Positions 1 through 64,000 of a stretch of DNA of 64,000 nt are shown piece after piece (the stretch's first letter is position 1; the number at the start of each line of letters is the position of its first letter). The stretch is from positions 248,001 to 312,000 of the forward strand of contig PLWS01000002.1 in assembly GCA_003151115.1 (NCBI GenBank). The letters are read 5' to 3'. Under the pieces are notes generated by a model. That model saw only the letters and a list, made by a program, of their open reading frames with translations. It searched no databases and had not been told where the DNA came from. Source of the stretch: Vulcanimicrobiota bacterium (lineage in GTDB: Bacteria > Vulcanimicrobiota > Vulcanimicrobiia > Vulcanimicrobiales > Vulcanimicrobiaceae). Both the position numbers and the translations under genes were made by a program.

Positions 1-2
1 CG

Positions 3-182
3 CAAGCACTCGCGCGCATTCAACTCCAGCAGTTGAAGCAGCTGGCAGGGACGGGACTGCAAAGCTCAGGGCTGAGCGAACTGACGCGCGCGCACCTCGA
101 AGCGCTCTCGGCACTAGCTCAGCAAGCCTTGGACGCCAAAGCGAACATCATCACGCTTCCGGCCGCACTCCGAGGCCAGTAA
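3..182 (+). CDS. C-terminal end of an unidentified protein (5' truncated by window edge)
   Basis: An open frame enters from the left edge and stops with TAA at 180-182. It encodes about 59 residues of Gln/Leu/Ala-rich helix, including the stretch ELTRAHLEALSALAQQALDA. This resembles the helical tail of zinc-dependent metalloproteases of the DUF5117 type, but the fragment is too short to name. It is convergent with the broken C11 protease gene that ends at 189. The codon pattern looks like genuine coding sequence. Confidence 0.5.
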   Translation, partial: QALARIQLQQLKQLAGTGLQSSGLSELTRAHLEALSALAQQALDAKANIITLPAALRGQ

Positions 183-188
183 CGGAGT

Positions 189-881
189 TTACGCCAGCAC
201 ACGTTCGGCCGCGGCCGCGTCGGTTTCGGAGAAGAATGTGTTGTGCGTTTCCGTAATCCGCGGCGCCCACGGGTCGACGGAACGTTTCGTGACTGGAAAG
301 TGTACGGTCGGCCCGGCGGCATCGCGATAATCCGATCCCCCGAACGGTTCGAAGGACGCGCTTTCGGCATGCGCGGTAACGAGGGCGCGGATCGCCGCTC
401 CGGCATCTGTTGCGGCTGCGCGCAATCGCGAATCTAGGCGATCGTCGCTAGCGATTTTTGCGTAGAGGGCCAGCGCCGGCCGGTCGGCGTGCCACGGCAT
501 GTCGGGCGTGGCGTCTGCAAAACGCACCATGCCGGGCACCGAGTTTGCATCGTCGCGCAGCCACGCCAACGTTGCGGCGTCGGCGGAGCGCGCGGCAACG
601 GCGTCGTTGAAAGCTTTTACGCTGCGCTCGACCGTCTCGCGTTTGCGCGGATCGAGATCGAGCACGTCGAACGCGGCAGCCGGCTTCCACGTGAATGCGC
701 CGGCGCCATAGCTTTGCTGCATGACGTCGCGCACGATCGCCCTACCCATCGCGTTCGGATCCCCGATATTTTTTGCAACCGCCTCTGCGACGCTGCTGGG
801 CACGCCCGGCGAAACCATCGTCTCGGGACTGGCCGCCAGCCATTTGATGCCGGCGTGCGAGAGCGCGTCGGCAAATCCGAG
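189..881 (-). pseudogene. Clostripain-like (C11) cysteine peptidase, 3' half, separated by an insertion
   Basis: This minus-strand half encodes about 230 residues. It begins LGFADALSHAGIKWLAASPE, which matches the part of peptidase family C11 that directly follows the catalytic Cys. The 5' half, with the catalytic His and Cys, lies at 4897-5414 on the same strand. Joining the halves through one copy of the shared 14-bp repeat (868-881 / 4897-4910) gives an in-frame CLMASLGFADALSHAGIKW. A start codon fortuitously supplied by the inserted DNA (TTG at 905) could translate the remnant, but it would lack the catalytic residues. I therefore treat it as an inactivated fragment of a formerly secreted or surface protease. 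Confidence 0.85.
868..881. repeat. 14-bp target-site duplication, left copy
   Basis: TCGGCAAATCCGAG occurs here and again, identically, at 4897-4910, immediately outside both ends of the inserted element. The sequence belongs to the interrupted protease gene. One copy is needed to restore its frame, which is what a target-site duplication predicts. The site is itself a loose palindrome (TCGG...CCGA). Confidence 0.85.
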
Positions 882-914
882 GGGATATATAGTAACCCGG
901 CCCAAACGTCCGGT
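882..914 (+). repeat. Left terminal inverted repeat of the 4-kb element
   Basis: The tip GGGATA (882-887) and the inner core AAACGTCCGGT (904-914) both recur as reverse complements at the right end. The interval between tip and core is imperfect, with one indel. Confidence 0.8.
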
Positions 915-1091
915 TTCTGAGAAACGCGAGGGGTGAGGGGCGCACAGGCGTTAGGTATACCAACGCATCACATCAACGGACTGCTTCGGCGAGCGCACCG
1001 CTTCCAGCAGCGCCCTAAAGGCATTTCCCATATAGCATCTAAAGCAAAACCGCGAGATCTTCCGAACGGTGCGTTATAGGAGGTGCAGCAC

Positions 1092-1808
1092 ATGCGGACT
1101 ACGGTACTCGCAGGAGCGCTCACAGCGGCGTTCTTCACCGCAATCGCGGTGCCGCGCGTAAGTGCGCAAACCTCCGGTTCTCCGGTGGCGATCAACGCGT
1201 GCGGGCCGATATTGGTAGACAACAGTACGCAAACGCTCTTCGGCATCCCGGTGACTTCAACAAGCGGCGGGATTCAAATACAGTTCACCAACGAATCGTC
1301 AAAAACCGCGAACCTGATCAACTTTACCGTCGACTCGAACGGCGATTCCTTTGTCATCCGCGACGTCGGAACGTTCTCGCCGAACATTGAAATCACGCAT
1401 AAGTATAGCAACGGCGCGGGACAAGCATTCGTGCTGCCGGCGCTCGTCGCACCCAAGATTTCGTGTCACGTGCAGTCTGTCGGCTTCACCGACGGGACGA
1501 CATGGCGCCACGGTGATGCGGGGATCTCTCCACCCGCATCCCCAAGCACGCAAGCCCTGAGCGCAACCCCCGCATCCGTGACGATGGATCGCAACGCGGA
1601 ATCACATCTGTTCATGGTTATGGCGGCGGAAGAGGTCGCCGCGTTCACCGAGCGCGACACGTGCGTCCAAATTGCAAACGTGAAGCTCAGCGCATCCGGT
1701 GAAGCAGCGGCTACGTATGTGGTCACACCGATTGTGCCGGGAACGTGTTCCGCCGTCATCCGCGACCAATACGGCCATACCGTGGTGGTGCCGATAACTG
1801 TACGCTGA
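1092..1808 (+). CDS. Secreted protein of unknown function carried by the 4-kb element
   Basis: About 238 residues. I chose ATG 1092 because AGGAGG lies 8 bp upstream; a GTG at 1083 would place the start on top of that site. Residues 1-26 form a signal peptide (hydrophobic LAGALTAAFFTAIA, cleavage after VSA). The mature protein is Thr/Ser-rich with several Cys (NACGPILVDN, KISCHVQS, DTCVQIAN, GTCSAVI) and beta-strand character. A Pro/Ser linker near residue 145 divides it into two probable beta domains, the second Ig-like (TPASVTMD...YVVTPIVPGTC). It probably acts in the periplasm or outside the cell. It is the first gene inside the inserted element and stands alone on its strand. No family recognised. 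Confidence 0.7.
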   Translation: MRTTVLAGALTAAFFTAIAVPRVSAQTSGSPVAINACGPILVDNSTQTLFGIPVTSTSGGIQIQFTNESSKTANLINFTVDSNGDSFVIRDVGTFSPNIEITHKYSNGAGQAFVLPALVAPKISCHVQSVGFTDGTTWRHGDAGISPPASPSTQALSATPASVTMDRNAESHLFMVMAAEEVAAFTERDTCVQIANVKLSASGEAAATYVVTPIVPGTCSAVIRDQYGHTVVVPITVR

Positions 1809-1821
1809 CGCATCGCAAACA

Positions 1822-1852
1822 AAGAGGTCCGCGGCATTGCCGCGAGCCTCTT
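1822..1852 (+). terminator. Possible stem-loop terminator after the secreted-protein gene
   Basis: An imperfect inverted repeat (AAGAGG...CGCGG-loop-CCGCG...CCTCTT) begins 13 bp after the stop codon at 1808. It lacks a strong T tract, so intrinsic termination is uncertain. Confidence 0.35.
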
Positions 1853-2015
1853 GCGTCGAACCCCGTTCGGGCAGCCATCCGCGGCTACGCGAAACGTTTG
1901 CGCATCGCGTGTCACGCGTCTCGCGCCTCACGCCTCGCGCAAGGGACGTCCGGTCGGCTTCGAGCCGAGCGCGCAGCGTCCGGTCGTTCCGGTGCGGGAG
2001 ACTCCTAAATGTATC

Positions 2016-2576
2016 CTAATGGATGTTCAGGGTTCCTCTGTCTCGCGCGATTATTCCACGTAGCTGTGCAATCCGGGCGTTAAGTTTACGCAGATCGTTC
2101 TCCGCGTCGTTCAAGTCTTTTCTTGCTTGTGCAACGTCAATGTCTGCCACATTTAGACTTGATGTTGCGACGGATACGTCCTCGTCCGCAAGGTTCGCAT
2201 CAACCTGTAACTCATTGGCTCTAATCTGGTCGTCGCTTGTTTGCGCCGTTCGCTTCGCGTCATCCGCTGCTGCATGTTTCTGTGCCGCAATAAGCTCCTT
2301 GTCGTTAAGGCTCTGGCGCGTTTTCATCTGCTGAGCCAATGCCTTGGCCATATATGACTTCGCGTTCCGAATCTGCGTTAAGGCACGTGGGTGGTAATAA
2401 TTCACGTCGTTTGAAAGGCGCGTCTGCGAGTCCGACAGTTCTGCGCGCACGTTCGAATAGTATTTGACTCCGTTGCCGTACTGCGTGAGCGAATAGACTA
2501 GTCGGTTTATTTCGGAAATGGACGAGGCACGAAACGAGACCTGTTTGATTTGCCCCGATGAAAGCGGCACGTCCAA
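2016..2576 (-). CDS. Coiled-coil protein of unknown function (possibly 5'-truncated)
   Basis: About 186 residues read from TTG 2576, with no ATG available in this frame. The frame stays open for some 14 further codons upstream, so the N terminus is uncertain and may have been lost. Residues 1-40 look globular. Residues 60-186 are Gln/Ala/Asp/Lys-rich and predicted helical, with heptad-like spacing (ISEINRLVYSL, DVAQARKDLNDAENDLRKL), so a long coiled coil is likely. No signal peptide or membrane segment. It is the only minus-strand gene in the left half of the element and is convergent with the secreted-protein gene at 1092. Function cannot be assigned. Confidence 0.5.
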   Translation of the reverse strand: MDVPLSSGQIKQVSFRASSISEINRLVYSLTQYGNGVKYYSNVRAELSDSQTRLSNDVNYYHPRALTQIRNAKSYMAKALAQQMKTRQSLNDKELIAAQKHAAADDAKRTAQTSDDQIRANELQVDANLADEDVSVATSSLNVADIDVAQARKDLNDAENDLRKLNARIAQLRGIIARDRGTLNIH

Positions 2577-2759
2577 AACAAAACCGCTGCCGTTCAGGTT
2601 GGCTGTCCATGGTTTTCAATCATCTCTAGGGCGACAATTCGGGCACCGTAACAGGCCGCCTTTTCCAAGGGAAATCTCCAGCCCAAGCCCATAAATAATG
2701 TCGAAGTGAGCAATAGCGAGAAACGTATCGTTACTTGGAGCAAATGAAATGATGAGCTC

Positions 2760-3713
2760 ATGCTGATATTTAAATATCTCAGTCCAGAGGGAATTACTCA
2801 CGTGTTTAGGCGCAGGGGAGAAGTGAGTTTACGATTTGCGCTACCGCGGGATTACAACGATCCCTATGAGTTATTTCTGCAGACCGATAAGCCATTACGC
2901 TCGAAAAAGCACCGCGCGTTCTATAAGTACTTTCTTGGCAAGATTAAACAGTTTCCGGTGACATGCTTCTCGAAACGCCCCGATTCCGTCGCGATGTGGG
3001 CCCACTATGGCAGGGATGCCGCCGGAGTATGCCTCGCTTTCGATGAAGATGACTTGGCGGATAAGTTTCCGAGTGCATTTGTGGGCGATGTTAAGTACCT
3101 GGAAGGCCCCGCGCAGATTCCTGCGTGGAAGGTTGTGTATGCGTACACCACGGAAAAGAATCGACACAGCGAATGGCTCTTGAACGACGCTTACGGCCTC
3201 GCTTATTTCGCGAAGCGTTCTGAGTGGCAATATGAATCCGAACGTCGTCTAATCGTGGACCCAAAGGCGTTGAAACATTCAAATGGCATCTTGCTGGCCA
3301 AATTACCCAGGCGTGTGCTGCGCTACATTATTGTTGGACCACAGGCGCAAGATAGCATCAGGCAGCTTTGCCGGAGACGCGCCAGCGAGTATCGCGTCCC
3401 GCTCCTTGAGCTTAGAATTGGCAAGACCCGCTACAAGCCGTTTTTTTCGACCGCTTCAGGTGACGTAATGACTTGGAACGTGAAAGGCTTCAGAAAATCG
3501 TCTGAGGTTTGTATCAGCTGCGGTGAGCCCGCTAGGGTAAATGCGGGTGCTCTTTGCCGTTGGTGCGCCATTGAACCATCGGAGGTTGCCGAAGCAGCAA
3601 CCCGTTCATTGATGACCATAGCCTTAGATTTAGGCGTCACGAGTTTGGTGGAAGTCGGGTTCACCGGAGCCAAGCAAAAAGGTTGGCGTGTAAGGCGGGC
3701 GCGTCGCTCGTAA
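2760..3713 (+). CDS. DUF2971 family protein with C-terminal zinc knuckle
   Basis: 317 residues from ATG 2760. The N-terminal 230 residues carry DUF2971 hallmarks: LPRDYNDPYE near 30, then CFSKRPDSVAMWAHYGR with a downstream AFDEDD near 75-100, and WQYESERRLI near 160. The last 80 residues add a C-x2-C...C-x2-C cluster (CISCGE ... CRWC, near 257-275), probably a zinc knuckle, and a basic tail (RVRRARRS). No membrane segment, so cytoplasmic. DUF2971 has no settled biochemical role that I can state with confidence. Here it is cargo of the inserted element, just upstream of the left GCGCAT array. The zinc knuckle and basic tail would suit nucleic-acid binding, which is inference. Confidence 0.75.
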   Translation: MLIFKYLSPEGITHVFRRRGEVSLRFALPRDYNDPYELFLQTDKPLRSKKHRAFYKYFLGKIKQFPVTCFSKRPDSVAMWAHYGRDAAGVCLAFDEDDLADKFPSAFVGDVKYLEGPAQIPAWKVVYAYTTEKNRHSEWLLNDAYGLAYFAKRSEWQYESERRLIVDPKALKHSNGILLAKLPRRVLRYIIVGPQAQDSIRQLCRRRASEYRVPLLELRIGKTRYKPFFSTASGDVMTWNVKGFRKSSEVCISCGEPARVNAGALCRWCAIEPSEVAEAATRSLMTIALDLGVTSLVEVGFTGAKQKGWRVRRARRS

Positions 3714-3732
3714 GATTGTTAGAAATCGTTAG

Positions 3733-3914
3733 CACATAGCGCATAGCGCATCATGCATTGCGCATCGGCGCACGCCCATTGCGCATCGGCACAGCGCATT
3801 GCGCATCGGCCGCGTTGCGCATTGGCACCACGCATTGCGCATCGGCGCATAGCGCATCGGTGCATTGCCGGATTGCGCATCGGCGCACCGCGCATCGGTG
3901 CATTGCGCAACGGG
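3733..3914 (+). repeat. Left GCGCAT-rich direct-repeat array of the 4-kb element
   Basis: About ten degenerate units of roughly 18-21 bp built on CATTGCGCATCGG. The exact string ATTGCGCATCGG occurs five times. TGCGCA is palindromic, so each unit is a small dyad. The array opens with ATAGCGCATCATGCA (3743-3757), which is repeated at the start of the right array (4650-4664) in the same orientation. There is no convincing gene on either strand. Confidence 0.8.
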
Positions 3915-3936
3915 ATAGCGGTTAGCGAATCTTAAA

Positions 3937-4668
3937 TCAATGTCGCCAAGGATTAGAGATCACTTGGCCTTCAATCACAATGCAATAGAGATCGTCCCAG
4001 GTACGTTGCCAGCGCCATCCCTTGGACGTGCCCGGCGCATTATGCTCTATCCAGCTTGTTGCCACTATAGCCGATAGGGTCGTTTTGCATTTTGGGCACC
4101 TCGGCTCGCCTGCGGCAGTAAATCGTCCTCCGCACCCGCACGGTTCCAAATATGGTTCAACACCGCTTGTTATTCGCTTGAAACGTACGAAGGGTGCTCC
4201 GTTTGGTCGCGGGGCATAGTCATCGAGAATTGCGGTGCAACCACAGGAGTCGCAGTATGCGTAAGAACTATCGTTGAAGCCGCTATGTACTAAGTAATAA
4301 GAAAAGCGGCTGTTGCAGTGCTCGCAAACGCCGAGACCGTCTTCTCTCCGTATACGTTGTTCAGGCCCTTCATACTTATGAAGAGCCCAATTCGCCCCTT
4401 GTGCCTGTAAACTCCACAGGTCAGATTCTGCATTTTCTTTCACCTTACGCCGTTTTTGTGTTAAAACCTCAATCCAATGTAACCCCTTCCGAAAGACTCT
4501 CTGAATGCTCTCAAAGTTTTCGCTAAAAGTTCGCACAGGGGAAATCTTTTGGCCGGGCAACGCCGTTTTTCCGCTCAACGTGACCAAATCAGGGGTTTGC
4601 TCCTCCAGACCTACTAGACACACCCAGTACCGGGAGCGGCACATCATACATAGCGCATCATGCACCAT
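3937..4668 (-). CDS. Zinc-ribbon protein lying between two repeat arrays
   Basis: About 243 residues if read from the ATG at 4668. The frame is open to 4803, but the extra N terminus is only translated repeat (MRNAP units), so the true start is uncertain and may be further in. The body contains four Cys clusters: CEHC, CDSCGC, CGCGG and CPKC. These are consistent with two zinc ribbons around residues 120-220. It also has a basic linker and an aromatic C terminus (GWRWQRTWDDLYC). No signal peptide or membrane segment, so it may be a nucleic-acid-binding or adaptor protein. It is embedded in the transposase-less element, with direct-repeat arrays on both sides. Family not recognised. Confidence 0.6.
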   Translation of the reverse strand: MVHDALCMMCRSRYWVCLVGLEEQTPDLVTLSGKTALPGQKISPVRTFSENFESIQRVFRKGLHWIEVLTQKRRKVKENAESDLWSLQAQGANWALHKYEGPEQRIRREDGLGVCEHCNSRFSYYLVHSGFNDSSYAYCDSCGCTAILDDYAPRPNGAPFVRFKRITSGVEPYLEPCGCGGRFTAAGEPRCPKCKTTLSAIVATSWIEHNAPGTSKGWRWQRTWDDLYCIVIEGQVISNPWRH

Positions 4669-4864
4669 TGCATTGCGCATCGGTGCATTGCGCATCGGCG
4701 GCATCGGCATCGGTGCATTGCGCATGGGCGCGTTGCGCATCGACGCATAGCGCATCGACGCATTGCGCATCGGCAGCGGCATCGGCAGCATCGCATTACG
4801 CATTGCGCAACCCGCTTAGCGCATAGCGTAGCGCATTGCGCAAACGACGCATTGCGCATCGGGG
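4650..4864 (+). repeat. Right GCGCAT-rich direct-repeat array of the 4-kb element
   Basis: Same unit and orientation as the array at 3733-3914, with ATTGCGCATCGG four times plus many variants. It opens with the same 15-mer, ATAGCGCATCATGCA. It runs up to the right inverted terminal repeat, so the units are subterminal on this side only. On the minus strand the array is open in the frame of the zinc-ribbon gene, which obscures that gene's start. Confidence 0.8.
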
Positions 4865-4896
4865 ACCGGACGTTTTGCGCGCTTGTGTATTATCCC
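4865..4896 (-). repeat. Right terminal inverted repeat of the 4-kb element
   Basis: Read on the minus strand it starts GGGATA and reaches AAACGTCCGGT after 21 bp, mirroring the left end at 882-914. Confidence 0.8.
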
Positions 4897-4910
4897 TCGG
4901 CAAATCCGAG
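4897..4910. repeat. 14-bp target-site duplication, right copy
   Basis: Identical to 868-881 (TCGGCAAATCCGAG) and directly abuts the right terminal repeat. Confidence 0.85.
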
Positions 4911-5414
4911 CGAGGCCATCAAGCATTGGTTCGCAACGACGCCGTCGACGGTGCGGCCTGCGTCCTCCGGATGCGCGGTGGCGTGCATCTTCACGCCGTC
5001 GGCGATTGCCTGGGCGATCTGCGGCATCGGCATGAGCTGCTTAAACGAATCGGCTTCCAAACCGCCGCCGTCGCCGGCGCCGTGATCGACCAGCTCGATC
5101 CATGTTTGCTTCGCGCCCACGCGCTGAGCGTTGTCGAGCGTGCGCGCGACGAACCGCGCGAGATTTTCAGGCGAAGCCATGTCGTCCGGTGAGCGCGTCG
5201 TCCCGTCGAGCGTTTGGCATCCATCTTGAATCGTCGCGCGCTGCGTGCCCGCGCGAGATGTGTCTTCGACCGTGAACTGGATCGCCGTGTCCTCTGCGCT
5301 CGTGATTCGCGCCTGGCGAATCACCGCGCTTTGTGATTGATCGAGGTTGTTATCGCCGTCGCGGTAGATTCCGAATTCCAAAGCTCGCGGCGGATTGCAC
5401 CTAACTGGTTCCAA
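4897..5414 (-). pseudogene. Clostripain-like (C11) cysteine peptidase, 5' half
   Basis: The half encodes about 170 native residues before entering the element, where GGGATAA adds one residue and a stop. It keeps the family landmarks: RDGDNNLDQSQ near residue 18-28, the catalytic His in VDHGAGDGGG (about His111) and the nucleophile in NQCLMAS (about Cys164). The insertion falls only a few residues after that Cys. The start used is TTG 5414, with GGAGG about 9 bp upstream. A terminator-like hairpin sits right there, so the original N terminus with a signal peptide may already have been lost. The 3' half is at 189-881. Confidence 0.8.
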
Positions 5415-5447
5415 AAGAGAAAGCCTCCCACAACTGTGTGAGAGGCT
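5411..5447 (-). terminator. Intrinsic terminator after the GH18-like gene
   Basis: On the minus strand, AGCCTC...GAGGCT forms a stem with internal pairing (CACA/TGTG). It is followed by a pyrimidine-rich TTTCTCTTTT. It lies about 35 bp past the stop of the GH18-like gene and also supplies the GGAGG in front of the protease fragment. Confidence 0.65.
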
Positions 5448-5480
5448 ATCCCGACGAGCGCGTTATTTGGAAAGGTCTGG

Positions 5481-6998
5481 CTAAGGAATTGTTCCGAACG
5501 CGCAGGATTTGTAGTCGCTGTTGACTTGCAAGTTGTAGTGGAATCCGCTCGTCAGCGTTATCGTGCTGCCCGGGCCGATGCCGCCGCTGTTCGCCGGGCA
5601 AAGCCAGGCGACGCCGGTACTGGGCGTAACCTGCACGGTGAACGTGCCGGCTCCGATCGTGTCGAGGATGAAGCTGTCGGGACAGCTGCTTCCGCTCGCG
5701 GCTAGCGTGCACCACGAGGTAAAGCTCGACGCGTTGACCGCGGGGAACGGATAGTACTGTTGCGCCGACGTGATAAGGGTTGTGATTTCGGAGCCGCCGG
5801 TTCCATTGTTGGTCAACTGCAGCAGGATGTTGGGACCCGCGGGCGGAGCGGCCGCGCCGAAAATCTTCGTGCTGAAAAGACCTTTGGTCGCAAAGGTGTC
5901 GCCATAGAGGTTCGGCGCATAGTCGTTTCCGAGTTGCCACGTCACGACTCCGTTGATATGCGAATAGAGTGACGGGTTGCTGGAAAACATGTAGTTCAGT
6001 TCGCTCGCCAGCGAGTTCAGTATTGCGCTCTGGTCGTACTGGACCGGCGGAGCGGCCGGGGCGGTCGGGTTGAAGATGGTGTAGGTACCGCCCGCGCCTT
6101 GATTCACGGGTTCGCCGACGAGTATTCTCGTTGTCGATGGAATGCACAGGTTGGTAGCCGCCGCGCAGCTGGCCTGCACGGTGCCGTTGATCGCCTGCGC
6201 GATTCCTTGCGCGAAGAGCACTTTGCTTTCATCGACGCCGCTGACAACCTGGCCTTGCGTATTGGTGACGTTATTCAACACGATGCCGGTCGGGCCGGTA
6301 TTGTAGGTCTGCGTTAAGACATCATCAACGAAGCCGTTCTTGAGCGCCAGACCGAAGTTATTGTTGATGCCCCCCGCGCTGAATCCAAGGTTCGCCGGGT
6401 TGGTCGCGTCGACGTTGACGCCGGTAACGCCGACGACTTGCGGAGCAATCGATACTAAGAGCGTCTTGCCGTTGCTCAGAACCACAGCCTTCATCGCTTG
6501 CGCGATGCTGTTGACGGCCGCGGCGGTGAAACCGTTTTCAAAGTCGAGATCCACGCCCACGACTTGATTGTTGCCCGAAAGGCTCGCGTTGTATGCGTTG
6601 ATCTGCGCCGCGATGTTTGCAGCCAGCGTGGCGGGCGGCTGCGGCCAGGAAGCCGGAACGACGACGGCGCCGCCTATGCTCAAGAACGTTTGGTTTCCGC
6701 TTGCCGCCGCCGACCGGTTCGAGGCGGCTGTGGTTAGTGCGGCTGCGATTGTCGAATTGCTGGCCGCCGTCGTGGGATCGGCGAACGCGATCACGAGAAT
6801 ATTGGGCGATTGCCAGCCGGATGCCGTGATCTGGGCCAACGCGCCGCTCGCAAATGCGTCGACGTAGGCCGCCTTGGCGAACGTCACCGGTGCGCCGAGC
6901 TGCAAATGCCCAGGAACCGGAGGAGTCACGTTTGTGGTAGCGCACGCCGATAAAGTGAGCGACGCCACCGAGGCAAATAGAATGCTGCGTATGTTCAT
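5481..6998 (-). CDS. GH18-like (chitinase-fold) lipoprotein
   Basis: 505 residues. Residues 1-19 are a lipoprotein signal (lipobox LSAC, Cys19). The central region has glycoside hydrolase family 18 landmarks. FLSIGGA (about 105-111) corresponds to the SxGG motif. GVDLDFE (about 148-154) corresponds to the DxDxE catalytic motif, with Glu154 as the likely acid. LTQTYN (about 235) lies on a later strand. Family members hydrolyse beta-1,4-GlcNAc polymers or act as lectins. A C-terminal 110-residue beta domain with paired Cys may be an accessory binding module. GGAG lies 8 bp before the ATG, and the gene starts 5 bp after the DUF4097 lipoprotein gene, so the two form an operon. Confidence 0.8.
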   Translation of the reverse strand: MNIRSILFASVASLTLSACATTNVTPPVPGHLQLGAPVTFAKAAYVDAFASGALAQITASGWQSPNILVIAFADPTTAASNSTIAAALTTAASNRSAAASGNQTFLSIGGAVVVPASWPQPPATLAANIAAQINAYNASLSGNNQVVGVDLDFENGFTAAAVNSIAQAMKAVVLSNGKTLLVSIAPQVVGVTGVNVDATNPANLGFSAGGINNNFGLALKNGFVDDVLTQTYNTGPTGIVLNNVTNTQGQVVSGVDESKVLFAQGIAQAINGTVQASCAAATNLCIPSTTRILVGEPVNQGAGGTYTIFNPTAPAAPPVQYDQSAILNSLASELNYMFSSNPSLYSHINGVVTWQLGNDYAPNLYGDTFATKGLFSTKIFGAAAPPAGPNILLQLTNNGTGGSEITTLITSAQQYYPFPAVNASSFTSWCTLAASGSSCPDSFILDTIGAGTFTVQVTPSTGVAWLCPANSGGIGPGSTITLTSGFHYNLQVNSDYKSCAFGTIP

Positions 6999-7003
6999 AA
7001 GAG

Positions 7004-7711
7004 TTACTCCGGTTCGACGGCGATTGGGCCGCTGACGGTGTGCAAAGTCATTGAAGATGTGGCTTTCCCGATGCGTCCCGTGGCGGAATTTCCGACCATG
7101 CCTTGATGGCTGTCCGAAGGGAAGAAGAGATCGACCGAGCCGCTGAGCGTGCTCGCGTCGACGTGCGCGTCACTGTTGCGCGCGATGTGCACGGTAATGC
7201 GCCCGCTGATCGCGGTGAGGTGAATGCGCCGCGTTCCGGTGAGGCGTCCGAGCGTGGCGTCAAGCCTGCCGCTGACTTCGTTTGCATCCACGTCGCCGGC
7301 GAGTCCGGTAAGGGTTGTCGGTCCGCTGACGTTGGTCACCGAAACCGAAACCGTTTTGGGAACGCGAATGGTATAATCCACTTCGCCCCCGTTTTGATTT
7401 CCGAAGAAGCCGCTGCGGTCGTATTCCGTCTTGATCACGATCTCCGAACCGTTGCGGTTCGCGACGACGTGCGTCCGGCCGACCGCGGCTTGATCGGCGC
7501 CGTAAATCACGGCGCTCACGTCAACGTTCGGGCGATCCCATGCGGTGACCTCAATCGTCCCCGCGACGTTCGTGATGCTCGTTTGGGTAACACCGGAAGC
7601 CGCCAGCGCGCTGTGATACCGCACCTGGACGTTGTGGCTTCCCAGCGATGTTGCATCGATGCAGCCCGCTAGTGACAGCGCGCCCAACAATGCAAACCAC
7701 CGTGGTCTCAT
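7004..7711 (-). CDS. DUF4097-type beta-strand-repeat lipoprotein
   Basis: About 235 residues from ATG 7711, preceded by AGGA 8 bp upstream; an ATG at 7732 adds only a charged leader. The lipoprotein signal ends at LSLAGC. The mature part is a succession of short beta strands with repeating patterns such as VEVTAWDRPN, VSVTNVSGPTTLTGL and LSGSVDLFFPS. These are typical of DUF4097/DUF2807 beta-solenoid proteins, whose substrates are unknown. It probably sits at the envelope. It is first in an operon with the GH18-like lipoprotein. Confidence 0.75.
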   Translation of the reverse strand: MRPRWFALLGALSLAGCIDATSLGSHNVQVRYHSALAASGVTQTSITNVAGTIEVTAWDRPNVDVSAVIYGADQAAVGRTHVVANRNGSEIVIKTEYDRSGFFGNQNGGEVDYTIRVPKTVSVSVTNVSGPTTLTGLAGDVDANEVSGRLDATLGRLTGTRRIHLTAISGRITVHIARNSDAHVDASTLSGSVDLFFPSDSHQGMVGNSATGRIGKATSSMTLHTVSGPIAVEPE

Positions 7712-7783
7712 AGACCGTTTCCTACGACACATAGAAGGTTTAACCGCTCTCTTGCTAAGCGAGTTTCACTAACTTTTAGAGAG

Positions 7784-8620
7784 TTAGCCTGTGGGGCACT
7801 GCTTGAGCTTCGTCGAGCCGCCCGGCGTTGTATGATCGATGACATACTGCACGAGGGCGGGCTCGCTCTGTCCCGAGGGCGGGAATTGGAATAGCGCTGT
7901 TTTCGCAGTGGTTATTCTAAACGGGTCGACCGAACTCGACGCATAGAACCACGGGTAATCCAGATCGATGCTCTGAGCGGTACCGTCGGGGAAGCGCACC
8001 GTCATCGATATGTGCTCCCAGATGCGGCCGCTGGAGCTGTCGGTGGTCGGCTGATCGTAAGGAATGAAATCGACGTAGCCGCACGGCTCGTGTGCCGCCG
8101 GCGCGCCGCCCGTGCCCGTGCCCGTTCCGCTCTCGCCCGTTCCCGTGCCCCCGGTTCCAACGCCGCCGGTTACGGCTTTGGCCGTTTTGCTGCTCCCCAA
8201 GCCTTGCCCGCCGGTCGGATGATGGACGAGAGCCGGTGCTTTATGATATTTCGTGCGCACCAGCGGCTGCGCCGATGCGACGCGCCGGATGTGCTGATTT
8301 TCCGATGGTTTTCCGGGGTTGATGACCTTCGGCTGCACGTTGGTGGGAGCGACGACGTGCGCGTGGACGATCGGCTTGGGCGAGGGCGTGGGCTTATGCT
8401 CGATGCGCACGATCTTGGCGATCGTGATGGTCTCGGGCTGTTCGGGCGGGATGGTCGACTGCCGCCATGGGACCAGTTGAGCCAGCACCATCTCCAGGGC
8501 CAAGGCAGCGGCAAAGGCCATCACCAGCCGCTGGCGGTGATCCTCTTGGGCGAGGAGTGAAAATGGCTGCGCAGGCGCGGGGGCTTCCCGCGCGTGCTTG
8601 CCCTTGGCCGTCTGATTCAT
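7784..8620 (-). CDS. TonB-like membrane-anchored protein
   Basis: 278 residues. A cytoplasmic N terminus of about 32 residues is followed by one membrane helix (about 33-50, LVMAFAAALALEMVLAQLV). Then comes a Pro/Lys-rich periplasmic stretch (about 58-110) like the rigid linker of TonB, and a Gly/Thr-rich segment (GTGGTGTGESGTGTG). The C-terminal domain has a Cys pair (HEPCGYVDF ... KLKQCPTG). The sequence does not show the classical TonB C-terminal YP motif clearly, so a TonB-like energy transducer for the receptors in this window is only a possibility. It is divergent from apt. Confidence 0.55.
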   Translation of the reverse strand: MNQTAKGKHAREAPAPAQPFSLLAQEDHRQRLVMAFAAALALEMVLAQLVPWRQSTIPPEQPETITIAKIVRIEHKPTPSPKPIVHAHVVAPTNVQPKVINPGKPSENQHIRRVASAQPLVRTKYHKAPALVHHPTGGQGLGSSKTAKAVTGGVGTGGTGTGESGTGTGTGGAPAAHEPCGYVDFIPYDQPTTDSSSGRIWEHISMTVRFPDGTAQSIDLDYPWFYASSSVDPFRITTAKTALFQFPPSGQSEPALVQYVIDHTTPGGSTKLKQCPTG

Positions 8621-8666
8621 GGATAGTCCAAGCTTAGATCATCCCCACGAACAACGGAAAGGCCGC

Positions 8667-9209
8667 ATGCCCCGGCTCGCGGAAAGCCCGTGCTCCGTGG
8701 AGATTCAGAGCTATATCCGAGACATCCCCGATTTCCCGTTGCCCGGGATCCTGTTCCGTGACATTACCCCACTGCTCAAGGACAAGCAAGCCTTCAAGGC
8801 GGCGATCGATCTCTTTGTCGACAAATACAAGCAGGCGGAAATCAATCACGTCGTGGGCATCGAGGCGCGCGGATACATGCTCGGCGCGCCGCTGGCCTAC
8901 GCGATCGGCGCCGGCTTCGTCCCGGTGCGCAAGCCCGGCAAATTGCCCTTCAGCAAGCTCAGTGAGTCCTACGCGCTCGAGTACGGCACCAACTCGCTCG
9001 AGATCCACGCCGACGCGCTCGGCGACGGCGACCGCGTGCTGGTCGTGGACGATCTGCTCGCAACCGGCGGAACGGCGGCGGCAACGCGCCGCTTGCTCGA
9101 ACGGTTGGGCGCAAAAGTCGCCGGCTTCGCCTTTTTGATCGAGCTCGAAGCCCTCAAAGGGCGAGACGCTTTGCAAGGCGCCGACGTTACCTCGTTCATC
9201 ACGTACTAA
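8667..9209 (+). CDS. apt: Adenine phosphoribosyltransferase
   Basis: 180 residues from ATG 8667, with GGAAAGG just upstream; the in-frame ATG at 8619 overlaps the divergent TonB-like gene start. The enzyme converts adenine and PRPP to AMP and pyrophosphate (purine salvage, cytoplasm). Diagnostic features are SYIRDIPDFPLPGILFRDIT at the N terminus, GIEARGYMLG, PVRKPGKLP and the PRPP-binding loop VLVVDDLLATGGTA near residue 125-138. Length is normal for the family. It is followed 1 bp later by a secreted-protein gene and then by rel. An apt-rel neighbourhood is common and links purine salvage with (p)ppGpp metabolism. Confidence 0.95.
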   Translation: MPRLAESPCSVEIQSYIRDIPDFPLPGILFRDITPLLKDKQAFKAAIDLFVDKYKQAEINHVVGIEARGYMLGAPLAYAIGAGFVPVRKPGKLPFSKLSESYALEYGTNSLEIHADALGDGDRVLVVDDLLATGGTAAATRRLLERLGAKVAGFAFLIELEALKGRDALQGADVTSFITY

Positions 9210-9210
9210 C

Positions 9211-9681
9211 ATGAAACGCAGCCTGATTTTTCTCGCTTTCGCCGCGGGCGTGGCGCTCTTGCCTGTGACCCCCACGCGCGCGCAAAGCGTGCAACCTTCG
9301 CCATCGCCCGCGCCGTCCGCCGCAGTCCCGGCGCTGCCGGCCGACAATGCGCCGCCGCCGCTGCCTTCGCCCAAACCGGCCAAGGAAGATCCGAAAATCC
9401 GCAAGCTCGCCGTGCAGCAGTTCCTTGCATGGCAAGGCGGTGCGGTCGACCGCACCCGTTACTCCGACGACGTCAACGCCCAGTTGAGCGACGACGTATT
9501 GGACGCCTCGGAAAAAGCACTGGCGGCCATGGGCGCGCTGCAGAGCGCGACCTTTAAAGGCATCAGCGAGGCGAAGGGCATCCACGTCTACGTTTACACG
9601 ATGACCTGCGAACACGGCAGCATCGACATGAAGTTCGCGCTCCAGCCCGACGGCAAGATCGCGCTCGTCTTTTTCACCTAG
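9211..9681 (+). CDS. Small secreted protein of unknown function
   Basis: 156 residues. The signal peptide covers 1-24 (LIFLAFAAGVALLPVTPTRA, cleavage at RA-Q). A Pro/Ala/Ser linker (about 26-60) leads to a globular C-terminal domain of about 95 residues (KIRKLAVQQFLAWQGGAVD ... LQPDGKIALVFFT). The fold resembles small NTF2-like or DUF3887-like periplasmic domains, but the match is by eye only. It starts 1 bp after the apt stop, so it is co-transcribed with apt and probably rel. Confidence 0.7.
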   Translation: MKRSLIFLAFAAGVALLPVTPTRAQSVQPSPSPAPSAAVPALPADNAPPPLPSPKPAKEDPKIRKLAVQQFLAWQGGAVDRTRYSDDVNAQLSDDVLDASEKALAAMGALQSATFKGISEAKGIHVYVYTMTCEHGSIDMKFALQPDGKIALVFFT

Positions 9682-9729
9682 CGGTTTTGCCTTCGGCCCC
9701 GGCCCTGTGGCATGATAAACGGAAGTATC

Positions 9730-11895
9730 ATGACCTTTGAGGAGCTCGCCGCAGCCGTTAAAGCCTATGACTCGTCGCTCGACGTGGCGTGGCTGCAGCG
9801 CGTGTACTCCACGGCCGTCCAGGCCCACGAGGGGCAGCGCCGTGCCTCGGGCGAGTCCTACGTCGAACACCCGCTGGCCGTCGCCGGCATCCTGGCCGAA
9901 CTCGAGATGGACCGGCAGACGATCGCCGCCGCGCTGCTGCACGACGTCGTCGAAGACACGAGCCTCACCACCGAGCAAGTCGCGGCCGAATTCGGCAAAG
10001 AGATTGCGAGCCTGGTAGACGGCGTAACCAAACTCACGCGCATTCCCTATCAGTCAAAAGAAGAAGCGCAGGTCGAGAATCTGCGCAAGATGTTCATGGC
10101 GATGGCCAAAGACATCCGCGTCATCATCATCAAACTCGCCGATCGTCTGCACAACATGCGCACGCTCGGAAGTTTGCCGCCCGCCAAGCAGCTGGCGATC
10201 GCGCGCGAAACGCTCGACATCTATACGCCCATCGCGCACCGGTTGGGAATCTGGAAGATCAAATGGGACATGGAAGATCTGTGTCTGCGCGTTCTGGACC
10301 CCGAACGCTACCGCGAGATCGTCGAACGCGTCGCCAAGACGCGCAAAGAGCGCGAGGGCGTCGTTTCATCGGTCATCACCAAACTGAACGCCGAGTTTGC
10401 GATTCTCGGCGTCAATGCGAAGATCGAAGGACGTCCCAAACATTTCTATTCGATCTATACGAAAATGAAGACGGGGCGCGATTTTTCCACGATTTACGAT
10501 TTGACGGCAATCCGCATCATCGTGGATTCGGTGAAGGATTGCTACGCCGCGCTCGGCGCGGTGCATGCGCTGTGGACGCCGCTGCCGGGCCGCTTCAAAG
10601 ATTACATCGCGATGCCCAAACCCAACATGTATCAGTCGCTGCACACCACCGTCGTAGGCCCGGAGGGCGAAGCGCTCGAGATTCAGATCCGCACCTGGGA
10701 GATGCACCGCACCAGCGAGTACGGCATCGCCGCGCACTGGCGCTACAAAGAGGGCGGCAAAGCCGACCAGTTCGAGAACAAACTCTCGTGGCTGCGCGCG
10801 CTGCTCGAGTGGCAGAAGGACATGCGCGACTCGCGAGTGTTCATGGAAAACCTCAAGCTCGACCTGTTCGATTCGCAGGTCTTCATCTTTTCGCCCCGCG
10901 GCGACGTCTTCAGCATGCCGTCCGGCGGCACGCCGCTCGATTTTGCTTACGCCGTACATACCGACGTGGGCAACCACTGCGTGGGCGCGCGCGTCAACGG
11001 CCGCATCGTTCCGCTGGACTCGACGCTGCAGAACGGCGACATCTGCGAGATTCTCGTCAACAAATCGAGCGGGCGGCCCTCACTTGACTGGCTTTCGACC
11101 GTCAAGACCAGCAGCGCGAAACATAAGATCAAACAGTGGTTCCGCAAGGAACGGCGCGAAGAGTACGTGCTCGCGGGCCAGGAAGCGATCGAAAAAGAGC
11201 TCGCGCGGCGCCACATCGGTTTCGACGTGCTGCGCGGCGAGCTGATCGAACGCATCGCGCGGCGCATGAACTACGTTGCACCGAGCGATCTCTTCGCGGC
11301 CGTGGGTTTCGGCGACGCCTCCGCGCTCTCGGTCATCAACCGCATCAAGGACGAGCTCAAAGCTTCGAAAGTCGTCGAGTTCGATACGATTGCGCGCCCA
11401 CCGTCGGTGTCACGCCGCACCGTGCGCAAGAGCAGCGGCATCCGGATAGCCGGCGTCGACGACGTGCTCGTGCGGCTCTCGAAATGCTGCAGCCCGGTGC
11501 CCGGCGATCATATCGTCGGGTACGTGACGATCGGCAAGGGCGTTTCGGTGCACCGTGCGGATTGTCCGAACGTCGCCTACATGACCGCGACGCCCGAGCG
11601 CATGCTCGAAGCAAGTTGGATCGGTAAGGCCGAAATTACGCACGCGGTCGACGTCGAAGTTGAAGCGCTCGACCGTCCGCAGCTGCTGCAAGACGTCATG
11701 GCAGTGTTCGCGGAGTTGAAGACCGTGGTCAGTTCGGTCACCGCGCGCGTGAAGCGCGACCGGCACGCCGTCGTCAGCCTCACGGTCCAAATTCACGACT
11801 TGGATCATTTGCATAAAATTCTCCGCAAACTCGAAACGCTCAAAGACGTCCGCCGCGTCTATCGCGTCACCAAGCGCGAGACCAAGTCGTCGTAA
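9730..11895 (+). CDS. rel: Bifunctional (p)ppGpp synthetase/hydrolase (Rel/SpoT)
   Basis: 721 residues from ATG 9730, preceded by GGAAG; ATG 9712 would add six residues. Domain order is as follows. The HD hydrolase is at about 30-190 with the HD pair in LLHDVVEDT. The synthetase is at about 235-345 (GRPKHFYSIYTKMK, YDLTAIRIIV, MYQSLHTTV). A TGS domain is at about 385-450, a Cys-containing helical region has CCSPVPGD, and a C-terminal ACT domain is at about 645-715. The GRFKD motif in the synthetase domain is the RxKD signature of bifunctional enzymes. The enzyme makes and degrades (p)ppGpp in response to amino-acid starvation and other stress. Confidence 0.95.
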   Translation: MTFEELAAAVKAYDSSLDVAWLQRVYSTAVQAHEGQRRASGESYVEHPLAVAGILAELEMDRQTIAAALLHDVVEDTSLTTEQVAAEFGKEIASLVDGVTKLTRIPYQSKEEAQVENLRKMFMAMAKDIRVIIIKLADRLHNMRTLGSLPPAKQLAIARETLDIYTPIAHRLGIWKIKWDMEDLCLRVLDPERYREIVERVAKTRKEREGVVSSVITKLNAEFAILGVNAKIEGRPKHFYSIYTKMKTGRDFSTIYDLTAIRIIVDSVKDCYAALGAVHALWTPLPGRFKDYIAMPKPNMYQSLHTTVVGPEGEALEIQIRTWEMHRTSEYGIAAHWRYKEGGKADQFENKLSWLRALLEWQKDMRDSRVFMENLKLDLFDSQVFIFSPRGDVFSMPSGGTPLDFAYAVHTDVGNHCVGARVNGRIVPLDSTLQNGDICEILVNKSSGRPSLDWLSTVKTSSAKHKIKQWFRKERREEYVLAGQEAIEKELARRHIGFDVLRGELIERIARRMNYVAPSDLFAAVGFGDASALSVINRIKDELKASKVVEFDTIARPPSVSRRTVRKSSGIRIAGVDDVLVRLSKCCSPVPGDHIVGYVTIGKGVSVHRADCPNVAYMTATPERMLEASWIGKAEITHAVDVEVEALDRPQLLQDVMAVFAELKTVVSSVTARVKRDRHAVVSLTVQIHDLDHLHKILRKLETLKDVRRVYRVTKRETKSS

Positions 11896-11984
11896 ACCAC
11901 TACCTCGTACTCGGCCTGGCCGCGCTCGCGGGCGGCGCGATCAACAGCGTCGCCGGCGGCGGAAGTTTTCTCACTTTCCCCGCC

Positions 11985-12626
11985 TTGGTGCTGACCGGCG
12001 TTGCGGCGATTCCGGCCAACGCGACCAACAACACCGCGATGTGGCTGGGCGTCGTCGCATCGGCGCGCGGTTATCGCGAGGAAGTGCGGGGATACCGCCG
12101 CATGCTCGTTCCGGCACTCGTGGTGAGCTCGATCGGCGCGCTCGCGGGCGCGATCCTGTTGCTGAAAACCCCGCCCGCGATTTTCCAGCGGATGATTCCG
12201 TGGCTACTGCTCTTTGCGACGCTGGTCTTTGCGGTCAGTCCTTGGCTGACGAAGAAGCACGATTCCGCGCGACCCCATACGCCGTGGCAACTCGCCGCCC
12301 AATTCGCTGTCGCGGTGTACGGCGGCTACTTCGGCGCCGGCATCGGAATATTGATGCTCGCGATCCTGTCGTTTTCAGGTTTGCCGAATCTCAACGTCAT
12401 GAACGGATTGAAAACCGTGCTGTCGGTGGCGATCAACGGCGTTGCGTTGGTCCCGTTTATTATCGCGGGCATCATCGTCTGGCAGCTCGCGCTGCTCATG
12501 GCGGTCTTTACCATGCTTGGCGGTTACTTCGGCGCGCGATTTTTCCGGAAGGTGCCGTCGTCGATCACGCGCGTCGTCGTGCTTTGCATCGGAGCGGCGA
12601 TGACGGCGTACTTTTTTGTGCGCTGA
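11985..12626 (+). CDS. TSUP/TauE-SafE family membrane permease (start uncertain)
   Basis: 213 residues from TTG 11985, but homology runs further upstream in the same frame. INSVAGGGSFLTFPAL, the signature of the first TSUP helix, begins at 11940, and the open frame continues back to the rel stop at 11893-11895. No ATG, GTG or TTG exists in that stretch, so the real start is a rarer codon (for example CTG 11916) or lies within rel. The rest shows about seven hydrophobic helices and the second family repeat (GGYFGAGIGILMLA). TSUP proteins export or import small sulfonate, sulfite or organic anions across the inner membrane. It is translationally close to rel and abuts the convergent RND gene. 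Confidence 0.8.
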   Translation: MVLTGVAAIPANATNNTAMWLGVVASARGYREEVRGYRRMLVPALVVSSIGALAGAILLLKTPPAIFQRMIPWLLLFATLVFAVSPWLTKKHDSARPHTPWQLAAQFAVAVYGGYFGAGIGILMLAILSFSGLPNLNVMNGLKTVLSVAINGVALVPFIIAGIIVWQLALLMAVFTMLGGYFGARFFRKVPSSITRVVVLCIGAAMTAYFFVR

Positions 12627-15600
12627 CTAACTGGCTGGAGCGCCGGAAGGCGCCGGCGTTTCGCCGACGTGCGCGCGACCTTCGCGCTTGGCACGTCGTT
12701 TGGCGAAGCGCGATTCGACGTTATTCACCACCCAAAGATACAAGGTCGGGATGACGATCAACGAAAGCATAGTCGAGCAGAGCAATCCGCCGATCACGAC
12801 TGTTCCCAGTGGAGCTTGTGTCTGACTTCCGGCTTCGATGCCCGAGGCGATTGGCAGCATGCCGCCGACCGTTGCCAGCGTCGTCATGAGAATGGGGCGT
12901 AGCCGTAAGGGGGCCGCTTGCAGCACGGCGTCGCGCGCCTGCAATCCGCGGCGGCGCAGCTGATTGGTAAATTCAACGACTAAGATCGCATTTTTTACGA
13001 CGATGCCGACGAGCATCAGTGCTCCGATAAAGGCCGTCAATCCAAATGCGCGGTGCGTGACGATCAGCGCCACGACGACGCCGGCAATCGAGAGCGGTAC
13101 GGAAACCATGATGACGATCGGGTGCAGCAGTGATTCAAACTGTGATGCGAGCAGCATGTAAATGAGGAGGATCGCCATCAGAACGATCAGGCCGAGACTG
13201 CTAAACGCTTGGCCTTGCTGTTGAACCGCCTGCCCAAACTGCCAATGGTAGCCGGCGGGCAGCGCGATAGAGTTCATGACACTTTGCGACTGCGCGATGA
13301 CCGCGCCTAAGGGAGCGCCGGAGACCGAGGCCGTTACGTCAATTTCGCGCTGCTTATCTTGACGTGTGATTTCCGAGGGGCCAAGGCCGGCCGCGATCGT
13401 TGCAACGTCTGAGAGCGGAACGGTCGGCAACGCGTACAGTTGGCTCGGATTGATACTTCCGCTCGACGAAAGCAGGCTTCCGGAGCCGCCGATGGTGCCG
13501 CCGGCGATTTGCGCGCCGCCGGCGCCCGGCGCCGGCAACTGCAGGTCGGCGATCGACTGATACGAGCGCCGCTCCGATGCCGGGAGCTGCACGATGATCG
13601 GATACTGCGTGCCGTTGATCTGAAGGTAGGACGCGATACTGCCGCTGGTTCCCGTATCGATCGTTTGCGAAATCGTTTGGGTGGAGAGTCCGAGCGAGGC
13701 GGCTCGCACGCGATCGACCGTAACGTTCAGAAGCGGTTGCGACGGCGTGATACCCGTGTCCGGGCGCGTTACACCCGGGATCTGTGCAAGCTTCGGAATC
13801 ACTTGATTTTGCGCGATAGTGTAGAGCGTATTTACGTCGGATCCGTAGATCTGGACGTCCAGGCTATCCTGTCCGCGAGAGATGATCCCTTGCACGATAT
13901 CTTGCGTGCGGCCGAACACCGCCAGTCCGGGAATCGGTTTGCCGAAGATCGCCCGGTACTTGGCAAATTGCGGGTTACTAGGACGACTCGAGCCTCCCGC
14001 GCCGCCTCCGCGGCCGGCGAACTGGCCGCTCAGCGCGCCCTGCCACTGCGTTACGAACTGCGCAACTTGAGCGCTGCCGGTATCCGGTTTGAGCGCGACC
14101 GAAACATTCGCGCTGTTGCTCGAACTGCCGCCTCCGCCAAAGCCGCCACCGCCGCCGACCTGATCGGCAACGTTGAGAACTCGCGGATCGCGTTGGATCC
14201 GGCTTTCAACGTCCTGAGCAACCGTGTTCATAACGTTCAGGGCCGTGCCGTTGGGCATGCGCAAGCTGAAACGAACGTAAGGTGGATTGGAGGCGGGGAA
14301 GAGCTCCGTCGCAACCGCTCCGAATTTTATGACGATGAGCGTGACAAGCAAAATGAGGCCGGCCATCGCGAGCACGCGGCCGGGGTGATCGACCGACCAA
14401 GCCAGCCATCCGCGGTACCGTTCGGCGAACCGCTCGTAGCCTTTGTCGAAGCGCTGTGTAAATTTGGCGTACCAGCCGATGGGATGTCCGTTCGTGTGCG
14501 TTTTCTGATCATGTAACAGGATCGTCGAGAGCATCGGTACGGTAGTGACCGCGACGAGCAGCGAGATTGCTACTGCGCTCATCACCATCACCGCAAACGG
14601 CATGAACAGCAAGCCCTGCAGTCCCGGAATCAACAGTAATGGAACGAAAACGGCGATTACGGTGATCGACGAAGCTAACACCGCCGAGAAGATCTCGGTA
14701 ACGGCGCTTTCAGCGGCTTCCTTCACGCGCTGGCCGCGCGCCATATGCCGGTGGATGTTTTCGATCACGACGATCGCGTCGTCAACAATCAGGCCGACGG
14801 CCAGTGCCAAACCTCCAAGCGTCATGACGTTGAGCGTGAAGCCGAACATATAGGCGGCAAATAACGTGCCGAGCACCGCGATGGGCAACGAAATCGCCAC
14901 GATGACCGTCGATCGCCACGCGTGCAGGAAGAGCAGGATCACCAGAATCGCGAGCACCGCGCCATAGAGGGCCGTGTGCTCGAGCGCCTGCACGGCCTGC
15001 GTGATAAAGCTCTTCTGATCGAAGACAACCGCAAACTGCATGCCGGGATAACGTTTCTTGATCTGGTCGATTTTGGCGTAGATCCCAGACGCGGTTTGCA
15101 CCACATTGGCTTGCGGCTGTGCCGTGACGGATATGCCGAGCGCCTCGGTGCCGTTCACGCGCTGGAAGGAGCGCTGTTCTTCGATCGAATCGGTTACCGT
15201 TGCCACGTCGTGCAGGAAAATCGGCGCGCTATTCTTGGTGGTAACGATGACATCGCCAATTTGCTGGGCGTTGGTGAAGAGGCCGTTGGCTTGCACCTGA
15301 TACTCGTTGTTGGCGATTTGCACGATGCCCGCGGGCAAGTTCACGTTTTCTTGGCCGATGCGCGACACGATTTGCGCCATCGTGAGGTTGTAGCCCGCGA
15401 GTTTATTGAGGTCGGGCTGGATCATGATCGCGCGCGTGCGGTCGTTGCTCACCGAAACCGCCGCGACGCCCGAGATTGACGAAAACTCGTCGGAAAGCGT
15501 ATTAGTCCAGAGGTCCCCCAGGTCACGCATCGCCATGGTTGGATCGGTCACGAACATGCGCACGACGGGCAACGAGTTCGGATTGAATTTGTTGATGCTG

Positions 15601-15983
15601 GGCTGCGAAAGATTGGGATCGTTAGGCAAGGAGCGATAAATACGCAAGACCTGCTGCTGCACGTCGACCGCTGCGGTATCGATGTTTACGCCATAGTAGA
15701 AGGTGGCATCGATGTCGGTCAGGCCTTCGGATGACGTCGAGTTGATCTGCTGGACGCCGGCGACGCGGCTGATCGCGTTTTCGACTGGCCGAGTAATCAG
15801 CGTCTCCATTTGCTGCGGCGCGACGTTGGTGTAGTTGACCTGTACGCTAATGACCGGCGGCGAGAAACTCGGCAGCAGATCGACCGGCAGGCGCGGGAAC
15901 GCGAAAATGCCGAGCACGATGATGGCGCAGGCGATCATCGCCACGGTCACGCGCCGGTTCACGGCGAAGCGGGCAATAGGCAT
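12627..15983 (-). CDS. RND efflux permease (AcrB/MdtB-like, HAE1 family)
   Basis: 1118 residues, normal for an inner-membrane RND pump. The first helix is at about 10-30 (VTVAMIACAIIVLGIFAF). A large periplasmic porter loop ends near 330. TM2-6 (about 335-480) include GGLALAVGLIVDDAIVVIEN, with the paired Asp of the proton relay. A second porter loop with Gly-rich inserts (GGGGGFGGGGSSS, near 610) precedes TM7-12 (about 860-1060) and a basic tail. Such pumps export drugs, solvents or metabolites together with an adaptor and an outer-membrane channel. Neither partner lies next to it, so they are encoded elsewhere. It is convergent with the TSUP gene and divergent from rpsF. Confidence 0.92.
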   Translation of the reverse strand: MPIARFAVNRRVTVAMIACAIIVLGIFAFPRLPVDLLPSFSPPVISVQVNYTNVAPQQMETLITRPVENAISRVAGVQQINSTSSEGLTDIDATFYYGVNIDTAAVDVQQQVLRIYRSLPNDPNLSQPSINKFNPNSLPVVRMFVTDPTMAMRDLGDLWTNTLSDEFSSISGVAAVSVSNDRTRAIMIQPDLNKLAGYNLTMAQIVSRIGQENVNLPAGIVQIANNEYQVQANGLFTNAQQIGDVIVTTKNSAPIFLHDVATVTDSIEEQRSFQRVNGTEALGISVTAQPQANVVQTASGIYAKIDQIKKRYPGMQFAVVFDQKSFITQAVQALEHTALYGAVLAILVILLFLHAWRSTVIVAISLPIAVLGTLFAAYMFGFTLNVMTLGGLALAVGLIVDDAIVVIENIHRHMARGQRVKEAAESAVTEIFSAVLASSITVIAVFVPLLLIPGLQGLLFMPFAVMVMSAVAISLLVAVTTVPMLSTILLHDQKTHTNGHPIGWYAKFTQRFDKGYERFAERYRGWLAWSVDHPGRVLAMAGLILLVTLIVIKFGAVATELFPASNPPYVRFSLRMPNGTALNVMNTVAQDVESRIQRDPRVLNVADQVGGGGGFGGGGSSSNSANVSVALKPDTGSAQVAQFVTQWQGALSGQFAGRGGGAGGSSRPSNPQFAKYRAIFGKPIPGLAVFGRTQDIVQGIISRGQDSLDVQIYGSDVNTLYTIAQNQVIPKLAQIPGVTRPDTGITPSQPLLNVTVDRVRAASLGLSTQTISQTIDTGTSGSIASYLQINGTQYPIIVQLPASERRSYQSIADLQLPAPGAGGAQIAGGTIGGSGSLLSSSGSINPSQLYALPTVPLSDVATIAAGLGPSEITRQDKQREIDVTASVSGAPLGAVIAQSQSVMNSIALPAGYHWQFGQAVQQQGQAFSSLGLIVLMAILLIYMLLASQFESLLHPIVIMVSVPLSIAGVVVALIVTHRAFGLTAFIGALMLVGIVVKNAILVVEFTNQLRRRGLQARDAVLQAAPLRLRPILMTTLATVGGMLPIASGIEAGSQTQAPLGTVVIGGLLCSTMLSLIVIPTLYLWVVNNVESRFAKRRAKREGRAHVGETPAPSGAPAS

Positions 15984-16085
15984 CGGTTAGTGCTCTGTTC
16001 CCATCCTTCCTTAGAATGTGCCAAACGGTGGTGAGAAGCCCCTGAGAGGCCCCCCGGCCCCCCTCGGGGAACACCGCGACCCGCC

Positions 16086-16448
16086 ATGGCAAACGAATAT
16101 GAAGTGACCTATCTGCTGCGTCCCAATCTGGAGGAGGCCGAAGCCGACGAGCGCGCGGCCGCGATCGCCCAATCCCTCACGTCAAACGGCGGCGAAGTGC
16201 TCAACGTCGAGAAGCTCGGCAAGAAGCGCCTCGCCTACGAGATGCACGACGTCCGCGAGGGGATTTACGTGATCATGCGGTTCCGCAGCGAGGCGTCCGC
16301 GGCCAAGGAACTCGAGCGCCAATTGGGGTTGAACGAAGACGTTCTGCGGGCACTCCTGATTCGGCTCGACAAGCAAGCCCTCGAGGCCGAGAAAGTGGCC
16401 GCGGCGGCGCCCCCGGTCCCGGCCCAGGCACAGACTCCCGCGGAGTAG
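16086..16448 (+). CDS. rpsF: 30S ribosomal protein bS6
   Basis: 120 residues. The family core runs from YEVTYLLRPNLEE through KLGKKRLAYEMHDVREGIYV to LNEDVLRALLIRLDK, followed by an Ala/Pro-rich tail. bS6 pairs with bS18 on the small-subunit platform. No strong Shine-Dalgarno is visible ahead of the ATG. It is followed by ssb after a stem-loop, but rpsR and rplI, normally next in the cluster, are about 38 kb downstream at 55.2 kb. Confidence 0.97.
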   Translation: MANEYEVTYLLRPNLEEAEADERAAAIAQSLTSNGGEVLNVEKLGKKRLAYEMHDVREGIYVIMRFRSEASAAKELERQLGLNEDVLRALLIRLDKQALEAEKVAAAAPPVPAQAQTPAE

Positions 16449-16453
16449 AGTGC

Positions 16454-16471
16454 CAGACTGGTGGCAGTCTG
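16454..16471 (+). other. Stem-loop between rpsF and ssb
   Basis: CAGACTG-GTGG-CAGTCTG forms a perfect 7-bp stem with a 4-nt loop just after the rpsF stop. It may attenuate transcription or protect the rpsF transcript. There is no T tract, so it is not a classical terminator. Confidence 0.5.
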
Positions 16472-16523
16472 AGGGGTTATCCTAGCGGCAGTAACGAGCA
16501 TCTAAAGGAACAGGTAAGGCATC

Positions 16524-16955
16524 ATGGCGGCATCGTTTAACAGAGTGATCTTGGTCGGCACGCTGGTGCGCGACCCCGAGATCCGGTACATCCCCTCGGG
16601 CGCGGGCGTTACCAAGTTTCGCATCGCGGTCAATCCCAACAAGCGCGACCCCAAACCCGAAGACACGCTCTTCGTGGACATCGTCGCTTGGGAGAAGCTC
16701 GCCGAAACGTGCAACACCTATTTAAAGAAGGGCATGTCGTGCCTGGTCGAAGGCCGGCTCTCGATTCGCCAATACGACGACAAAGAAGGCAACAAGCGCC
16801 AAGCGACCGAGATCGTCATCAACACGATGCAAATGCTCGGCTCGCGTCAAGATCGCCAGCAGCAAGAATCAAGCGAAGGTTTCGGAAACGGCACGCCGGT
16901 TGCAGCAGGCGCTGCGCGCGCCGAGGATTCACTGGACGAAGAGATCCCGTTTTAG
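16524..16955 (+). CDS. ssb: Single-stranded DNA-binding protein
   Basis: 143 residues. The OB fold spans 1-108 (FNRVILVGTLVRDPEIRYIP, FVDIVAWEKLAETC, KGMSCLVEGRLSIRQY). A short flexible linker precedes the acidic tip DEEIPF, the docking peptide for replication and repair partners. It coats single-stranded DNA during replication. AGGAACAGG lies upstream of the ATG. The stop codon sits in CCGTTTTAGTGCTG, a string that resembles the 3' part of the dispersed repeat family, and repeat-like sequence continues directly downstream. Confidence 0.97.
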   Translation: MAASFNRVILVGTLVRDPEIRYIPSGAGVTKFRIAVNPNKRDPKPEDTLFVDIVAWEKLAETCNTYLKKGMSCLVEGRLSIRQYDDKEGNKRQATEIVINTMQMLGSRQDRQQQESSEGFGNGTPVAAGAARAEDSLDEEIPF

Positions 16956-16961
16956 TGCTGT

Positions 16962-17019
16962 CTCACGGTATCTAACCGAAAACGGGTAGATACTGCGAAA
17001 GAGGGCAGATACTGCGAAA
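16962..17019 (+). repeat. Dispersed repeat R1 (degenerate copy)
   Basis: An inverted box TCTCACGGTATCT (16961-16973) is followed by two direct boxes AGATACTGCGAAA at 16988 and 17007. Spacing is 19 bp here, not the 30 bp of the better copies. It starts immediately after the ssb stop and marks the left edge of the repeat-rich accessory stretch. Confidence 0.6.
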
Positions 17020-17037
17020 TACGATTTCCGGTGAACC

Positions 17038-18099
17038 GTGCTTAAGATTATTATTCGAGTCTCTTCGGCTATCTTGGCGATACTGTTTCTCGGCGATGCT
17101 ACATCGGGCGCTACGGAGTCGCCAGTAGATCTCTACAACGCGGCCATAAAAAATATGGCGGCTCTGCCAGAGCCGCCATATGTCGTCTATCGGCTTGAGG
17201 GAAAACCCGCTAGCGCCATACGGCCGCTCCAGGTCAAACTCCGAGTCAATGACAAGCTGGTTTGGTTGGATGGGGATGCCAGCAACGCTAACACGACATG
17301 GTTCGTGGTCCATCGTACAAGCGACTTCACAAGCGCGATCCTCGACGAGAATAAACATCAATATGTCTCGAATCGTTCGTTTTTCGATCCGACTTGGTAT
17401 GGTGCGTATCATGCATTGCATGATGGAATGTTTTTCCTCTATCCTTTTTTCTCAGATCATCAACCAAAACCGCAGCCCATCCCGACTCCGGAACCGTCGA
17501 TTACGGGCGGCCCGAAAACGATAACATCAGTTACGGTTCCGGCGCCGGGCCTTTACAAGGTTCAAGGCACCGGCAGTACGACCAGATCTGCAGTCGCTTC
17601 GGGTAGACAAATGCCATCGCCGGCGCCTGCGCCAATTCAGACCCCTCTAGCCAGCAACTTGAAGACGATCGCGTTTATCAATGTGATGGGGCCAGGGATA
17701 TATAATATTCAAGACCGCGGTGCCGCAGGGTGTTCCAATGGCGATCCGGCGCGAGCGCTGCACCTGACCGCGCGCACATCGCCTGAAAAACATCAGTTAA
17801 GCGACGTGCTGATAGATCTAAATTTCATGCGCTTCTGCATGGTGCGGTTCATCGCACCTGGCAACGCGCAACGCATTGTCGAGTTTCACTACGCTATGGT
17901 CGCAGGTTTTTGGATGCAGACCGACGGAGTGGTAGCAGTGACGTGGCGGGAGCGCGTGTTACCGGATCTGGGGCCACGTGAACCAGGGATGGTCGTTCTG
18001 CGCGAAAAGCCCGAACTGGAGCGACGCTATTGGATTTATCAGCTTGTTATAATCAGCTATCCGACAACCGTGCCTGACAGCGTGTTCGACGCTCCGTAA
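17038..18099 (+). CDS. Secreted protein of unknown function
   Basis: 353 residues from GTG 17038. The N-terminal signal peptide is about 24 residues (RVSSAILAILFLGDATSG). Residues 28-140 form one domain (DLYNAAIKNMAALPEPPYVV ... WYGAYHALHDGMFF). A Pro/Thr-rich linker (about 145-210) leads to a second domain with a Cys pair (GAAGCSNGD, MRFCMVRF) and a conserved-looking end (ELERRYWIYQLVIISYP). Probably periplasmic or exported. It is the first gene after ssb, bracketed by repeat copies R1 and R2. I do not recognise the family. Confidence 0.65.
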   Translation: MLKIIIRVSSAILAILFLGDATSGATESPVDLYNAAIKNMAALPEPPYVVYRLEGKPASAIRPLQVKLRVNDKLVWLDGDASNANTTWFVVHRTSDFTSAILDENKHQYVSNRSFFDPTWYGAYHALHDGMFFLYPFFSDHQPKPQPIPTPEPSITGGPKTITSVTVPAPGLYKVQGTGSTTRSAVASGRQMPSPAPAPIQTPLASNLKTIAFINVMGPGIYNIQDRGAAGCSNGDPARALHLTARTSPEKHQLSDVLIDLNFMRFCMVRFIAPGNAQRIVEFHYAMVAGFWMQTDGVVAVTWRERVLPDLGPREPGMVVLREKPELERRYWIYQLVIISYPTTVPDSVFDAP

Positions 18100-18211
18100 C
18101 TCGCAAGTTCGGGGTGGCGCGCCTCCTCGTATTAGATATTGGGAAACTCCCTTGAATGACAGTTATGACGGCATTCCCGCCAGTGGCGCCGGTGATATGT
18201 GGACTCTGGAC

Positions 18212-18455
18212 GAGATACTGTGAAATGCGGGTGAAAACGGGGAGATACTGTGAAATTCGGTCAAATCGTGAGACAACGCCGTTTTAGCGTTTTAGTGATG
18301 GCTCCCAGTATCTAGCCGAAAAAAGGTTGATATCGGGAAATGGCCTCGTTATTGTGAAATGCGGCGCTCCCGCTCGTAACACGGCCTAAAAAGCCCTGCG
18401 GTAATCGCGTTCTTTGGGAGACAATTCTCGCGGCTGCAATTTCGGGCGTACGTCA
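18212..18455 (+). repeat. Dispersed repeat R2 (long copy, about 244 bp)
   Basis: Boxes GAGATACTGTGAAAT lie at 18212 and 18242, 30 bp apart. They are followed by GTGAGACAACGCC, GTTTTAGC-type octamers and AGTATCTAGCC. A further 130 bp (including CTGCGGTAATCGCGTTC and TACGTCA) is shared with R6 at 26832-27063. An inverted box TTTCACAGTATCT follows at about 18469-18481. No protein-coding gene is visible inside. Confidence 0.8.
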
Positions 18456-18490
18456 GGCAATGGTGATATTTCACAGTATCTAAGGAAAAA

Positions 18491-18521
18491 AAGACCGCGG
18501 TTTTACACCACGGTCTTTTTT
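18491..18521 (+). terminator. Intrinsic terminator
   Basis: AAGACCG-C-GG / CC-A-CGGTCTT forms a stem with one mismatch. It is preceded by an A tract and followed by TTTTTT, so it could work in both directions. It closes the transcription unit of the secreted-protein gene and repeat R2, ahead of the TonB-dependent receptor. Confidence 0.75.
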
Positions 18522-18529
18522 CTTGTGCG

Positions 18530-18673
18530 GTGACTAAGGTTAGGTTGCGCGTTTTCTTAGGAGCGTTCGTCCGGCTCCGGGAAGCAGCGACTGGGGACCA
18601 AGTAGTCAATCTGAACACCAAATTGCAATTTCTAGATGCCGACGGCAAAGTCACATACCAGGTGCCGCAGTAG
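18530..18673 (+). pseudogene. Short ORF, possible 3' remnant of a lost gene
   Basis: 47 codons from GTG 18530 to TAG. The last part (REAATGDQVVNLNTKLQFLD) has the composition of a real protein C terminus, whereas the upstream part does not. It lies between a terminator and the TonB-dependent receptor gene and has no good ribosome site. It could be a tiny gene or a leftover of a gene displaced during rearrangement. Neither can be shown. Confidence 0.25.
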
Positions 18674-18749
18674 AAACGGCGACCGAGGGGAGGGCGGAGC
18701 CACGGATGGCTGATCGTTGTGCTGGTCGAATATGCAGAATTGGGTGAAG

Positions 18750-21700
18750 ATGCAGCGCAAACTAACGATAAGCTCATTCACGCTTGCCTTGGCGTTGCTT
18801 GTTAGCTTACCCGTGCAGGCGGCGCAAACTAACGCGTTGCGCATCGTGGTGACCGATGCGACCACCGGCAAGCCCCTCGTTCTTACGCGCGTCTCCATTT
18901 ACGGGGCGCGTTCCTTAAGTGGCATCACGGGCATTGATGGAAGCGTTACTTTCGATCATCTTCTTCCGGGCACTTACGAAATAACGGTCCCTTCTAGGGA
19001 CGGCTACATTTCGAAAACAGTGCACCAGATCTCCGTCAGTTCGCTAGGCACGACAGACTACACGCTAACCCTTCAGCGGCAGCCACGGCGTCCACCAAGT
19101 TGGTTGCAGACAATCGCGCGTATCAATTCAAAACCGAAACCAAAGTCCTCAACTACGCAAACCAGCAACGACAGTACCGAGGCCAAGCTCTCTGGTTCGA
19201 CTGTCAGCGCATTGCAAACGTTACCGAACGTTGTCACTCAGGACAGCGGATTCGCTCAATATCCATCCATTGGTGGACATTCTCCAAATCAAACCGCCGT
19301 GAGCATCGGCGGTGTTCCGGTAAGTGGCTTCGGCGCGACCCCGAATCTTCAACCGTTCAATCTCGATCTTTTTAGCTCGGTAAACATCACTGAAAACAGT
19401 GCTTATGGCGCGGCGGGCGGCACCGTAAATTTCGAGCTACCCGACCCGACGCTAGACTGGATCGGCACCAGCAGCGCAATTGAGGGGTCTTTCGGCAACG
19501 CCGGACTTTCGCTCTCAGGAAAAGGCACGTCGGGGCGTCTGGGTATCGTGTTCACGCACGCGACGCGCGATCAAGGCAATCCGCTCGATGGCATGCGCTT
19601 CCTGGATTCGAGCGGGCTGAATTATATCCATAACGCACTCGCACGTACCTCAGGCGACGCATTCAAAGCGCGCTATCCGTTTTCGTTGAACAACATTCTC
19701 TTCGCATCGCTCATCACGATCCGATCCGACGTTCCGCTGTTCTGCACTGTTTTCACGGGACCGACCCCTTGCGGCTACGGGCCGATAAACAATCAACAAA
19801 ACGCCTTGACGACTGCACAACTGCGCGATTCCGTGGCCATCGGCCGGCTCAGCCTCGACGTGACCGCGTTTCATAATAGAACCTCGCTCAATGTCGATCA
19901 GAGCGGGAGGTACGTGAACGGGGTGAACCTCCCGCAGTTGAGCAGCAACACGACGCTCGCGAATGGACTCATCCTCGATGGCCGATTTCAGATCGGCCGC
20001 GGGTATCCCGTGAACTTCAACCTAACGAGCGACAATCAAACGACGAGCACAACAGGCAATGCCTTCGGCACGATCATTCCACCGGCACAATCGAGCCTTT
20101 CATTTACGAGCGCGTCGATATCGGGGCCGCTCTTGACGCGTCGCCATCTCTCGTCGAACGTCGTTTTTGGCATGCAGCGTCAAGGCGCGCAGGCGCGCGC
20201 CAATGCACAGCTCTTGTTTGCCTATACGCCGACGAGCTACGATACTTTCGGCCTGCAATACGGCACGGGGTTTCTTGCGGCGCCCGCGGCTGCATTTGCC
20301 GGCATCGCCGATCCGGCGTCTTTGCAGTTCAATTGTGCGGCGCGTAACGCTGTTGGTTTTGGGCCGGTAACACCTTCGAACGACTCAGGGACAACTAAAA
20401 CAACGCTGTTCTGGAACCATACCGGGCGCAAGATCTCAACGTCGCTCTCTGTGCACCATCAAATCGACTTCAATGCGTCCCTTCTGGCTTTGGTCAACCC
20501 TGAAGCACTCAATCCCGCGCTGTTCACGCCCGCCTACCTCGCCGGAGTCGAACAGAATTTTATGGCGAGTTGTGGCCCTACTGCCCCACTCTCCACGCAG
20601 GACTTGTACTATCAGATAAATGCGACCGCGCCGCGAGCTACCTACGACGGCGGCGAATTCAGCCTCCATCTCGATGCAAGCCGCTACTTCTCCGCGGACC
20701 TGTCGTACGGAATGACGCTGGCACGCGCATACGGCAACGCGGGGCCGCTCTTCTCAAATGGGTCCACGGTGGTCTCGGGCCGGCAACTGCCGAACCAACC
20801 GATCCGCACGGCAAACCTCTCGCTGGCAGCATTGATCGGAAAAGCCGGCATAACTGCCCTTGCCAATGTGCACTACGTTTCAGCGAACAATCCGAACAAC
20901 TTACCGGCATACGCCGTGGTCGACGCCGGGCTGCAGATGCCGCTCAAACAAGGTGGGACGCTGACGCTGAGTCTGCTCAACCTAACGAATACATATGGCG
21001 GAACGTTCGCAACCGTGAATGGAGCCGTTCCGCTCGCAACGCAAAACGGTTCCTTCGCGACGATTGCAACGCCGCTCACGCCGCATTCGATCAATGTCGC
21101 ATGGCGCATGCCGTTCGGTTATGGCGCGCAGTTAGTTGACTTGCCTGTCTACAATCCTGGCCCCGGCGCATACGGGTTTCAAATGTGGGACTATCCAAAT
21201 GCGCCGCCAGCCAATCCACTGGCGATCGATCGCCGGTCGGGTGCTTGCGGACCCGAATCGGTGCCGGGCAGCATTAAGTACCTCGGCATCGTGCGCCAAT
21301 ACGTGGAGCGAATCGAGGCCGCGCGAGTCCAGAGCGGTAGCTATCCCGCCAAATTTCCTGACGACGACGTGCAGGGCTTGCGATTGTATTACCGGCGCAA
21401 CGGCCAGAGCTTCGCGGTGCTCATCACGGTCGACAAAAAGCTCTCGTACGATGAGCAGCTGGCCATACTGAAACCACTCGCGGCGTGCGCGCACATCACC
21501 TCGGGCCGCCTGCCTGAGACGCAGCGCCGGCATCTCTATATTCCTCCGTACGACGAAAGCCAGGAGATTGCGCCCGCTTTCGACTTTGCGCCGGAAGTCG
21601 GATTCTATTTTCCGCCTTCGATCATTGAAAACCAGTCCTATGTTCCCGCGTATGCCGATCTCCCAGCAGCAGCGCCTACGGATCCGTTCGCAATCTCGAC

Positions 21701-22013
21701 GGCCGCCAAATGTGCCTCGAGCATAATCTCGGGGGCGCAAGCATTTGTGTCGCTGATGCAACCATACATAACCGCGTATTACAATGGCCACGCGAGGCCA
21801 ACAGCACCCGAAGGATTCACCATAACGCCTCACGTTTCGAAAGGCGGCACATGGCTGGAGATTGCGTCGCCGGATCTCGACGTCACGCTGCTATCGCAGT
21901 GTTTAACGATCGTCGGCGCGCATCAAGACGCGCTTTACAAAATGGGCCTCGATGGCACGCGGTACAATTCGCTCGATTACTCACCCCGCCTCGGCCTTTA
22001 CAACCTCTGGTAA
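18750..22013 (+). CDS. TonB-dependent receptor with carboxypeptidase-like N-terminal domain and an extra C-terminal domain
   Basis: About 1087 residues from ATG 18750; upstream in-frame ATGs would precede the signal peptide unnaturally. The signal peptide is RKLTISSFTLALALLVSLP, cleaved near QAA. A carboxypeptidase-regulatory-like beta domain spans about 28-110 (VTDATTGKPL ... GSVTFDHLLPGTYEITVPS). A plug follows at about 145-220 (SALQTLPNVV ... AVSIGGVPVSG), then a beta barrel to about 790, ending in SINVAWRMPFGYG, the usual barrel end. About 290 further residues form a soluble Cys-containing domain of unknown type. Such receptors import siderophores, glycans or cobamides at the outer membrane; the substrate is unknown here. 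Confidence 0.85.
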   Translation: MQRKLTISSFTLALALLVSLPVQAAQTNALRIVVTDATTGKPLVLTRVSIYGARSLSGITGIDGSVTFDHLLPGTYEITVPSRDGYISKTVHQISVSSLGTTDYTLTLQRQPRRPPSWLQTIARINSKPKPKSSTTQTSNDSTEAKLSGSTVSALQTLPNVVTQDSGFAQYPSIGGHSPNQTAVSIGGVPVSGFGATPNLQPFNLDLFSSVNITENSAYGAAGGTVNFELPDPTLDWIGTSSAIEGSFGNAGLSLSGKGTSGRLGIVFTHATRDQGNPLDGMRFLDSSGLNYIHNALARTSGDAFKARYPFSLNNILFASLITIRSDVPLFCTVFTGPTPCGYGPINNQQNALTTAQLRDSVAIGRLSLDVTAFHNRTSLNVDQSGRYVNGVNLPQLSSNTTLANGLILDGRFQIGRGYPVNFNLTSDNQTTSTTGNAFGTIIPPAQSSLSFTSASISGPLLTRRHLSSNVVFGMQRQGAQARANAQLLFAYTPTSYDTFGLQYGTGFLAAPAAAFAGIADPASLQFNCAARNAVGFGPVTPSNDSGTTKTTLFWNHTGRKISTSLSVHHQIDFNASLLALVNPEALNPALFTPAYLAGVEQNFMASCGPTAPLSTQDLYYQINATAPRATYDGGEFSLHLDASRYFSADLSYGMTLARAYGNAGPLFSNGSTVVSGRQLPNQPIRTANLSLAALIGKAGITALANVHYVSANNPNNLPAYAVVDAGLQMPLKQGGTLTLSLLNLTNTYGGTFATVNGAVPLATQNGSFATIATPLTPHSINVAWRMPFGYGAQLVDLPVYNPGPGAYGFQMWDYPNAPPANPLAIDRRSGACGPESVPGSIKYLGIVRQYVERIEAARVQSGSYPAKFPDDDVQGLRLYYRRNGQSFAVLITVDKKLSYDEQLAILKPLAACAHITSGRLPETQRRHLYIPPYDESQEIAPAFDFAPEVGFYFPPSIIENQSYVPAYADLPAAAPTDPFAISTAAKCASSIISGAQAFVSLMQPYITAYYNGHARPTAPEGFTITPHVSKGGTWLEIASPDLDVTLLSQCLTIVGAHQDALYKMGLDGTRYNSLDYSPRLGLYNLW

Positions 22014-22098
22014 CACGCGAGAAACGATGATGGATAGGGCATCCCGTCGGTAGCCCGGAAGAGCCCAAACGTCATCGACAGGTTCTATTGTTTCGGTC

Positions 22099-22290
22099 GA
22101 GATACTGTGAAAGCGCGCCGAAAGAAGGAGATACTGTGAAATGAGGCTTTATTGGGAGTCAACGCCGTTCTGACGTTCTGACGTTCTGACGTTCTGACGT
22201 TCTGACGTTCTGACGTTCTGACGTTCTGATGTTGTTTCACGGTATCTGGTCTAAAAATGCGAGATGTTATGAAAATAGGCAGATACTGTG
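22099..22290 (+). repeat. Dispersed repeat R3 with octamer expansion
   Basis: Boxes start at 22099 and 22128, followed by CAACGCC and the tandem octamer array, then an inverted box TTTCACGGTATCT (22235-22247) and more degenerate direct boxes (to about 22290). It fills most of the gap between the receptor gene and the next small gene; nothing else is visible there. Confidence 0.8.
22167..22230 (+). repeat. Tandem octamer array (GTTCTGAC)x7 + GTTCTGAT
   Basis: Eight contiguous 8-bp units with no spacers, seven of them identical. They occupy the position where other copies of the dispersed repeat carry one to several GTTTTAGC/GTTCTAG-like units. This looks like slipped-strand expansion of the family's own octamer. 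Confidence 0.95.
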
Positions 22291-22372
22291 GGAATGGCGC
22301 CGCACCGGTTGTCGAGGTCTGCTTTGTTCCCACGGAAGCAGCCATGGGAATCTGCCGAAAAAACCGGCTAAC

Positions 22373-22741
22373 ATGACGAGCGTGCGCCAAACATTCTTCC
22401 GATCGCTGATAGCTATCCTGGTTCTCGCATTAATCGGTGGTGGATACGTGAACGCTGACGCGCCAGATTTTAGCAAGGAACCCCATCTTGCAGTTCTCCT
22501 AACGCGCAACGCCCATTTGGTCGTGGATGGCAAGCCATCAACCCTGAAAAAAACGGAACAGGCTATAGACATCCTTAGGTCGCGCGGGGGCGTTTTTTGG
22601 TACGCGCGCGAAAACGGAAATGAATCGCCGTCACCAGACCAAGAACGGCTGTTTGACGCGATCTTTAATTATGTAACGAAAGCACGGCTACCAATCCGCC
22701 TCTTCACGGACGGGACGTTTACGAAGTTAGTTCCGATGTGA
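22373..22741 (+). CDS. Small membrane-anchored or secreted protein, unknown
   Basis: 122 residues from ATG 22373, chosen because the frame upstream of it is translated repeat sequence. The N terminus has one hydrophobic segment (about 8-27, FFRSLIAILVLALIGGGYVN), either a signal peptide or an anchor. The rest (HLVVDGKPSTLKKTEQAIDI ... TKARLPIRLFTDGTF) vaguely recalls the periplasmic domain of ExbD/TolR, but this is a weak visual impression. No good ribosome site is visible. It sits alone between repeats R3 and R4. Confidence 0.5.
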   Translation: MTSVRQTFFRSLIAILVLALIGGGYVNADAPDFSKEPHLAVLLTRNAHLVVDGKPSTLKKTEQAIDILRSRGGVFWYARENGNESPSPDQERLFDAIFNYVTKARLPIRLFTDGTFTKLVPM

Positions 22742-22780
22742 TTAACACAGATTTTAGGTGACTTCGAAATTGTCTTCGCC

Positions 22781-22885
22781 GAGATACCGTGAAATGCACT
22801 CAAAAACGGGGAGATATTATGAAATTCGGCCAAATAGTGAGACAACGCCGTTTTAGCGTTCTAGTGCTTACTTGCGGTATCTCGC
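22781..22885 (+). repeat. Dispersed repeat R4
   Basis: Boxes GAGATACCGTGAAAT (22781) and GAGATATTATGAAAT (22811) are 30 bp apart. They are followed by GTGAGACAACGCC, GTTTTAGCGTTCTAG and TTGCGGTATCTCG. Confidence 0.8.
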
Positions 22886-22945
22886 CGGCCCTTTCGGCAC
22901 ATGCCGTGCGGCAGTGATCGCCAAGAAATAGAGACGAAGAGCAAA

Positions 22946-22975
22946 AAAACAGAGCCTGATCCGAGGCTCTGTTTT
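22946..22975. terminator. Bidirectional intrinsic terminator
   Basis: A perfect 12-bp stem, AAAACAGAGCCT / AGGCTCTGTTTT, with a GATCCG loop. It lies between the convergent small gene (ending 22741) and the lipoprotein gene (ending 23060) and can serve both. Confidence 0.85.
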
Positions 22976-23059
22976 GCATCGAGGATTTAGTAGCTAGGCT
23001 GCACGAACCAGCCGATATACTCAAACTTGAGTAACCTCTTGAGGATGCACCGTCTTCGT

Positions 23060-24433
23060 TCAAGGTCCGTTCGGAGCGAGCGACTGCCCCCAACCGAGCA
23101 ACGTCGGCGTGGAGAAACACGTGTATCCGGTGAATTCGGGATGGCCGACAAACAGACACGGAATTGGAGTCCCGCCCGGAGCGGGAGAAGGGAGTGTCGA
23201 GAGCTCCGGCGGCCATAACTCCAGCGATCCCGCGCCGAATTGGCGTGCTAACTGCACGACGGCATTCCAGCCGGCATCATTTGAGCCCCAAGTGTGAAGA
23301 AGATTTCCCGGCGAGGTGGTTTGAAAGGTTACCATAACACCTTGCTCGTGAAGCGATTCCATGTAGCTCCACATCGCAAATAAGTTCTGAACGTTCGGTG
23401 GTGCGGTTGGTCCACCGGACGGCGCTGGCGTGAATTTTCCGAGCTCTTGATTATCGAGCAAACATCGCGAACCCAGCGATGAGACGCAATTTTGCATCAA
23501 CGCTTCGGTGAAGCCGACGTCCCAAGTAAGGATCGGGCTATGGAACGTTATCATGTAGAACGGGTTGAAAATATCGTCGATGATTGTTCTGCGCCAGCCG
23601 CTGTAGGCGTCAAGCGCCTGCATGAGGCACGCCTCGAACGCCTCGTTTGTGTATCCGAATTCGTTGAGATTGTCCGTCGTCCACTCGTCGATAGGACTCA
23701 GGAACTCTTCGTCTCCGAATGACACGCACGAGGTAACCGAAACCTCTGCGATAAGCGGATTGCCATCGTACTTTGCAGCGAGTTGATGCTGCACGTTCGA
23801 CCAAGCTTGTTGATACGGCACGGTCCAATACGCGCCCGCCGTGCGCACAAACTCCGCGGGGCACGGTGTAGGGCCTGTCGGGCTTGGAGTCGGCGTGGCC
23901 CCTGGAGGTGTTGGGAACGGCGTCGGAGGTGGCGTGCTTCCAGACGCGTCGCAAATGGGAATCGGTCCGCCGATGTCCTTCGCCCATCCCGGCGCGTCAA
24001 TGCCGCCCATGACGCGGAGACGCACGCCGACCGGGTGCGCCGGATTGCTAGCGTTGTACGCTGCGACAGCGGCAAGTGCCGCGTCGATGTTCCGCGTCAT
24101 AATCGGCGTGTTTTCACCGCCGGGCTGCAGATCGGCCCAGTTATCATTGACGACCAGCCCGTTTATCGCCGGAGAAACGTTGCACGCATAATAAAGCGTG
24201 TTAGCTGGTGTGCTTGCGGAAGGGAAATTCGTCTGGCCCAGATCGAGCAATCCAACGATAAACTTCTTACCGTTCGGCGCGAGCACGTCCGGGTACGGTG
24301 GGCTGGTTGCCGAAGCGCAGTAGTTCGGTAGATCCTGTACGATTGCGCTGGACGGCGGGACGGGTCGGCCGCAGCCCGCTGCGATCGCCGCGGTCGCAAT
24401 GACCGCGACGAGTAAACGCTGGCGGCGATGCAT
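23060..24433 (-). CDS. Lipoprotein with probable TIM-barrel glycoside-hydrolase-like domain
   Basis: About 457 residues from ATG 24433, which places the lipobox (AIAAGC) directly after a basic N terminus (HRRQRLLVAVIATAA). The region NGLVVNDNWADLQPGGEN followed by RLRVMGGIDAPGWAKDIGG resembles the first strands of clan-A glycoside hydrolases (GH5/GH42-like), where ligand-facing Trp and Asn recur. A Pro/Thr linker (TPPPTPFPTPPGATPTPSP) interrupts at about 175-200. SVTSCVSFGDEEF could hold an acidic catalytic residue. The exact family and substrate cannot be set by eye. It probably acts at the outer envelope on polysaccharide. It is flanked by repeats R4 and R5. Confidence 0.55.
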   Translation of the reverse strand: MHRRQRLLVAVIATAAIAAGCGRPVPPSSAIVQDLPNYCASATSPPYPDVLAPNGKKFIVGLLDLGQTNFPSASTPANTLYYACNVSPAINGLVVNDNWADLQPGGENTPIMTRNIDAALAAVAAYNASNPAHPVGVRLRVMGGIDAPGWAKDIGGPIPICDASGSTPPPTPFPTPPGATPTPSPTGPTPCPAEFVRTAGAYWTVPYQQAWSNVQHQLAAKYDGNPLIAEVSVTSCVSFGDEEFLSPIDEWTTDNLNEFGYTNEAFEACLMQALDAYSGWRRTIIDDIFNPFYMITFHSPILTWDVGFTEALMQNCVSSLGSRCLLDNQELGKFTPAPSGGPTAPPNVQNLFAMWSYMESLHEQGVMVTFQTTSPGNLLHTWGSNDAGWNAVVQLARQFGAGSLELWPPELSTLPSPAPGGTPIPCLFVGHPEFTGYTCFSTPTLLGWGQSLAPNGP

Positions 24434-24675
24434 CTTCGGATAGATAAAGAAGTGATTCGGCATATTGCCCGCGGCGCCTGTTGCAGCGGAGCCGGACGAG
24501 CCTCATTTAGCTATCGCTGATGCATCGCGATGGATGCAAACTCTAGTAAAATTCCGGACTGTGGCGCGGTTCGGCGCGCGCGTAATGTTCACAAAGCCTC
24601 GCCCGACGTGGACAAACAAGAATTGATCGCCCGTCGAGTGAGTGGCTGCATGGCCGTCATGCAAAGTCGCGCACC

Positions 24676-24862
24676 GAGATACTGTGAAATGCAGGTGAAA
24701 ACGGTGAGATACTGTGAAATTCGGCCAAATCGTGAGACAACGCCGTTTTAGCGTTTTAGCGTTCTGACCGTTCTAGTCGTTCTGACCGTTCTGACGTTCT
24801 AACTTTCTAACGTTTTAGCATTTTAGCCGTTCTAGAGTTTTAGCCGTTTTGACATTTTGAGA
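24676..24862 (+). repeat. Dispersed repeat R5 with degenerate octamers
   Basis: Boxes GAGATACTGTGAAAT lie at 24676 and 24706 (30 bp apart), then GTGAGACAACGCC and about a dozen diverged octamers (GTTTTAGC, GTTCTGAC, GTTCTAGT, GTTCTAAC) to about 24862. In the rest of the 24434-24988 gap I see no gene. Confidence 0.8.
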
Positions 24863-24988
24863 TCGACCAATAGGACGCCGTCGGTGTGGTATTTTGAACC
24901 ATTCTTGCGTCAAGCGGATCAGCTTCCGTACGCGCCCGATGCGCCATGCAATGACGTCGTTGCGCCTCGTCGCCGGACACGTGCCCGA

Positions 24989-25549
24989 TCAGGCTACTTT
25001 CCCCTGAGTCTTCAACGTGCGCGCGAGCGCATGGGAGCTGTGAAAGAAGATCTTCGCAAAATCCGCCGCTTCGGCGGCCGCTCCGGCTTCGAGCCACGTC
25101 TCGAGAATAGCGAGCTGCGCTGCGGCAACAGCGGTGGTTTCAAACGGAGCTTGCGCGACGCCGGTCGCGCTGATGTCGTCGGCAAGAAAGCCGATGACGA
25201 GCTCGCGTGTAGGGCCGCGTAAGAGCGCGCGGCTCAATCTACCGTTTTCGCGCATATGCGCCAGTACGAGCGGTAGGCGATCGGGGCAGCGTTTTTCGTA
25301 AACGCATGCGGCAAATAGAGCAAAGAGCGGCTGAATGCTCTGCCGCAATATGTCGCTCTTGCTTTGGAAGCACTCGTAGAAGGTCGAGCGCGCCACGCGT
25401 GCGCGCGAGCAGACCAAGCGTACGCTGATGCGGGAATAGCCTCTATCGAGAAGCAGTTTTTGAAAGGCAGCCAGCAGATCGCCGGACACATCGCGCGATC
25501 TGTAGGACAAACCCGGCAACCGGCTTGATAGCCTAGAGCCATGCTTCAC
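24989..25549 (-). CDS. TetR-family transcriptional regulator
   Basis: About 186 residues from GTG 25549, which has GAAGGAG 7 bp upstream. The helix-turn-helix lies at about 25-65 (LLAAFQKLLLDRGYSRISV, then ARVARSTFYECFQSKSDIL). The C-terminal ligand domain is helical and variable. TetR proteins usually repress an adjacent divergent gene and respond to a small hydrophobic ligand. Here the divergent gene is a six-helix membrane protein whose start codon (25541) overlaps this gene's start. The two promoters must therefore interleave, which suits autoregulation plus control of the neighbour. Confidence 0.85.
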   Translation of the reverse strand: MKHGSRLSSRLPGLSYRSRDVSGDLLAAFQKLLLDRGYSRISVRLVCSRARVARSTFYECFQSKSDILRQSIQPLFALFAACVYEKRCPDRLPLVLAHMRENGRLSRALLRGPTRELVIGFLADDISATGVAQAPFETTAVAAAQLAILETWLEAGAAAEAADFAKIFFHSSHALARTLKTQGKVA

Positions 25550-26215
25550 GAACAAACTCCTTCGTCTCGCCCGTCCGGCGTATTTGCCGGAGCTTTGATT
25601 TTGGGATGCGGCTTGCTTTCGGTTGCCGTCGTCTTGCACCATCCGATGGCGCGCGGACACTCGGCTCAGCAACTGCTGCACAAGATCGCGGAGGTTTCGG
25701 CGGCCGACCAGCTAGTACACGGCGTACTCATCGCACTTTCGTTAGGGCTCACGTACGGGTTTTGCATGTACGTATTGCGTCGAGATTCCGGGCTGCAGGT
25801 GAACGTTGCAGGGCTACTTTGCTATCTGTTCGGGACGGTCGCGTTGGGGCTAGCCTCGATAATCGACGGCTTCTTCACGCCGGCGTTCGCGTCGGCGATC
25901 TTGGGTTCGAATGTCCCGGCCTTGACTGCAGGCATCGAAGTGCTCCGGGGCGGTGCAGTGATGATCCAAGTCTTAACAAAGGTCGGCTTCGTGGTCATGT
26001 CGGGCGCGATTCTTTTCTGGTCGGTCGGACTGCTCGGTTCTACTGGTAGGATTCGCTACGCCGCAATTGCCGGGGCCGTGGCAGGAATCGTTCCGCTCGC
26101 AATATTGCTGTTAGGACCGTCGCAACTCAATGCAGAATCCGGGGCCCTAATTCTCCTGAGTCAAGCGGTGTGGTACGTAACAATCGGTGCGCTGATGCTG
26201 CGGCGCGAGTTATGA
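25541..26215 (+). CDS. Polytopic membrane protein under probable TetR control
   Basis: 224 residues with about six hydrophobic helices (for example FAGALILGCGLLSVAVVL, LIALSLGLTYGFCMYVL, ILFWSVGLLGS). Charged residues are few, and there is a His-containing loop between the first two helices (HHPMARGHSAQQLLHK). No transporter family is recognised. Overlapping divergent starts with the TetR gene argue for a regulated pair. It may be an inner-membrane stress or efflux accessory protein; this is inference from position only. Confidence 0.7.
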   Translation: MLHEQTPSSRPSGVFAGALILGCGLLSVAVVLHHPMARGHSAQQLLHKIAEVSAADQLVHGVLIALSLGLTYGFCMYVLRRDSGLQVNVAGLLCYLFGTVALGLASIIDGFFTPAFASAILGSNVPALTAGIEVLRGGAVMIQVLTKVGFVVMSGAILFWSVGLLGSTGRIRYAAIAGAVAGIVPLAILLLGPSQLNAESGALILLSQAVWYVTIGALMLRREL

Positions 26216-26343
26216 ACGCAAGCGTTCACCAGGGAGGCCAGATCTTGGTGAGCCATTTGGATAATGGAGACATGCCGTATCGTCGTTGCCCAATGCGGTT
26301 TAGCCCCCTTTGTCCTAAATTGTCGGAAATAGGTAATTCGAAA

Positions 26344-26817
26344 ATGCATAGCACACTGGGAAAATCCGAACGAAGCCGCCGAAAACGTCGACCTTCGATC
26401 GGTGCGAGCTGGGCATGTCCGCGTTGCCGCCGGACCTTTCGCCAAGTCAATCAACGTCATGCATGCGGCGTCGGTAGCGCTGCCACGCTGCTGAAAGGTA
26501 GGTCGCCGGCGCTGACCGCCCTGTACCGTAAACTCGAAGCTACGGTCAGACGCTTTGGCAGCGTTGAAGTCGTCAGTCGTAACCGCTATGCGCTCTTTCG
26601 GACGACGCGCATCTTTGCCGACTTAACTGTTATGCGGGATGCGCTACGCGTCGTTATTCACCTCGGCCGAAGAGTTCGCGCTCCGTACTTCATCAAAGTT
26701 GGGAAAAGCGGGAAGCGAATTTCACACGTCGCCCTGCTCCGCAATTCGAAAGAGCTTCGCCCAATCATTCCGCTGTTGCGGGAAGCCTACGACCTTTCCG
26801 TAAGCGAAGGAGCCTGA
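26344..26817 (+). CDS. DUF5655-type zinc-ribbon protein
   Basis: 157 residues from ATG 26344, with GGAAATAGG upstream; earlier in-frame starts overlap the previous gene. The N terminus is basic, then WACPRCRRTFRQVNQRHACG gives the C-x2-C...H-x-C ribbon characteristic of DUF5655. The domain continues through LYRKLEATVRRFGSVEVVSR and ADLTVMRDALRVVIHL to a C-terminal helix ending REAYDLS. The domain occurs alone or fused to DUF4287 and has no defined activity. It lies directly before repeat R6. Confidence 0.75.
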   Translation: MHSTLGKSERSRRKRRPSIGASWACPRCRRTFRQVNQRHACGVGSAATLLKGRSPALTALYRKLEATVRRFGSVEVVSRNRYALFRTTRIFADLTVMRDALRVVIHLGRRVRAPYFIKVGKSGKRISHVALLRNSKELRPIIPLLREAYDLSVSEGA

Positions 26818-26831
26818 CGAACTCCTCTTCT

Positions 26832-27160
26832 GAGATATTGTGAAATGCAGCCCAAAACGGGGAGATACTGTGAAATTCGGCCAAATCGTGAGACAACGCC
26901 GTTTTAGTAATGGCTCCCAGTATCTAGCCAAAAAAAGGTAGATATTGGGAAATGGCCACGTTATTGTGAAATGGGCGCGCTCCGTCTAACCCGGGCAAAA
27001 GCGCTGCGGTAATCGCGTTCCTTGGGAGATAATTTCCGCAGATGCAATCTTAGGCATACGTCATGAGACAACGCCGTTCTAGCGTTCTAATGCTGACCCG
27101 CAGGATCTAGTCAAAAACGGCTAGATAGTGTGAAAATAGCCAGATAATGTGAAAAGCGGA
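26832..27160 (+). repeat. Dispersed repeat R6 (long copy plus a second partial unit)
   Basis: Boxes at 26832 and 26862 (30 bp apart) and the GTGAGACAACGCC block are followed by sequence closely matching R2 up to 27063 (CTGCGGTAATCGCGTTC ... TACGTCA). A second partial unit follows (GAGACAACGCCGTTCTAGCG at 27064-27083, GATCTAG, then TAGTGTGAAAA and TAATGTGAAAA boxes). No gene is visible in the 26818-27253 gap. Confidence 0.8.
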
Positions 27161-27253
27161 CGGTCAGCCTTGGTAAACAAGTCGAAAACGCAATAGCCAC
27201 GCGGTTTTGCTGCGCTCCGTTCGGAAAAACGATTTAGGCGCGGCTTTCGAGAC

Positions 27254-27640
27254 TTACCTTTTCGCCGCACATTTCGCACAGAGCCCATAGACAATTATCT
27301 CGTGCCCGTGGACCTTGAAACTCCGCGGAACCTTGAAGCGCACTTTATCGGTGCAACCGCTCAGATCAAACGCCTGATTGCAGGAGCGGCACTCGAAGTG
27401 GTGATGGTGCGCCTTTCCTTCTAATTCATATCGCGCTGCCTGACCCGGAAAATGCACGACTGCCAGTTCTCCCTGTTCAAGCAGTCCGCGTACGTTACGA
27501 TACATCGTGCCCAACGCCACGCGCGGCTGAAGCCGCCGAACGCGCACCCACGCCTCCTCGACGCTGAGCGGCTGGTCGGCCCCCGCAAAAACCTGCGCTA
27601 GTGTGCGACGCTGTTTGGTGTTGCGCGGTGACTTCTCCAC
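27254..27640 (-). CDS. Fur-family metalloregulator
   Basis: 128 residues. The winged-helix N-terminal domain spans 1-80 (KQRRTLAQVFAGADQPLSVE, ALGTMYRNVRGLLEQGEL). The C-terminal dimerisation/metal domain begins with HHHHFECRSC and has a second CxxC (CAKC) near the end, giving the structural Cys4 zinc site plus a His-rich regulatory site. Such proteins repress metal-uptake genes when loaded with Fe, Zn or Mn. It is divergent from a TonB-dependent receptor with palindromes between. A His-rich protein 3 kb away hints at a zinc or iron theme. Fur, Zur and PerR cannot be separated by eye. Confidence 0.88.
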   Translation of the reverse strand: MEKSPRNTKQRRTLAQVFAGADQPLSVEEAWVRVRRLQPRVALGTMYRNVRGLLEQGELAVVHFPGQAARYELEGKAHHHHFECRSCNQAFDLSGCTDKVRFKVPRSFKVHGHEIIVYGLCAKCAAKR

Positions 27641-27664
27641 TCCGACAGTTTCGCTGTTGCTAAT

Positions 27665-27686
27665 TGCTAATCATTCTCGTTTAGCA
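27665..27686. promoter_or_regulatory. Candidate metalloregulator operator (TGCTAA-N10-TTAGCA)
   Basis: A 6-bp inverted repeat TGCTAA/TTAGCA with a 10-bp spacer containing AATCATT lies in the Fur-receptor intergenic region. A third TGCTAA half-site is at 27658-27663. The AT-rich dyad length fits Fur-family sites, but no matching consensus was tested. Confidence 0.45.
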
Positions 27687-27704
27687 GAGGGAAGAGGTGG
27701 TTAC

Positions 27705-27720
27705 TAGGAATTGATTCCTA
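27705..27720. promoter_or_regulatory. Perfect 7-2-7 palindrome before the receptor gene
   Basis: TAGGAAT-TG-ATTCCTA is a perfect dyad 19 bp upstream of the receptor start codon. That is where a repressor operator would block the promoter or ribosome loading. Confidence 0.5.
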
Positions 27721-27739
27721 CTTATCGAAACCATCGGAC

Positions 27740-30067
27740 ATGCGATTCTTCATGCGAGCCGGCGGCTGGGCCGTGGCGTTCCTACTCTTCTTGCCGTGCG
27801 CGACGGCCTTCGCCCAAACTGGCACGTTCATTTCCGGCGAGGTGGTTGCCGGGGGGAAACCCGTTTCGGCCGCCGTTATCGATGTCGCCGGCAACAATCT
27901 GATTCTTCACGCCACCTCGGATCAGCGGGGGCAATTCGTTATATATGGCTTGCCTGTCGGGACCTATCAAGTCTCCGCTCGCGCTCCGCAGGGCAGTGGC
28001 GCAGTACAAGTTGATTTGTCCTCGGGCGGCGCCCACGTGAGCATCGAACTTTTGAAGACGATCGGCTCCGTCAATGCCGTGCGGCCGGTGCCAGTCAAAG
28101 GCAGCGGAACAGATCTAACGCTGAACGCCCTTGCGTTGAGCCGAGCGCCGAGTCAGGGAAGCCTCTCCGAAATCCTGGTGCAGCTGCCGGGAGCAGCCCG
28201 AGGCGCAAACGGCGTGGTGCACATTAACGGCGATCACGGCGACATCAACTACATAGTAGACGGCGTCTCCATTCCGCAAGAGCTCAATCGCAACATCGGA
28301 ACAGAGTTCGACCCGGCAGATATCTCATATGCCGAGGTGCTGCAGGGCGCATATCCAGCTCAGTTCGGCGAGCGATTCGCATCCGTCATCAACATCAACA
28401 CGAAGGTCGGCACCGGCACGCGTGGCCTGAGCGGTTACACATCCGGTGGCGCGTTCGCGCATTACGACTCGAGCCTTGGATATCACACGAACGTCGGCTC
28501 GGGAAGCTTGGTCTTCAACGTGCGCGGCGAGCGCAACGAGCGCTCCCTGGACCCGCCCAACTTCGACTCTCCGCATAACACCGGGAGTAATGTCAACGAG
28601 TTCGTGCGGTTTACTCAGCCGCTCGGAAACGATTATTGGAACGTCACACTCAGCAACGCCTACCGGACCTTTCAGATACCGATCGACATCCTGAACGGAG
28701 GGCCGGCGGCCACGGACGATAATGAGACGCAACAGGATCTCTTTGCGACCTTTAACTACCACCATCTCCTAAAATCCGGAGCGCTGACGTACGATCTCTC
28801 GTTCAAGCGGTCCCGGATTCGCGATTTCGGGGACCCGTCTAACGACTTCGCCTTTGGCGAGGCCTTGAACATCGATGGGGGCGGTGCGCCGGACGACTGT
28901 GCAAATGGCACCCCGTCCGCATGCGGGTTCTCGCTATTCGCCGATCGCACGGCATTCGATTATCGCTTCACGATCGACGACGACGTGCGTAGTGCGAAGC
29001 ATGAGGTCAGGATCGGAGGATTCTACGACCGAGCGCGGATCAACAAGCTCTACGCCGTCATGCTGCAGCCCGGCAATTTCCTGGCGCCGATTCTCACGCC
29101 GGCGATGCCTGATGCCGCCACGACGGTCACCGACAACGCTCCGAACAACGGCAACACAGAGGCCGTCTACATCCAGGACAGCTGGAAGCTCGGTGAAGCC
29201 TATCAGCTCGATTACGGCTTACGCGCAGACAGCTTTCGGCTCTCGTCGACCGAGTTCGACTCTGGCTTCGGACAGATCAGCCCGCGCGTAAAACTGACTC
29301 GGCTCTTCGGGCAGCGCGGCAGTTTGTACGTCTATTACGGGCGGTTCTTCACACCGTTTTCGTTCGAGAACGTTTCTCCGGCCGCGGCGCAATTGCTCAA
29401 TCTTCCTAATCAACCAACACTCGCGCAATTCGACCTGCGTCCTCAACGTGATTCCGTTTACGAAATCGGCGGCCACTTGCCGGTTGGTGCTGCGAATGTG
29501 GGCTTTCGCATCGCGCAGCGAAACGCGACAGACTTGATCGACGACACGCAAGTCGGCACGACCAATCTGCACCAGGACATTAACTATGCGCAAGGCCGCA
29601 TTGCGACGCAGAGCCTCTACTACGAGCGCGCCTTGCCGCGCCAAAGCAGAGTCTATGCATCGGTCACGCACACGTACTCGGTAAACAAGGGGTGCGAAAC
29701 GCAGCTGCTAGCACCGTGCTTTGGCGCGCCCGATGATTGGACGCCCGCCGATCACGACCAGCGATGGGATATCAACGGCGGCCTTATCCTAAACGACTCG
29801 CGCGGCGGCTGGTTGTCGGTGGATGGAGAGTACGGAAGCGGGCTCTCTTCGGCGTCCTGTCAGCCCGATAGCTCGGACTGCAAAGTCCCTCCGCACACCA
29901 CCTTCGATCTCGAAAAAGGCTTCGGCCTCGGCAACGGAACAGCCCTGACGCTGCGCGTACGAAACATGTTTAACGACCGCTATTGGATTACGTATCTTAA
30001 TGCGCAGGGCAATCATTGGAGCATTCCGCGCGAAATCGAACTTGGAATTCAGTTCGGCAACCATTGA
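27740..30067 (+). CDS. TonB-dependent outer-membrane receptor
   Basis: 775 residues from ATG 27740. Signal peptide about 1-29 (GWAVAFLLFLPCATAFAQ). A carboxypeptidase-regulatory-like domain spans about 30-110 (GEVVAGGKPVSAAVIDVAGN ... YGLPVGTYQVSARAP). The plug is at about 125-220 (SLSEILVQLPGAARG ... INYIVDGVSIPQELN), then a 22-strand-type barrel with many aromatic turns. The C terminus (MFNDRYWITYLNAQGNHW ... IELGIQFG) is typical for the family. It imports a large substrate using TonB energy. Position opposite a Fur-family gene suggests a metal chelate as ligand, which is inference. Confidence 0.9.
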   Translation: MRFFMRAGGWAVAFLLFLPCATAFAQTGTFISGEVVAGGKPVSAAVIDVAGNNLILHATSDQRGQFVIYGLPVGTYQVSARAPQGSGAVQVDLSSGGAHVSIELLKTIGSVNAVRPVPVKGSGTDLTLNALALSRAPSQGSLSEILVQLPGAARGANGVVHINGDHGDINYIVDGVSIPQELNRNIGTEFDPADISYAEVLQGAYPAQFGERFASVININTKVGTGTRGLSGYTSGGAFAHYDSSLGYHTNVGSGSLVFNVRGERNERSLDPPNFDSPHNTGSNVNEFVRFTQPLGNDYWNVTLSNAYRTFQIPIDILNGGPAATDDNETQQDLFATFNYHHLLKSGALTYDLSFKRSRIRDFGDPSNDFAFGEALNIDGGGAPDDCANGTPSACGFSLFADRTAFDYRFTIDDDVRSAKHEVRIGGFYDRARINKLYAVMLQPGNFLAPILTPAMPDAATTVTDNAPNNGNTEAVYIQDSWKLGEAYQLDYGLRADSFRLSSTEFDSGFGQISPRVKLTRLFGQRGSLYVYYGRFFTPFSFENVSPAAAQLLNLPNQPTLAQFDLRPQRDSVYEIGGHLPVGAANVGFRIAQRNATDLIDDTQVGTTNLHQDINYAQGRIATQSLYYERALPRQSRVYASVTHTYSVNKGCETQLLAPCFGAPDDWTPADHDQRWDINGGLILNDSRGGWLSVDGEYGSGLSSASCQPDSSDCKVPPHTTFDLEKGFGLGNGTALTLRVRNMFNDRYWITYLNAQGNHWSIPREIELGIQFGNH

Positions 30068-30079
30068 GTAGCCAGTAGT

Positions 30080-30469
30080 GTGAAACCGTCGACGACCTTT
30101 ACGATCAGCAAAGCCCAGGGAAATGGTACTCCAAAGTATTTCTTGCACGAGCAGTGCTGCTATTCGTACGGCGACATCCGCACTGTGCGCTCTTGCTTAG
30201 AGGAGCATCTGGCTGCGCTTCGTGAGCGTTCGGAAGCGCTGCAAACGATACTGGCCGGCAGTGATCCGGAGAACGCAGAGCGCATGCTTATGGACCAGGT
30301 CAGTGTCGTCGTCAACGAAGTGACTCTACGGCCGCGTCCTGGGCTTTCGATTTTTGAAAAGATAATGGAGGCGCACACAGGGGCTAGCCCCTACGGTCTA
30401 GCGCCCGGAAACCGCTCCGTGATTATCACAGTGAGAGTCGTGGCTGTTATGCAGATGCCCGGCAACTAA
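30080..30469 (+). CDS. Hypothetical protein downstream of the receptor
   Basis: 129 residues from GTG 30080, 12 bp after the receptor stop, so probably co-transcribed. It has paired Cys (EQCCYSYG, RSCLEEH) and a helical middle part (LEEHLAALRERSEALQTILA). The C terminus has beta character (RSVIITVRVVAVMQMP). No signal peptide is evident. It may be a small metal-binding or partner protein. Not recognised. Its 3' end overlaps the convergent His-rich gene by 72 bp. Confidence 0.5.
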   Translation: MKPSTTFTISKAQGNGTPKYFLHEQCCYSYGDIRTVRSCLEEHLAALRERSEALQTILAGSDPENAERMLMDQVSVVVNEVTLRPRPGLSIFEKIMEAHTGASPYGLAPGNRSVIITVRVVAVMQMPGN

Positions 30470-30742
30470 GTAGTCTACATGGCCGGCATGTGGGACGGTT
30501 TCATGGCCACAACCTTGTCCATGGCCGTGTCGCGCTTCGTGACCGCCGCAGGGATGGTCGCCCGTGCACTCATCGGGGTTTTCGCGCGACGCTTCTAGGA
30601 CGTGCTCGTCAACGTGGTCTCCGTGCACCGAGTGCAGATGTCCCTCGTCTAGATAGTCAACGTGGTCCGCGTGCCTTATCGTCGCATGCGAGCAATCGCT
30701 GCCGTGCTTGTGCTCGTGGTCACCATGTGTTTTGTGGTCCAT
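30398..30742 (-). CDS. Histidine-rich putative metal-binding protein
   Basis: 114 residues, about one quarter His, with Cys and Asp. It is organised as two related halves: HADHVDYLDEGHLHSVHGDH near residue 24 and HAGHVDYLVAGHLHNSHDSH near 85, plus CSH and CGHE clusters. No signal peptide. Such small His-rich proteins bind zinc, nickel or cobalt and are probably cytoplasmic stores or chaperones. The location near a Fur-family regulator and receptor supports a role in metal homeostasis. The internal duplication is visible directly; metal identity is unknown. Confidence 0.7.
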   Translation of the reverse strand: MDHKTHGDHEHKHGSDCSHATIRHADHVDYLDEGHLHSVHGDHVDEHVLEASRENPDECTGDHPCGGHEARHGHGQGCGHETVPHAGHVDYLVAGHLHNSHDSHCDNHGAVSGR

Positions 30743-30851
30743 GCAAACAGTATACAGCGAGGGTGTATGCGATGCAAAAACCTGCTAGTCGTTATCAAAT
30801 TGGTGCAGCACGGCTCTCCTTGCGATCACTTGTTGATCGATGTTAGCGGCG

Positions 30852-31442
30852 TCAGTCCAGATAAGAGCCGCTAATGTCATCAACTGTTGCAGGCCGCGCG
30901 TCTTTGGGGAGAGGACGACTGAGCTTTCGCAGTTGCCGACCGGCGAGTGCCATCATCGAGCCGTAGAACATCTCTGCCTTATCGAAGGCATAAGGATTGT
31001 TTTCCGCTTCTCGTACCAGCTGAGCAACTTCGCTCAGGTACGGCCATGAGCGTGCAACATACATGAAGAGCTGTTCGTAAATAGCTTCGCCCGGAAGGAG
31101 ACGATAGTAGACATAGATTCCGACGCGCTCGAGGAATCTAAGCACCGCAAGCTCGGGATAATCGGAGAGCTCGCCTCGCGCGCCATTGCGCAAGATGTCT
31201 TCACGGTATGCCTCGGTTTTCAGGCGCGCCGGGAGTTCTTCAAGCACGTAACGCCTGGCCGACCGCAACTCTGTGGATTCCCAGCGTTCCAGCAGAGTTT
31301 CTGTTCCTTCAAATGCTTGGCCGCGCTGGCCATCGCGCATCTGGCGCACAGCCGCAAAGGCGGACAGCGCGATTACCACCGCACTAGAGATAGACGCGAC
31401 GGCGCTGATCGCTTCCCAGTTCACCCGAATCAGATTAGCCAT
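30852..31442 (-). CDS. Single-TM DUF4760-like protein (copy 1)
   Basis: 196 residues. One N-terminal membrane helix (about 12-31, AVASISSAVVIALSAFAAV) is followed by a basic junction and a helical cytoplasmic domain (RSARRYVLEELPARL, LRFLERVGIYVYYRLLPGEA, RSWPYLSEVAQLVREAE). The architecture and spacing match the 42369-42935 gene, so the two are paralogs of the DUF4760 type. Function unknown. A broken GNAT gene lies 34 bp away on the other strand, as an intact GNAT gene lies beside the second copy. Confidence 0.65.
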   Translation of the reverse strand: MANLIRVNWEAISAVASISSAVVIALSAFAAVRQMRDGQRGQAFEGTETLLERWESTELRSARRYVLEELPARLKTEAYREDILRNGARGELSDYPELAVLRFLERVGIYVYYRLLPGEAIYEQLFMYVARSWPYLSEVAQLVREAENNPYAFDKAEMFYGSMMALAGRQLRKLSRPLPKDARPATVDDISGSYLD

Positions 31443-31475
31443 GACTTCCGCCGGCGCCTATTTAAATAAGCACCG

Positions 31476-31637
31476 ATGGAGCGCTGGTTCCCGCTTGACA
31501 CCCCGAGGCTGATACTACGCGAGATTGCCGAGGAGGTGCGGCAGCTTTTTCGGCGCCGCGAACTAAATGGAAACCAAGATCGTAGCGGCGGCGGATTCCG
31601 ATTTAGCCCGGCGAGCTTCGCCGTTTTTTTGCGCTAA
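31476..31637 (+). pseudogene. Remnant of a GNAT acetyltransferase gene
   Basis: The first 16 codons read MERWFPLDTPRLILRE, clearly related to the start of the intact GNAT gene at 41719 (MDRWLPIETARLLLRE). The frame then loses similarity and stops after 53 codons within a terminator hairpin. This is a 5' fragment left after deletion. The rest of the 31443-31763 gap holds only that hairpin. Confidence 0.6.
31609..31630 (+). terminator. Intrinsic terminator
   Basis: CGGCGA-GCT-TCGCCG followed by seven T residues, within the GNAT remnant and upstream of the SDR gene. Confidence 0.7.
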
Positions 31638-31763
31638 GCGATGAACGTCAGCACCCCGTTCCAGAAGGTTTCCGCCGACCGCGAATAGCGTCGGGCTCTT
31701 TCCTGTGAACCCGCACGGTCTGGGCTCGGGTTATGCTTTTTGAGAATGGACGGAAAGTAAGTA

Positions 31764-33236
31764 GTGCGCGTGCTCGTTACAGGAGCCACCGGCTATATCG
31801 GCGGCCGGCTCGTCCCGCGCTTGCGTAAGCGCGGTTACGAGGTGCGTTGTTTTGCCCGGGCAGCACAGCGTTTGCGCGGCCGCTTTGACGAGGGCGTAGA
31901 GGTTTTTGAAGGCGACGTGAAAGACGAAGCTTCACTTGTACGCGCGCTGCATGGCTGCGATGCGGCCTACTACCTTATCCATTCCATGAGTTCTACGAAG
32001 GCGTTTGCGGATACGGACCGGGAAGCAGCACGCCGGTTCGGGACGGCCGCGCGCGCTGCAGGCGTCGCTACGATCGTCTATCTTGGCGGGCTCGGCAATG
32101 ACCGGGACCCACTCTCTACGCACCTGCGCAGCCGTCACGAGGTTGGCGATGTGCTACGTTCAAGTGGCGTTCGAACGATCGAGTTTCGTGCGGCGCTCAT
32201 CATTGGCAGTGGTTCGATCAGTTTCGAAATGATGCGCTACCTGACCGAGCGCCTGCCGGTTATGATTGCGCCCAAGTGGGTCGTCACTCGGTGCCAACCG
32301 ATTGGGGTCAACAACGTACTTGCATACCTCATTGGCGCTTTAGAATCCCGCGCGCAAGTGAATGTGATTTACGAGATCGGCGGCACCGATGTGCTCAGCT
32401 ATCGCGACATGATGCTCCGCTATGCGGCAATTCGCGATCTGAAGCGCCGCATCATCATTGTTCCGTTTTTTACGCCGCAGCTTTCGTCGTACTGGGTGCA
32501 TCTGATTACGCCGATTTCGGCGCGGGTTGCCCAACCACTGATCCGCGGCTTGTACAACGAAGTCGTGGTGCATGATTCTGCCGCAACGCGAGATTTTCCG
32601 CAAATCGTTCCGAGCGGATTTGACGATGCGGTCAGAAAGGCGTTGAACCGTGGTGCCGACGCCGAGACGGCTTGGTTCGATGCTTTTGATCTTCATGCGC
32701 TCCCGACGGACTTTGCTGGCGTCAAAGAAGGAATGCTCATCGACATGCGCGTGCGTAACACGTCTGCTTCGCCCGAACGTGTTGCCGCGGTGTTTAGTTC
32801 GCTCGGTGGCCGCCGGGGTTGGCTTTCTGGCGATGCGTTGTGGCAACTTCGTGGATGGCTCGACCGCGTGGCGGGCGGCGTTGGATTGCGCCGCGGGAGG
32901 CGCTCGCCAAGCGAACTGCGCGCCGGAGACGCGGTCGACTTCTGGCGCGTCGAAGCGTATGAGCCGGGGCGGCTGCTCCGCTTGCGCGCCGAGATGAAAT
33001 TACCGGGTCGCGCGTGGTTGCAGTTTGAGGCTGAGCACAGCGAGAGCGGCACTGCAACGCTCCGTCAAACGGCGTTCTTCGAGCCGCGAGGCCTTATGGG
33101 CTTTCTCTATTGGTACGGTGTCGCGCTTTTTCACGAGTGGGTTTTCGGAAGGATGGCGACGCGTATCGTACGCGAGGCGGAAAAAGATGCACGAAGCGCA
33201 GGTGCTTCCATACCTGAAGGCACCAAGGGAATGTGA
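31764..33236 (+). CDS. NAD(P)-binding SDR-like protein fused to DUF2867
   Basis: 490 residues from GTG 31764. The N-terminal Rossmann domain (1-290) starts VLVTGATGYIGGRLVPRL, the dinucleotide-binding loop of atypical SDRs/epimerases. The DUF2867 domain follows at about 320-475 (GWLSGDALWQLRGWLDRV ... FEPRGLMGFLYWYGVALFHE). Proteins of this architecture are oxidoreductase-like and often linked to lipid or quinone metabolism, but the substrate is unknown. The DUF2867 part resembles a lipid-binding fold. It stands alone on its strand. Confidence 0.85.
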   Translation: MRVLVTGATGYIGGRLVPRLRKRGYEVRCFARAAQRLRGRFDEGVEVFEGDVKDEASLVRALHGCDAAYYLIHSMSSTKAFADTDREAARRFGTAARAAGVATIVYLGGLGNDRDPLSTHLRSRHEVGDVLRSSGVRTIEFRAALIIGSGSISFEMMRYLTERLPVMIAPKWVVTRCQPIGVNNVLAYLIGALESRAQVNVIYEIGGTDVLSYRDMMLRYAAIRDLKRRIIIVPFFTPQLSSYWVHLITPISARVAQPLIRGLYNEVVVHDSAATRDFPQIVPSGFDDAVRKALNRGADAETAWFDAFDLHALPTDFAGVKEGMLIDMRVRNTSASPERVAAVFSSLGGRRGWLSGDALWQLRGWLDRVAGGVGLRRGRRSPSELRAGDAVDFWRVEAYEPGRLLRLRAEMKLPGRAWLQFEAEHSESGTATLRQTAFFEPRGLMGFLYWYGVALFHEWVFGRMATRIVREAEKDARSAGASIPEGTKGM

Positions 33237-33260
33237 AAGAAGGGACGCGGCTTCTAATGC

Positions 33261-34961
33261 TTAGCGTTCTAGCCTTTCTAATGATGCGCCGCGCAGATTG
33301 TCGAAGCGTTCGCCTTCTTGGGAAGGCAACGTGAGCAAAGCAAGGGCGCTTCCAACCCTATGCGTCAGCGTCGTGAGCGTTTCGACTTCCCCCGGTAAGT
33401 AGTGCGTGCGATCGTGTTTCGGCCCGCAAGCGATGAAACCGATCAGATGTCCCCGCGCTGTCATCGGCGAGAGCAGTGCGCCTCGAAATGCGTGACGCGG
33501 CTCGTCGCATTCGAAGGCCTCGTGCCAGCGCCGTAAGCGCAACACCGCAAAATCGTCAGCGGCAAGGAGCGCTGGACTGGAGTCTGTTCCCGGCGTGGCG
33601 CGCACATATGACGAACTGTCCGCAGTGTAGATGGCGACGTATTCGCTCTCCAGCCGCGCGTCCAGCGCTTCGTGCGTTTGGCTGAGCAAACGCTGCGGAT
33701 CGGAGATTAGATCGGTCTCTAGCGCGAACCGGCGAAGTGCCTGCAGCGCAAGCGTTTGCGTGCGGAAAACAACGCTATTAAGAAACGCCTCGATTCTCCG
33801 TTGGGCCATCGATAGGCCGGCGCCCAAGACGAGCGCCAGCGCAAGCTCGGCAAACAATGTAAATCGCGACGCGCTGATCCAGCGGCCGAATCCCCAATCG
33901 ATCAGCGCGAGCACACCGATGCTCAGCGACATCATTCCGGCGTACATGAGCGCGCGGCTGACAATGAAGCGAACGTCGAACAGGCGGTGCTTGAGTACGG
34001 TATAGGCCAGTGCAATCGGCGCAAATACTTCACACGCTTGCGCAAGATTCATGGTGGCCACGCCGGGAAAGACGCTCGTTGCGCTCCAAACAAACTGCAC
34101 CGCCAGGAAAGGCAAGAATGCGACGGTGAAGGCGGCGACCACCCACCGCAGCCGGTTCCGATTCGCCGAATCGGCGGTGGCGTAACGGACGATCAGGATC
34201 GCGACACCTGCCGCATAGATCGCGTCGGTCAGCGCGTTGTGAAGGTTTCCCGGTCGAATCCACGCTGGCGCCGGGGCGCCTGCAATGATATACGCCAGTA
34301 ACTGATATATGCCCCAAGCCGCAATTGCGGGCGTGACGGCGAAAAGTAAGACGCGCTCCGCCCAGAGCGTGATCGGCTTCAACTTCACGTCGGGGAAACG
34401 CAGCGAGAACGAAACGAAGGCAGCGGGCGATATCGCTCCGGCAAGTGCCATGAGAATCATGATGCCAACGAGCAGTTGCGGCGAGACCTCCTTCACGAGG
34501 GCTCCGTACGAGCAAAAACTATAAGCGAAGCCGTAAAACGCCCATGTTGCCGGCATCGGCCGAAGGAGAACCAGCGCTGCCGCGAGCGCGATGAACGTAA
34601 GCAACGCGAGCACGGCGATCACGTCGGTGACATTGTCCAAAGTCGATCGGCGATGCGTATGCGCGTGCAGTGTTACCGTGCGTCCCGATGCGAGCGGCAA
34701 ACGCACAACGAGTCCCTCCGGCACCACGCCCATATACCTAGCTCGTTCGAGCGGCTGCAAGCGCTTGAGCTCGACACGATCGCCGACGTGCAGTCCCGCC
34801 GCTTCCGCCACGCGGTCGACGCTCTTGATGGTGCCGTGCGGATCGACGTCCAGTCCAAAAGACGAAAATGGATGCAACGGCAACATGAGGTCCGGCCCGA
34901 CCATCAGCATCGCGATTGCGGTGAAGGCGAGAATGAACGCGGTCCTTACTATTCGCGTCAT
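33261..34961 (-). CDS. Membrane sensor protein with N-terminal PDZ-like and C-terminal GAF-like domains
   Basis: 566 residues. A membrane segment (about 8-27) precedes a periplasmic PDZ-like region (FGLDVDPHGTIKSVDRVAE, GDRVELKRL, about 35-100). About eight membrane helices follow (about 110-365), including LKHRLFDVRFIVSRALMYAG, typical of ComP-like receptor histidine kinases. A GAF-like domain spans about 390-545 (SQTHEALDARLESEYVAIYT, ALLSPMTARGHLIGFIACGP). No His-kinase H box or ATPase domain follows, so it is a sensor without an output domain. It may signal through a separate partner. Function is inference. Confidence 0.7.
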   Translation of the reverse strand: MTRIVRTAFILAFTAIAMLMVGPDLMLPLHPFSSFGLDVDPHGTIKSVDRVAEAAGLHVGDRVELKRLQPLERARYMGVVPEGLVVRLPLASGRTVTLHAHTHRRSTLDNVTDVIAVLALLTFIALAAALVLLRPMPATWAFYGFAYSFCSYGALVKEVSPQLLVGIMILMALAGAISPAAFVSFSLRFPDVKLKPITLWAERVLLFAVTPAIAAWGIYQLLAYIIAGAPAPAWIRPGNLHNALTDAIYAAGVAILIVRYATADSANRNRLRWVVAAFTVAFLPFLAVQFVWSATSVFPGVATMNLAQACEVFAPIALAYTVLKHRLFDVRFIVSRALMYAGMMSLSIGVLALIDWGFGRWISASRFTLFAELALALVLGAGLSMAQRRIEAFLNSVVFRTQTLALQALRRFALETDLISDPQRLLSQTHEALDARLESEYVAIYTADSSSYVRATPGTDSSPALLAADDFAVLRLRRWHEAFECDEPRHAFRGALLSPMTARGHLIGFIACGPKHDRTHYLPGEVETLTTLTHRVGSALALLTLPSQEGERFDNLRGASLERLER

Positions 34962-34995
34962 GCTAGGTCCGTTTTCAACACGAGCTTGGCGTAGG

Positions 34996-36543
34996 TTAGC
35001 GCCGTGGGTTGATCACGAAGTTGGTTGCAGGTACCCTTCTGACGCAGCTCGTGTCCGCCCGGTTCAGCAGATCGAAGAAGGACCTGACGATTTTATACGC
35101 GCAGGCGTTTGCCGCGGTCGAGGGGCTGCCGAACGCAACGTGTGCAACGTTCGGAATGGTCACAACCGTAGCATTCGTGAGCGTGCGCGCCACATAGGGA
35201 CCGAACGATGGCGCGGTTTGAGCGTCGTACTGGGCGGAAATGACGAGCGTCGGTATGCTGCTTCGCGTTACTGCTCGCACTAACGGAGAAACGGTCGGCA
35301 CGTTCCAGTCGCGGCAGTTCTCGCGCATGAACGGCAAGTTGGGTGCGTTTTTCAAGATTGAATTCGGAAACGTCGGAAACGCGCGCCGTCCCGCTTCGAT
35401 AACGCTCTGTTCGGTTTCGTACGGCACCCACTCACCGCAGGAGATGCTATTAAACAGGCCGTTACTTAACACGCCAATGCCGGCGGGGTCCAGCTTTGGC
35501 GCTGCCCACGTTGAAGCGATCGGCGCCGGATCGCCATGCGCGAGTGCGTCGAACGATGACGGAAGTTTTGCGGCGATGTGCGTACCGGGCGACACGGCCC
35601 ATTGCACGAGCATGCCGCCGCTGATCTTCACGTTCACGGTCCCCGAATGGCCCGGCACTTTGACCTTGACCGTCTTAGGCGACTTCTCGTACTGGAGTAC
35701 GAGTCGTCGAAATGTCGCGCCTATATCCCCGTAACGCTGACGGCACCGAAGCTGCCGCCGACACGCTTCGAAAACTGCGTTGATTCCTTCGCCTGCGGTT
35801 TTCCATGTTCCGGCGCCGCCTGCAAGAGACGGCGGAAAAACGCCGTCAATGCCAACGGATCGAATGCCTTGCGGGTGTTGGCGCATGTACGTCAGCGCGA
35901 GGTCGGTTCCGTACGAGATGCCGTATACATTCCATTTCGCGATACGCAACGCAAGGCGCAAAGCTTCGAGGTCGTCAGCACTTTCGAGCGTGTTGTATGC
36001 GCCTAGATCCGCGGTCTTCCTCAACAGGTTGCGACGGCACTTGAGCGTCGCAACCGAATACGCGCGACCGGTTGCCGGTGAATCGTACGGCATGTTCAGT
36101 GTTTCTGCAGCCCATCGATCAACTGCGTCGCACGTCAGTTTCGGCTTTGCGGTATAGGTGCCGCGCTGCGACATGAAAATCACGTCACGATTGGCGTTCA
36201 GTTTTCCGGCTAACGCCATCGGAATTTCGGTGACCGCATCGTCGCCCGGGCCGCCCGCAAGCCAGATGATCGGATCGTTCTTTTTCTTCGGTGAGCTTGA
36301 CGAAATGATCGCGACCGAAAGACCGATCGTTTTTCCGCCGGGATGCCGCCGGTTTTCGGGGACGATGAGTTGTCCGCAGCGTGCGGTTTTTAATTCTGCT
36401 ATGACGTGAGGTGGACTCGGACACGGACCCGGAACGAATGACGAAGCCGCTGCGGTACTAGCTGCAGCAAAGAATGCACCTATGCTTAACGCTACAACGG
36501 CGCAGGCGAACGCGACGAACCATGCTACCAATTTCATTTTCAA
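34996..36543 (-). CDS. Secreted alpha/beta-hydrolase (tripeptidyl aminopeptidase-like), copy A
   Basis: 515 residues. Signal peptide about 1-34. The alpha/beta-hydrolase core has the oxyanion segment WLAGGPGDDA, nucleophile elbow YGISYGTDLA, acid in SAQYDAQT and base in NVAHVAFG, so the Ser-Asp-His triad is intact. A TAP-like C-terminal domain with Cys pairs follows. Family members release tripeptides or hydrolyse esters in the periplasm. Its ATG overlaps the stop of copy B by 4 bp (ATGA), so the two are translationally coupled. The pair shares about the same length and motifs and arose by tandem duplication. Confidence 0.85.
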   Translation of the reverse strand: MKMKLVAWFVAFACAVVALSIGAFFAAASTAAASSFVPGPCPSPPHVIAELKTARCGQLIVPENRRHPGGKTIGLSVAIISSSSPKKKNDPIIWLAGGPGDDAVTEIPMALAGKLNANRDVIFMSQRGTYTAKPKLTCDAVDRWAAETLNMPYDSPATGRAYSVATLKCRRNLLRKTADLGAYNTLESADDLEALRLALRIAKWNVYGISYGTDLALTYMRQHPQGIRSVGIDGVFPPSLAGGAGTWKTAGEGINAVFEACRRQLRCRQRYGDIGATFRRLVLQYEKSPKTVKVKVPGHSGTVNVKISGGMLVQWAVSPGTHIAAKLPSSFDALAHGDPAPIASTWAAPKLDPAGIGVLSNGLFNSISCGEWVPYETEQSVIEAGRRAFPTFPNSILKNAPNLPFMRENCRDWNVPTVSPLVRAVTRSSIPTLVISAQYDAQTAPSFGPYVARTLTNATVVTIPNVAHVAFGSPSTAANACAYKIVRSFFDLLNRADTSCVRRVPATNFVINPRR

Positions 36544-38036
36544 ACCTTAAACTTCACTCCGGGTGTGCTAGGAGCGCACGACGTTTTGGGTGAGCGCGGG
36601 CGCGAAAGAAACGATTGGAAAATCTGTTGCGCGCATGGCGACTGCACGATCACCCAATGCCCGATACCGTTTATGCGCACATAGGTTGAGTTCGGCAGAA
36701 GGCTTGCAGCGTACCGTCCATACCGGGCGCCCGTCTTACCGTCGATCGCACCCGATACAACCAGCGTCGGGATATTGCTGCGCACTTTAACGCGTTGCGA
36801 CGCCGGTCCGACCGGAACGTTCCACGCCTTGCAGAGCTCGTGTTCGAACGGCATCTGCACGGCATTGATTAGGACCGACTCCGGGAAGGCGGGGAACTCA
36901 CGTTTTCCGGCGCGCAAAATGTCCGCGGACGATCCGTACGGCGCCCACTCCCGGCAAACGATACTTTGTGTCATGCCTTGCGCTTGTTCCGGAACGGCCG
37001 CTACGTGCGCTGACGCTGCGCGCGCTTGCAAGAAGGTTCGCGCATCGCCGTGCGCTAGCGCAGTAATTGCGGCCGGCATATCACCGGGCTTCGGCTGGTT
37101 GGCGACGATCATGTTCACAAGCGTTCCGCCGTCCAACACAACTTTCACGGCGGGGCCGCCGAGTGCCGGGACGACATTGCGGATCACCGGATGCGCCTCG
37201 AGTTGCACGACAAGTCGCGTGAACGTTTGCAAAAGATTCGGATACTTGCGGGCGCATTTGGGCTGTGCCTGACAGTCGCCAAAGATCGTTGTTATGCCCT
37301 CTCGCATGCTGCTCCACGTCCAGGGAAGGCCGACGATATCGGGCGGAACTGCTGAGTCGATAATCGCGGTGCGGATGCCGTCGGGGTGATCACGCATCAA
37401 CGATAGTGCAAGATCCGTCCCGTATGAATATCCGTACACGTTCCATTGACGAATGCCGAGCGCACGTCGAAGGTCAACAAAATCTTGTTCGTTTTCCGTC
37501 GTGTTGTAGGCACTGAGATCGATGCCTTTACTAACGAGCCGCCGGCGACATGCGGCGGCCGCGCCAGCCTGCGCGCGTCCAGTAGATGGCGCACCATACA
37601 CCAGACTGACTTGGCGTCCATAGTATTGGTCGAGTTCCGGGCAATTGAGGTCGGGATCGTCGTACAATGTGCCGCGCTGATTCACGATAATGACATCGCG
37701 ATTGCGGTTGATGCCGGCACGGTCCAAAAACGGCGTGTCGTGAATCGCGGCCTCGCCGGGGCCGCCCGCCATAAATACGATTGGGTCCGGGAGCGCGGGC
37801 TTTGAACGCGAGCGCAGAATCGCGACTTGCAGACGTATAGTCCTGCTGTTGCTGCTTGAACGGTTTTCCGGTACCAGCAAGAAACCGCACCGGGCATGCT
37901 TTAGCGCCTCAATCGGCTCCTGCATTTTCGGGCACGGTGCTGTTTCGAACCGCGGCATCGACGGCGCGTGATGACCTGCGCCGAGAAGCGGCGCCAGCAT
38001 CAGAAGGGCCAGGTAAACAGAACGCATTCCAAACAT
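36540..38036 (-). CDS. Secreted alpha/beta-hydrolase (tripeptidyl aminopeptidase-like), copy B
   Basis: 498 residues. Signal peptide about 1-20 (YLALLMLAPLLGAG). Motifs: FMAGGPGEAA (oxyanion), YGYSYGTDLA (nucleophile Ser), SGAIDGKTG (acid) and GIGHWVI (base). It is the upstream gene of a two-gene operon with copy A and is clearly paralogous (LVPENR..., NVYG.SYGTDLAL, CREWAPY/CGEWVPY). It acts in the periplasm or outside the cell on peptides or esters. Differences in the insert and C-terminal region suggest different substrates. Confidence 0.85.
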   Translation of the reverse strand: MFGMRSVYLALLMLAPLLGAGHHAPSMPRFETAPCPKMQEPIEALKHARCGFLLVPENRSSSNSRTIRLQVAILRSRSKPALPDPIVFMAGGPGEAAIHDTPFLDRAGINRNRDVIIVNQRGTLYDDPDLNCPELDQYYGRQVSLVYGAPSTGRAQAGAAAACRRRLVSKGIDLSAYNTTENEQDFVDLRRALGIRQWNVYGYSYGTDLALSLMRDHPDGIRTAIIDSAVPPDIVGLPWTWSSMREGITTIFGDCQAQPKCARKYPNLLQTFTRLVVQLEAHPVIRNVVPALGGPAVKVVLDGGTLVNMIVANQPKPGDMPAAITALAHGDARTFLQARAASAHVAAVPEQAQGMTQSIVCREWAPYGSSADILRAGKREFPAFPESVLINAVQMPFEHELCKAWNVPVGPASQRVKVRSNIPTLVVSGAIDGKTGARYGRYAASLLPNSTYVRINGIGHWVIVQSPCAQQIFQSFLSRPRSPKTSCAPSTPGVKFKV

Positions 38037-38207
38037 TGGACATACTGCTCCGTGGGATTACTAAACGCTGACTTGCTCGAGGTATTCCAGCGAGCCGCGG
38101 ATTCCTGGCGGTCATACCACTCTGTCCCTGGTTTGGCGTGCGGCTCTTGAACTGAAGCCGAATAGCTGTCGGCTGTCCTGAAAAGATTGATAGGAAATCG
38201 CTAACAG

Positions 38208-38237
38208 AAGGCCCGGCAGTGGCGCCGGGCCTTTTTA
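38208..38237. terminator. Intrinsic terminator
   Basis: AAGGCCCGGC-AGTGGC-GCCGGGCCTT forms a 10-bp perfect stem followed on the plus strand by TTTTT. It lies between the anti-sigma gene end (38273) and the hydrolase operon start (38036). On the minus strand it would end the sigma/anti-sigma transcript, though the T tract is weaker there. Confidence 0.75.
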
Positions 38238-38272
38238 TTGCGCCGCCCCGTTGGCGCCAACGTCCTTCCTCT

Positions 38273-39064
38273 CTAAGGCTTCAGCAGGTAGAGCTTCATC
38301 CTTGTCCCCGTGTTCGGTGCGTGCAGTTCGCGTCGCGGTAAGGCAATGCCGCGCATCGCGGCCTGAATGGCTTTGATTTCCGGTGCGCTAATTCCGTCGC
38401 TCTGCGTCGCCGTCATGACCTGACTACCGTTGCGCCATGCAAAGTGTTCGTGCTTCACGAGTACGGGCTGCCCATTGGACGCCAGACCGTCAGCTTCGAA
38501 CATGTATTTCGGTTGCGGCCCGTCCTGCGGATCGAACGGTTCCGCCATTAAGCCGAACGAACGGCCATCGGCACGGCGATAGCTAAAGGTCACTGACGGG
38601 GATCCGACGCTCCAGGAATGCGTTACCTTCGAGTAGACTCCCGTGGGAGTCATCTGGATTCTTGCGGAGACAACATCCTTCGGCAAGCCGGCCGGCGGAA
38701 CGATTGTGAAACCTACGCGCGACTGCGCGAGTGCAAGCGTTGCGTTACGCGATTGCGAGGACAGCGTCGAAACTAGCGATTTGGGCGCAGGTGGCGGCGC
38801 AATCCCCCCCAGCGCTTGCAAGGCCGCACGATAACGCGCTTCGATGGTTTGAACGAGTGCCGGAGAGATTGAAGGCAGAGCGATGACAAGCATAGCTATA
38901 ATCACGGCGACCGAGATCGCAAGGCGCAGATAACGCGAAGTGTAGCGCGGATGGGCTTTCTGCTGCAAAATTTTTCGTTGGATTTGGTGGAGTGTGACGG
39001 GCGGCGCGTCGATTCCGCGAATCATCGTATTCAAGCCCTCACGGATACGTGCATCACTGAACAT
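38273..39064 (-). CDS. Membrane-anchored putative anti-sigma factor
   Basis: About 263 residues from ATG 39064, which overlaps the stop of the sigma gene by 11 bp; an upstream start at 39112 lies inside that gene. The cytoplasmic N terminus is about 45 residues. One membrane helix (about 47-67, LRLAISVAVIIAMLVIAL) is followed by a periplasmic domain (VGFTIVPPAGLPKDVVSAR, SPSVTFSYRRADGRSFGLMA) like the sensor domains of ECF-linked anti-sigma proteins. Gene order and coupling are the main evidence. It probably sequesters the ECF factor until an envelope signal arrives. Confidence 0.7.
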   Translation of the reverse strand: MFSDARIREGLNTMIRGIDAPPVTLHQIQRKILQQKAHPRYTSRYLRLAISVAVIIAMLVIALPSISPALVQTIEARYRAALQALGGIAPPPAPKSLVSTLSSQSRNATLALAQSRVGFTIVPPAGLPKDVVSARIQMTPTGVYSKVTHSWSVGSPSVTFSYRRADGRSFGLMAEPFDPQDGPQPKYMFEADGLASNGQPVLVKHEHFAWRNGSQVMTATQSDGISAPEIKAIQAAMRGIALPRRELHAPNTGTRMKLYLLKP

Positions 39065-39608
39065 TCGGAAGTACCTCCTCGGAAGAGTGTATGGCCTGCG
39101 TCGTCGTGGCAAGGGCTTTACGCAACGCTCTACGCGCGAGCATCAGGTGGAAACGAACGGTGGACGACGGCAAACCCGTTGCCACAGCGATTTCACCACT
39201 GTTCAGACCCGCATAGTAATGAAGAAGAATCGCACCCCGCTGTACGACTGGAAGTGCGCCAAGCGCATTGTAGAGATCCAAGGCGTCGCTTTGATCGAAA
39301 TGAATTGCACGGTCGGTCAGCGGACCCAGCGTCAGCGTGGAAGGGCGGCGGCGCGCCGCCGTAATCGCCTGGTTGACGATGACCTTGTAGCTCCACGTGC
39401 GGAAAGTGCCGGCATGCTTGAGCATGGGCAACGAACGCGCGATTGAAGCGCACGCCTCTTGCGCGGCATCCTCTGCAAGACCCGGATCGCGAAGTATGCT
39501 GAGCGCTATCCGGTAGGCTTCCGGCCAAACGGCCGTGATAAGACGCTCGAGCGCATCACCACCGGACCGGGCGCTTTCGATAAATCCGATTTCCAGAGTT
39601 AATGGCAC
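39054..39608 (-). CDS. ECF-type RNA polymerase sigma factor
   Basis: 184 residues. Region 2 spans about 20-90 (VWPEAYRIALSILRDPGLAE, DAAQEAC, FRTWSYKVIVN) and region 4 about 110-165 (LPVVQRGAILLHYYAGLNSG, GLPSSTVRFHLMLARRALR). There is no region 1 or 3, as expected for the ECF class. It directs RNA polymerase to a small regulon, usually including its own operon. It is coupled to the downstream membrane protein, its likely antagonist. Confidence 0.92.
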   Translation of the reverse strand: MPLTLEIGFIESARSGGDALERLITAVWPEAYRIALSILRDPGLAEDAAQEACASIARSLPMLKHAGTFRTWSYKVIVNQAITAARRRPSTLTLGPLTDRAIHFDQSDALDLYNALGALPVVQRGAILLHYYAGLNSGEIAVATGLPSSTVRFHLMLARRALRKALATTTQAIHSSEEVLPNVQ

Positions 39609-39689
39609 GTTGGCGGCTCCATGTGGAAGGACCGTTTCCTATATAGACGCCACTAACCGCCCAAGTGTTGGCTGCCCCTTTCTGAAATC

Positions 39690-40652
<963 letters not shown>

Positions 40653-40675
40653 CGAAAAAACGCGGCCGGCCGGTC

Positions 40676-41458
40676 TTAGGGGAAGAGAATGACTGCCGGG
40701 CTATTCACGGCGCCGCCGTCGCGGATGTCGCTCTTGCCGGTGCGCGCGAAGAACGCGGCTGTCGCGGCGCCGCACAAGCTCAGTGCGACATCGAAGCGAT
40801 CCAGAAGAAACGGCGACGGATACTCCATCAGCAGTTCCGCTAACTGATACAGGCTCACCGGCGAGGTGATTCCCGCCACGATGGTATCTGTATTTTGGGC
40901 GATGAACGAGCGGCGAAAAAGGTCGTAAGTATGCGAACGCATGCCCATCCGGCCGCCCGGCTCGATGAAGAGCGGCCCGCTCTGCATCGCCGAGAATGGA
41001 TCCTTCACGTCGTCGACGTGCTCGATTGACACGCGACCATCAGCGTCCGCGACAGCGGCGCCCGTAAATTGCGTGTTCTTGGGTGAGAGCTGATGCCCGC
41101 CCACTACCAGCAAACCGTCGTACGCGAAAGAATTGCCTTGAAAGAAGCCGCCGTTAACCCCGATAATCGCGTTGTGCTTGTCGGCCAAATGCCAGAGCTG
41201 CGAGCCGCGAATCTCCATCTCGGAGCCCTGAACGATCTGCGCCCGCGTTACATTACGCAACAGCGACGCGAACAGTATCTGCACCTCCGGGCGGTCACCG
41301 CTACGGTAAAACCTGACCGACCGCACGAGACCGATGCGCGGATACGCGTATTCACCGTCGATCCTAAAATCCGCACTCGCGGCCCGCGCGATCTGCGGAA
41401 TGTTCGTTGCAGTCGCCACTGCACTCAGCGAGGCCAAGAACGACCTACGCGTACTCAT
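40676..41458 (-). CDS. Phosphodiester glycosidase (NAGPA-like) domain protein
   Basis: About 260 residues from ATG 41458. Twin-Arg-like signal STRRSFLASLSAVATA. The domain shows NAIIGVNGGFFQGN near 105, AMQSGPLFIEPGG near 170 and SPVSLYQLAELL near 215, as in the NAGPA family. Members act on GlcNAc-1-phosphodiester or related surface sugars. The usual NLDGGGSTAM motif is replaced by LSLCGAATAAFF, so activity may differ or be lost. Its ATG overlaps the stop of a degraded upstream frame (TGATG), indicating a former operon. Confidence 0.7.
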   Translation of the reverse strand: MSTRRSFLASLSAVATATNIPQIARAASADFRIDGEYAYPRIGLVRSVRFYRSGDRPEVQILFASLLRNVTRAQIVQGSEMEIRGSQLWHLADKHNAIIGVNGGFFQGNSFAYDGLLVVGGHQLSPKNTQFTGAAVADADGRVSIEHVDDVKDPFSAMQSGPLFIEPGGRMGMRSHTYDLFRRSFIAQNTDTIVAGITSPVSLYQLAELLMEYPSPFLLDRFDVALSLCGAATAAFFARTGKSDIRDGGAVNSPAVILFP

Positions 41459-41688
41459 CAGGCCTTGCCCGCTTCCATGGTTCGCAAGATGTCCACGTCG
41501 TTGCCGGCGATGATCGGACCATATCTCATGCCCCAATCGACCAAGACTTGGACGGATAGTTGCCGATCTCATCTCCAATTAATTTGGTCGAGGATCGCTC
41601 CGGTTTGCCCGTGAGCGGCGCCGAGAGCGCCCGCAAAGTGCTCGACCCAAAACTGCCGCCGCGGCAGCTCGCGTAAGCATAAGAGCAC
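41458..41688 (-). pseudogene. Degraded 3' end of an unidentified gene
   Basis: A minus-strand frame from GTG 41688 encodes ELPRRQFWVEHFAGALGAAH and continues to DQINWR. It then meets an in-frame TGA (41569-41571) and carries on with protein-like sequence (VLVDWGMRYGPIIAGNDVDI) to a second stop that overlaps the next gene's ATG. Both parts look coding, so the TGA is probably a nonsense mutation in a truncated gene. Family unknown. Confidence 0.35.
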
Positions 41689-41718
41689 GTGGGGGGCTAG
41701 GCGCAAAATAACTCCCAT

Positions 41719-42270
41719 ATGGACCGATGGCTACCGATTGAGACCGCGCGGCTCTTGCTGCGAGAGATACGACTTACGGATGAAGACGATGTCCACGAGT
41801 ACGCGAGCGACCCGTGCGTTTCGCGATTTGATTCTTGGGGCCCGAACACGCGCGAGAAAACGCACGAAGTCGTTACACGCTGGCTGAAACTCCAAGAAGT
41901 ATGGCCGCGCCCCGAAATCAATCTCGCCGTCGAACTCACCGGCGAACGCAAGCGCATCGGCACAATGAGACTGCAAATAAACGATCATGAGAAGGCATGC
42001 GCTTACATCGGGTATGCATTCAACCGGCGATACTGGAACCGGGGCTACGCAACGGAGGCGGCGCGAGCGCTGGTCGACGTCGCATTCCGAGATCTTCAAC
42101 TGCATCGGATTTGGGCTAGCTGCGACACGCGCAATATTGCGTCATGGCGAGTCATGGAAAAACTTGGCATGCGGCGCGAAGGTCACTTCGTCAAAGACGC
42201 GTTTCAGAAAGGCGAATGGCGGGATTCATATCTCTATGCAATCCTGGCTGACGAATGGCTCGCGGTCTGA
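41719..42270 (+). CDS. GNAT-family N-acetyltransferase (RimJ/RimL type)
   Basis: 183 residues. MDRWLPIETARLLLREIRLT at the start, acetyl-CoA-binding region NRRYWNRGYATEAARALVDV near 95-115, then HRIWASCDTRNIASWRVMEK and LGMRREGHF, the classic Rim-type ending. It transfers acetyl groups from acetyl-CoA to an amine, often a protein N terminus or small molecule; the substrate is unknown. It is followed 98 bp later by the single-TM gene. A fragment of a second GNAT gene is at 31476. Confidence 0.9.
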   Translation: MDRWLPIETARLLLREIRLTDEDDVHEYASDPCVSRFDSWGPNTREKTHEVVTRWLKLQEVWPRPEINLAVELTGERKRIGTMRLQINDHEKACAYIGYAFNRRYWNRGYATEAARALVDVAFRDLQLHRIWASCDTRNIASWRVMEKLGMRREGHFVKDAFQKGEWRDSYLYAILADEWLAV

Positions 42271-42368
42271 GGCGGAGGCAGCCAGAGTAGCGGCATCCCG
42301 CTGAGCCGGTTCAGCAAAGGAACAACGCGTCCGTTTCGTGCATGATGGCCCGGCGGAGGGAACACGGC

Positions 42369-42935
42369 ATGGGCTGGGATGGAATTGCGGCACTTGGCTC
42401 TATAGCCGGGGCGCTGATTTTGCTGGTCGGCGCGGTGGCGGCCGTGATTCAATTGAAACAGCTGCGTCTTGCGAATCAGATGGGAGGCTACCTCGATTTG
42501 ATGCGGCAGCTCAATTCGCCGGACATGGTTGCGGCTCGTGAGTACGTTGAGTCGCACGATTTCGAGGACGCGGAGGTCCTGCGCAAGGCATTTGCCGACG
42601 GGATCGATCACCGGGTGCTGATGATCGGAGGGTATTATCAAATAGTGTCCCGCCTCATCAACTTTGGTATCCTCGATCGCGATCTGTTTGCGCCGGTCGC
42701 TATGACCGCTCCAAGAGTCTGGCGCGCGCTGCGTCCCATCGCGTATGAAATGCGTGCGCGCAGTCCCGGAAATCCCCGCTGGATGGATATCGAGTTCCTT
42801 GTTTACAATACGCGGCAGATTCCACTTTCGGCGAAACGCTATTCGCCAGAATTCCGAGCGCGGGTCGGGTTAGACGACCAGCTCGAGGAGTGGTTACAAC
42901 AAACGGGAGAGGCGTCGATGCCCTCCGTCAAGTAA
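42369..42935 (+). CDS. Single-TM DUF4760-like protein (copy 2)
   Basis: 188 residues from ATG 42369, with GGAGG 9 bp upstream. The N-terminal membrane helix is at about 5-25 (ALGSIAGALILLVGAVAAVI). The helical domain has REYVESHDF, IGGYYQIVSRLINFGILDRD and RVWRALRPIAYEMR. The same order of elements is seen in the 30852-31442 protein. DUF4760 proteins are small membrane proteins of unknown function. Here it accompanies a GNAT gene. Confidence 0.7.
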   Translation: MGWDGIAALGSIAGALILLVGAVAAVIQLKQLRLANQMGGYLDLMRQLNSPDMVAAREYVESHDFEDAEVLRKAFADGIDHRVLMIGGYYQIVSRLINFGILDRDLFAPVAMTAPRVWRALRPIAYEMRARSPGNPRWMDIEFLVYNTRQIPLSAKRYSPEFRARVGLDDQLEEWLQQTGEASMPSVK

Positions 42936-42985
42936 CGTCCCGCGGACGGTCGTCAAATTGTTGCCGCGCATTTCTAGGTTGAGTG

Positions 42986-43558
42986 ATGAAAGCGTTTGAT
43001 TTCGTTCTCTTGTTTTTCTCGTTCGTTTACGCGTTGGCGTTGACGCATCTCTTGATGGCCACCACACGGATGATCCGTTACCGATCTTCTATCGTTTTCT
43101 CGGCGCCCCACGCGCTGTGGATGCTCGTAGCCCTCGTTCTCGTGATTAGCAATTGGATAAGCCTCTGGGATTTTCACACGGTTACGAAAATAACCGCGGC
43201 GGCGATCTCGGTGGGATTTGCGTTCAGCATATTGGTTTATCTCGCTTGCGCGCTCCTCTCGCCGGATTTCGACAAAGACGGCACGCTGGATTTACGAGAG
43301 TTCCACGAGCGTCAAGGCGCGACGTACATGGGTGCTATGTTCGTCACGCTGATCGCCTCCATCGTCGTGAATGCCGCTGCCGCTTCGAGTATGGGAATTC
43401 AAAGCTGGGGGAGCGAGAATACGCTGGTCATCATTATGGTCGTGCCGATGGTCGCTGCCTTCTTTGTGCGAAAACCTTGGGTCCAAGTGTTGGCGCCGCT
43501 CGTTTTGGCGGCTCTGATGACGGCGTATATTTTCGTCTACTATCCGGTTCTCAAGTAG
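42986..43558 (+). CDS. Integral membrane protein, unknown
   Basis: 190 residues from ATG 42986; a GTG three bases earlier is possible. About six helices: DFVLLFFSFVYALALTHLLM, ALWMLVALVLVISNWISLW, AISVGFAFSILVYLACALL and others. One loop holds an acidic EF-hand-like stretch, DFDKDGTLDLREFHE, which could bind calcium. This is visible but untested. No family recognised. It is convergent with a CPBP protease across a long hairpin. Confidence 0.65.
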   Translation: MKAFDFVLLFFSFVYALALTHLLMATTRMIRYRSSIVFSAPHALWMLVALVLVISNWISLWDFHTVTKITAAAISVGFAFSILVYLACALLSPDFDKDGTLDLREFHERQGATYMGAMFVTLIASIVVNAAAASSMGIQSWGSENTLVIIMVVPMVAAFFVRKPWVQVLAPLVLAALMTAYIFVYYPVLK

Positions 43559-43589
43559 CCGGAGCGCTGAACCGGTAGAAGCTACTTGA
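43551..43589. terminator. Long inverted repeat between convergent genes
   Basis: TCAAGTAGC (43551-43559) pairs with GCTACTTGA (43581-43589) around a 21-nt loop containing a further CGG/CCG pairing. It includes both stop codons of the convergent genes and is a plausible two-way terminator. Confidence 0.5.
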
Positions 43590-44157
43590 ATATAAAGTGC
43601 GCGACGTTCGGCTCGAGATTCCAATAGATGATCACCAGCGCCGTTAAATCGAAAACGGCATGCGCGATCATCGGTATCCAAATCTTTCCCGTCATTGCGA
43701 AGATACTTCCGAAGACGAGGCCGGTGAACGCGGCCTGCTCCACGCCGGCGGCTCCTTGATCGAAAAAGTGGAGGGCGGCGAATAGTGCGGTCGTGATCAG
43801 AACGGTAAATACCTTGGCAGGCACACCGTGCCCCAACAGCTTGCCGAGACGTTCAAACAAAAAACCGCGGTAAACGAACTCTTCGCCGAACCCTCCGCTG
43901 ACGATGACGATCAGCGCCATCCCCGCGAGAGCGACCGGGTTTCCGGCCACATAGTGGTAGACGTGATTGACCGGATCGGCGCCGAGAAGCGGCATCACGA
44001 CCGCCTTCATCACGAGTTTGAGGGCGACGCCGAGCGCCACGCCTGCTGCAACCGTTACGAACCAGCTTTTCGGGCGCACGAAGCCGAGCTCGCGCCAGGG
44101 CGTGCGCGACAGCTGCACCCACACGAGCACGAAAACGGCGACGACCAAGCCGGTCAT
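43582..44157 (-). CDS. CPBP-family intramembrane metalloprotease
   Basis: 191 residues with about six helices. Signature motifs are GGFGEEFVYRGFLFERLGKL (EExxxR), FAALHFFDQG (second metal His) and IAHAVFDLTALV (third). Related proteins are CAAX prenyl endopeptidase-like (Abi/CPBP) and act in the membrane, for example in bacteriocin immunity or protein processing. The substrate is unknown. The catalytic residues appear complete. Confidence 0.9.
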   Translation of the reverse strand: MTGLVVAVFVLVWVQLSRTPWRELGFVRPKSWFVTVAAGVALGVALKLVMKAVVMPLLGADPVNHVYHYVAGNPVALAGMALIVIVSGGFGEEFVYRGFLFERLGKLLGHGVPAKVFTVLITTALFAALHFFDQGAAGVEQAAFTGLVFGSIFAMTGKIWIPMIAHAVFDLTALVIIYWNLEPNVAHFIFK

Positions 44158-44262
44158 ACTACCTCAATTACGTCCGGACGGGCAGATTGTTCCGTGCCGT
44201 TCGGGTCACGCGGCTGCTGACTCATGCGTTTGAGATGCAACATTCTCGAATCGGAGGCTTGC

Positions 44263-45693
44263 ATGATACGCATCGCATCAACAATTCTCACGTTACTTGC
44301 GCTGCTCGTGCCGGCAGGGAACGCTGCGGCCGCGTCGCGCGAACGCATGAGCACGGTCGCGCAGCGCGATCTCGTCAATCTCACGGTCTACAATGCCGGC
44401 ACCGCGCTCGTGCACGATCGCAGACGAGTCTATTTGGATGCGGGCGCCAATCGCGTTGCCTGGCGCGACGTGAGCGCGCAAATGGATCCCACCAGTGCGT
44501 TGCTGGATTCGCTCGGGCCCATGGGCGCCGTGAGCGTCACCGAGCAGAACTTCGACTTCGATTTATTCAATCCGGGCGCGTTGCTCGACAAGTATATCGG
44601 CCGGGACGTCATCGTGGTTCACGACCCGCGCTTTGCCGGAGAACGCGAAACGCGCGAGACGGCACGCGTGCTCAGCACCAGCGGCGGGATCGTGCTACAG
44701 TACCGTAACCGGATCGAAACGGAGCTCCGCGGTCATATCGCTTTCCCCGTTTCGTCGAGCAATTTTCGCGACCGGCCCACGCTCGTGCTGGAGATGCAGA
44801 GCGGACGAGCGGGAGCCCACACGCTCGACCTGAGCTATCTGACCAGCGGGTTGAGCTGGCGCGCAGATTACGTGGGTTTGCTGAGTTCAGACGAACGCCG
44901 CCTGTCGCTCACCGGGCTCATCACGCTGTCGAACACCAGCGGCGTCAGCTACGATAATGCCCGTCTGCAACTGGTCGCGGGCAACGTAAACATCATTCAG
45001 CCGCAGGCACTTCGCACGATTGCAAATGTTACCGCGCGAGCTGCCGGGGGTCTCGTCCCGGACACGTTCCGCCAAGAGAACTACTTCGAGTATCACCTTT
45101 ACACGTTGAACCACCCTACGACCGTCTTGGACAAACAGACCAAACAGATCTCTCTCTTGAGCGCGCAGGACGTGCCGGTCCGCAAAACGCTCGAGCTGCG
45201 CGGATCGCAGGACTACTATCGCACCGAGGATGCCGATCTCGGCGACCGGTTGCCCGTCGGAGTCTACGTGACGTTCCAAAATCGCGGCGGCGACCTCGGT
45301 ATTCCGTTACCGGCCGGAATCGTGCGCCTCTATCAGAACGATTCCCGCAATCTCTCGCAGTTTTTGGGTTCCGATCAAATCGACCACACGCCGCGCAACG
45401 AATCCGTTCGGCTGCATCTGGGAAATTCGTTCGATGTAACGGCGCGTAAACGGCAGACCGATTTCGAAGGGCACGACTGCTGGGCCGATTCGTCCTACGA
45501 AATCGTCGTTTCCAATGCGAAAGACATTGCGCAGGACGTGCTCGTCGTCGAATCGATCCCCGGAACCTGGCAGATTATCGCCGAGAACCTCGCGCACGCG
45601 AAGGCATCGTCGTCGACGGCGACCTGGACCATACACGTTCCGGCCGACAGCCATGCAACACTGACCTATAAGGCGCACAGCTCGTGGTGCTGA
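44263..45693 (+). CDS. Secreted DUF4139-type protein
   Basis: 476 residues from ATG 44263, with GGAGG 5 bp upstream. Signal peptide about 1-24 (ASTILTLLALLVPAGNAAA). The N-terminal beta domain (DLVNLTVYNAGTALVHDRRR) and the DUF4139 region (LSYLTSGLSWRADYVGLLSS, LTGLITLSNTSGVSYDNARL, QLVAGNVN) follow. The late part contains KHRQTDFEG-like and VVSNAKDIAQDVLVVESIPG beta-sandwich segments. The family is a periplasmic or surface protein of unknown role. It stands alone on its strand. Confidence 0.85.
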   Translation: MIRIASTILTLLALLVPAGNAAAASRERMSTVAQRDLVNLTVYNAGTALVHDRRRVYLDAGANRVAWRDVSAQMDPTSALLDSLGPMGAVSVTEQNFDFDLFNPGALLDKYIGRDVIVVHDPRFAGERETRETARVLSTSGGIVLQYRNRIETELRGHIAFPVSSSNFRDRPTLVLEMQSGRAGAHTLDLSYLTSGLSWRADYVGLLSSDERRLSLTGLITLSNTSGVSYDNARLQLVAGNVNIIQPQALRTIANVTARAAGGLVPDTFRQENYFEYHLYTLNHPTTVLDKQTKQISLLSAQDVPVRKTLELRGSQDYYRTEDADLGDRLPVGVYVTFQNRGGDLGIPLPAGIVRLYQNDSRNLSQFLGSDQIDHTPRNESVRLHLGNSFDVTARKRQTDFEGHDCWADSSYEIVVSNAKDIAQDVLVVESIPGTWQIIAENLAHAKASSSTATWTIHVPADSHATLTYKAHSSWC

Positions 45694-45707
45694 TGCGGGT
45701 CAGACGC

Positions 45708-46730
45708 TTAGGCCGGCCGGAAGAGCCGAAGGCCGGCAACCCATTGGGCTAGAGTCGTTTTTCCGGGTATCCAAATGAGCAAGAGTGCCATGATTCCATA
45801 GATTGGCAGATGGCCGATCAGTTCGGTTGTGCCGAAGTACGTCAGGGTCACATTCATCGGAAGCCACGCGATAATGATAATCTCGCGCGTAAAAATTCCT
45901 AGCAGGAGACACAATCCGATCAACAGCTCTACCGAGGCCGCGACGAGTATAAATGTATGGTTGGAAAGCGGCACGCCTAGATACGCCGTAAAGTTGACCG
46001 GGTAGCGCTGGAGAAACGCAAGCGCGAGCGGCAGGTTCGCCAGTTTTTCCGTGAAGGCGACAACTACGAAACTCGCGCCGATCCCGATGCGTAGCGCCGT
46101 GACCGCATGCGCGGCGAGCTGCGCGGGCGGCTCGAAACGCGGGAACATGAAGCGATCGATGGCGATCGGGCCGCGGCCCGCCAAGAAAAAGAAAGCGGCA
46201 ATGCCGAGATACATAGCATTGTCGAACATGGATTGGACTCCCGCAATTGCAATGCCGGCCAGCCATAGCGCAACCATAAGCACCGCCGCTAGGCGCGTGA
46301 GGCCTCCGTAAAAGAGCGAGACGCTTACCCAAATTTCAATCAAACCGCAGATGTACGCGGCCGCGCCATACAAGTGGACGTTCGGCGAGAAGAGCATACC
46401 GTTGAGTCCGTCGTAAAACAGCGTGATCGCCACGTGCAGTCCTATGATGAGCGGAAGCAGGGCGTACATGACCCGCAATCCTTCCGGCGTCGCGCCGAGA
46501 CGATCGGGCGATGGAAGAAAATCGCGCCCGCCGCGCGCGCGCCAAACACATGCCAGCGCCGCAGTAATAACGGCAACGACGACCGTGCAAACGACCGGAC
46601 CCGACGAGAAGAACAGATCCCAACGCAGCGGGTACCGGGCCGCATCGATGAACCATTTTTCGTGCGCGGCGGCTTGGATCGGCAAAACGGCCGCCAAGCC
46701 GGCTGCGAATGCCGCGCGCCGCACCCGCAT
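45708..46730 (-). CDS. DoxX-like polytopic membrane protein
   Basis: 340 residues. The N terminus resembles a signal peptide (AAFAAGLAAVLPIQAAAHEKWF), with nine or so further helices. The C-terminal third (RIGIGASFVVVAFTEKLANL, AASVELLIGLCLLLGIFTRE) resembles DoxX-type four-helix domains. DoxX proteins associate with quinone-dependent sulfur or oxidative-stress enzymes. It follows the MoaD-like gene after 4 bp, so it is third in a propeller-MoaD-DoxX operon. Confidence 0.75.
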   Translation of the reverse strand: MRVRRAAFAAGLAAVLPIQAAAHEKWFIDAARYPLRWDLFFSSGPVVCTVVVAVITAALACVWRARGGRDFLPSPDRLGATPEGLRVMYALLPLIIGLHVAITLFYDGLNGMLFSPNVHLYGAAAYICGLIEIWVSVSLFYGGLTRLAAVLMVALWLAGIAIAGVQSMFDNAMYLGIAAFFFLAGRGPIAIDRFMFPRFEPPAQLAAHAVTALRIGIGASFVVVAFTEKLANLPLALAFLQRYPVNFTAYLGVPLSNHTFILVAASVELLIGLCLLLGIFTREIIIIAWLPMNVTLTYFGTTELIGHLPIYGIMALLLIWIPGKTTLAQWVAGLRLFRPA

Positions 46731-46734
46731 AGCG

Positions 46735-47031
46735 CTAGCCGCCCGCTATTGCGCCGACGATGAGGAGCGGCTCGTCTCCCGCCGCGACCGCGTCGGGGAG
46801 CGGCGCGTCGAGCGAATCGTGCGAGAGATCTTTCTCGCACGCAAAAAAACGTATGTATGGCCGGCGCTTCTTCGTGGCTTGGTCGCGAATCGTGCCGCGC
46901 AGCGTCGGGTAGCGTTCCTCGAGTGCGTCAACGACCGAGCGCTGCGTGATCGCGCCGTCCACCGGGATCTCGAGCTCGCCGCTGATCCGCGCGAGCGTGC
47001 GCAGATGCGCCGGGAGCACCACACGGATCAT
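46735..47031 (-). CDS. MoaD/ThiS-like ubiquitin-fold protein
   Basis: 98 residues from ATG 47031, whose first bases overlap the stop of the propeller gene (ATGA). Start [20 protein letters not shown] and end [17 protein letters not shown] match the beta-grasp fold, with the C-terminal Gly-Gly used for sulfur transfer after adenylation. MoaD proteins supply sulfur to molybdopterin synthase, but many free-standing relatives serve other sulfur carriers. No activating E1-like enzyme is adjacent. It is probably co-translated with the propeller protein. Confidence 0.85.
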
Positions 47032-48143
47032 GCCAGCGTCTGCACCTCGACCGAAAGTACGCTCGGCAAGTCGCGCACGATGGGCTTCCAACTGTCGCCC
47101 GCATCGGACGAAGCATAGACTTGGCCGCCCGTCGTTCCGAAATAGACGCCGCACGAGTCGAGCGAATCCACGGCCATTGCGTCGCGTAGGACGTTGACGT
47201 AACAATCTTTCTGCGGCAAGCCTTTGGTGAGCGCTTCCCATTCGTTTCCGCCCGTGCGGCTGCGATAGACGCGCAGCTTTCCGTCCGGCGGAAAATGCTC
47301 GCCGTCGCTCTTGATGGGCACAACGTAAATCGTTTCGGGTTCGTGCGCGTGCACGTCGATGGGAAAGCCGAAGTCGCTCGGCAAATTGCCGCTGACTTCG
47401 GTCCACAACTCGCCGCCGTTGTCGCTGCGCAGCACGTCCCAATGTTTTTGCATGAACAGCACGTCGGGACGCGACGGGTGCATGGCGATGCGGTGCACGC
47501 AATGCCCGACCTCGGCGTTCGGATCGGGAATGTACTCGGAGCGCAGCCCCTGATTAATCGGTTTCCACGTCTTGCCCGCATCGTCGCTGCGCAATGCGCC
47601 CGCCGCCGAGATCGCAACGAACATGCGCTGGGAATTTTTTGGATCGAGCAAAATCGTATGCAAGCACATGCCGCCCGCGCCCGGCTGCCAGGAGCTTCCC
47701 GTCTTGTGTTCGCGCAATCCCGAAAGCTCTTCCCAATCTTGGCCGCCGTCGGTTGTGCGGAAGAGCGCGGCGTCTTCGATGCCCGCATAGACCGTGTCGG
47801 GATCGTTCAACGATGGTTCGAAATGCCAGACGCGCTTAAATTCCCACGGGCGTTCGGTTCCGTCATACCACTGATGCGTTCCGGGAACGCCCGCATATTC
47901 GAACTTGTTGCCGACCGGTTCCCACGTTTTGCCGCCGTCGTTCGAGCGCTGCACGACCTGCCCGAACCAGCTGCTGGTTTGCGACGCGTACAGGCGCTGC
48001 GGATCGGCCGGCGAGCCCTTCATGTGATAGATTTCCCAGCCCGCGAAGTGAGGGCCGCTGATGTCCCACTGTTCGCGTTTTCCGTCCGCGCTCAAAATGA
48101 AGGCGCCCTTGCGGGTTCCGACCAAAACTCGAACTGCGCTCAT
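47028..48143 (-). CDS. BNR/sialidase-like beta-propeller protein
   Basis: 371 residues without a signal peptide, so cytoplasmic. Repeated Asp-box-like motifs: [45 protein letters not shown] and [11 protein letters not shown], spaced about 50-60 residues apart, giving a six- or seven-bladed propeller. Despite exo-sialidase resemblance, no catalytic Arg triad or Tyr is obvious, so enzyme activity is doubtful. The tight coupling to a MoaD-like gene is the main clue. This pairing is seen elsewhere from my knowledge, but its meaning is unknown. Confidence 0.8.
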
Positions 48144-48193
48144 CGTTCTCTCCTTACCGCGGGCCTGGGTCCCGTTTCTAGCGGAGGTATCTC

Positions 48194-48613
48194 GTGCCTT
48201 TCATTCTCGCGATGCTTCTTGGCGTTCTCGTCGCGGCCGCGCCGGCGGCAAACGCTTATCCCGGTTTTTCGTGCATCACGCTCGCGCACCGGCAAAGCCT
48301 GCCGAGCGCTCCCGGCGTGACGTTCCGCGTGCTGAAGCAAACGTATGCGCCGACGTTCGCCAGGGTGAAACATCGCCACAAATTCGGCGAGATTCTCTAC
48401 CTGCTCTCGGGATCGGCCACGGATACGACCAATGGACGCAAAACCGCGCTCACGGGCAATCGCGCGATCGTGATTCCCGCCGAAACCTATCATGACATCA
48501 CGCCCGGGCCGAAGGGCGCTGTCCTGTTAGACGTTCAGTTCTTTGACACGAATCCCAAGACGCCGGGCTGGGAGCCGCAAGTCTACAAAGCGCCCCAATT
48601 GTGTAAGGACTGA
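48194..48613 (+). CDS. Secreted cupin-domain protein
   Basis: 139 residues from GTG 48194, with GGAGG upstream. Signal peptide about 1-21 ([19 protein letters not shown]). Cupin motif 1 is [16 protein letters not shown] (His, His, Glu metal ligands) and motif 2 [13 protein letters not shown] (His). The single jelly-roll domain normally binds a divalent metal. It may be a small dioxygenase or sensor in the periplasm. It is divergent from the propeller operon and convergent with the HiPIP gene. Confidence 0.85.
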
Positions 48614-48616
48614 GCC

Positions 48617-48883
48617 TTACTTTTTCGCCCAGGCAATGCACCAGCCGTTCGGGCTGATGGTTCCGTGAACGATCGAGCATGAGTGCGGGCTCTTGAAGAA
48701 GCGGCAGCCCGAACACTTCTGCCCGTGCGGGCCCGGCTTGTCCTGATACTTGAATTGTTTCTTGTTATCGGCGGCGTCGGCGGTTGAAAACGAGCCTGCG
48801 GCCAGCAGTCCGGCCAGGGCCGGAAGGACGACGAGCTGCTTGAGCGCCTCGCCGCGCGACACGTTCTTGCTTGCATGATCCAT
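48617..48883 (-). CDS. High-potential iron-sulfur protein (HiPIP)
   Basis: 88 residues from ATG 48883, with GGAGG 11 bp upstream; a second ATG at 48901 is possible. The N terminus is Tat/Sec-like (ALKQLVVLPALAGLLAAGSF). The mature part FKYQDKPGPHGQKCSGCRFF then SCSIVHGTISPNGWCIAW contains the four Cys ligands of the [4Fe-4S] cluster, with the order and ISPNGWC ending typical of small HiPIPs. It carries electrons in the periplasm. The gene neighbourhood (rhodanese-hydrolase, hexaheme cytochrome) supports a redox chain. Confidence 0.93.
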   Translation of the reverse strand: MDHASKNVSRGEALKQLVVLPALAGLLAAGSFSTADAADNKKQFKYQDKPGPHGQKCSGCRFFKSPHSCSIVHGTISPNGWCIAWAKK

Positions 48884-48958
48884 GGACGTTTGTACCTCCA
48901 TAACGAAAAAGGCGGAGGCCCGAATCTTGCTTAACTGCGTCTCCGAGGACCTGCAAAT

Positions 48959-50092
48959 ATGAACCATTCGATCGACATCGCGCACTTCGACCGCTTGCTT
49001 CAAGGAAACGCCGGTCCGGGTACCGTGCTGCTCGACGCGCGTGACGCGGAAGATTCGCAGCAATGGCATCCGGAGGGGCCTGGAATTCCGACCTTCGCGA
49101 ACGTGTCGTACTCGGAGTTCGTCGAGGACGAAAACGGCGCGCTTTCACGCGTCCCCGAAGCGGATTCGATCTACGTAATCTGCGCGCGCGGGCGTTCGTC
49201 GCAATATGTGACGGGCGTGTTGCGCCAGCGCGGCCGCAATGCGATCAACGTGGACGGCGGCATGCTGGCGTGGGCCGCGCATCACCGGATCGTTCGTTTG
49301 AACGGATCCGAAGACGCGTTTGCAATCTACCAGGTGGTGCGTCCGGCCAAAGGCTGCCTTTCATATGTCGTTGCGTCCGATGGCGAAGCTCTTGTCGTCG
49401 ACGCCACGCGCTACGGCGACGCCTACCGCGAGTTTGCCGTCCGCAACGGCCTGCGCATCGGCGCCACGGCCGACACGCATTTGCACGCCGATCACCTTTC
49501 CGGAAGTTCCGCCCTCTCGCAAGACGCGGGTGCGGGTTACCATTTGGCCGACGAAGATGCGCAAGGCAGCGCGCTATCGCGCGACCCGATGCCCAAACAG
49601 TTCGAGATCGGCAGCGCGAAGATTCGCGTGCTGACGCTTCCCGTTCCCGGACATACGCTGGGCAGCACCGCGCTGCTCGTAAACGATCGCTACTTGATCA
49701 GCGGCGATACGCTGCTGCCCGAGGGCGTCGGCCGGCCCGATCTGGGAAACAAAGCGCGCGAGTGGACGCAGTTTCTCTACGAGTCGCTTTCAGGCGTGCT
49801 CGGAAGGCTCGATCCGCAAACCACCGTGCTGCCCGCGCACGCTGCTTCGGCAGCGCAGTTCGACGCCCGCGGCGCGTGCGAACGCACTCTGGGCACGCTG
49901 CTGGCGGGCGCGGCGATCGCGGATCGCGACGCCTTCGTCGAAAGCGTCGAGCAGCGCGTCTCACGTTCGAGTCAGCCTGCAGCATACGCCGAGATTCGAA
50001 AGGTCAATCTTGGAGCGCCCGTTTCCGCCGAACGCGCCGAAGAGCTCGAAGTCGGCATGAACAAGTGCGCGCTCTCGTCCGCCACGGCCTAG
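48959..50092 (+). CDS. Rhodanese-metallo-beta-lactamase fusion protein
   Basis: 377 residues. A rhodanese domain comes first (about 1-112), with its active-site Cys in CARGRSSQYV. A metallo-beta-lactamase domain follows (about 120-345), with ATADTHLHADHLSG (HxHxDH), PVPGHTLGSTALL and SGDTLLPEGVGRPD. This is like persulfide dioxygenases but with the rhodanese in front, the reverse of many fusions. Likely activity is persulfide or thiosulfate handling in the cytoplasm. It is divergent from the HiPIP gene and 1 bp ahead of an MFS exporter gene. Confidence 0.9.
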   Translation: MNHSIDIAHFDRLLQGNAGPGTVLLDARDAEDSQQWHPEGPGIPTFANVSYSEFVEDENGALSRVPEADSIYVICARGRSSQYVTGVLRQRGRNAINVDGGMLAWAAHHRIVRLNGSEDAFAIYQVVRPAKGCLSYVVASDGEALVVDATRYGDAYREFAVRNGLRIGATADTHLHADHLSGSSALSQDAGAGYHLADEDAQGSALSRDPMPKQFEIGSAKIRVLTLPVPGHTLGSTALLVNDRYLISGDTLLPEGVGRPDLGNKAREWTQFLYESLSGVLGRLDPQTTVLPAHAASAAQFDARGACERTLGTLLAGAAIADRDAFVESVEQRVSRSSQPAAYAEIRKVNLGAPVSAERAEELEVGMNKCALSSATA

Positions 50093-50093
50093 T

Positions 50094-51632
50094 TTGCACG
50101 TAACGCCGGTCCGTCCGCGGTTCGCCGTGCGAGCGGTCGCGGCCGATTGGCGCACGCCGTTTGCGCGCTTTGGTTTGTATTTGGCGGCTTTTGTTTCGGT
50201 GCTCAACGTGAGCATCGTCTACCTGGCGCTTCCGAACATGCGTCAGTCGCTCCACGCCGGCATCAGCGATCAGCAGTGGATCGTTAGCATCTATCCTTTG
50301 ATGGAAGGCAGTTTTACGCTGGCCGCCGGCACGATGGGCGATAAGTTCGGACGCAAGCGAGTATTGGGCTTGAGTGTGGGCCTCTTCGTGCTGGCATCGA
50401 TCGCCTGCGCGCTCTCGCACGATCCGGTGCAGCTCATCGTTGCCCGCGCCGCCCAGGGAATGGGCGGCGCAGCCTTGCTCTCCTTGCCGCTGGCTTTGCT
50501 GCTGGAGAACGCGCGCAATTCCAAGGAAAGCGACTCGACGATCGCGCTCTACTCGACCGTGGCCGCGCTCGCGGCGGGCATCGCGCCGCTCGCCGGCGGA
50601 GCGCTCGTGGAGTGGATCGCCTGGCCGGCTATATTCTATCTTTCGGCGGCGCTCGGCGTGATGGTCATCGCGAGCTTGTTTTTTGCTTCCGAAAAAACCC
50701 CGCACCAAGCAACAGGATGGGACTTGTGGGGACAGCTGCTCAGCATTGCAGCCATCGTCGCGATCAGCTATGCGATGATCGAAGGGAACCATACCGGCTG
50801 GAACTCGCCGCTTATTCTGACCGCCTTCGGCATCGCCGGCGCCGGCTTTGCGCTCTTTCTCGCCGTCGAGCGCTACGCAAGGTGGCCCATGATTCACTTG
50901 CACTATTTCAAGCTGCGTGCTTTCAACGTCGCCGTGCTGCTGCTGGGGATCGTGAACTTTGCCTGGTACGGCGTCATGCTGCTCGTCTCGCTTTTCATGC
51001 AAGACATCCAGGGGCTCTCCGCGGTCGCCGCCGGCCTGTATTTGATACCGTGCAATGCCGCCTATTTTGCGGCGAATTTCTTCAGCAATCAGGTGCGCGA
51101 AAAGCTTGGGTTTCCATGGAATATCGTGCTCAGTTTCGTGTTTTCCATAGCCGGCATCGTCTGGCTGGCCATGGCGGAACAAAAGACGCCGCCGTGGGAA
51201 GTCGCGGCTGCGCTCGCACTGGCGGGACTCGGCTGGGGCATCATCTGCACGCCCGCGTCGGCCGTGGGCCTATCGGTGGTCGAGGCGTCGGACGAAGGCT
51301 TCGCTTCGGGAACCCTGGCCTTTGGACGTTCGCTCTTCGGCGTTTTCGGAATTGCCGTTTTGGGTTCGCTTCTTTCGGCGGGCATGAGCGGCCGGATCGC
51401 CGAGCGCATGTCCAAACTGCATGCTTCGCAGCAGGCGATCGTGCAAACGACGCGCGCTGTGGTGCACGACGATCTGTTCGCGGTGGCGCGCAGGTTTACA
51501 CCGCTCGTGCATAAGTCGTTCGTTCACGCAATGCACGATGCGCTGCTCGTCTGCGCGGGGTTGTCGGTTGCGGTCGCCATCGCGATCATGATCGCGCTTA
51601 CCGCGCGCGGGCGGAGCCTTCCGCAATCTTGA
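50094..51632 (+). CDS. MFS exporter, DHA2 (14-TM) family
   Basis: 512 residues from TTG 50094. About 14 helices. Motifs: GTMGDKFGRKRVLGLSVGLF (motif A-like), AAQGMGGAALLSLPLALLLE and TVAALAAGIAPLAGGALVEW (motif C-like). It is similar to EmrB/QacA multidrug exporters driven by proton influx. The gene is 1 bp after the rhodanese fusion, so the two form an operon; whether it exports sulfur compounds is unknown. Its 3' end overlaps the convergent cytochrome gene by 35 bp. Confidence 0.9.
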   Translation: MHVTPVRPRFAVRAVAADWRTPFARFGLYLAAFVSVLNVSIVYLALPNMRQSLHAGISDQQWIVSIYPLMEGSFTLAAGTMGDKFGRKRVLGLSVGLFVLASIACALSHDPVQLIVARAAQGMGGAALLSLPLALLLENARNSKESDSTIALYSTVAALAAGIAPLAGGALVEWIAWPAIFYLSAALGVMVIASLFFASEKTPHQATGWDLWGQLLSIAAIVAISYAMIEGNHTGWNSPLILTAFGIAGAGFALFLAVERYARWPMIHLHYFKLRAFNVAVLLLGIVNFAWYGVMLLVSLFMQDIQGLSAVAAGLYLIPCNAAYFAANFFSNQVREKLGFPWNIVLSFVFSIAGIVWLAMAEQKTPPWEVAAALALAGLGWGIICTPASAVGLSVVEASDEGFASGTLAFGRSLFGVFGIAVLGSLLSAGMSGRIAERMSKLHASQQAIVQTTRAVVHDDLFAVARRFTPLVHKSFVHAMHDALLVCAGLSVAVAIAIMIALTARGRSLPQS

Positions 51633-54243
51633 TCCTCCAGCCGGCGAGCGCCGTCTTCGCAAGATCCAAGCGGTTGACGAGCGCGGCGAAACGCTGCGCC
51701 GCCGTTCCCGTGCCGCTCGCGCGCTCGGCGATGAAGAACGGCTCCCACGACTGGTAATAGAGAACTGCGTCCACGCGCACGCGCTGCGGGTCTACCGACG
51801 GCGGCAGCATCACGACGTAGCGAACGATCGCGTGTCCTTTTCCGTCTTGGTAGCGCGGGTCGCTCGTGGCGCGGCCGTGCGGGTAGGTTGCGCGCAGAAA
51901 ATACGCGGGCATCGTGGGCGTTGGTCCGGTCTTCGTCCAGCCTTGCGGCAGCAAACGATTATCCTTGACTTCGTCGTCGCGGCGGATGAACGAGGTCGTA
52001 AAGTGTCCACTGTGATCGCGCACCAGCTCTTCGAATATCTCGACTTGGCCGGGCTGCGTGATCGGATGCGCTTCGTCAAAGTGTTCCTGATACTGTTGGC
52101 GGCCGTCCGGTCCGGCGTTAAAAAACTCGCTCGGTAGAACGCGTCCGCCCGGCCCTAAGATGCGGCCCTTTGCATCGGGACGGCCCGAGACGAAAACCGG
52201 CGTGGTGCCGTCGCGCACTTCGAAATCGAGAAATGCCCGCCGGAATCCCACGCCGCTCGGGAAGCGGTGCCCGGTTAAATTGACGACCTCGACGTCGGCG
52301 ACCAGTTTCCGGCCGGTCACGTGCGTGCGGACGTAGACTTTTGCGGTCGCAGTGCGCGCCTGCTGCACGACGTGCGCGATCGCATCGTCGAGATCGGTCG
52401 AGGACCCGCTCATGTAATCGCTGAGCCGCACGCCCAACACGTCGGGATACTGTTTGAAGAGCGAGAGCAGAAAAGCGTTGAGGCCCAGCAACTCGTGACG
52501 GCGGAAGCCCGTCTTCCGAACGCGTACGTTGAGGTCGGCGTGCGGCGCCGCGCCGGTGGTTTCGGGATAGCTCGTATCCTCGATGAGCGCCATTTTCGTG
52601 GCGACATGGGTGAGCGCGATTCCACTCGCGTCGTCGCGAATGCCCGCGGGCATGTGGCAATCCTGACATGATTTTGCGCCGGGCAGCGCACCGTACTCGT
52701 TTTGGAAACGGCTGTTGAGCCATTCGACGTAGGTCGCTTGCTCGACGTTATGCTCTTTGGGAACGGCGGCGACGGGCGGAGCGTCGACGACGGGCAAGTT
52801 GATCGTGTGGCAGCTTCCGCATAAGCGCGACGACGTGACGTACGGCGAATAGTGCGGTTTGGCGCCTAGTGCTTCGTTCATGGCATGGGTGACGATCTCG
52901 TTGTCTTTGAACGGACCGTAGATTTTATCGGGCGCGCCAAGGTCGTAGGCGCCGTTGATCTTGTGATTCAAGAAATACGCGAGCGGAGTTTGTCCGGCCG
53001 GCGTCTTGGTCTCCACGATATGATGGCAGACCGCGCAGCTGATGCCGTCGCGCGCCAGCCCGCCGTAATGATAGTTCCAGTGCGACGGGTCGGCGTCGAA
53101 GACCATCTGCGGCGTGAACGTGAGCTTCGGATGATCGACCGCGAGCGCGCGTTTGGCCATCACGCCGTGGCACATCGAACAGATCGCGGTGATCTGTCCG
53201 CGCAGCGCATTGCGTGCGTGCGCATCTTTCATCGTGTTCAAATACGCTAGCTCGGATTCGAACTGCGCGTAAAAAACAGGGTCGCGCCCGGCGAGCGCCA
53301 TCGGAGACCAGCGCCATTCCCCGTATTCGGAGACGTTGAAGCCGCGCACCCACATCACCGGGCCGAACGGGAGTCCGCGAGCGGCGCTGTGGCATCCCAT
53401 GCATTGATCCGACGTTACAAACACATGCGCGCCGTGCGCCTTCGCGAGATATGTGTCGACGGATTCGGGCGGAAACGTTTGTACGGCAAGGGGCGCCGCC
53501 GTTTGCGCCGCCGCCGGCGCGACAACCGGCGCCGCCGGTTTTTTTACGCGCCACGAATTGTCGACGAAGTAGTGAAGCGGCGTGCCGGGGTAGCCCTCGA
53601 TATTTTCCAGCGAAACGAACGTCAGGGCTTTTTCAGCCGACGCGTGACAGCGCAGACAATAGATGCCGAAGCCCGCGCTCGGATATTGCGTCTGCGCTGC
53701 ATTTTGGGCGCCGAACATGCCTTGGTAAACTTCGGCCCAGAACCAGCCGTCGTGTGATGCCGACGCGCGCCGGATCATGATCGTCCAGTCGGTCGGCCGG
53801 AGCTGCGCGTTCGTCTCCCCCGCAAATGCTACGGCAGGCTTACCGCCCTCGTATTGCTCTTTGATGATCACTGCGCCGTCGGCCGGCGCGCCGCGCCGTC
53901 CGTTGCGCAGCCACGCCATCATTTCCGGCGAGTAATAGATGCGCACGGTGGGATGCACGCCGTACGAAACGCCGTGAATATACGGGCCGGTATCGCGCAA
54001 ACTCTTATCGACGCACCATCCTAAATCGCGGTATCGGTACGAGCTCAAGTAATCGAGCAGCGTGTGCTCGATCGCAACGGGCTCGCCCGAGGGAACGGTC
54101 GCAGGCAAACGCAGAGCCGAAGGCACCGGTAGCGCGCGCCCGCACGGGTTGCGATCGCTCGAACTGGTCAGCGCCTGCAGCGCCGGCCGTGCGCCAAAAA
54201 GCACGGCGGCGATAAGCCCCGCGGCTAAGATAAAGGACCGCAC
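51598..54243 (-). CDS. Hexaheme c-type cytochrome, 881 residues
   Basis: Signal peptide about 1-25 (RSFILAAGLIAAVLFGARPA). Six CxxCH haem sites are visible: CLRCH, CMGCH, CSMCH, CAVCH, CGSCH and CQDCH, at roughly residues 205, 290, 370, 400, 470 and 530. The C-terminal third has no CxxCH and forms a large beta-rich domain (VEVVNLTGHRFPSGVGFRRA). The N-terminal 200 residues resemble dihaem or cytochrome-c554 style proteins. Located in the periplasm or at the cell surface, it could accept electrons from HiPIP or quinol. The exact redox partner is unknown. Confidence 0.9.
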   Translation of the reverse strand: MRSFILAAGLIAAVLFGARPALQALTSSSDRNPCGRALPVPSALRLPATVPSGEPVAIEHTLLDYLSSYRYRDLGWCVDKSLRDTGPYIHGVSYGVHPTVRIYYSPEMMAWLRNGRRGAPADGAVIIKEQYEGGKPAVAFAGETNAQLRPTDWTIMIRRASASHDGWFWAEVYQGMFGAQNAAQTQYPSAGFGIYCLRCHASAEKALTFVSLENIEGYPGTPLHYFVDNSWRVKKPAAPVVAPAAAQTAAPLAVQTFPPESVDTYLAKAHGAHVFVTSDQCMGCHSAARGLPFGPVMWVRGFNVSEYGEWRWSPMALAGRDPVFYAQFESELAYLNTMKDAHARNALRGQITAICSMCHGVMAKRALAVDHPKLTFTPQMVFDADPSHWNYHYGGLARDGISCAVCHHIVETKTPAGQTPLAYFLNHKINGAYDLGAPDKIYGPFKDNEIVTHAMNEALGAKPHYSPYVTSSRLCGSCHTINLPVVDAPPVAAVPKEHNVEQATYVEWLNSRFQNEYGALPGAKSCQDCHMPAGIRDDASGIALTHVATKMALIEDTSYPETTGAAPHADLNVRVRKTGFRRHELLGLNAFLLSLFKQYPDVLGVRLSDYMSGSSTDLDDAIAHVVQQARTATAKVYVRTHVTGRKLVADVEVVNLTGHRFPSGVGFRRAFLDFEVRDGTTPVFVSGRPDAKGRILGPGGRVLPSEFFNAGPDGRQQYQEHFDEAHPITQPGQVEIFEELVRDHSGHFTTSFIRRDDEVKDNRLLPQGWTKTGPTPTMPAYFLRATYPHGRATSDPRYQDGKGHAIVRYVVMLPPSVDPQRVRVDAVLYYQSWEPFFIAERASGTGTAAQRFAALVNRLDLAKTALAGWRIKIAEGSARAR

Positions 54244-54302
54244 GAAGCGGCCCTTTATGGTAGTGAGTCTCTCTCCCTTTTACGGAAGAGCGCTTACTTT
54301 AT

Positions 54303-54620
54303 TTAACGGTAGCTGGGGCGTTGAGCGAAGCAGTCGCGGCAATACACGGGCTTGTCGCCACGCGGTTGGAACGGGACTTCCGCTACGCCGCCGCATTGGC
54401 TGCACGTTGCAGTGAACATTTCGCGCTGACGGCCGTAGCCTTCACCGCCGCCGCCGCCGCCGCCGCTTCCCGAACGGCCCGACTTGCGGGCTGCGCGGCA
54501 ATCGGTGCAACGACTGGGTTTGTTGGTGAAGCCTTTGCTGGCGAAGAATTCTTGCTCGCCGGTCGTGAACGTGAACTGACGTCCACAATCCACACAGGTC
54601 AGCGTTTCATCGGTATACAT
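54303..54620 (-). CDS. Small zinc-ribbon protein (CxxC-x17-CxxC type)
   Basis: 105 residues. Two zinc-ribbon-like units (CVDCGRQFTF ... CTDCRAARK and CSQCGGVAEV ... CRDCFAQRP) flank a Gly-rich linker. Such small proteins are found across many bacteria with unknown role, possibly RNA-binding. It starts 60 bp after the hexaheme gene start region on the same strand, so it may be read from its own promoter upstream at about 54.65 kb. Confidence 0.8.
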   Translation of the reverse strand: MYTDETLTCVDCGRQFTFTTGEQEFFASKGFTNKPSRCTDCRAARKSGRSGSGGGGGGGEGYGRQREMFTATCSQCGGVAEVPFQPRGDKPVYCRDCFAQRPSYR

Positions 54621-54736
54621 ATTTCTTAACGAGTCTCCTAGTTTTTAGTTTGTGAGTTTCTCTGGATCCGACTCGCTAGTACTTGGAACGTAGACCATGC
54701 GGACTTCGAAGCCTGATAACCCTCCTGCAACGCTTC

Positions 54737-54753
54737 GCCATCGGCGAAGGTTT
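54737..54753. other. Small hairpin upstream of the IF-1-like gene
   Basis: CTTCGCC-ATC-GGCGAAG is a 7-bp stem with a 3-nt loop, followed by GTTTCACTAGG. It lies in the 226-bp gap between the zinc-ribbon gene and the IF-1-like gene; no other element is visible there. Confidence 0.35.
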
Positions 54754-54846
54754 CACTAGGAGGCCGGATCGGCCAGGGTGACCCCCCGGGCGGCTCGAAC
54801 CTCCCCCGGTCGTCCCGTACTCATTTATACAAAGGACAATAGCCGT

Positions 54847-55131
54847 TTGAGACCCCGTTCCAAGCAACCGCTCGAGCGCCGCAAGCCCAGCGCCACCAAA
54901 GAGGCGCCCCTCGAGGTTTTCGGCACGATCGTGCAGGTTTTCCCCAGCGCCAGCTTCTCGGTGGAGCTGGAGAATTCGCACACGGTCCTGGCCCACGTGG
55001 CCGGCCGCCTGCGGCGCCACCGCATCAGAATTCTGCCGGGAGACCGGGTCGAACTCGAGATTTCGCCCTACGACCTGACCAAGGGACGGATCGTCTACCG
55101 TTACCGGGCCGGAGAGCCGCGCCGGATCTAA
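54847..55131 (+). CDS. infA: IF-1-like translation initiation factor with N-terminal extension
   Basis: About 94 residues from TTG 54847, with AAAGGA 10 bp upstream. The S1/OB fold covers about 22-90: [60 protein letters not shown] and KGRIVYRY match IF-1 closely. The first 20 residues ([19 protein letters not shown]) are a basic extension absent from typical 72-residue IF-1. IF-1 occupies the ribosomal A site during initiation. infA is normally in the spc region near rpmJ, so this may be the sole copy or a second paralog. Confidence 0.85.
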
Positions 55132-55217
55132 CCCCCAAAAGGCAGTGGCGCTCAGCGTCACTTCGCTAGGCCCCCAGCAACGTCTGAGGGCGCTACCCAC
55201 CTAGCAAAGGAAACTTG

Positions 55218-55475
55218 ATGCCTCCGAAAACCAAAATGAAGACCAAGCGCGTGGTCAAAGACCGCCGCGTCAAAAAGAAACCGTGCAGCTTCTGCACCGA
55301 GCGCACGATCGACATCAATTATAAAGACGTGATGCGTTTGAGGAAGTACGTCTCCGAACGCGGGAAGATTTTGCCGCGCCGCATCTCCGGAAACTGCGCG
55401 AAACATCAGCGGCTGTTGACCGTCGCGGTGAAGCGCGCGCGTATTATCGCCTTTTTACCGTTCGTTACCGAGTAA
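55218..55475 (+). CDS. rpsR: 30S ribosomal protein bS18
   Basis: 85 residues from ATG 55218, with AAGGA upstream. The basic N terminus is followed by [20 protein letters not shown], with the CxxC of zinc-type S18, then [20 protein letters not shown], with the third and fourth metal ligands (Cys, His), and the family-typical end. It partners bS6 on the small subunit. Most S18 in bacteria lie directly after ssb; here IF-1 is upstream and ssb is 38 kb away. Confidence 0.95.
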
Positions 55476-55479
55476 GTCC

Positions 55480-55932
55480 GTGCGCCTAATCTTGCTGAGC
55501 GACGTCAAGCCGCTCGGCAAAAAAGGCCAGGTCGTCGACGTTGCCGAGGGCTACGCGCGCAATTTTTTGCTGCCCCGCAAACTGGCGACCGAAGCCAGCA
55601 AAGGCGCCCTGACCGTCCTCGACGAGCAGAAGAAAGCGAGCGACAAGCGCGAGGCCGAGTCCCTGGCCGAAACCCGCGAACTCGCGGCGCTGTTGGAAAG
55701 CAAGCCGGTCGTCGTGCGCGCCAAAGCCGGCGCGAGCGGCAGGCTCTTCGGCGCGGTCACGACCGCCGACGTCGCGCGAGCCTGTACGCAGACGTTTTCG
55801 GTACCGGTCGACAAACACAAAATTGAGATGAAGACGGCCATCAAAACTGTGGGCACCTATCCGATCGAGATTCGACTCGGAAGGAGCGTCGTTGCGAAAG
55901 CGACCGTGGACGTCGTCGCGGAGCCGGCGTGA
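55480..55932 (+). CDS. rplI: 50S ribosomal protein bL9
   Basis: 150 residues from GTG 55480, 4 bp after the rpsR stop. N-terminal domain: VRLILLSDVKPLGKKGQVVD, VAEGYARNFLLPRKLATEAS. A long helix follows (about 40-75), then the C-terminal domain GRLFGAVTTADVARA ... VGTYPIEIRLG. It binds 23S rRNA domain V and affects frame maintenance. Its stop overlaps the lonC start by 4 bp (GTGA). Confidence 0.96.
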   Translation: MRLILLSDVKPLGKKGQVVDVAEGYARNFLLPRKLATEASKGALTVLDEQKKASDKREAESLAETRELAALLESKPVVVRAKAGASGRLFGAVTTADVARACTQTFSVPVDKHKIEMKTAIKTVGTYPIEIRLGRSVVAKATVDVVAEPA

Positions 55933-57905
55933 GCGACAATCCCTACGCGGTCAGGTTCCGGCGTAAGTTCGGCAGCGAAGATGAGATGGGCCGTTACGTT
56001 TCGGCGCTCTACGACGTGCTCGCCAATACGATCGGTTCGGACAAACTGGTTCTGCGGGCCGGCAAGATGAACGCGCTCAAAATGATGCGCTCGGGCGCGC
56101 TCCCCGACCGCCTGTGCGCGCTGCAGCGCCTGGTCTTCGAAGACCCGACGATCGACCGCGTCACCGGCCGGGCCAGCTTCCGGCGCGTCCTGGGCGAGAT
56201 CGAGGAGCAGCTGGCCGATCTGATCGCGCAAAAGAACGTTGAAGACTCGATCGAGCGCAAGATCAACACCAAGATGATCGAGCGCCACCAGGACTACCTC
56301 AAAGATCTGAAGCTCGAGGCGCTGCGGGAAGACTCCGGACCCGAAACGCCGGCGACGCAAAAGAAGCTCGAAGAACTGCAGCAGCTGAACGAACGCGGCC
56401 TGGCGGCTTCCGCGCTGCAATTGCTGCGCCCGCAGTCGTTCAAGGAGGTCGTCGGGCAAGAGGCCGCCATCCGTTCGCTGCTGGCCAAGATTTCGTCGCC
56501 CTATCCGCAGCACGTGATTCTGTACGGTCCGCCCGGCGTTGGAAAGACCACTGTCGCGCGGCTGGCGCTCGAAGTCGCCAAGGCGCGTGCATACACGCCG
56601 TTTGCGAAGGCCGCTCCGTTTATCGAAGCCAGCGGCACGACGCTGCGCTGGGATCCGCGCGAAACGACCAATCCGCTGCTGGGAAGCGTGCACGATCCGA
56701 TCTATCAAGGCACGCGCCGTGAATTCGCCGACAGCGGCATTCCCGAGCCCAAACTGGGGATGGTGACGCGCGCGCACGGCGGCGTGCTCTTCATCGACGA
56801 GATCGGCGAGATGGACGCGCTGCTGCAAACCAAACTGCTCAAAGTGCTCGAGGACAAGCGCGTCACGTTCGAATCTTCCTATTATGATGAGAGTGCGGCG
56901 AACGTGCCGGAATACATCAAGCGGCTCTTCCGGGAAGGCGCGCCGGCCGATTTCATTCTGATCGGCGCGACGACGCGCGAGCCCGAAGATATCGATCCCG
57001 CAATTCGCTCGCGCGCGGCTGCGGTGTACTTCGAACCGCTTACGCAGTCGCAGATCGTCTCGATCGTCGGCGCCGCCATCAAGCGGCTGGGCGCCAAGGC
57101 CGAACGGCGCGTGCCGCAGCTGATCGCTTCGTACACGATCGAAGGCCGCCAAGCGGTGCAGATCGTGGCCGACGCCTTCGGGGAGGCGCTCTACCGCGCC
57201 AAAGCCCCTTCCAAGACCGCCAAAACCGGGCGGGCTGAGAACGTCGTGATTACCGAGGAACACGTGCGCGACGTCGTCCAGGCAGGCCGCCTGGTCCCGC
57301 ACACGCCCGTGCGCGGAAGACCGGCCCGCGAGATCGGAAAAACCTTCGGCCTGGGCGTGCTGCACTATTTGGGCAGCATCATCGAGATCGAAGCGGTCGC
57401 ATTTAGCGCCGGCGCTCCCGGAAAGGGTTCGGTCCGCTTCAACGACGCGGCCGGCAAGATGGCCAAAGACAGCGTCTTTAACGCCGCCGCCGTTTTACGC
57501 GCCGTCACGGCCCTCGATACGGCCAATTACGACCTGCACATTAATGTGATCGGCGGCGGAAACATTGACGGACCGTCGGCGGGCCTGGCAATCTTTCTCG
57601 CCCTTTACTCGGCGTTAAGCAAGACGCCGGTTCCGCAAGACGTCGCGATGACGGGCGAACTCTCGATTCAAGGCAAAGTTCGACCGGTCGGCGGTATCGT
57701 CGAGAAACTCTACGCGGCGCGGCAGGCCGGCATGCGCGCGATCCTCGTGCCCAAGGAAAACGTGCGCGAAATCGATCGGACGCTGGCGGGAATCGAAGTG
57801 ATTCCGGTCGCCTCCATCGAGCAGGCTTTTAAAGCTTTGGCTCTCCACAAGAAATCCACAAGGCGAGCGCTTCCGGTGCGGCGGAGTATGTCCGCTCGCT
57901 CATGA
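55929..57905 (+). CDS. lonC: LonC-type ATP-dependent protease
   Basis: 658 residues. A unique N-terminal coiled region (1-165) replaces the classical Lon N domain. Walker A is YGPPGVGKT (about 199-207), Walker B GGVLFIDEIGEMD (about 283-295). The C-terminal protease domain holds the Ser-Lys dyad in GGGNIDGPSAGLAIF (Ser about 553) and SIQGKVRPVGGIVEKL (Lys about 600). This layout matches the short Lon-like LonC family (TIGR02903). It degrades specific or unfolded proteins in the cytoplasm. It is translationally coupled to rplI upstream and dnaB downstream (ATGA overlap). Confidence 0.9.
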   Translation: MSDNPYAVRFRRKFGSEDEMGRYVSALYDVLANTIGSDKLVLRAGKMNALKMMRSGALPDRLCALQRLVFEDPTIDRVTGRASFRRVLGEIEEQLADLIAQKNVEDSIERKINTKMIERHQDYLKDLKLEALREDSGPETPATQKKLEELQQLNERGLAASALQLLRPQSFKEVVGQEAAIRSLLAKISSPYPQHVILYGPPGVGKTTVARLALEVAKARAYTPFAKAAPFIEASGTTLRWDPRETTNPLLGSVHDPIYQGTRREFADSGIPEPKLGMVTRAHGGVLFIDEIGEMDALLQTKLLKVLEDKRVTFESSYYDESAANVPEYIKRLFREGAPADFILIGATTREPEDIDPAIRSRAAAVYFEPLTQSQIVSIVGAAIKRLGAKAERRVPQLIASYTIEGRQAVQIVADAFGEALYRAKAPSKTAKTGRAENVVITEEHVRDVVQAGRLVPHTPVRGRPAREIGKTFGLGVLHYLGSIIEIEAVAFSAGAPGKGSVRFNDAAGKMAKDSVFNAAAVLRAVTALDTANYDLHINVIGGGNIDGPSAGLAIFLALYSALSKTPVPQDVAMTGELSIQGKVRPVGGIVEKLYAARQAGMRAILVPKENVREIDRTLAGIEVIPVASIEQAFKALALHKKSTRRALPVRRSMSARS

Positions 57906-59266
57906 CCGTAACGAATCTGCCCGTCATCGATCGCATTCCTCCGCAAAATCTCGAGGCGGAGATGGCGCTGCTGGGTTCGATTCTGGTCGACCGCGAAATC
58001 ATGGGCGCAGCCGGCGAGATCGTGCGCGCCGAGGATTTCTACGCGCACGTGCACGCGACGATCTACTCCGTGCTCGTGCATTTGTACGATCGTGCCGAAC
58101 CGCTCGACAAGATCACGATCGCCGAAGAGCTGAAGCGCCGCGACCAACTCGAGAAAGTCGGCGGCATCTCGTACCTTTCGTCGCTTATGGATACAGTGCA
58201 AACTGCCGCGTCGGCGACGTACTACGCAAAGATCGTTCGCGAAAAAGCGGTGCTGCGCGGACTCATCCATGCGGGCACACAGATCACGCAATACGGCTAC
58301 GAAAACGAAGAAGATGTCGAAGGCGCGCTGGACCGCAGCGAGCAGATGGTCTTCGAAATCGGCCGGCGGCAGCTCCACCGCGACTTCGTGCCGGTGGGTC
58401 AACTCCTTAAACCGGCCTTTGAGAACATCGACAAGCTCTTTCACAGCCGCGGCGGCCTCACCGGGCTGACCTCGGGCTTCCGGGACGTCGACGACATGAC
58501 CACCGGCTTCCAGCCCGGGAATTTCATCATACTCGCAGCGCGGCCGGGCATGGGCAAGACCTCGTTCGCGCTGAACATGGCCGTGGCGGCGGCGCGCGTG
58601 GAGACCGAGCCGGTCGCGTTTTTCTCGCTGGAAATGTCCAACGACGAAATCGTACAGCGCTTGATCTGCGCGGAAGCCCACATCAGCATGCACGACATGC
58701 GCCGCGGCAACATCAAGCCGCATCACTGGGAAAAGATCTCCGACGCGATGGGCGTGCTCAACGAGCTGCCGATTTACCTCGATGATTCCGGCGCGATCTC
58801 GATCGCCGAGATTCGCAGCCGCTGCCGCCGCCTGCAATCGGGCGCCGGTCTTTCGGCCGTTTTCATCGACTACTTGCAGTTGGTCAGGCCAAACGTCTTG
58901 AGCCGCAACTCCAACCGCAACGAAGAGCTCTCCGACATCTGCCGCACGCTAAAAACGACGGCGAAAGATCTCGGCGTACCGGTCATCGCGCTCGCGCAAC
59001 TCAACCGCGGCGTGGAAACGCGCTCCGAAAAACGCCCGATGCTTGCGGACCTTAGGGACAGCGGATCCCTCGAGCAAGAATCCGACGTCGTTGCGTTCTT
59101 GTATCGCGAAGGCTATTACAAAGAAGAAGCGGCCGAGCCGGATCTTACCGAGTTCATCATCGCCAAGCACCGCAACGGTCCAACCGGCACGGTGAGGTTG
59201 CGTTTCCAAAAAGAATACACGCTCTTCTTACCGTACGGGGACGAGTCGCACTTTCCAGCCGCTTAA
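57902..59266 (+). CDS. dnaB: Replicative DNA helicase DnaB
   Basis: 454 residues. N-terminal DnaG-interaction domain about 10-110 (PPQNLEAEMALLGSILVDRE). RecA-like motor with Walker A LAARPGMGKTS (about 211-221), Walker B AVFIDYLQLVRP and later VIALAQLNRGVETRSEKRPM and DLRDSGSLEQESD. Length is normal. It unwinds DNA at the fork. It shares an ATGA overlap with lonC, as part of an rpsR-rplI-lonC-dnaB unit. Confidence 0.97.
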   Translation: MTVTNLPVIDRIPPQNLEAEMALLGSILVDREIMGAAGEIVRAEDFYAHVHATIYSVLVHLYDRAEPLDKITIAEELKRRDQLEKVGGISYLSSLMDTVQTAASATYYAKIVREKAVLRGLIHAGTQITQYGYENEEDVEGALDRSEQMVFEIGRRQLHRDFVPVGQLLKPAFENIDKLFHSRGGLTGLTSGFRDVDDMTTGFQPGNFIILAARPGMGKTSFALNMAVAAARVETEPVAFFSLEMSNDEIVQRLICAEAHISMHDMRRGNIKPHHWEKISDAMGVLNELPIYLDDSGAISIAEIRSRCRRLQSGAGLSAVFIDYLQLVRPNVLSRNSNRNEELSDICRTLKTTAKDLGVPVIALAQLNRGVETRSEKRPMLADLRDSGSLEQESDVVAFLYREGYYKEEAAEPDLTEFIIAKHRNGPTGTVRLRFQKEYTLFLPYGDESHFPAA

Positions 59267-59303
59267 CGGCTAGCGCGAGCTGTTATCGCGGCGCGCGTTT
59301 TTT

Positions 59304-59428
59304 GTGTCATCCTGAGCTTGTCGAAGGACCCCGAGCAGCGCGCGCAGCGCGCCTGTCGAGGGGCCAAACCATCCAGCTCAATTCGCCCGCCTCGTCTTGC
59401 GCGCTGCGCGCGCCGCTCACCATGACAC
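59304..59428. repeat. Long imperfect palindrome of the REP/BIME kind
   Basis: GTGTCAT (59304-59310) pairs with ATGACAC (59422-59428), enclosing GC-rich inverted segments (GCGCGCAGCGCGC, CTTGCGCGCTGCGC). The first 25 bp (CATCCTGAGCTTGTCGAAGGA) are a sequence I recall as a common intergenic repeat in many bacterial genomes. It separates the dnaB and korB gene ends, which are convergent. Confidence 0.55.
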
Positions 59429-59468
59429 CATGTAGGTCGTATCACGCGCGGGTCGCAGCGCTGCCGAT

Positions 59469-60506
59469 TTAGCTGAAAGACTCCATGAGCGCCGTCCAAT
59501 CTTCGCGCGAGATGCGAAGGTCGTCTTCGTTCATCTGTGCCAGCGGCTTCTTCGGAAGTTTTTCGCGCTCGCAGAGATCGCGCGCTTGCGTGTCGATGTA
59601 CAGCAAGCCGGTTACGAGTTCGCCGCGTTCGCGCGCCTGATTGAGGACCGTCAGCGCGCCGATGCGATCGGCCGGATCGTACTCGACCTCGAGTTTGCGC
59701 AGCAAGATGCGCGATCCGTCGTCGAACTGGACTTCTTTCACGGTTCCGGGCTCGTAATCGACTTCGATCTCGCGTCCGCCTACGATGTAGTCGGGCGTGT
59801 GTAGAATCGCGTGATGCTCTTTCACGTAAGCGTAGCTCTTGGTCGAACCTTCGTGATCGTTGAAGGTGACGCAGGGGCTGATGATGTCGAGCACCGCGGT
59901 GCCGCGATGCGAGAATGCCGCTTGGAGAAGCGGAATCAGTTGTTTGCCGTCACCGGAGAACGAGCGCGCGACGAACGTCGCACCCAATTCGATGGCTAGC
60001 CCGCACACATCGATGGTTTCGAATTCGTTGACTTGGCCTTTTTTCAGAACCGAACCGCGGTCGGCGGTCGCGGAGAATTGGCCCTTGGTCAATCCGTAAC
60101 AGCCGTTGTCTTCGATGAGATACGTGCAGTCGACGTTGCGGCGGATCATGTGGCAGTACTGGCCCAAGCCGATGCTGGCCGTATCGCCGTCGCCGCTGAT
60201 TCCCAACACCATCAACTCGCGATTGGCGATCTTTGCGCCCGTAGCGAGTGAGGGCATCCGTCCGTGCACCCCGTTGAAGCCGTGCGCGCGTTCGACGAAG
60301 TAGGCCGGCGTTTTCGACGAGCAGCCGATGCCGCTCATTTTGGCGAGTTTATGCGGCTGGACGCCGTATTCGTATAGCGCCTTGATCAGGTGATTGGTGA
60401 TCGAGTTGTGGCCGCAGCCCGCGCAGAGTGTGCTGGGCAAACCCTTGTAGACATCGCGTGAAAGGCCGGCCGAGTTGACGTTGGCCGGAGGTGCGCCGCT
60501 GGTCAT
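59469..60506 (-). CDS. korB: 2-oxoacid:ferredoxin oxidoreductase, beta subunit
   Basis: 345 residues. TLCAGCGHNSITNHLIKALY near residue 25 starts the thiamine-diphosphate domain. The TPP/Mg signature GISGDGDTASIGLGQYCHMI lies near 115, then IEDNGCYGLTKGQFSATADR. It decarboxylates 2-oxoglutarate (or another 2-oxoacid) with ferredoxin reduction, with the alpha subunit encoded upstream. Its ATG overlaps the korA stop by 4 bp. The C-terminal part follows the KorB model. Confidence 0.92.
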   Translation of the reverse strand: MTSGAPPANVNSAGLSRDVYKGLPSTLCAGCGHNSITNHLIKALYEYGVQPHKLAKMSGIGCSSKTPAYFVERAHGFNGVHGRMPSLATGAKIANRELMVLGISGDGDTASIGLGQYCHMIRRNVDCTYLIEDNGCYGLTKGQFSATADRGSVLKKGQVNEFETIDVCGLAIELGATFVARSFSGDGKQLIPLLQAAFSHRGTAVLDIISPCVTFNDHEGSTKSYAYVKEHHAILHTPDYIVGGREIEVDYEPGTVKEVQFDDGSRILLRKLEVEYDPADRIGALTVLNQARERGELVTGLLYIDTQARDLCEREKLPKKPLAQMNEDDLRISREDWTALMESFS

Positions 60507-62308
60507 GCCGGGACGAGCTCCGTTCGTTCGGATTGCAGTAGAGGTTCGAAAATCGCCGATGCATCGATCGGCACGCCGTTGTAATGCCGGATGGAACGTA
60601 TTTTCGCAATCGCGCTAGCCGGCAATTCCGTGCGAAGGATGCCGTACATTTGTCCGTCGCGATTTTGCTCGACGACGTAGACGCGCTCGTGGCGCTCGAT
60701 GAACGCGAGCACGTCCGCGGTGAGCGGCAACGCGCGAATGCGTAAGTAATCGGTTTCGACGCCGGCCGCGCGAAGCTGCTCGCGCGCTTCGACGATCGCG
60801 TGATGCGTCGTTCCGTAAGCGATCAGCCCGCAGGCGCTCCCCGTCTCTTCGGCGATGGGTTTCGGCACCGCCGAACGCGCCGTATCGAATTTGCGCGACA
60901 AGCGATCGAGGTTATCGCGGTAGACGTTGGGATCTTCGGAGTATCGGGCGAATTCGTCGTGACCCGAGCCGCGTGTGAAGAATCCGGCGTTGGTGTGTTC
61001 CGTGCCCGGCAACGTGCGATAGGGAATGCCGTCAAGGTCGACGTCGCGGTAGCGTCCCCACGATCCGGCGGTTTCCAACTCGGCGGCGCTCAGAACTTTC
61101 CCGCGATCGAAGCCGCGCTCGGGATAGGGCAGCGGTTTGGTCATCCACAGATTCATGCCGAGATCCAAATCGCTGAGCACGAAGACCGGCGTTTGGAAAC
61201 GATCGGCCAGTTCGAAGGCCTGGCTTGCGAATTCATAGGCTTCGATCGGCATGGCCGGGAGTAACACGATATGTTTGGTGTCGCCGTGCGAAAGCATGTA
61301 AGCGAAAGCGACGTCGCCCTGCATCGTTCGCGTCGGCAAGCCGGTTGACGGGCCGGCGCGCTGTACGTCAAAGATCACACCGGGAAGTTCGGCGTAATAC
61401 CCGAGCCCCGCGAACTCGGCCATCAATGAAAGGCCCGGTCCGGACGTCGAGGTCATCGCGCGCGCTCCCGCCCAGGTAGCGCCGAAAACCATACCGATCG
61501 CGGCGAGTTCGTCTTCAGCCTGCAGTACCGCAACTTTGCGCTCGCCGGTTTGCGGGTCGACGCGATAGCGATCGCAGTAGGCGATGAACGATTCACACAA
61601 TGAAGATGAAGGCGTGATCGGATACCACGCAGCGACTGTGCAGCCGGCCATAACGCAGCCGAGCGCAGCCGCGGAGTTGCCTTCCATCAGAATCAACCCG
61701 TCGTTGTTGCCGGGCATCGCTTCGAGGCGGTAGGGATCGTTCTTCGGTAAATTCTCGCGGGCGTAGTTTGCGCCCAAACGCACGGCTTCCATATTCGTAT
61801 CGACCGCTTTGAGTTTGCGCCGGAACTGCGCGCGCAGCGCCGCCTCGATCGGTTCCTCGCCTATGCCCAGCAAATGCGCGAGTGCGCCGACGTAAATCAT
61901 GTTGGTCAGGTATTTGCGCAGCGCCGCGTCGGTCACATGTTCCTTGGCAAGCTTCGCGAAGGGAACCGGATAATATGTCACGTCGTCGCGTTTCGTCGCG
62001 CCGGTCACCGCGAAGGTCTCTTCGTAAAGAATCGCGCCGCCGGATTTTACGTCGAGAACGTCGGCGTGCCACGTCGCGGGATTGAGCGCGATCAGAATAT
62101 CGATGCTGCTGCTGCGGCATTGGTAGCCTTGTGGGGAGACGCGAACGTCAAACCACGTCGGCAGCCCCTCGATGTTCGACGGGAAAACGTTTTTCGGGGC
62201 GACGGGAATGCCCAAACGGAAAATGGCGTTGGCTAAAACCAAATTCGCGGATTGACTTCCCGAACCGTTCACCGTCGCGGCGCGGATCGTCAAATCGTTG
62301 ACTTGCAC
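60503..62308 (-). CDS. korA: 2-oxoacid:ferredoxin oxidoreductase, gamma-alpha fusion subunit
   Basis: 601 residues from GTG 62308. The gamma domain is first (about 1-190; TVNGSGSQSANLVLANAIFR, GLPTWFDVRVSPQGYQCRSS), then the alpha domain (about 205-601; GNSAAALGCVMAGCTVAAWY, AIGMVFGATWAGARAMTSTS, GPGLSLMAEFAGL). This gamma-alpha fusion is the KorA architecture of two-subunit enzymes. With KorB it forms the cytoplasmic 2-oxoacid:ferredoxin oxidoreductase used in the TCA cycle, either oxidatively or reductively. Substrate preference is not visible. Confidence 0.93.
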   Translation of the reverse strand: MQVNDLTIRAATVNGSGSQSANLVLANAIFRLGIPVAPKNVFPSNIEGLPTWFDVRVSPQGYQCRSSSIDILIALNPATWHADVLDVKSGGAILYEETFAVTGATKRDDVTYYPVPFAKLAKEHVTDAALRKYLTNMIYVGALAHLLGIGEEPIEAALRAQFRRKLKAVDTNMEAVRLGANYARENLPKNDPYRLEAMPGNNDGLILMEGNSAAALGCVMAGCTVAAWYPITPSSSLCESFIAYCDRYRVDPQTGERKVAVLQAEDELAAIGMVFGATWAGARAMTSTSGPGLSLMAEFAGLGYYAELPGVIFDVQRAGPSTGLPTRTMQGDVAFAYMLSHGDTKHIVLLPAMPIEAYEFASQAFELADRFQTPVFVLSDLDLGMNLWMTKPLPYPERGFDRGKVLSAAELETAGSWGRYRDVDLDGIPYRTLPGTEHTNAGFFTRGSGHDEFARYSEDPNVYRDNLDRLSRKFDTARSAVPKPIAEETGSACGLIAYGTTHHAIVEAREQLRAAGVETDYLRIRALPLTADVLAFIERHERVYVVEQNRDGQMYGILRTELPASAIAKIRSIRHYNGVPIDASAIFEPLLQSERTELVPA

Positions 62309-62366
62309 GGACGAATTCTTCGGGAAGGCGCGCCCGTTCGCCTAGGACGCCGGGTGCGCCGCCTGC

Positions 62367-62555
62367 CTAACCCTGCTTGTCGACCTCCCCAGTGTCGCCT
62401 TGCTCGACGCGGACCGGTTCGCGGGCGCGTTCGTCGGAATCACGTTCGGCGAGATTATCTTCAGGTATCTCGCCGCGGCTCGATGGGCTGCGCGTGATGA
62501 TGAGGCTGGAGAGGCGTCTTGAGATGTTGTCGTCGGTGTGCTGGCGGTCGGCCAT
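62367..62555 (-). CDS. Small hydrophilic protein, unknown
   Basis: 62 residues from ATG 62555, with a strong AAGGAG 6 bp upstream, which argues that it is real. Composition is very polar (Arg, Asp, Glu, Ser) with no Cys, Trp, or membrane segment: DRQHTDDNISRRLSSLIITR ... GDTGEVDKQG. It could be an intrinsically disordered regulator. It lies between korA and the gamma-carbonic-anhydrase-like gene on the same strand. Confidence 0.55.
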   Translation of the reverse strand: MADRQHTDDNISRRLSSLIITRSPSSRGEIPEDNLAERDSDERAREPVRVEQGDTGEVDKQG

Positions 62556-62627
62556 CGAGTTCTCCTTGTTACCTTGGTACTAGGGCGTACCCATCGGCCG
62601 GAGACGCTACGCGGCAAGCGCTCTTTG

Positions 62628-63161
62628 TTAAGGCTTTCCGATGCCCTGTGCGCGGTAGGAACGCGAAAGCTTTACGTACTCGTGCGCGCTGATCGCGATC
62701 CACTTAGCCGACTCACCGTCTAGTTGCTTCTTGACCTTGGCCGGAGAGCCGGCAACCAGCACGCCGTCGGGAATTTCGCAACCTTCGCCGACGACGCTTC
62801 CCGCGGCGACAAGCGAGCGTTCGCCGACGGTCGCGTTGGTGAGTACGACCGCGTTGCTGCCGATCAGCGCGTGTGACTTGATGTGGCAGTCTTCCATAAT
62901 CGCCGCGTGGCCGACGGTCACGTCGTCGTCGATTTGCGTGAGCCCGCCTTCGCTGACGTGAATCACGGAGTTGTCTTGAATCGACGTGCGCGCGCCGATG
63001 CGAATCGGTCCGTTGTCGCCGCGCAGGACCGCGCCGAACCAAATGCTCGATTCGGCTCCGATGACGACGTCGCCGATCAGTACGGCGGTCGGAGCGATAA
63101 AGGCCGACGGGTCTACTTTCGGGCGCTTCCCGTTGTACTCAATGATCGTGGCGTGTTCCAT
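62628..63161 (-). CDS. Gamma-carbonic-anhydrase-like hexapeptide protein
   Basis: 177 residues from ATG 63161; longer starts would overlap the divergent gene. Left-handed beta-helix hexapeptide repeats (VDPSAFIAPTAVLIGDVVIG, IQDNSVIHVSEGG, DDVTVGHAAIMEDCHI, GSNAVVLTNATVG). Two of the three usual zinc His are visible (VIHV, VGHA); at the third position the protein has Glu (IMEDC rather than LHGC). Related proteins include carbonic anhydrase and acyl-transfer scaffold proteins. Activity as a carbonic anhydrase is therefore uncertain. Confidence 0.85.
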   Translation of the reverse strand: MEHATIIEYNGKRPKVDPSAFIAPTAVLIGDVVIGAESSIWFGAVLRGDNGPIRIGARTSIQDNSVIHVSEGGLTQIDDDVTVGHAAIMEDCHIKSHALIGSNAVVLTNATVGERSLVAAGSVVGEGCEIPDGVLVAGSPAKVKKQLDGESAKWIAISAHEYVKLSRSYRAQGIGKP

Positions 63162-63179
63162 AGAAAGCGACAGGTTCTG

Positions 63180-63437
63180 ATGCACCGTCATAACACCCCG
63201 CTGCGCGGCGTGAAAGCCGTTCCCCGGCCCAAACCTGATGACGCGGGCTATACGGCGATCAATTATGCTTATGCGGGCAAGACCGGGCACATCCACGAGG
63301 TGGTGACGCTCAACGGCCGCGAACTGGCGAAGGTCGGTTTCGACGACCGGAAAATCGTCTATTACTTTTTGGACGATTTAGAGCTCGATGCCGGCGCCAA
63401 ACGCGGAACGTTCCACGACAACGATAAGAAGGAGTAA
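63180..63437 (+). CDS. Small conserved-looking protein, unknown
   Basis: 85 residues from ATG 63180, with AGG 7 bp upstream. Highly structured sequence: GYTAINYAYAGKTGHIHEVV, TLNGRELAKVGFDDRKIVYY, FLDDLELD. It is beta-rich with a Tyr-rich centre and a charged C terminus. No signal peptide. Its stop lies within the ribosome site of the next gene, so the two form an operon, divergent from the gamma-carbonic-anhydrase-like gene. Confidence 0.65.
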   Translation: MHRHNTPLRGVKAVPRPKPDDAGYTAINYAYAGKTGHIHEVVTLNGRELAKVGFDDRKIVYYFLDDLELDAGAKRGTFHDNDKKE

Positions 63438-63440
63438 CCC

Positions 63441-64000
63441 ATGCCTATTGTAGCTGCAGCTCCGCCCGTAGCGGTGACGCCGCCCGGCGGCTTCGACTAT
63501 GTGACCATCGACTCCGTGAACCGACGCATGTATGCGGCGCACGGCGCCGTCCTCTTGATCGTCGACGTCGACAAAGGCAGCGTCGTCGGCACCGTCCAGC
63601 TCGGCGGCTCCGCGGGTTCGGCGCCCAACACGAGCACCGGTCACGTCTACACGGGCGACGGCGATGCCAAGGCCTTATCCGAGGTCGATCCGGTTTCGCT
63701 CAAAGAAGTGCAGCGCGTCGCCGTATCCGGTCCGGTAGATTGGATATCCTATGATGCGCAGCTGGGACGCATTTACGGCGATGAAGACGACGGAAGCCAG
63801 ATTTTCGTGATCGACGCCAAGACGTTCAAACAAATCGGTTCGATCGCGATACCCGGCCATCACCCCGAGACGCTGCAAATCAACCCTGCGACCAATGAGA
63901 TGTACCAGAACATCGCAACCGACAACGAGATTGCCGTCATCGATCGACAGGCAATGAAAGTCACGCGCACGATTCCAACCGCTCCCGTCACCAACAATCA
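63441..64000 (+). CDS. YVTN-type beta-propeller protein (3' truncated by window edge)
   Basis: The first 187 residues of a protein that runs off the right edge. It starts at ATG 63441 with AAGGAG 6 bp upstream; the previous gene ends 4 bp before. No signal peptide is obvious (MPIVAAAPPVAVTPPGGFDY). Repeats of about 40 residues, YVTIDSVNRRMYAAHGAVLL, VDWISYDAQLGRIYGDEDDG and ETLQINPATNEMYQNIATDN, are NHL/YVTN-like propeller blades. These proteins are usually binding scaffolds; function unknown. Confidence 0.75.
   Translation, partial: MPIVAAAPPVAVTPPGGFDYVTIDSVNRRMYAAHGAVLLIVDVDKGSVVGTVQLGGSAGSAPNTSTGHVYTGDGDAKALSEVDPVSLKEVQRVAVSGPVDWISYDAQLGRIYGDEDDGSQIFVIDAKTFKQIGSIAIPGHHPETLQINPATNEMYQNIATDNEIAVIDRQAMKVTRTIPTAPVTNN

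Follow-up and report, generated by a model that had tools for sequence, protein, structure and literature searches.

A probable non-autonomous casposon derivative carrying cargo genes in Eremiobacterota

Casposons are mobile elements whose integrase, the casposase, is related to the Cas1 of CRISPR systems, and casposases have been proposed as the source from which the enzyme of CRISPR adaptation evolved. Family 2 casposons encode Cas1, PolB, an HNH protein and two HTH proteins, with HTH fused to PolB, whereas the bacterial family 3 is marked by its own Cas1 clade. A 2016 study of M. mazei reportedly recorded solo casposon ends. The M. mazei casposon MetMaz-C1 has an end published as GGGATATAGGTAACTCAAAAAAACGCAACGC, with ends that read GGGATATAGGTAACTC..., and a 14-bp duplication (PMC10359463); the published median for casposon target-site duplications is 15 bp (PMC4046053). 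Such ends serve as substrates for casposase integration in vitro, and mini-casposons without cas1 move with proteins supplied by the chromosome (PMC6977970, PMC10359463), as was found in vivo for the mini-casposon pRS1520 in the presence of a chromosomal casposon (PMC10359463).

The window analysed here is a 64,000-nucleotide stretch of a Vulcanimicrobiota genome, referred to here as Candidatus Eremiobacterota, and contains an element of about 4 kb. This element and its relatives resemble MetMaz-C1 (M. mazei, family 2) in their tip (GGGATATA), their 14-bp duplication and their site-specific and tandem insertion. In contrast to MetMaz-C1, the window element has neither Cas1 nor PolB, and it is inserted within a protein-coding gene rather than in a tRNA gene or at the 3' end of a gene. 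It shares with the engineered pRS1520 (PMC10359463) an arrangement of casposon ends and duplications around unrelated cargo, but pRS1520 is man-made and carries antibiotic markers, whereas the window element is natural and carries genes of its own. As in MITEs and other bacterial non-autonomous transposons, there is no transposase and the ends are presumably recognised by an enzyme encoded elsewhere; classical MITEs, however, depend on IS-type transposases, whereas the enzyme here would be an integrase of the Cas1 family. A partial literature search returned no description of natural, cargo-bearing casposons that lack Cas1, and no report of casposons in Eremiobacterota.

Boundaries, host gene and cargo of the window element

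The window element occupies positions 882–4896, starting with GGGATA... at 882 and stopping with ...TATCCC at 4896. Its features and those of the interrupted gene are as follows (window coordinates, strand, description).

189–881, minus: C-terminal part of the interrupted caspase-like host gene (LGFADALSHAG...), from comparison with relatives
868–881, no strand: left 14-bp direct repeat TCGGCAAATCCGAG, abutting the left tip of the element
882–915, plus: left terminal end GGGATATATAGTAACCCGGCCCAAACGTCCGGTT, with a ATATATCCC-type tip as in the resident casposon
1083–1808, plus: predicted secreted protein, 241 aa; stretches of its DNA match several relatives
2016–2576, minus: coiled-coil protein, 186 aa; weak match to phrog_17519
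2760–3713, plus: DUF2971 protein, 317 aa; PF11185 (E=3e-9), PADLOC PDC-S31 (E=5e-22), phrog_1762 (E=3e-29)
3735–3914, no strand: GCGCATTGCGCATCGG-type array of short repeats, as found subterminally in the resident casposon
3937–4803, minus: zinc-ribbon protein; a broken copy lies near the left end of the resident casposon
4479–4785, minus: segment with 77% identity to the resident casposon's left subterminal region (L083:969-1304)
4637–4862, no strand: second repeat array, GCGCAT-type, adjoining the right end
4864–4896, plus: right terminal end GACCGGACGTTTTGCGCGCTTGTGTATTATCCC, from end alignment and profile
4897–4910, no strand: right 14-bp direct repeat TCGGCAAATCCGAG, abutting the right tip of the element
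4897–5414, minus: N-terminal part of the interrupted host gene (...VDHGAG...NQCLMASLGFAE), from comparison with relatives

The two ends contain an inverted 11-bp core, AAACGTCCGGT at 904–914 and ACCGGACGTTT at 4865–4875. When the whole window was searched with up to 1 mismatch allowed, TCGGCAAATCCGAG was found at 868–881 and 4897–4910 only, and a perfect 14-mer placed exactly at both predicted boundaries has a chance probability of about 4^-14. The ends, inverted core and perfect direct repeat described in the initial annotation are thus correct to the base. So is its claim that the host gene becomes whole on excision: once the element and one repeat copy are removed, the frame is open for 414 codons from stop to stop, and the rejoined protein is 82.7% identical over 392 aa to that of the uninterrupted gene in a genome of the same genus (G005, L135). 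In G005 the flanking DNA is collinear on both sides of the empty site, and the junction is likewise intact in another genome of the genus (G006, L134), which provides a second empty site. Because two close relatives have empty sites and the host gene is restored, the insertion is real. We call this gene caspase-like from its HG and QC motifs only, since the PF03415 clostripain model found no match in this genome.

The cargo comprises four proteins. The DNA of the secreted-protein gene was probably captured from a host, because stretches of it match several relatives. The DUF2971 protein belongs by its matches to a PADLOC candidate defence family (PDC-S31) and a phage family (phrog_1762). The true start of the zinc-ribbon gene is probably further in than that of the listed ORF, whose first 40 or so codons cross the repeat array. 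Elsewhere in the class this gene was found only in G050, apart from the broken copy in the resident casposon. The G050 homologue (L225, G050:C52:151175-151588) is 58% identical to the window protein and lies about 45 kb from the casposon of that genome, with no ends detected nearby.

Searches of Pfam, NCBIfam, PADLOC and PHROG gave no recombinase or transposase match among the cargo proteins, in agreement with the initial reading that none of them is a recognisable mobilising enzyme, and Rfam gave no match. The element contains no Cas1 in any frame, no B-family DNA polymerase and no trace of cas1 or polB remnants. As these two defining genes were tested for and are absent, the window element is not a casposon in the strict sense.

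Casposons in the same genome and across the class

The initial annotation missed that the ends and the 14-bp duplication are of casposon type. The left end of the window element (GGGATATATAGTAACCCGGCCCAAACGTCCGGT) resembles that of MetMaz-C1, and both of its terminal inverted repeats match end model R1 and the ends of a resident casposon. A search of the window's own genome with an exact-spacing pattern (3 mismatches) overlooked the other copies, since the ends differ in their middle part; these copies were recovered by BLAST and an end profile. In an alignment of 21 Eremiobacterota ends, the ACCGGACGTT core and the TATCCC tip hardly vary. The ends, whose other copies were sought in this genome and its relatives, occur at 4 separate places in the window's own genome and in 29 of the 117 genomes of the class; most matches to the end pattern are from Candidatus Eremiobacterota.

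Searching this genome and its relatives with the element and its ends identified a 16.5-kb element with the same ends, on the same contig but outside the window, about 113 kb downstream of the window element (L083:792-17287; G000:C6:366291-382786). It is flanked by its own perfect 14-bp duplication, GCAAGAAGATTCTC, which differs from that of the window element, and its own insertion site is a different one, close to the 3' end of a small gene. It encodes the only Cas1 found in the genome (Pfam E=1.1e-34), for which the best PDB match is the M. mazei casposase 6opm (E=2e-18), ahead of CRISPR Cas1 entries and with the active-site region aligned. A B-family-like polymerase (best PHROG match DNA polymerase, 6e-14), a DnaQ-like exonuclease, a type IIG restriction enzyme and a TetR regulator are also encoded. 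With Cas1, PolB, inverted ends and duplication all present together, this element is a casposon.

The PolB of the resident casposon lies in two overlapping frames (L083:9440-10357 and 7444-9456), whereas it is a single long frame in G018, G050 and G076. It may be broken or naturally split, and the resident copy may be impaired; its present-day activity is uncertain on account of the split. The terminal motif ACCGGACGTTTTGCG of this casposon is repeated inwards, at spacings of 35, 53 and 53 bp on the left (L083:792-966) and 53 bp on the right (17202-17287), like iterated, putative integrase-binding sites.

Ends also lie at two further loci in this genome. At L084:5173-5254 (G000:C6:633205-633220) two ends stand face to face, 14 bp apart (TAGGCAAATCCGGC), and no outer ends were detected out to 20 kb; at L184 (G000:C5:291188) there is one unpaired end. 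It is possible that these are solo ends or remnants.

Complete elements that encode Cas1 were also found in relatives. G018 has two complete tandem elements of 15.3 and 15.8 kb with Cas1 and perfect 14-bp duplications, G076 has one of 15.3 kb with Cas1 and a perfect 14-bp duplication, and G024 has one of 6.4 kb with the same attributes in which no PolB was found. The complete 18.7-kb element of G050, also with a perfect 14-bp duplication, has one internal stop in its Cas1 match. Like casposons, the full Eremiobacterota elements encode Cas1, a PolB-like protein and two more conserved small proteins, a core common to L083, G018, G050 and G076. The G018 PolB has an HTH match at its C-terminus; the presumed HNH and HTH proteins of the Eremiobacterota casposons had no Pfam match.

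Cas1 was found in 20 of the 29 genomes with ends and in 3 of the 88 without (Fisher p=8e-13, a figure inflated by shared ancestry), counting a second, more distant Cas1 lineage. The 9 genomes with ends but without a Cas1 match at 1e-20 are suggestive only, as drafts may lack contigs. The second Cas1 lineage is well separated, about 30% identical and encoded by ORFs of 500–680 aa (L099, L100, L101, L209-L213 and L218-L220, several of them in end-bearing genomes) and perhaps represents another lineage of casposons. The Cas1 tree includes a single known casposase, on a long branch.

Mobilisation and origin of the window element

The window element and the resident casposon share more than their tips. 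A subterminal stretch of about 300 bp is 77% identical between them over 339 aligned columns and in the casposon includes the broken zinc-ribbon gene copy, and GCGCATTGCGCATCGG-type repeat arrays adjoin the ends in both. The left end of the window element is of the ATATATCCC subtype, as in L083, and its right end is of the TGTATTATCCC subtype, as in other genomes of the genus. Because the two ends differ in subtype, the element could possibly be a hybrid of two casposon ends.

We consider it very probable that the window element is a non-autonomous, or satellite, casposon derivative that was moved in trans with its cargo. The initial annotation had offered movement in trans as one of two explanations, and it is strongly supported by the complete casposon some 113 kb away, which encodes Cas1 and matches the window element in its ends and in the length of its duplication. 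Such a satellite would keep both of the terminal sequences recognised by the casposase, together with passenger genes, and would lack integrase and polymerase. Cas1 would act in trans on the window ends, with the casposase of the resident casposon or of a close relative as the most likely mover. The casposase would have joined the two 3' ends of the element to two target strands 14 bp apart, and gap repair after joining would have produced the 14-bp duplication. Although PolB is split in the resident casposon, casposase alone integrates ends in vitro in published work. Since only the left end is of the resident subtype, another, now absent, casposon may instead have been the mover. The element itself would have arisen from full casposons by internal loss or by the joining of two casposons' ends.

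The second explanation in the initial annotation was that a cargo protein belongs to an unrecognised mobilisation system. Two of the cargo proteins do have no confident family assignment, and one of them could in principle be a recombinase that moves the element. However, none of the four is found intact in other complete elements with the same ends, and the zinc-ribbon gene is limited to one other genome of the class (G050) and is broken in the resident casposon. A cargo recombinase is therefore highly improbable, and the proposal is both unsupported and unneeded given a mobiliser, the Cas1 casposon, elsewhere in the genome. Still less credence can be given to a conventional IS, or a transposon of some other, unknown type, with a 14-bp duplication and no relation to casposons. 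In favour of this reading, no transposase lies inside the element, and fourteen base pairs is long for a classical IS duplication. Against it, Cas1/PolB elements here and in several other genomes are bounded by the same ends and by duplications of the same length. We rule out a classical IS origin because the element has no transposase and its ends are those of Cas1/PolB elements.

The same structure could also arise if an autonomous casposon inserted at this site and then lost cas1, polB and most other genes in place, leaving a decayed remnant. Decay of this kind has a clear product in a 6.8-kb element of G048, with a perfect duplication and a Cas1 reduced to its last 70 aa, and it would fit the solo or unpaired ends in the window's own genome (C5:291188). 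However, the window element retains nothing of cas1 or polB, all four of its reading frames are open, its ends are of different subtypes and its duplication is perfect, so that the insertion is not old. We regard decay in place as unlikely. The window element resembles a non-autonomous casposon and probably functions as one.

It has a counterpart in G062, where an 8.7-kb element (L201:8676-17362) has ends and perfect duplications but neither Cas1 nor PolB. This element stands in tandem before another end, and a Cas1 gene (G062:C18:21395-22741) lies about 4 kb past that end. An apparent 955-bp element in G009 (L089:11451-12405) was dropped because its far repeat does not adjoin an end.

A fixed target site and its implications

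According to the literature, casposons insert in tRNA genes, at the 3' end of aEF-2, in a small number of further protein genes or at intergenic sites (PMC4046053, PMC6563490). Among 50 distinct ends in our set, 15 face another end across 14 bp and thus form tandem arrays. In 21 of the 35 remaining outer flanks, from 17 genomes, CATCAGGCATTG (with up to 3 mismatches) was found outside the duplication at a distance of exactly 6 bp; no other offset was seen, and the rate in shuffled flanks was 0.6%. Translation of the flanks in the window and G018 shows that CATCAGGCATTG encodes QCLM of the caspase-like gene and that the duplication covers the next conserved codons, (L/M)GFA(D/E). The G018 tandem casposons sit inside the same caspase-like gene as the window element, and the host gene of G050 is interrupted at the same codons. 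In G018 three identical 14-bp copies of ATGGGTTTCGCAGA separate and flank the tandem casposons (L127/L128; G018:C6:282978-314072).

Most insertions fall in the same codons of one caspase-like gene, often as tandem arrays, and this constant target position follows directly downstream of the codons presumed to encode the catalytic cysteine. Insertion within a gene, at the same codon position in several genera, amounts to a distinct target preference.

Taken more broadly, the evidence leans towards a natural Eremiobacterota population of cargo-bearing satellite casposons that lack Cas1 and ride on resident casposons. Its members would accumulate as CRISPR-like tandem arrays at a single codon position in a caspase-like gene and would ferry candidate defence genes as well as genes captured from hosts. 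The cargo would matter to the host. Such elements would also show that casposons transport cargo genes, a candidate defence gene among them, in a phylum that has been little studied. A key step in the casposase-to-CRISPR scenario is the repeated insertion by Cas1, at one site, of DNA that does not encode Cas1. Natural Cas1-less and full casposons in arrays spaced by identical 14-bp units come close to that intermediate, and the Eremiobacterota casposons offer a bacterial setting for testing it.
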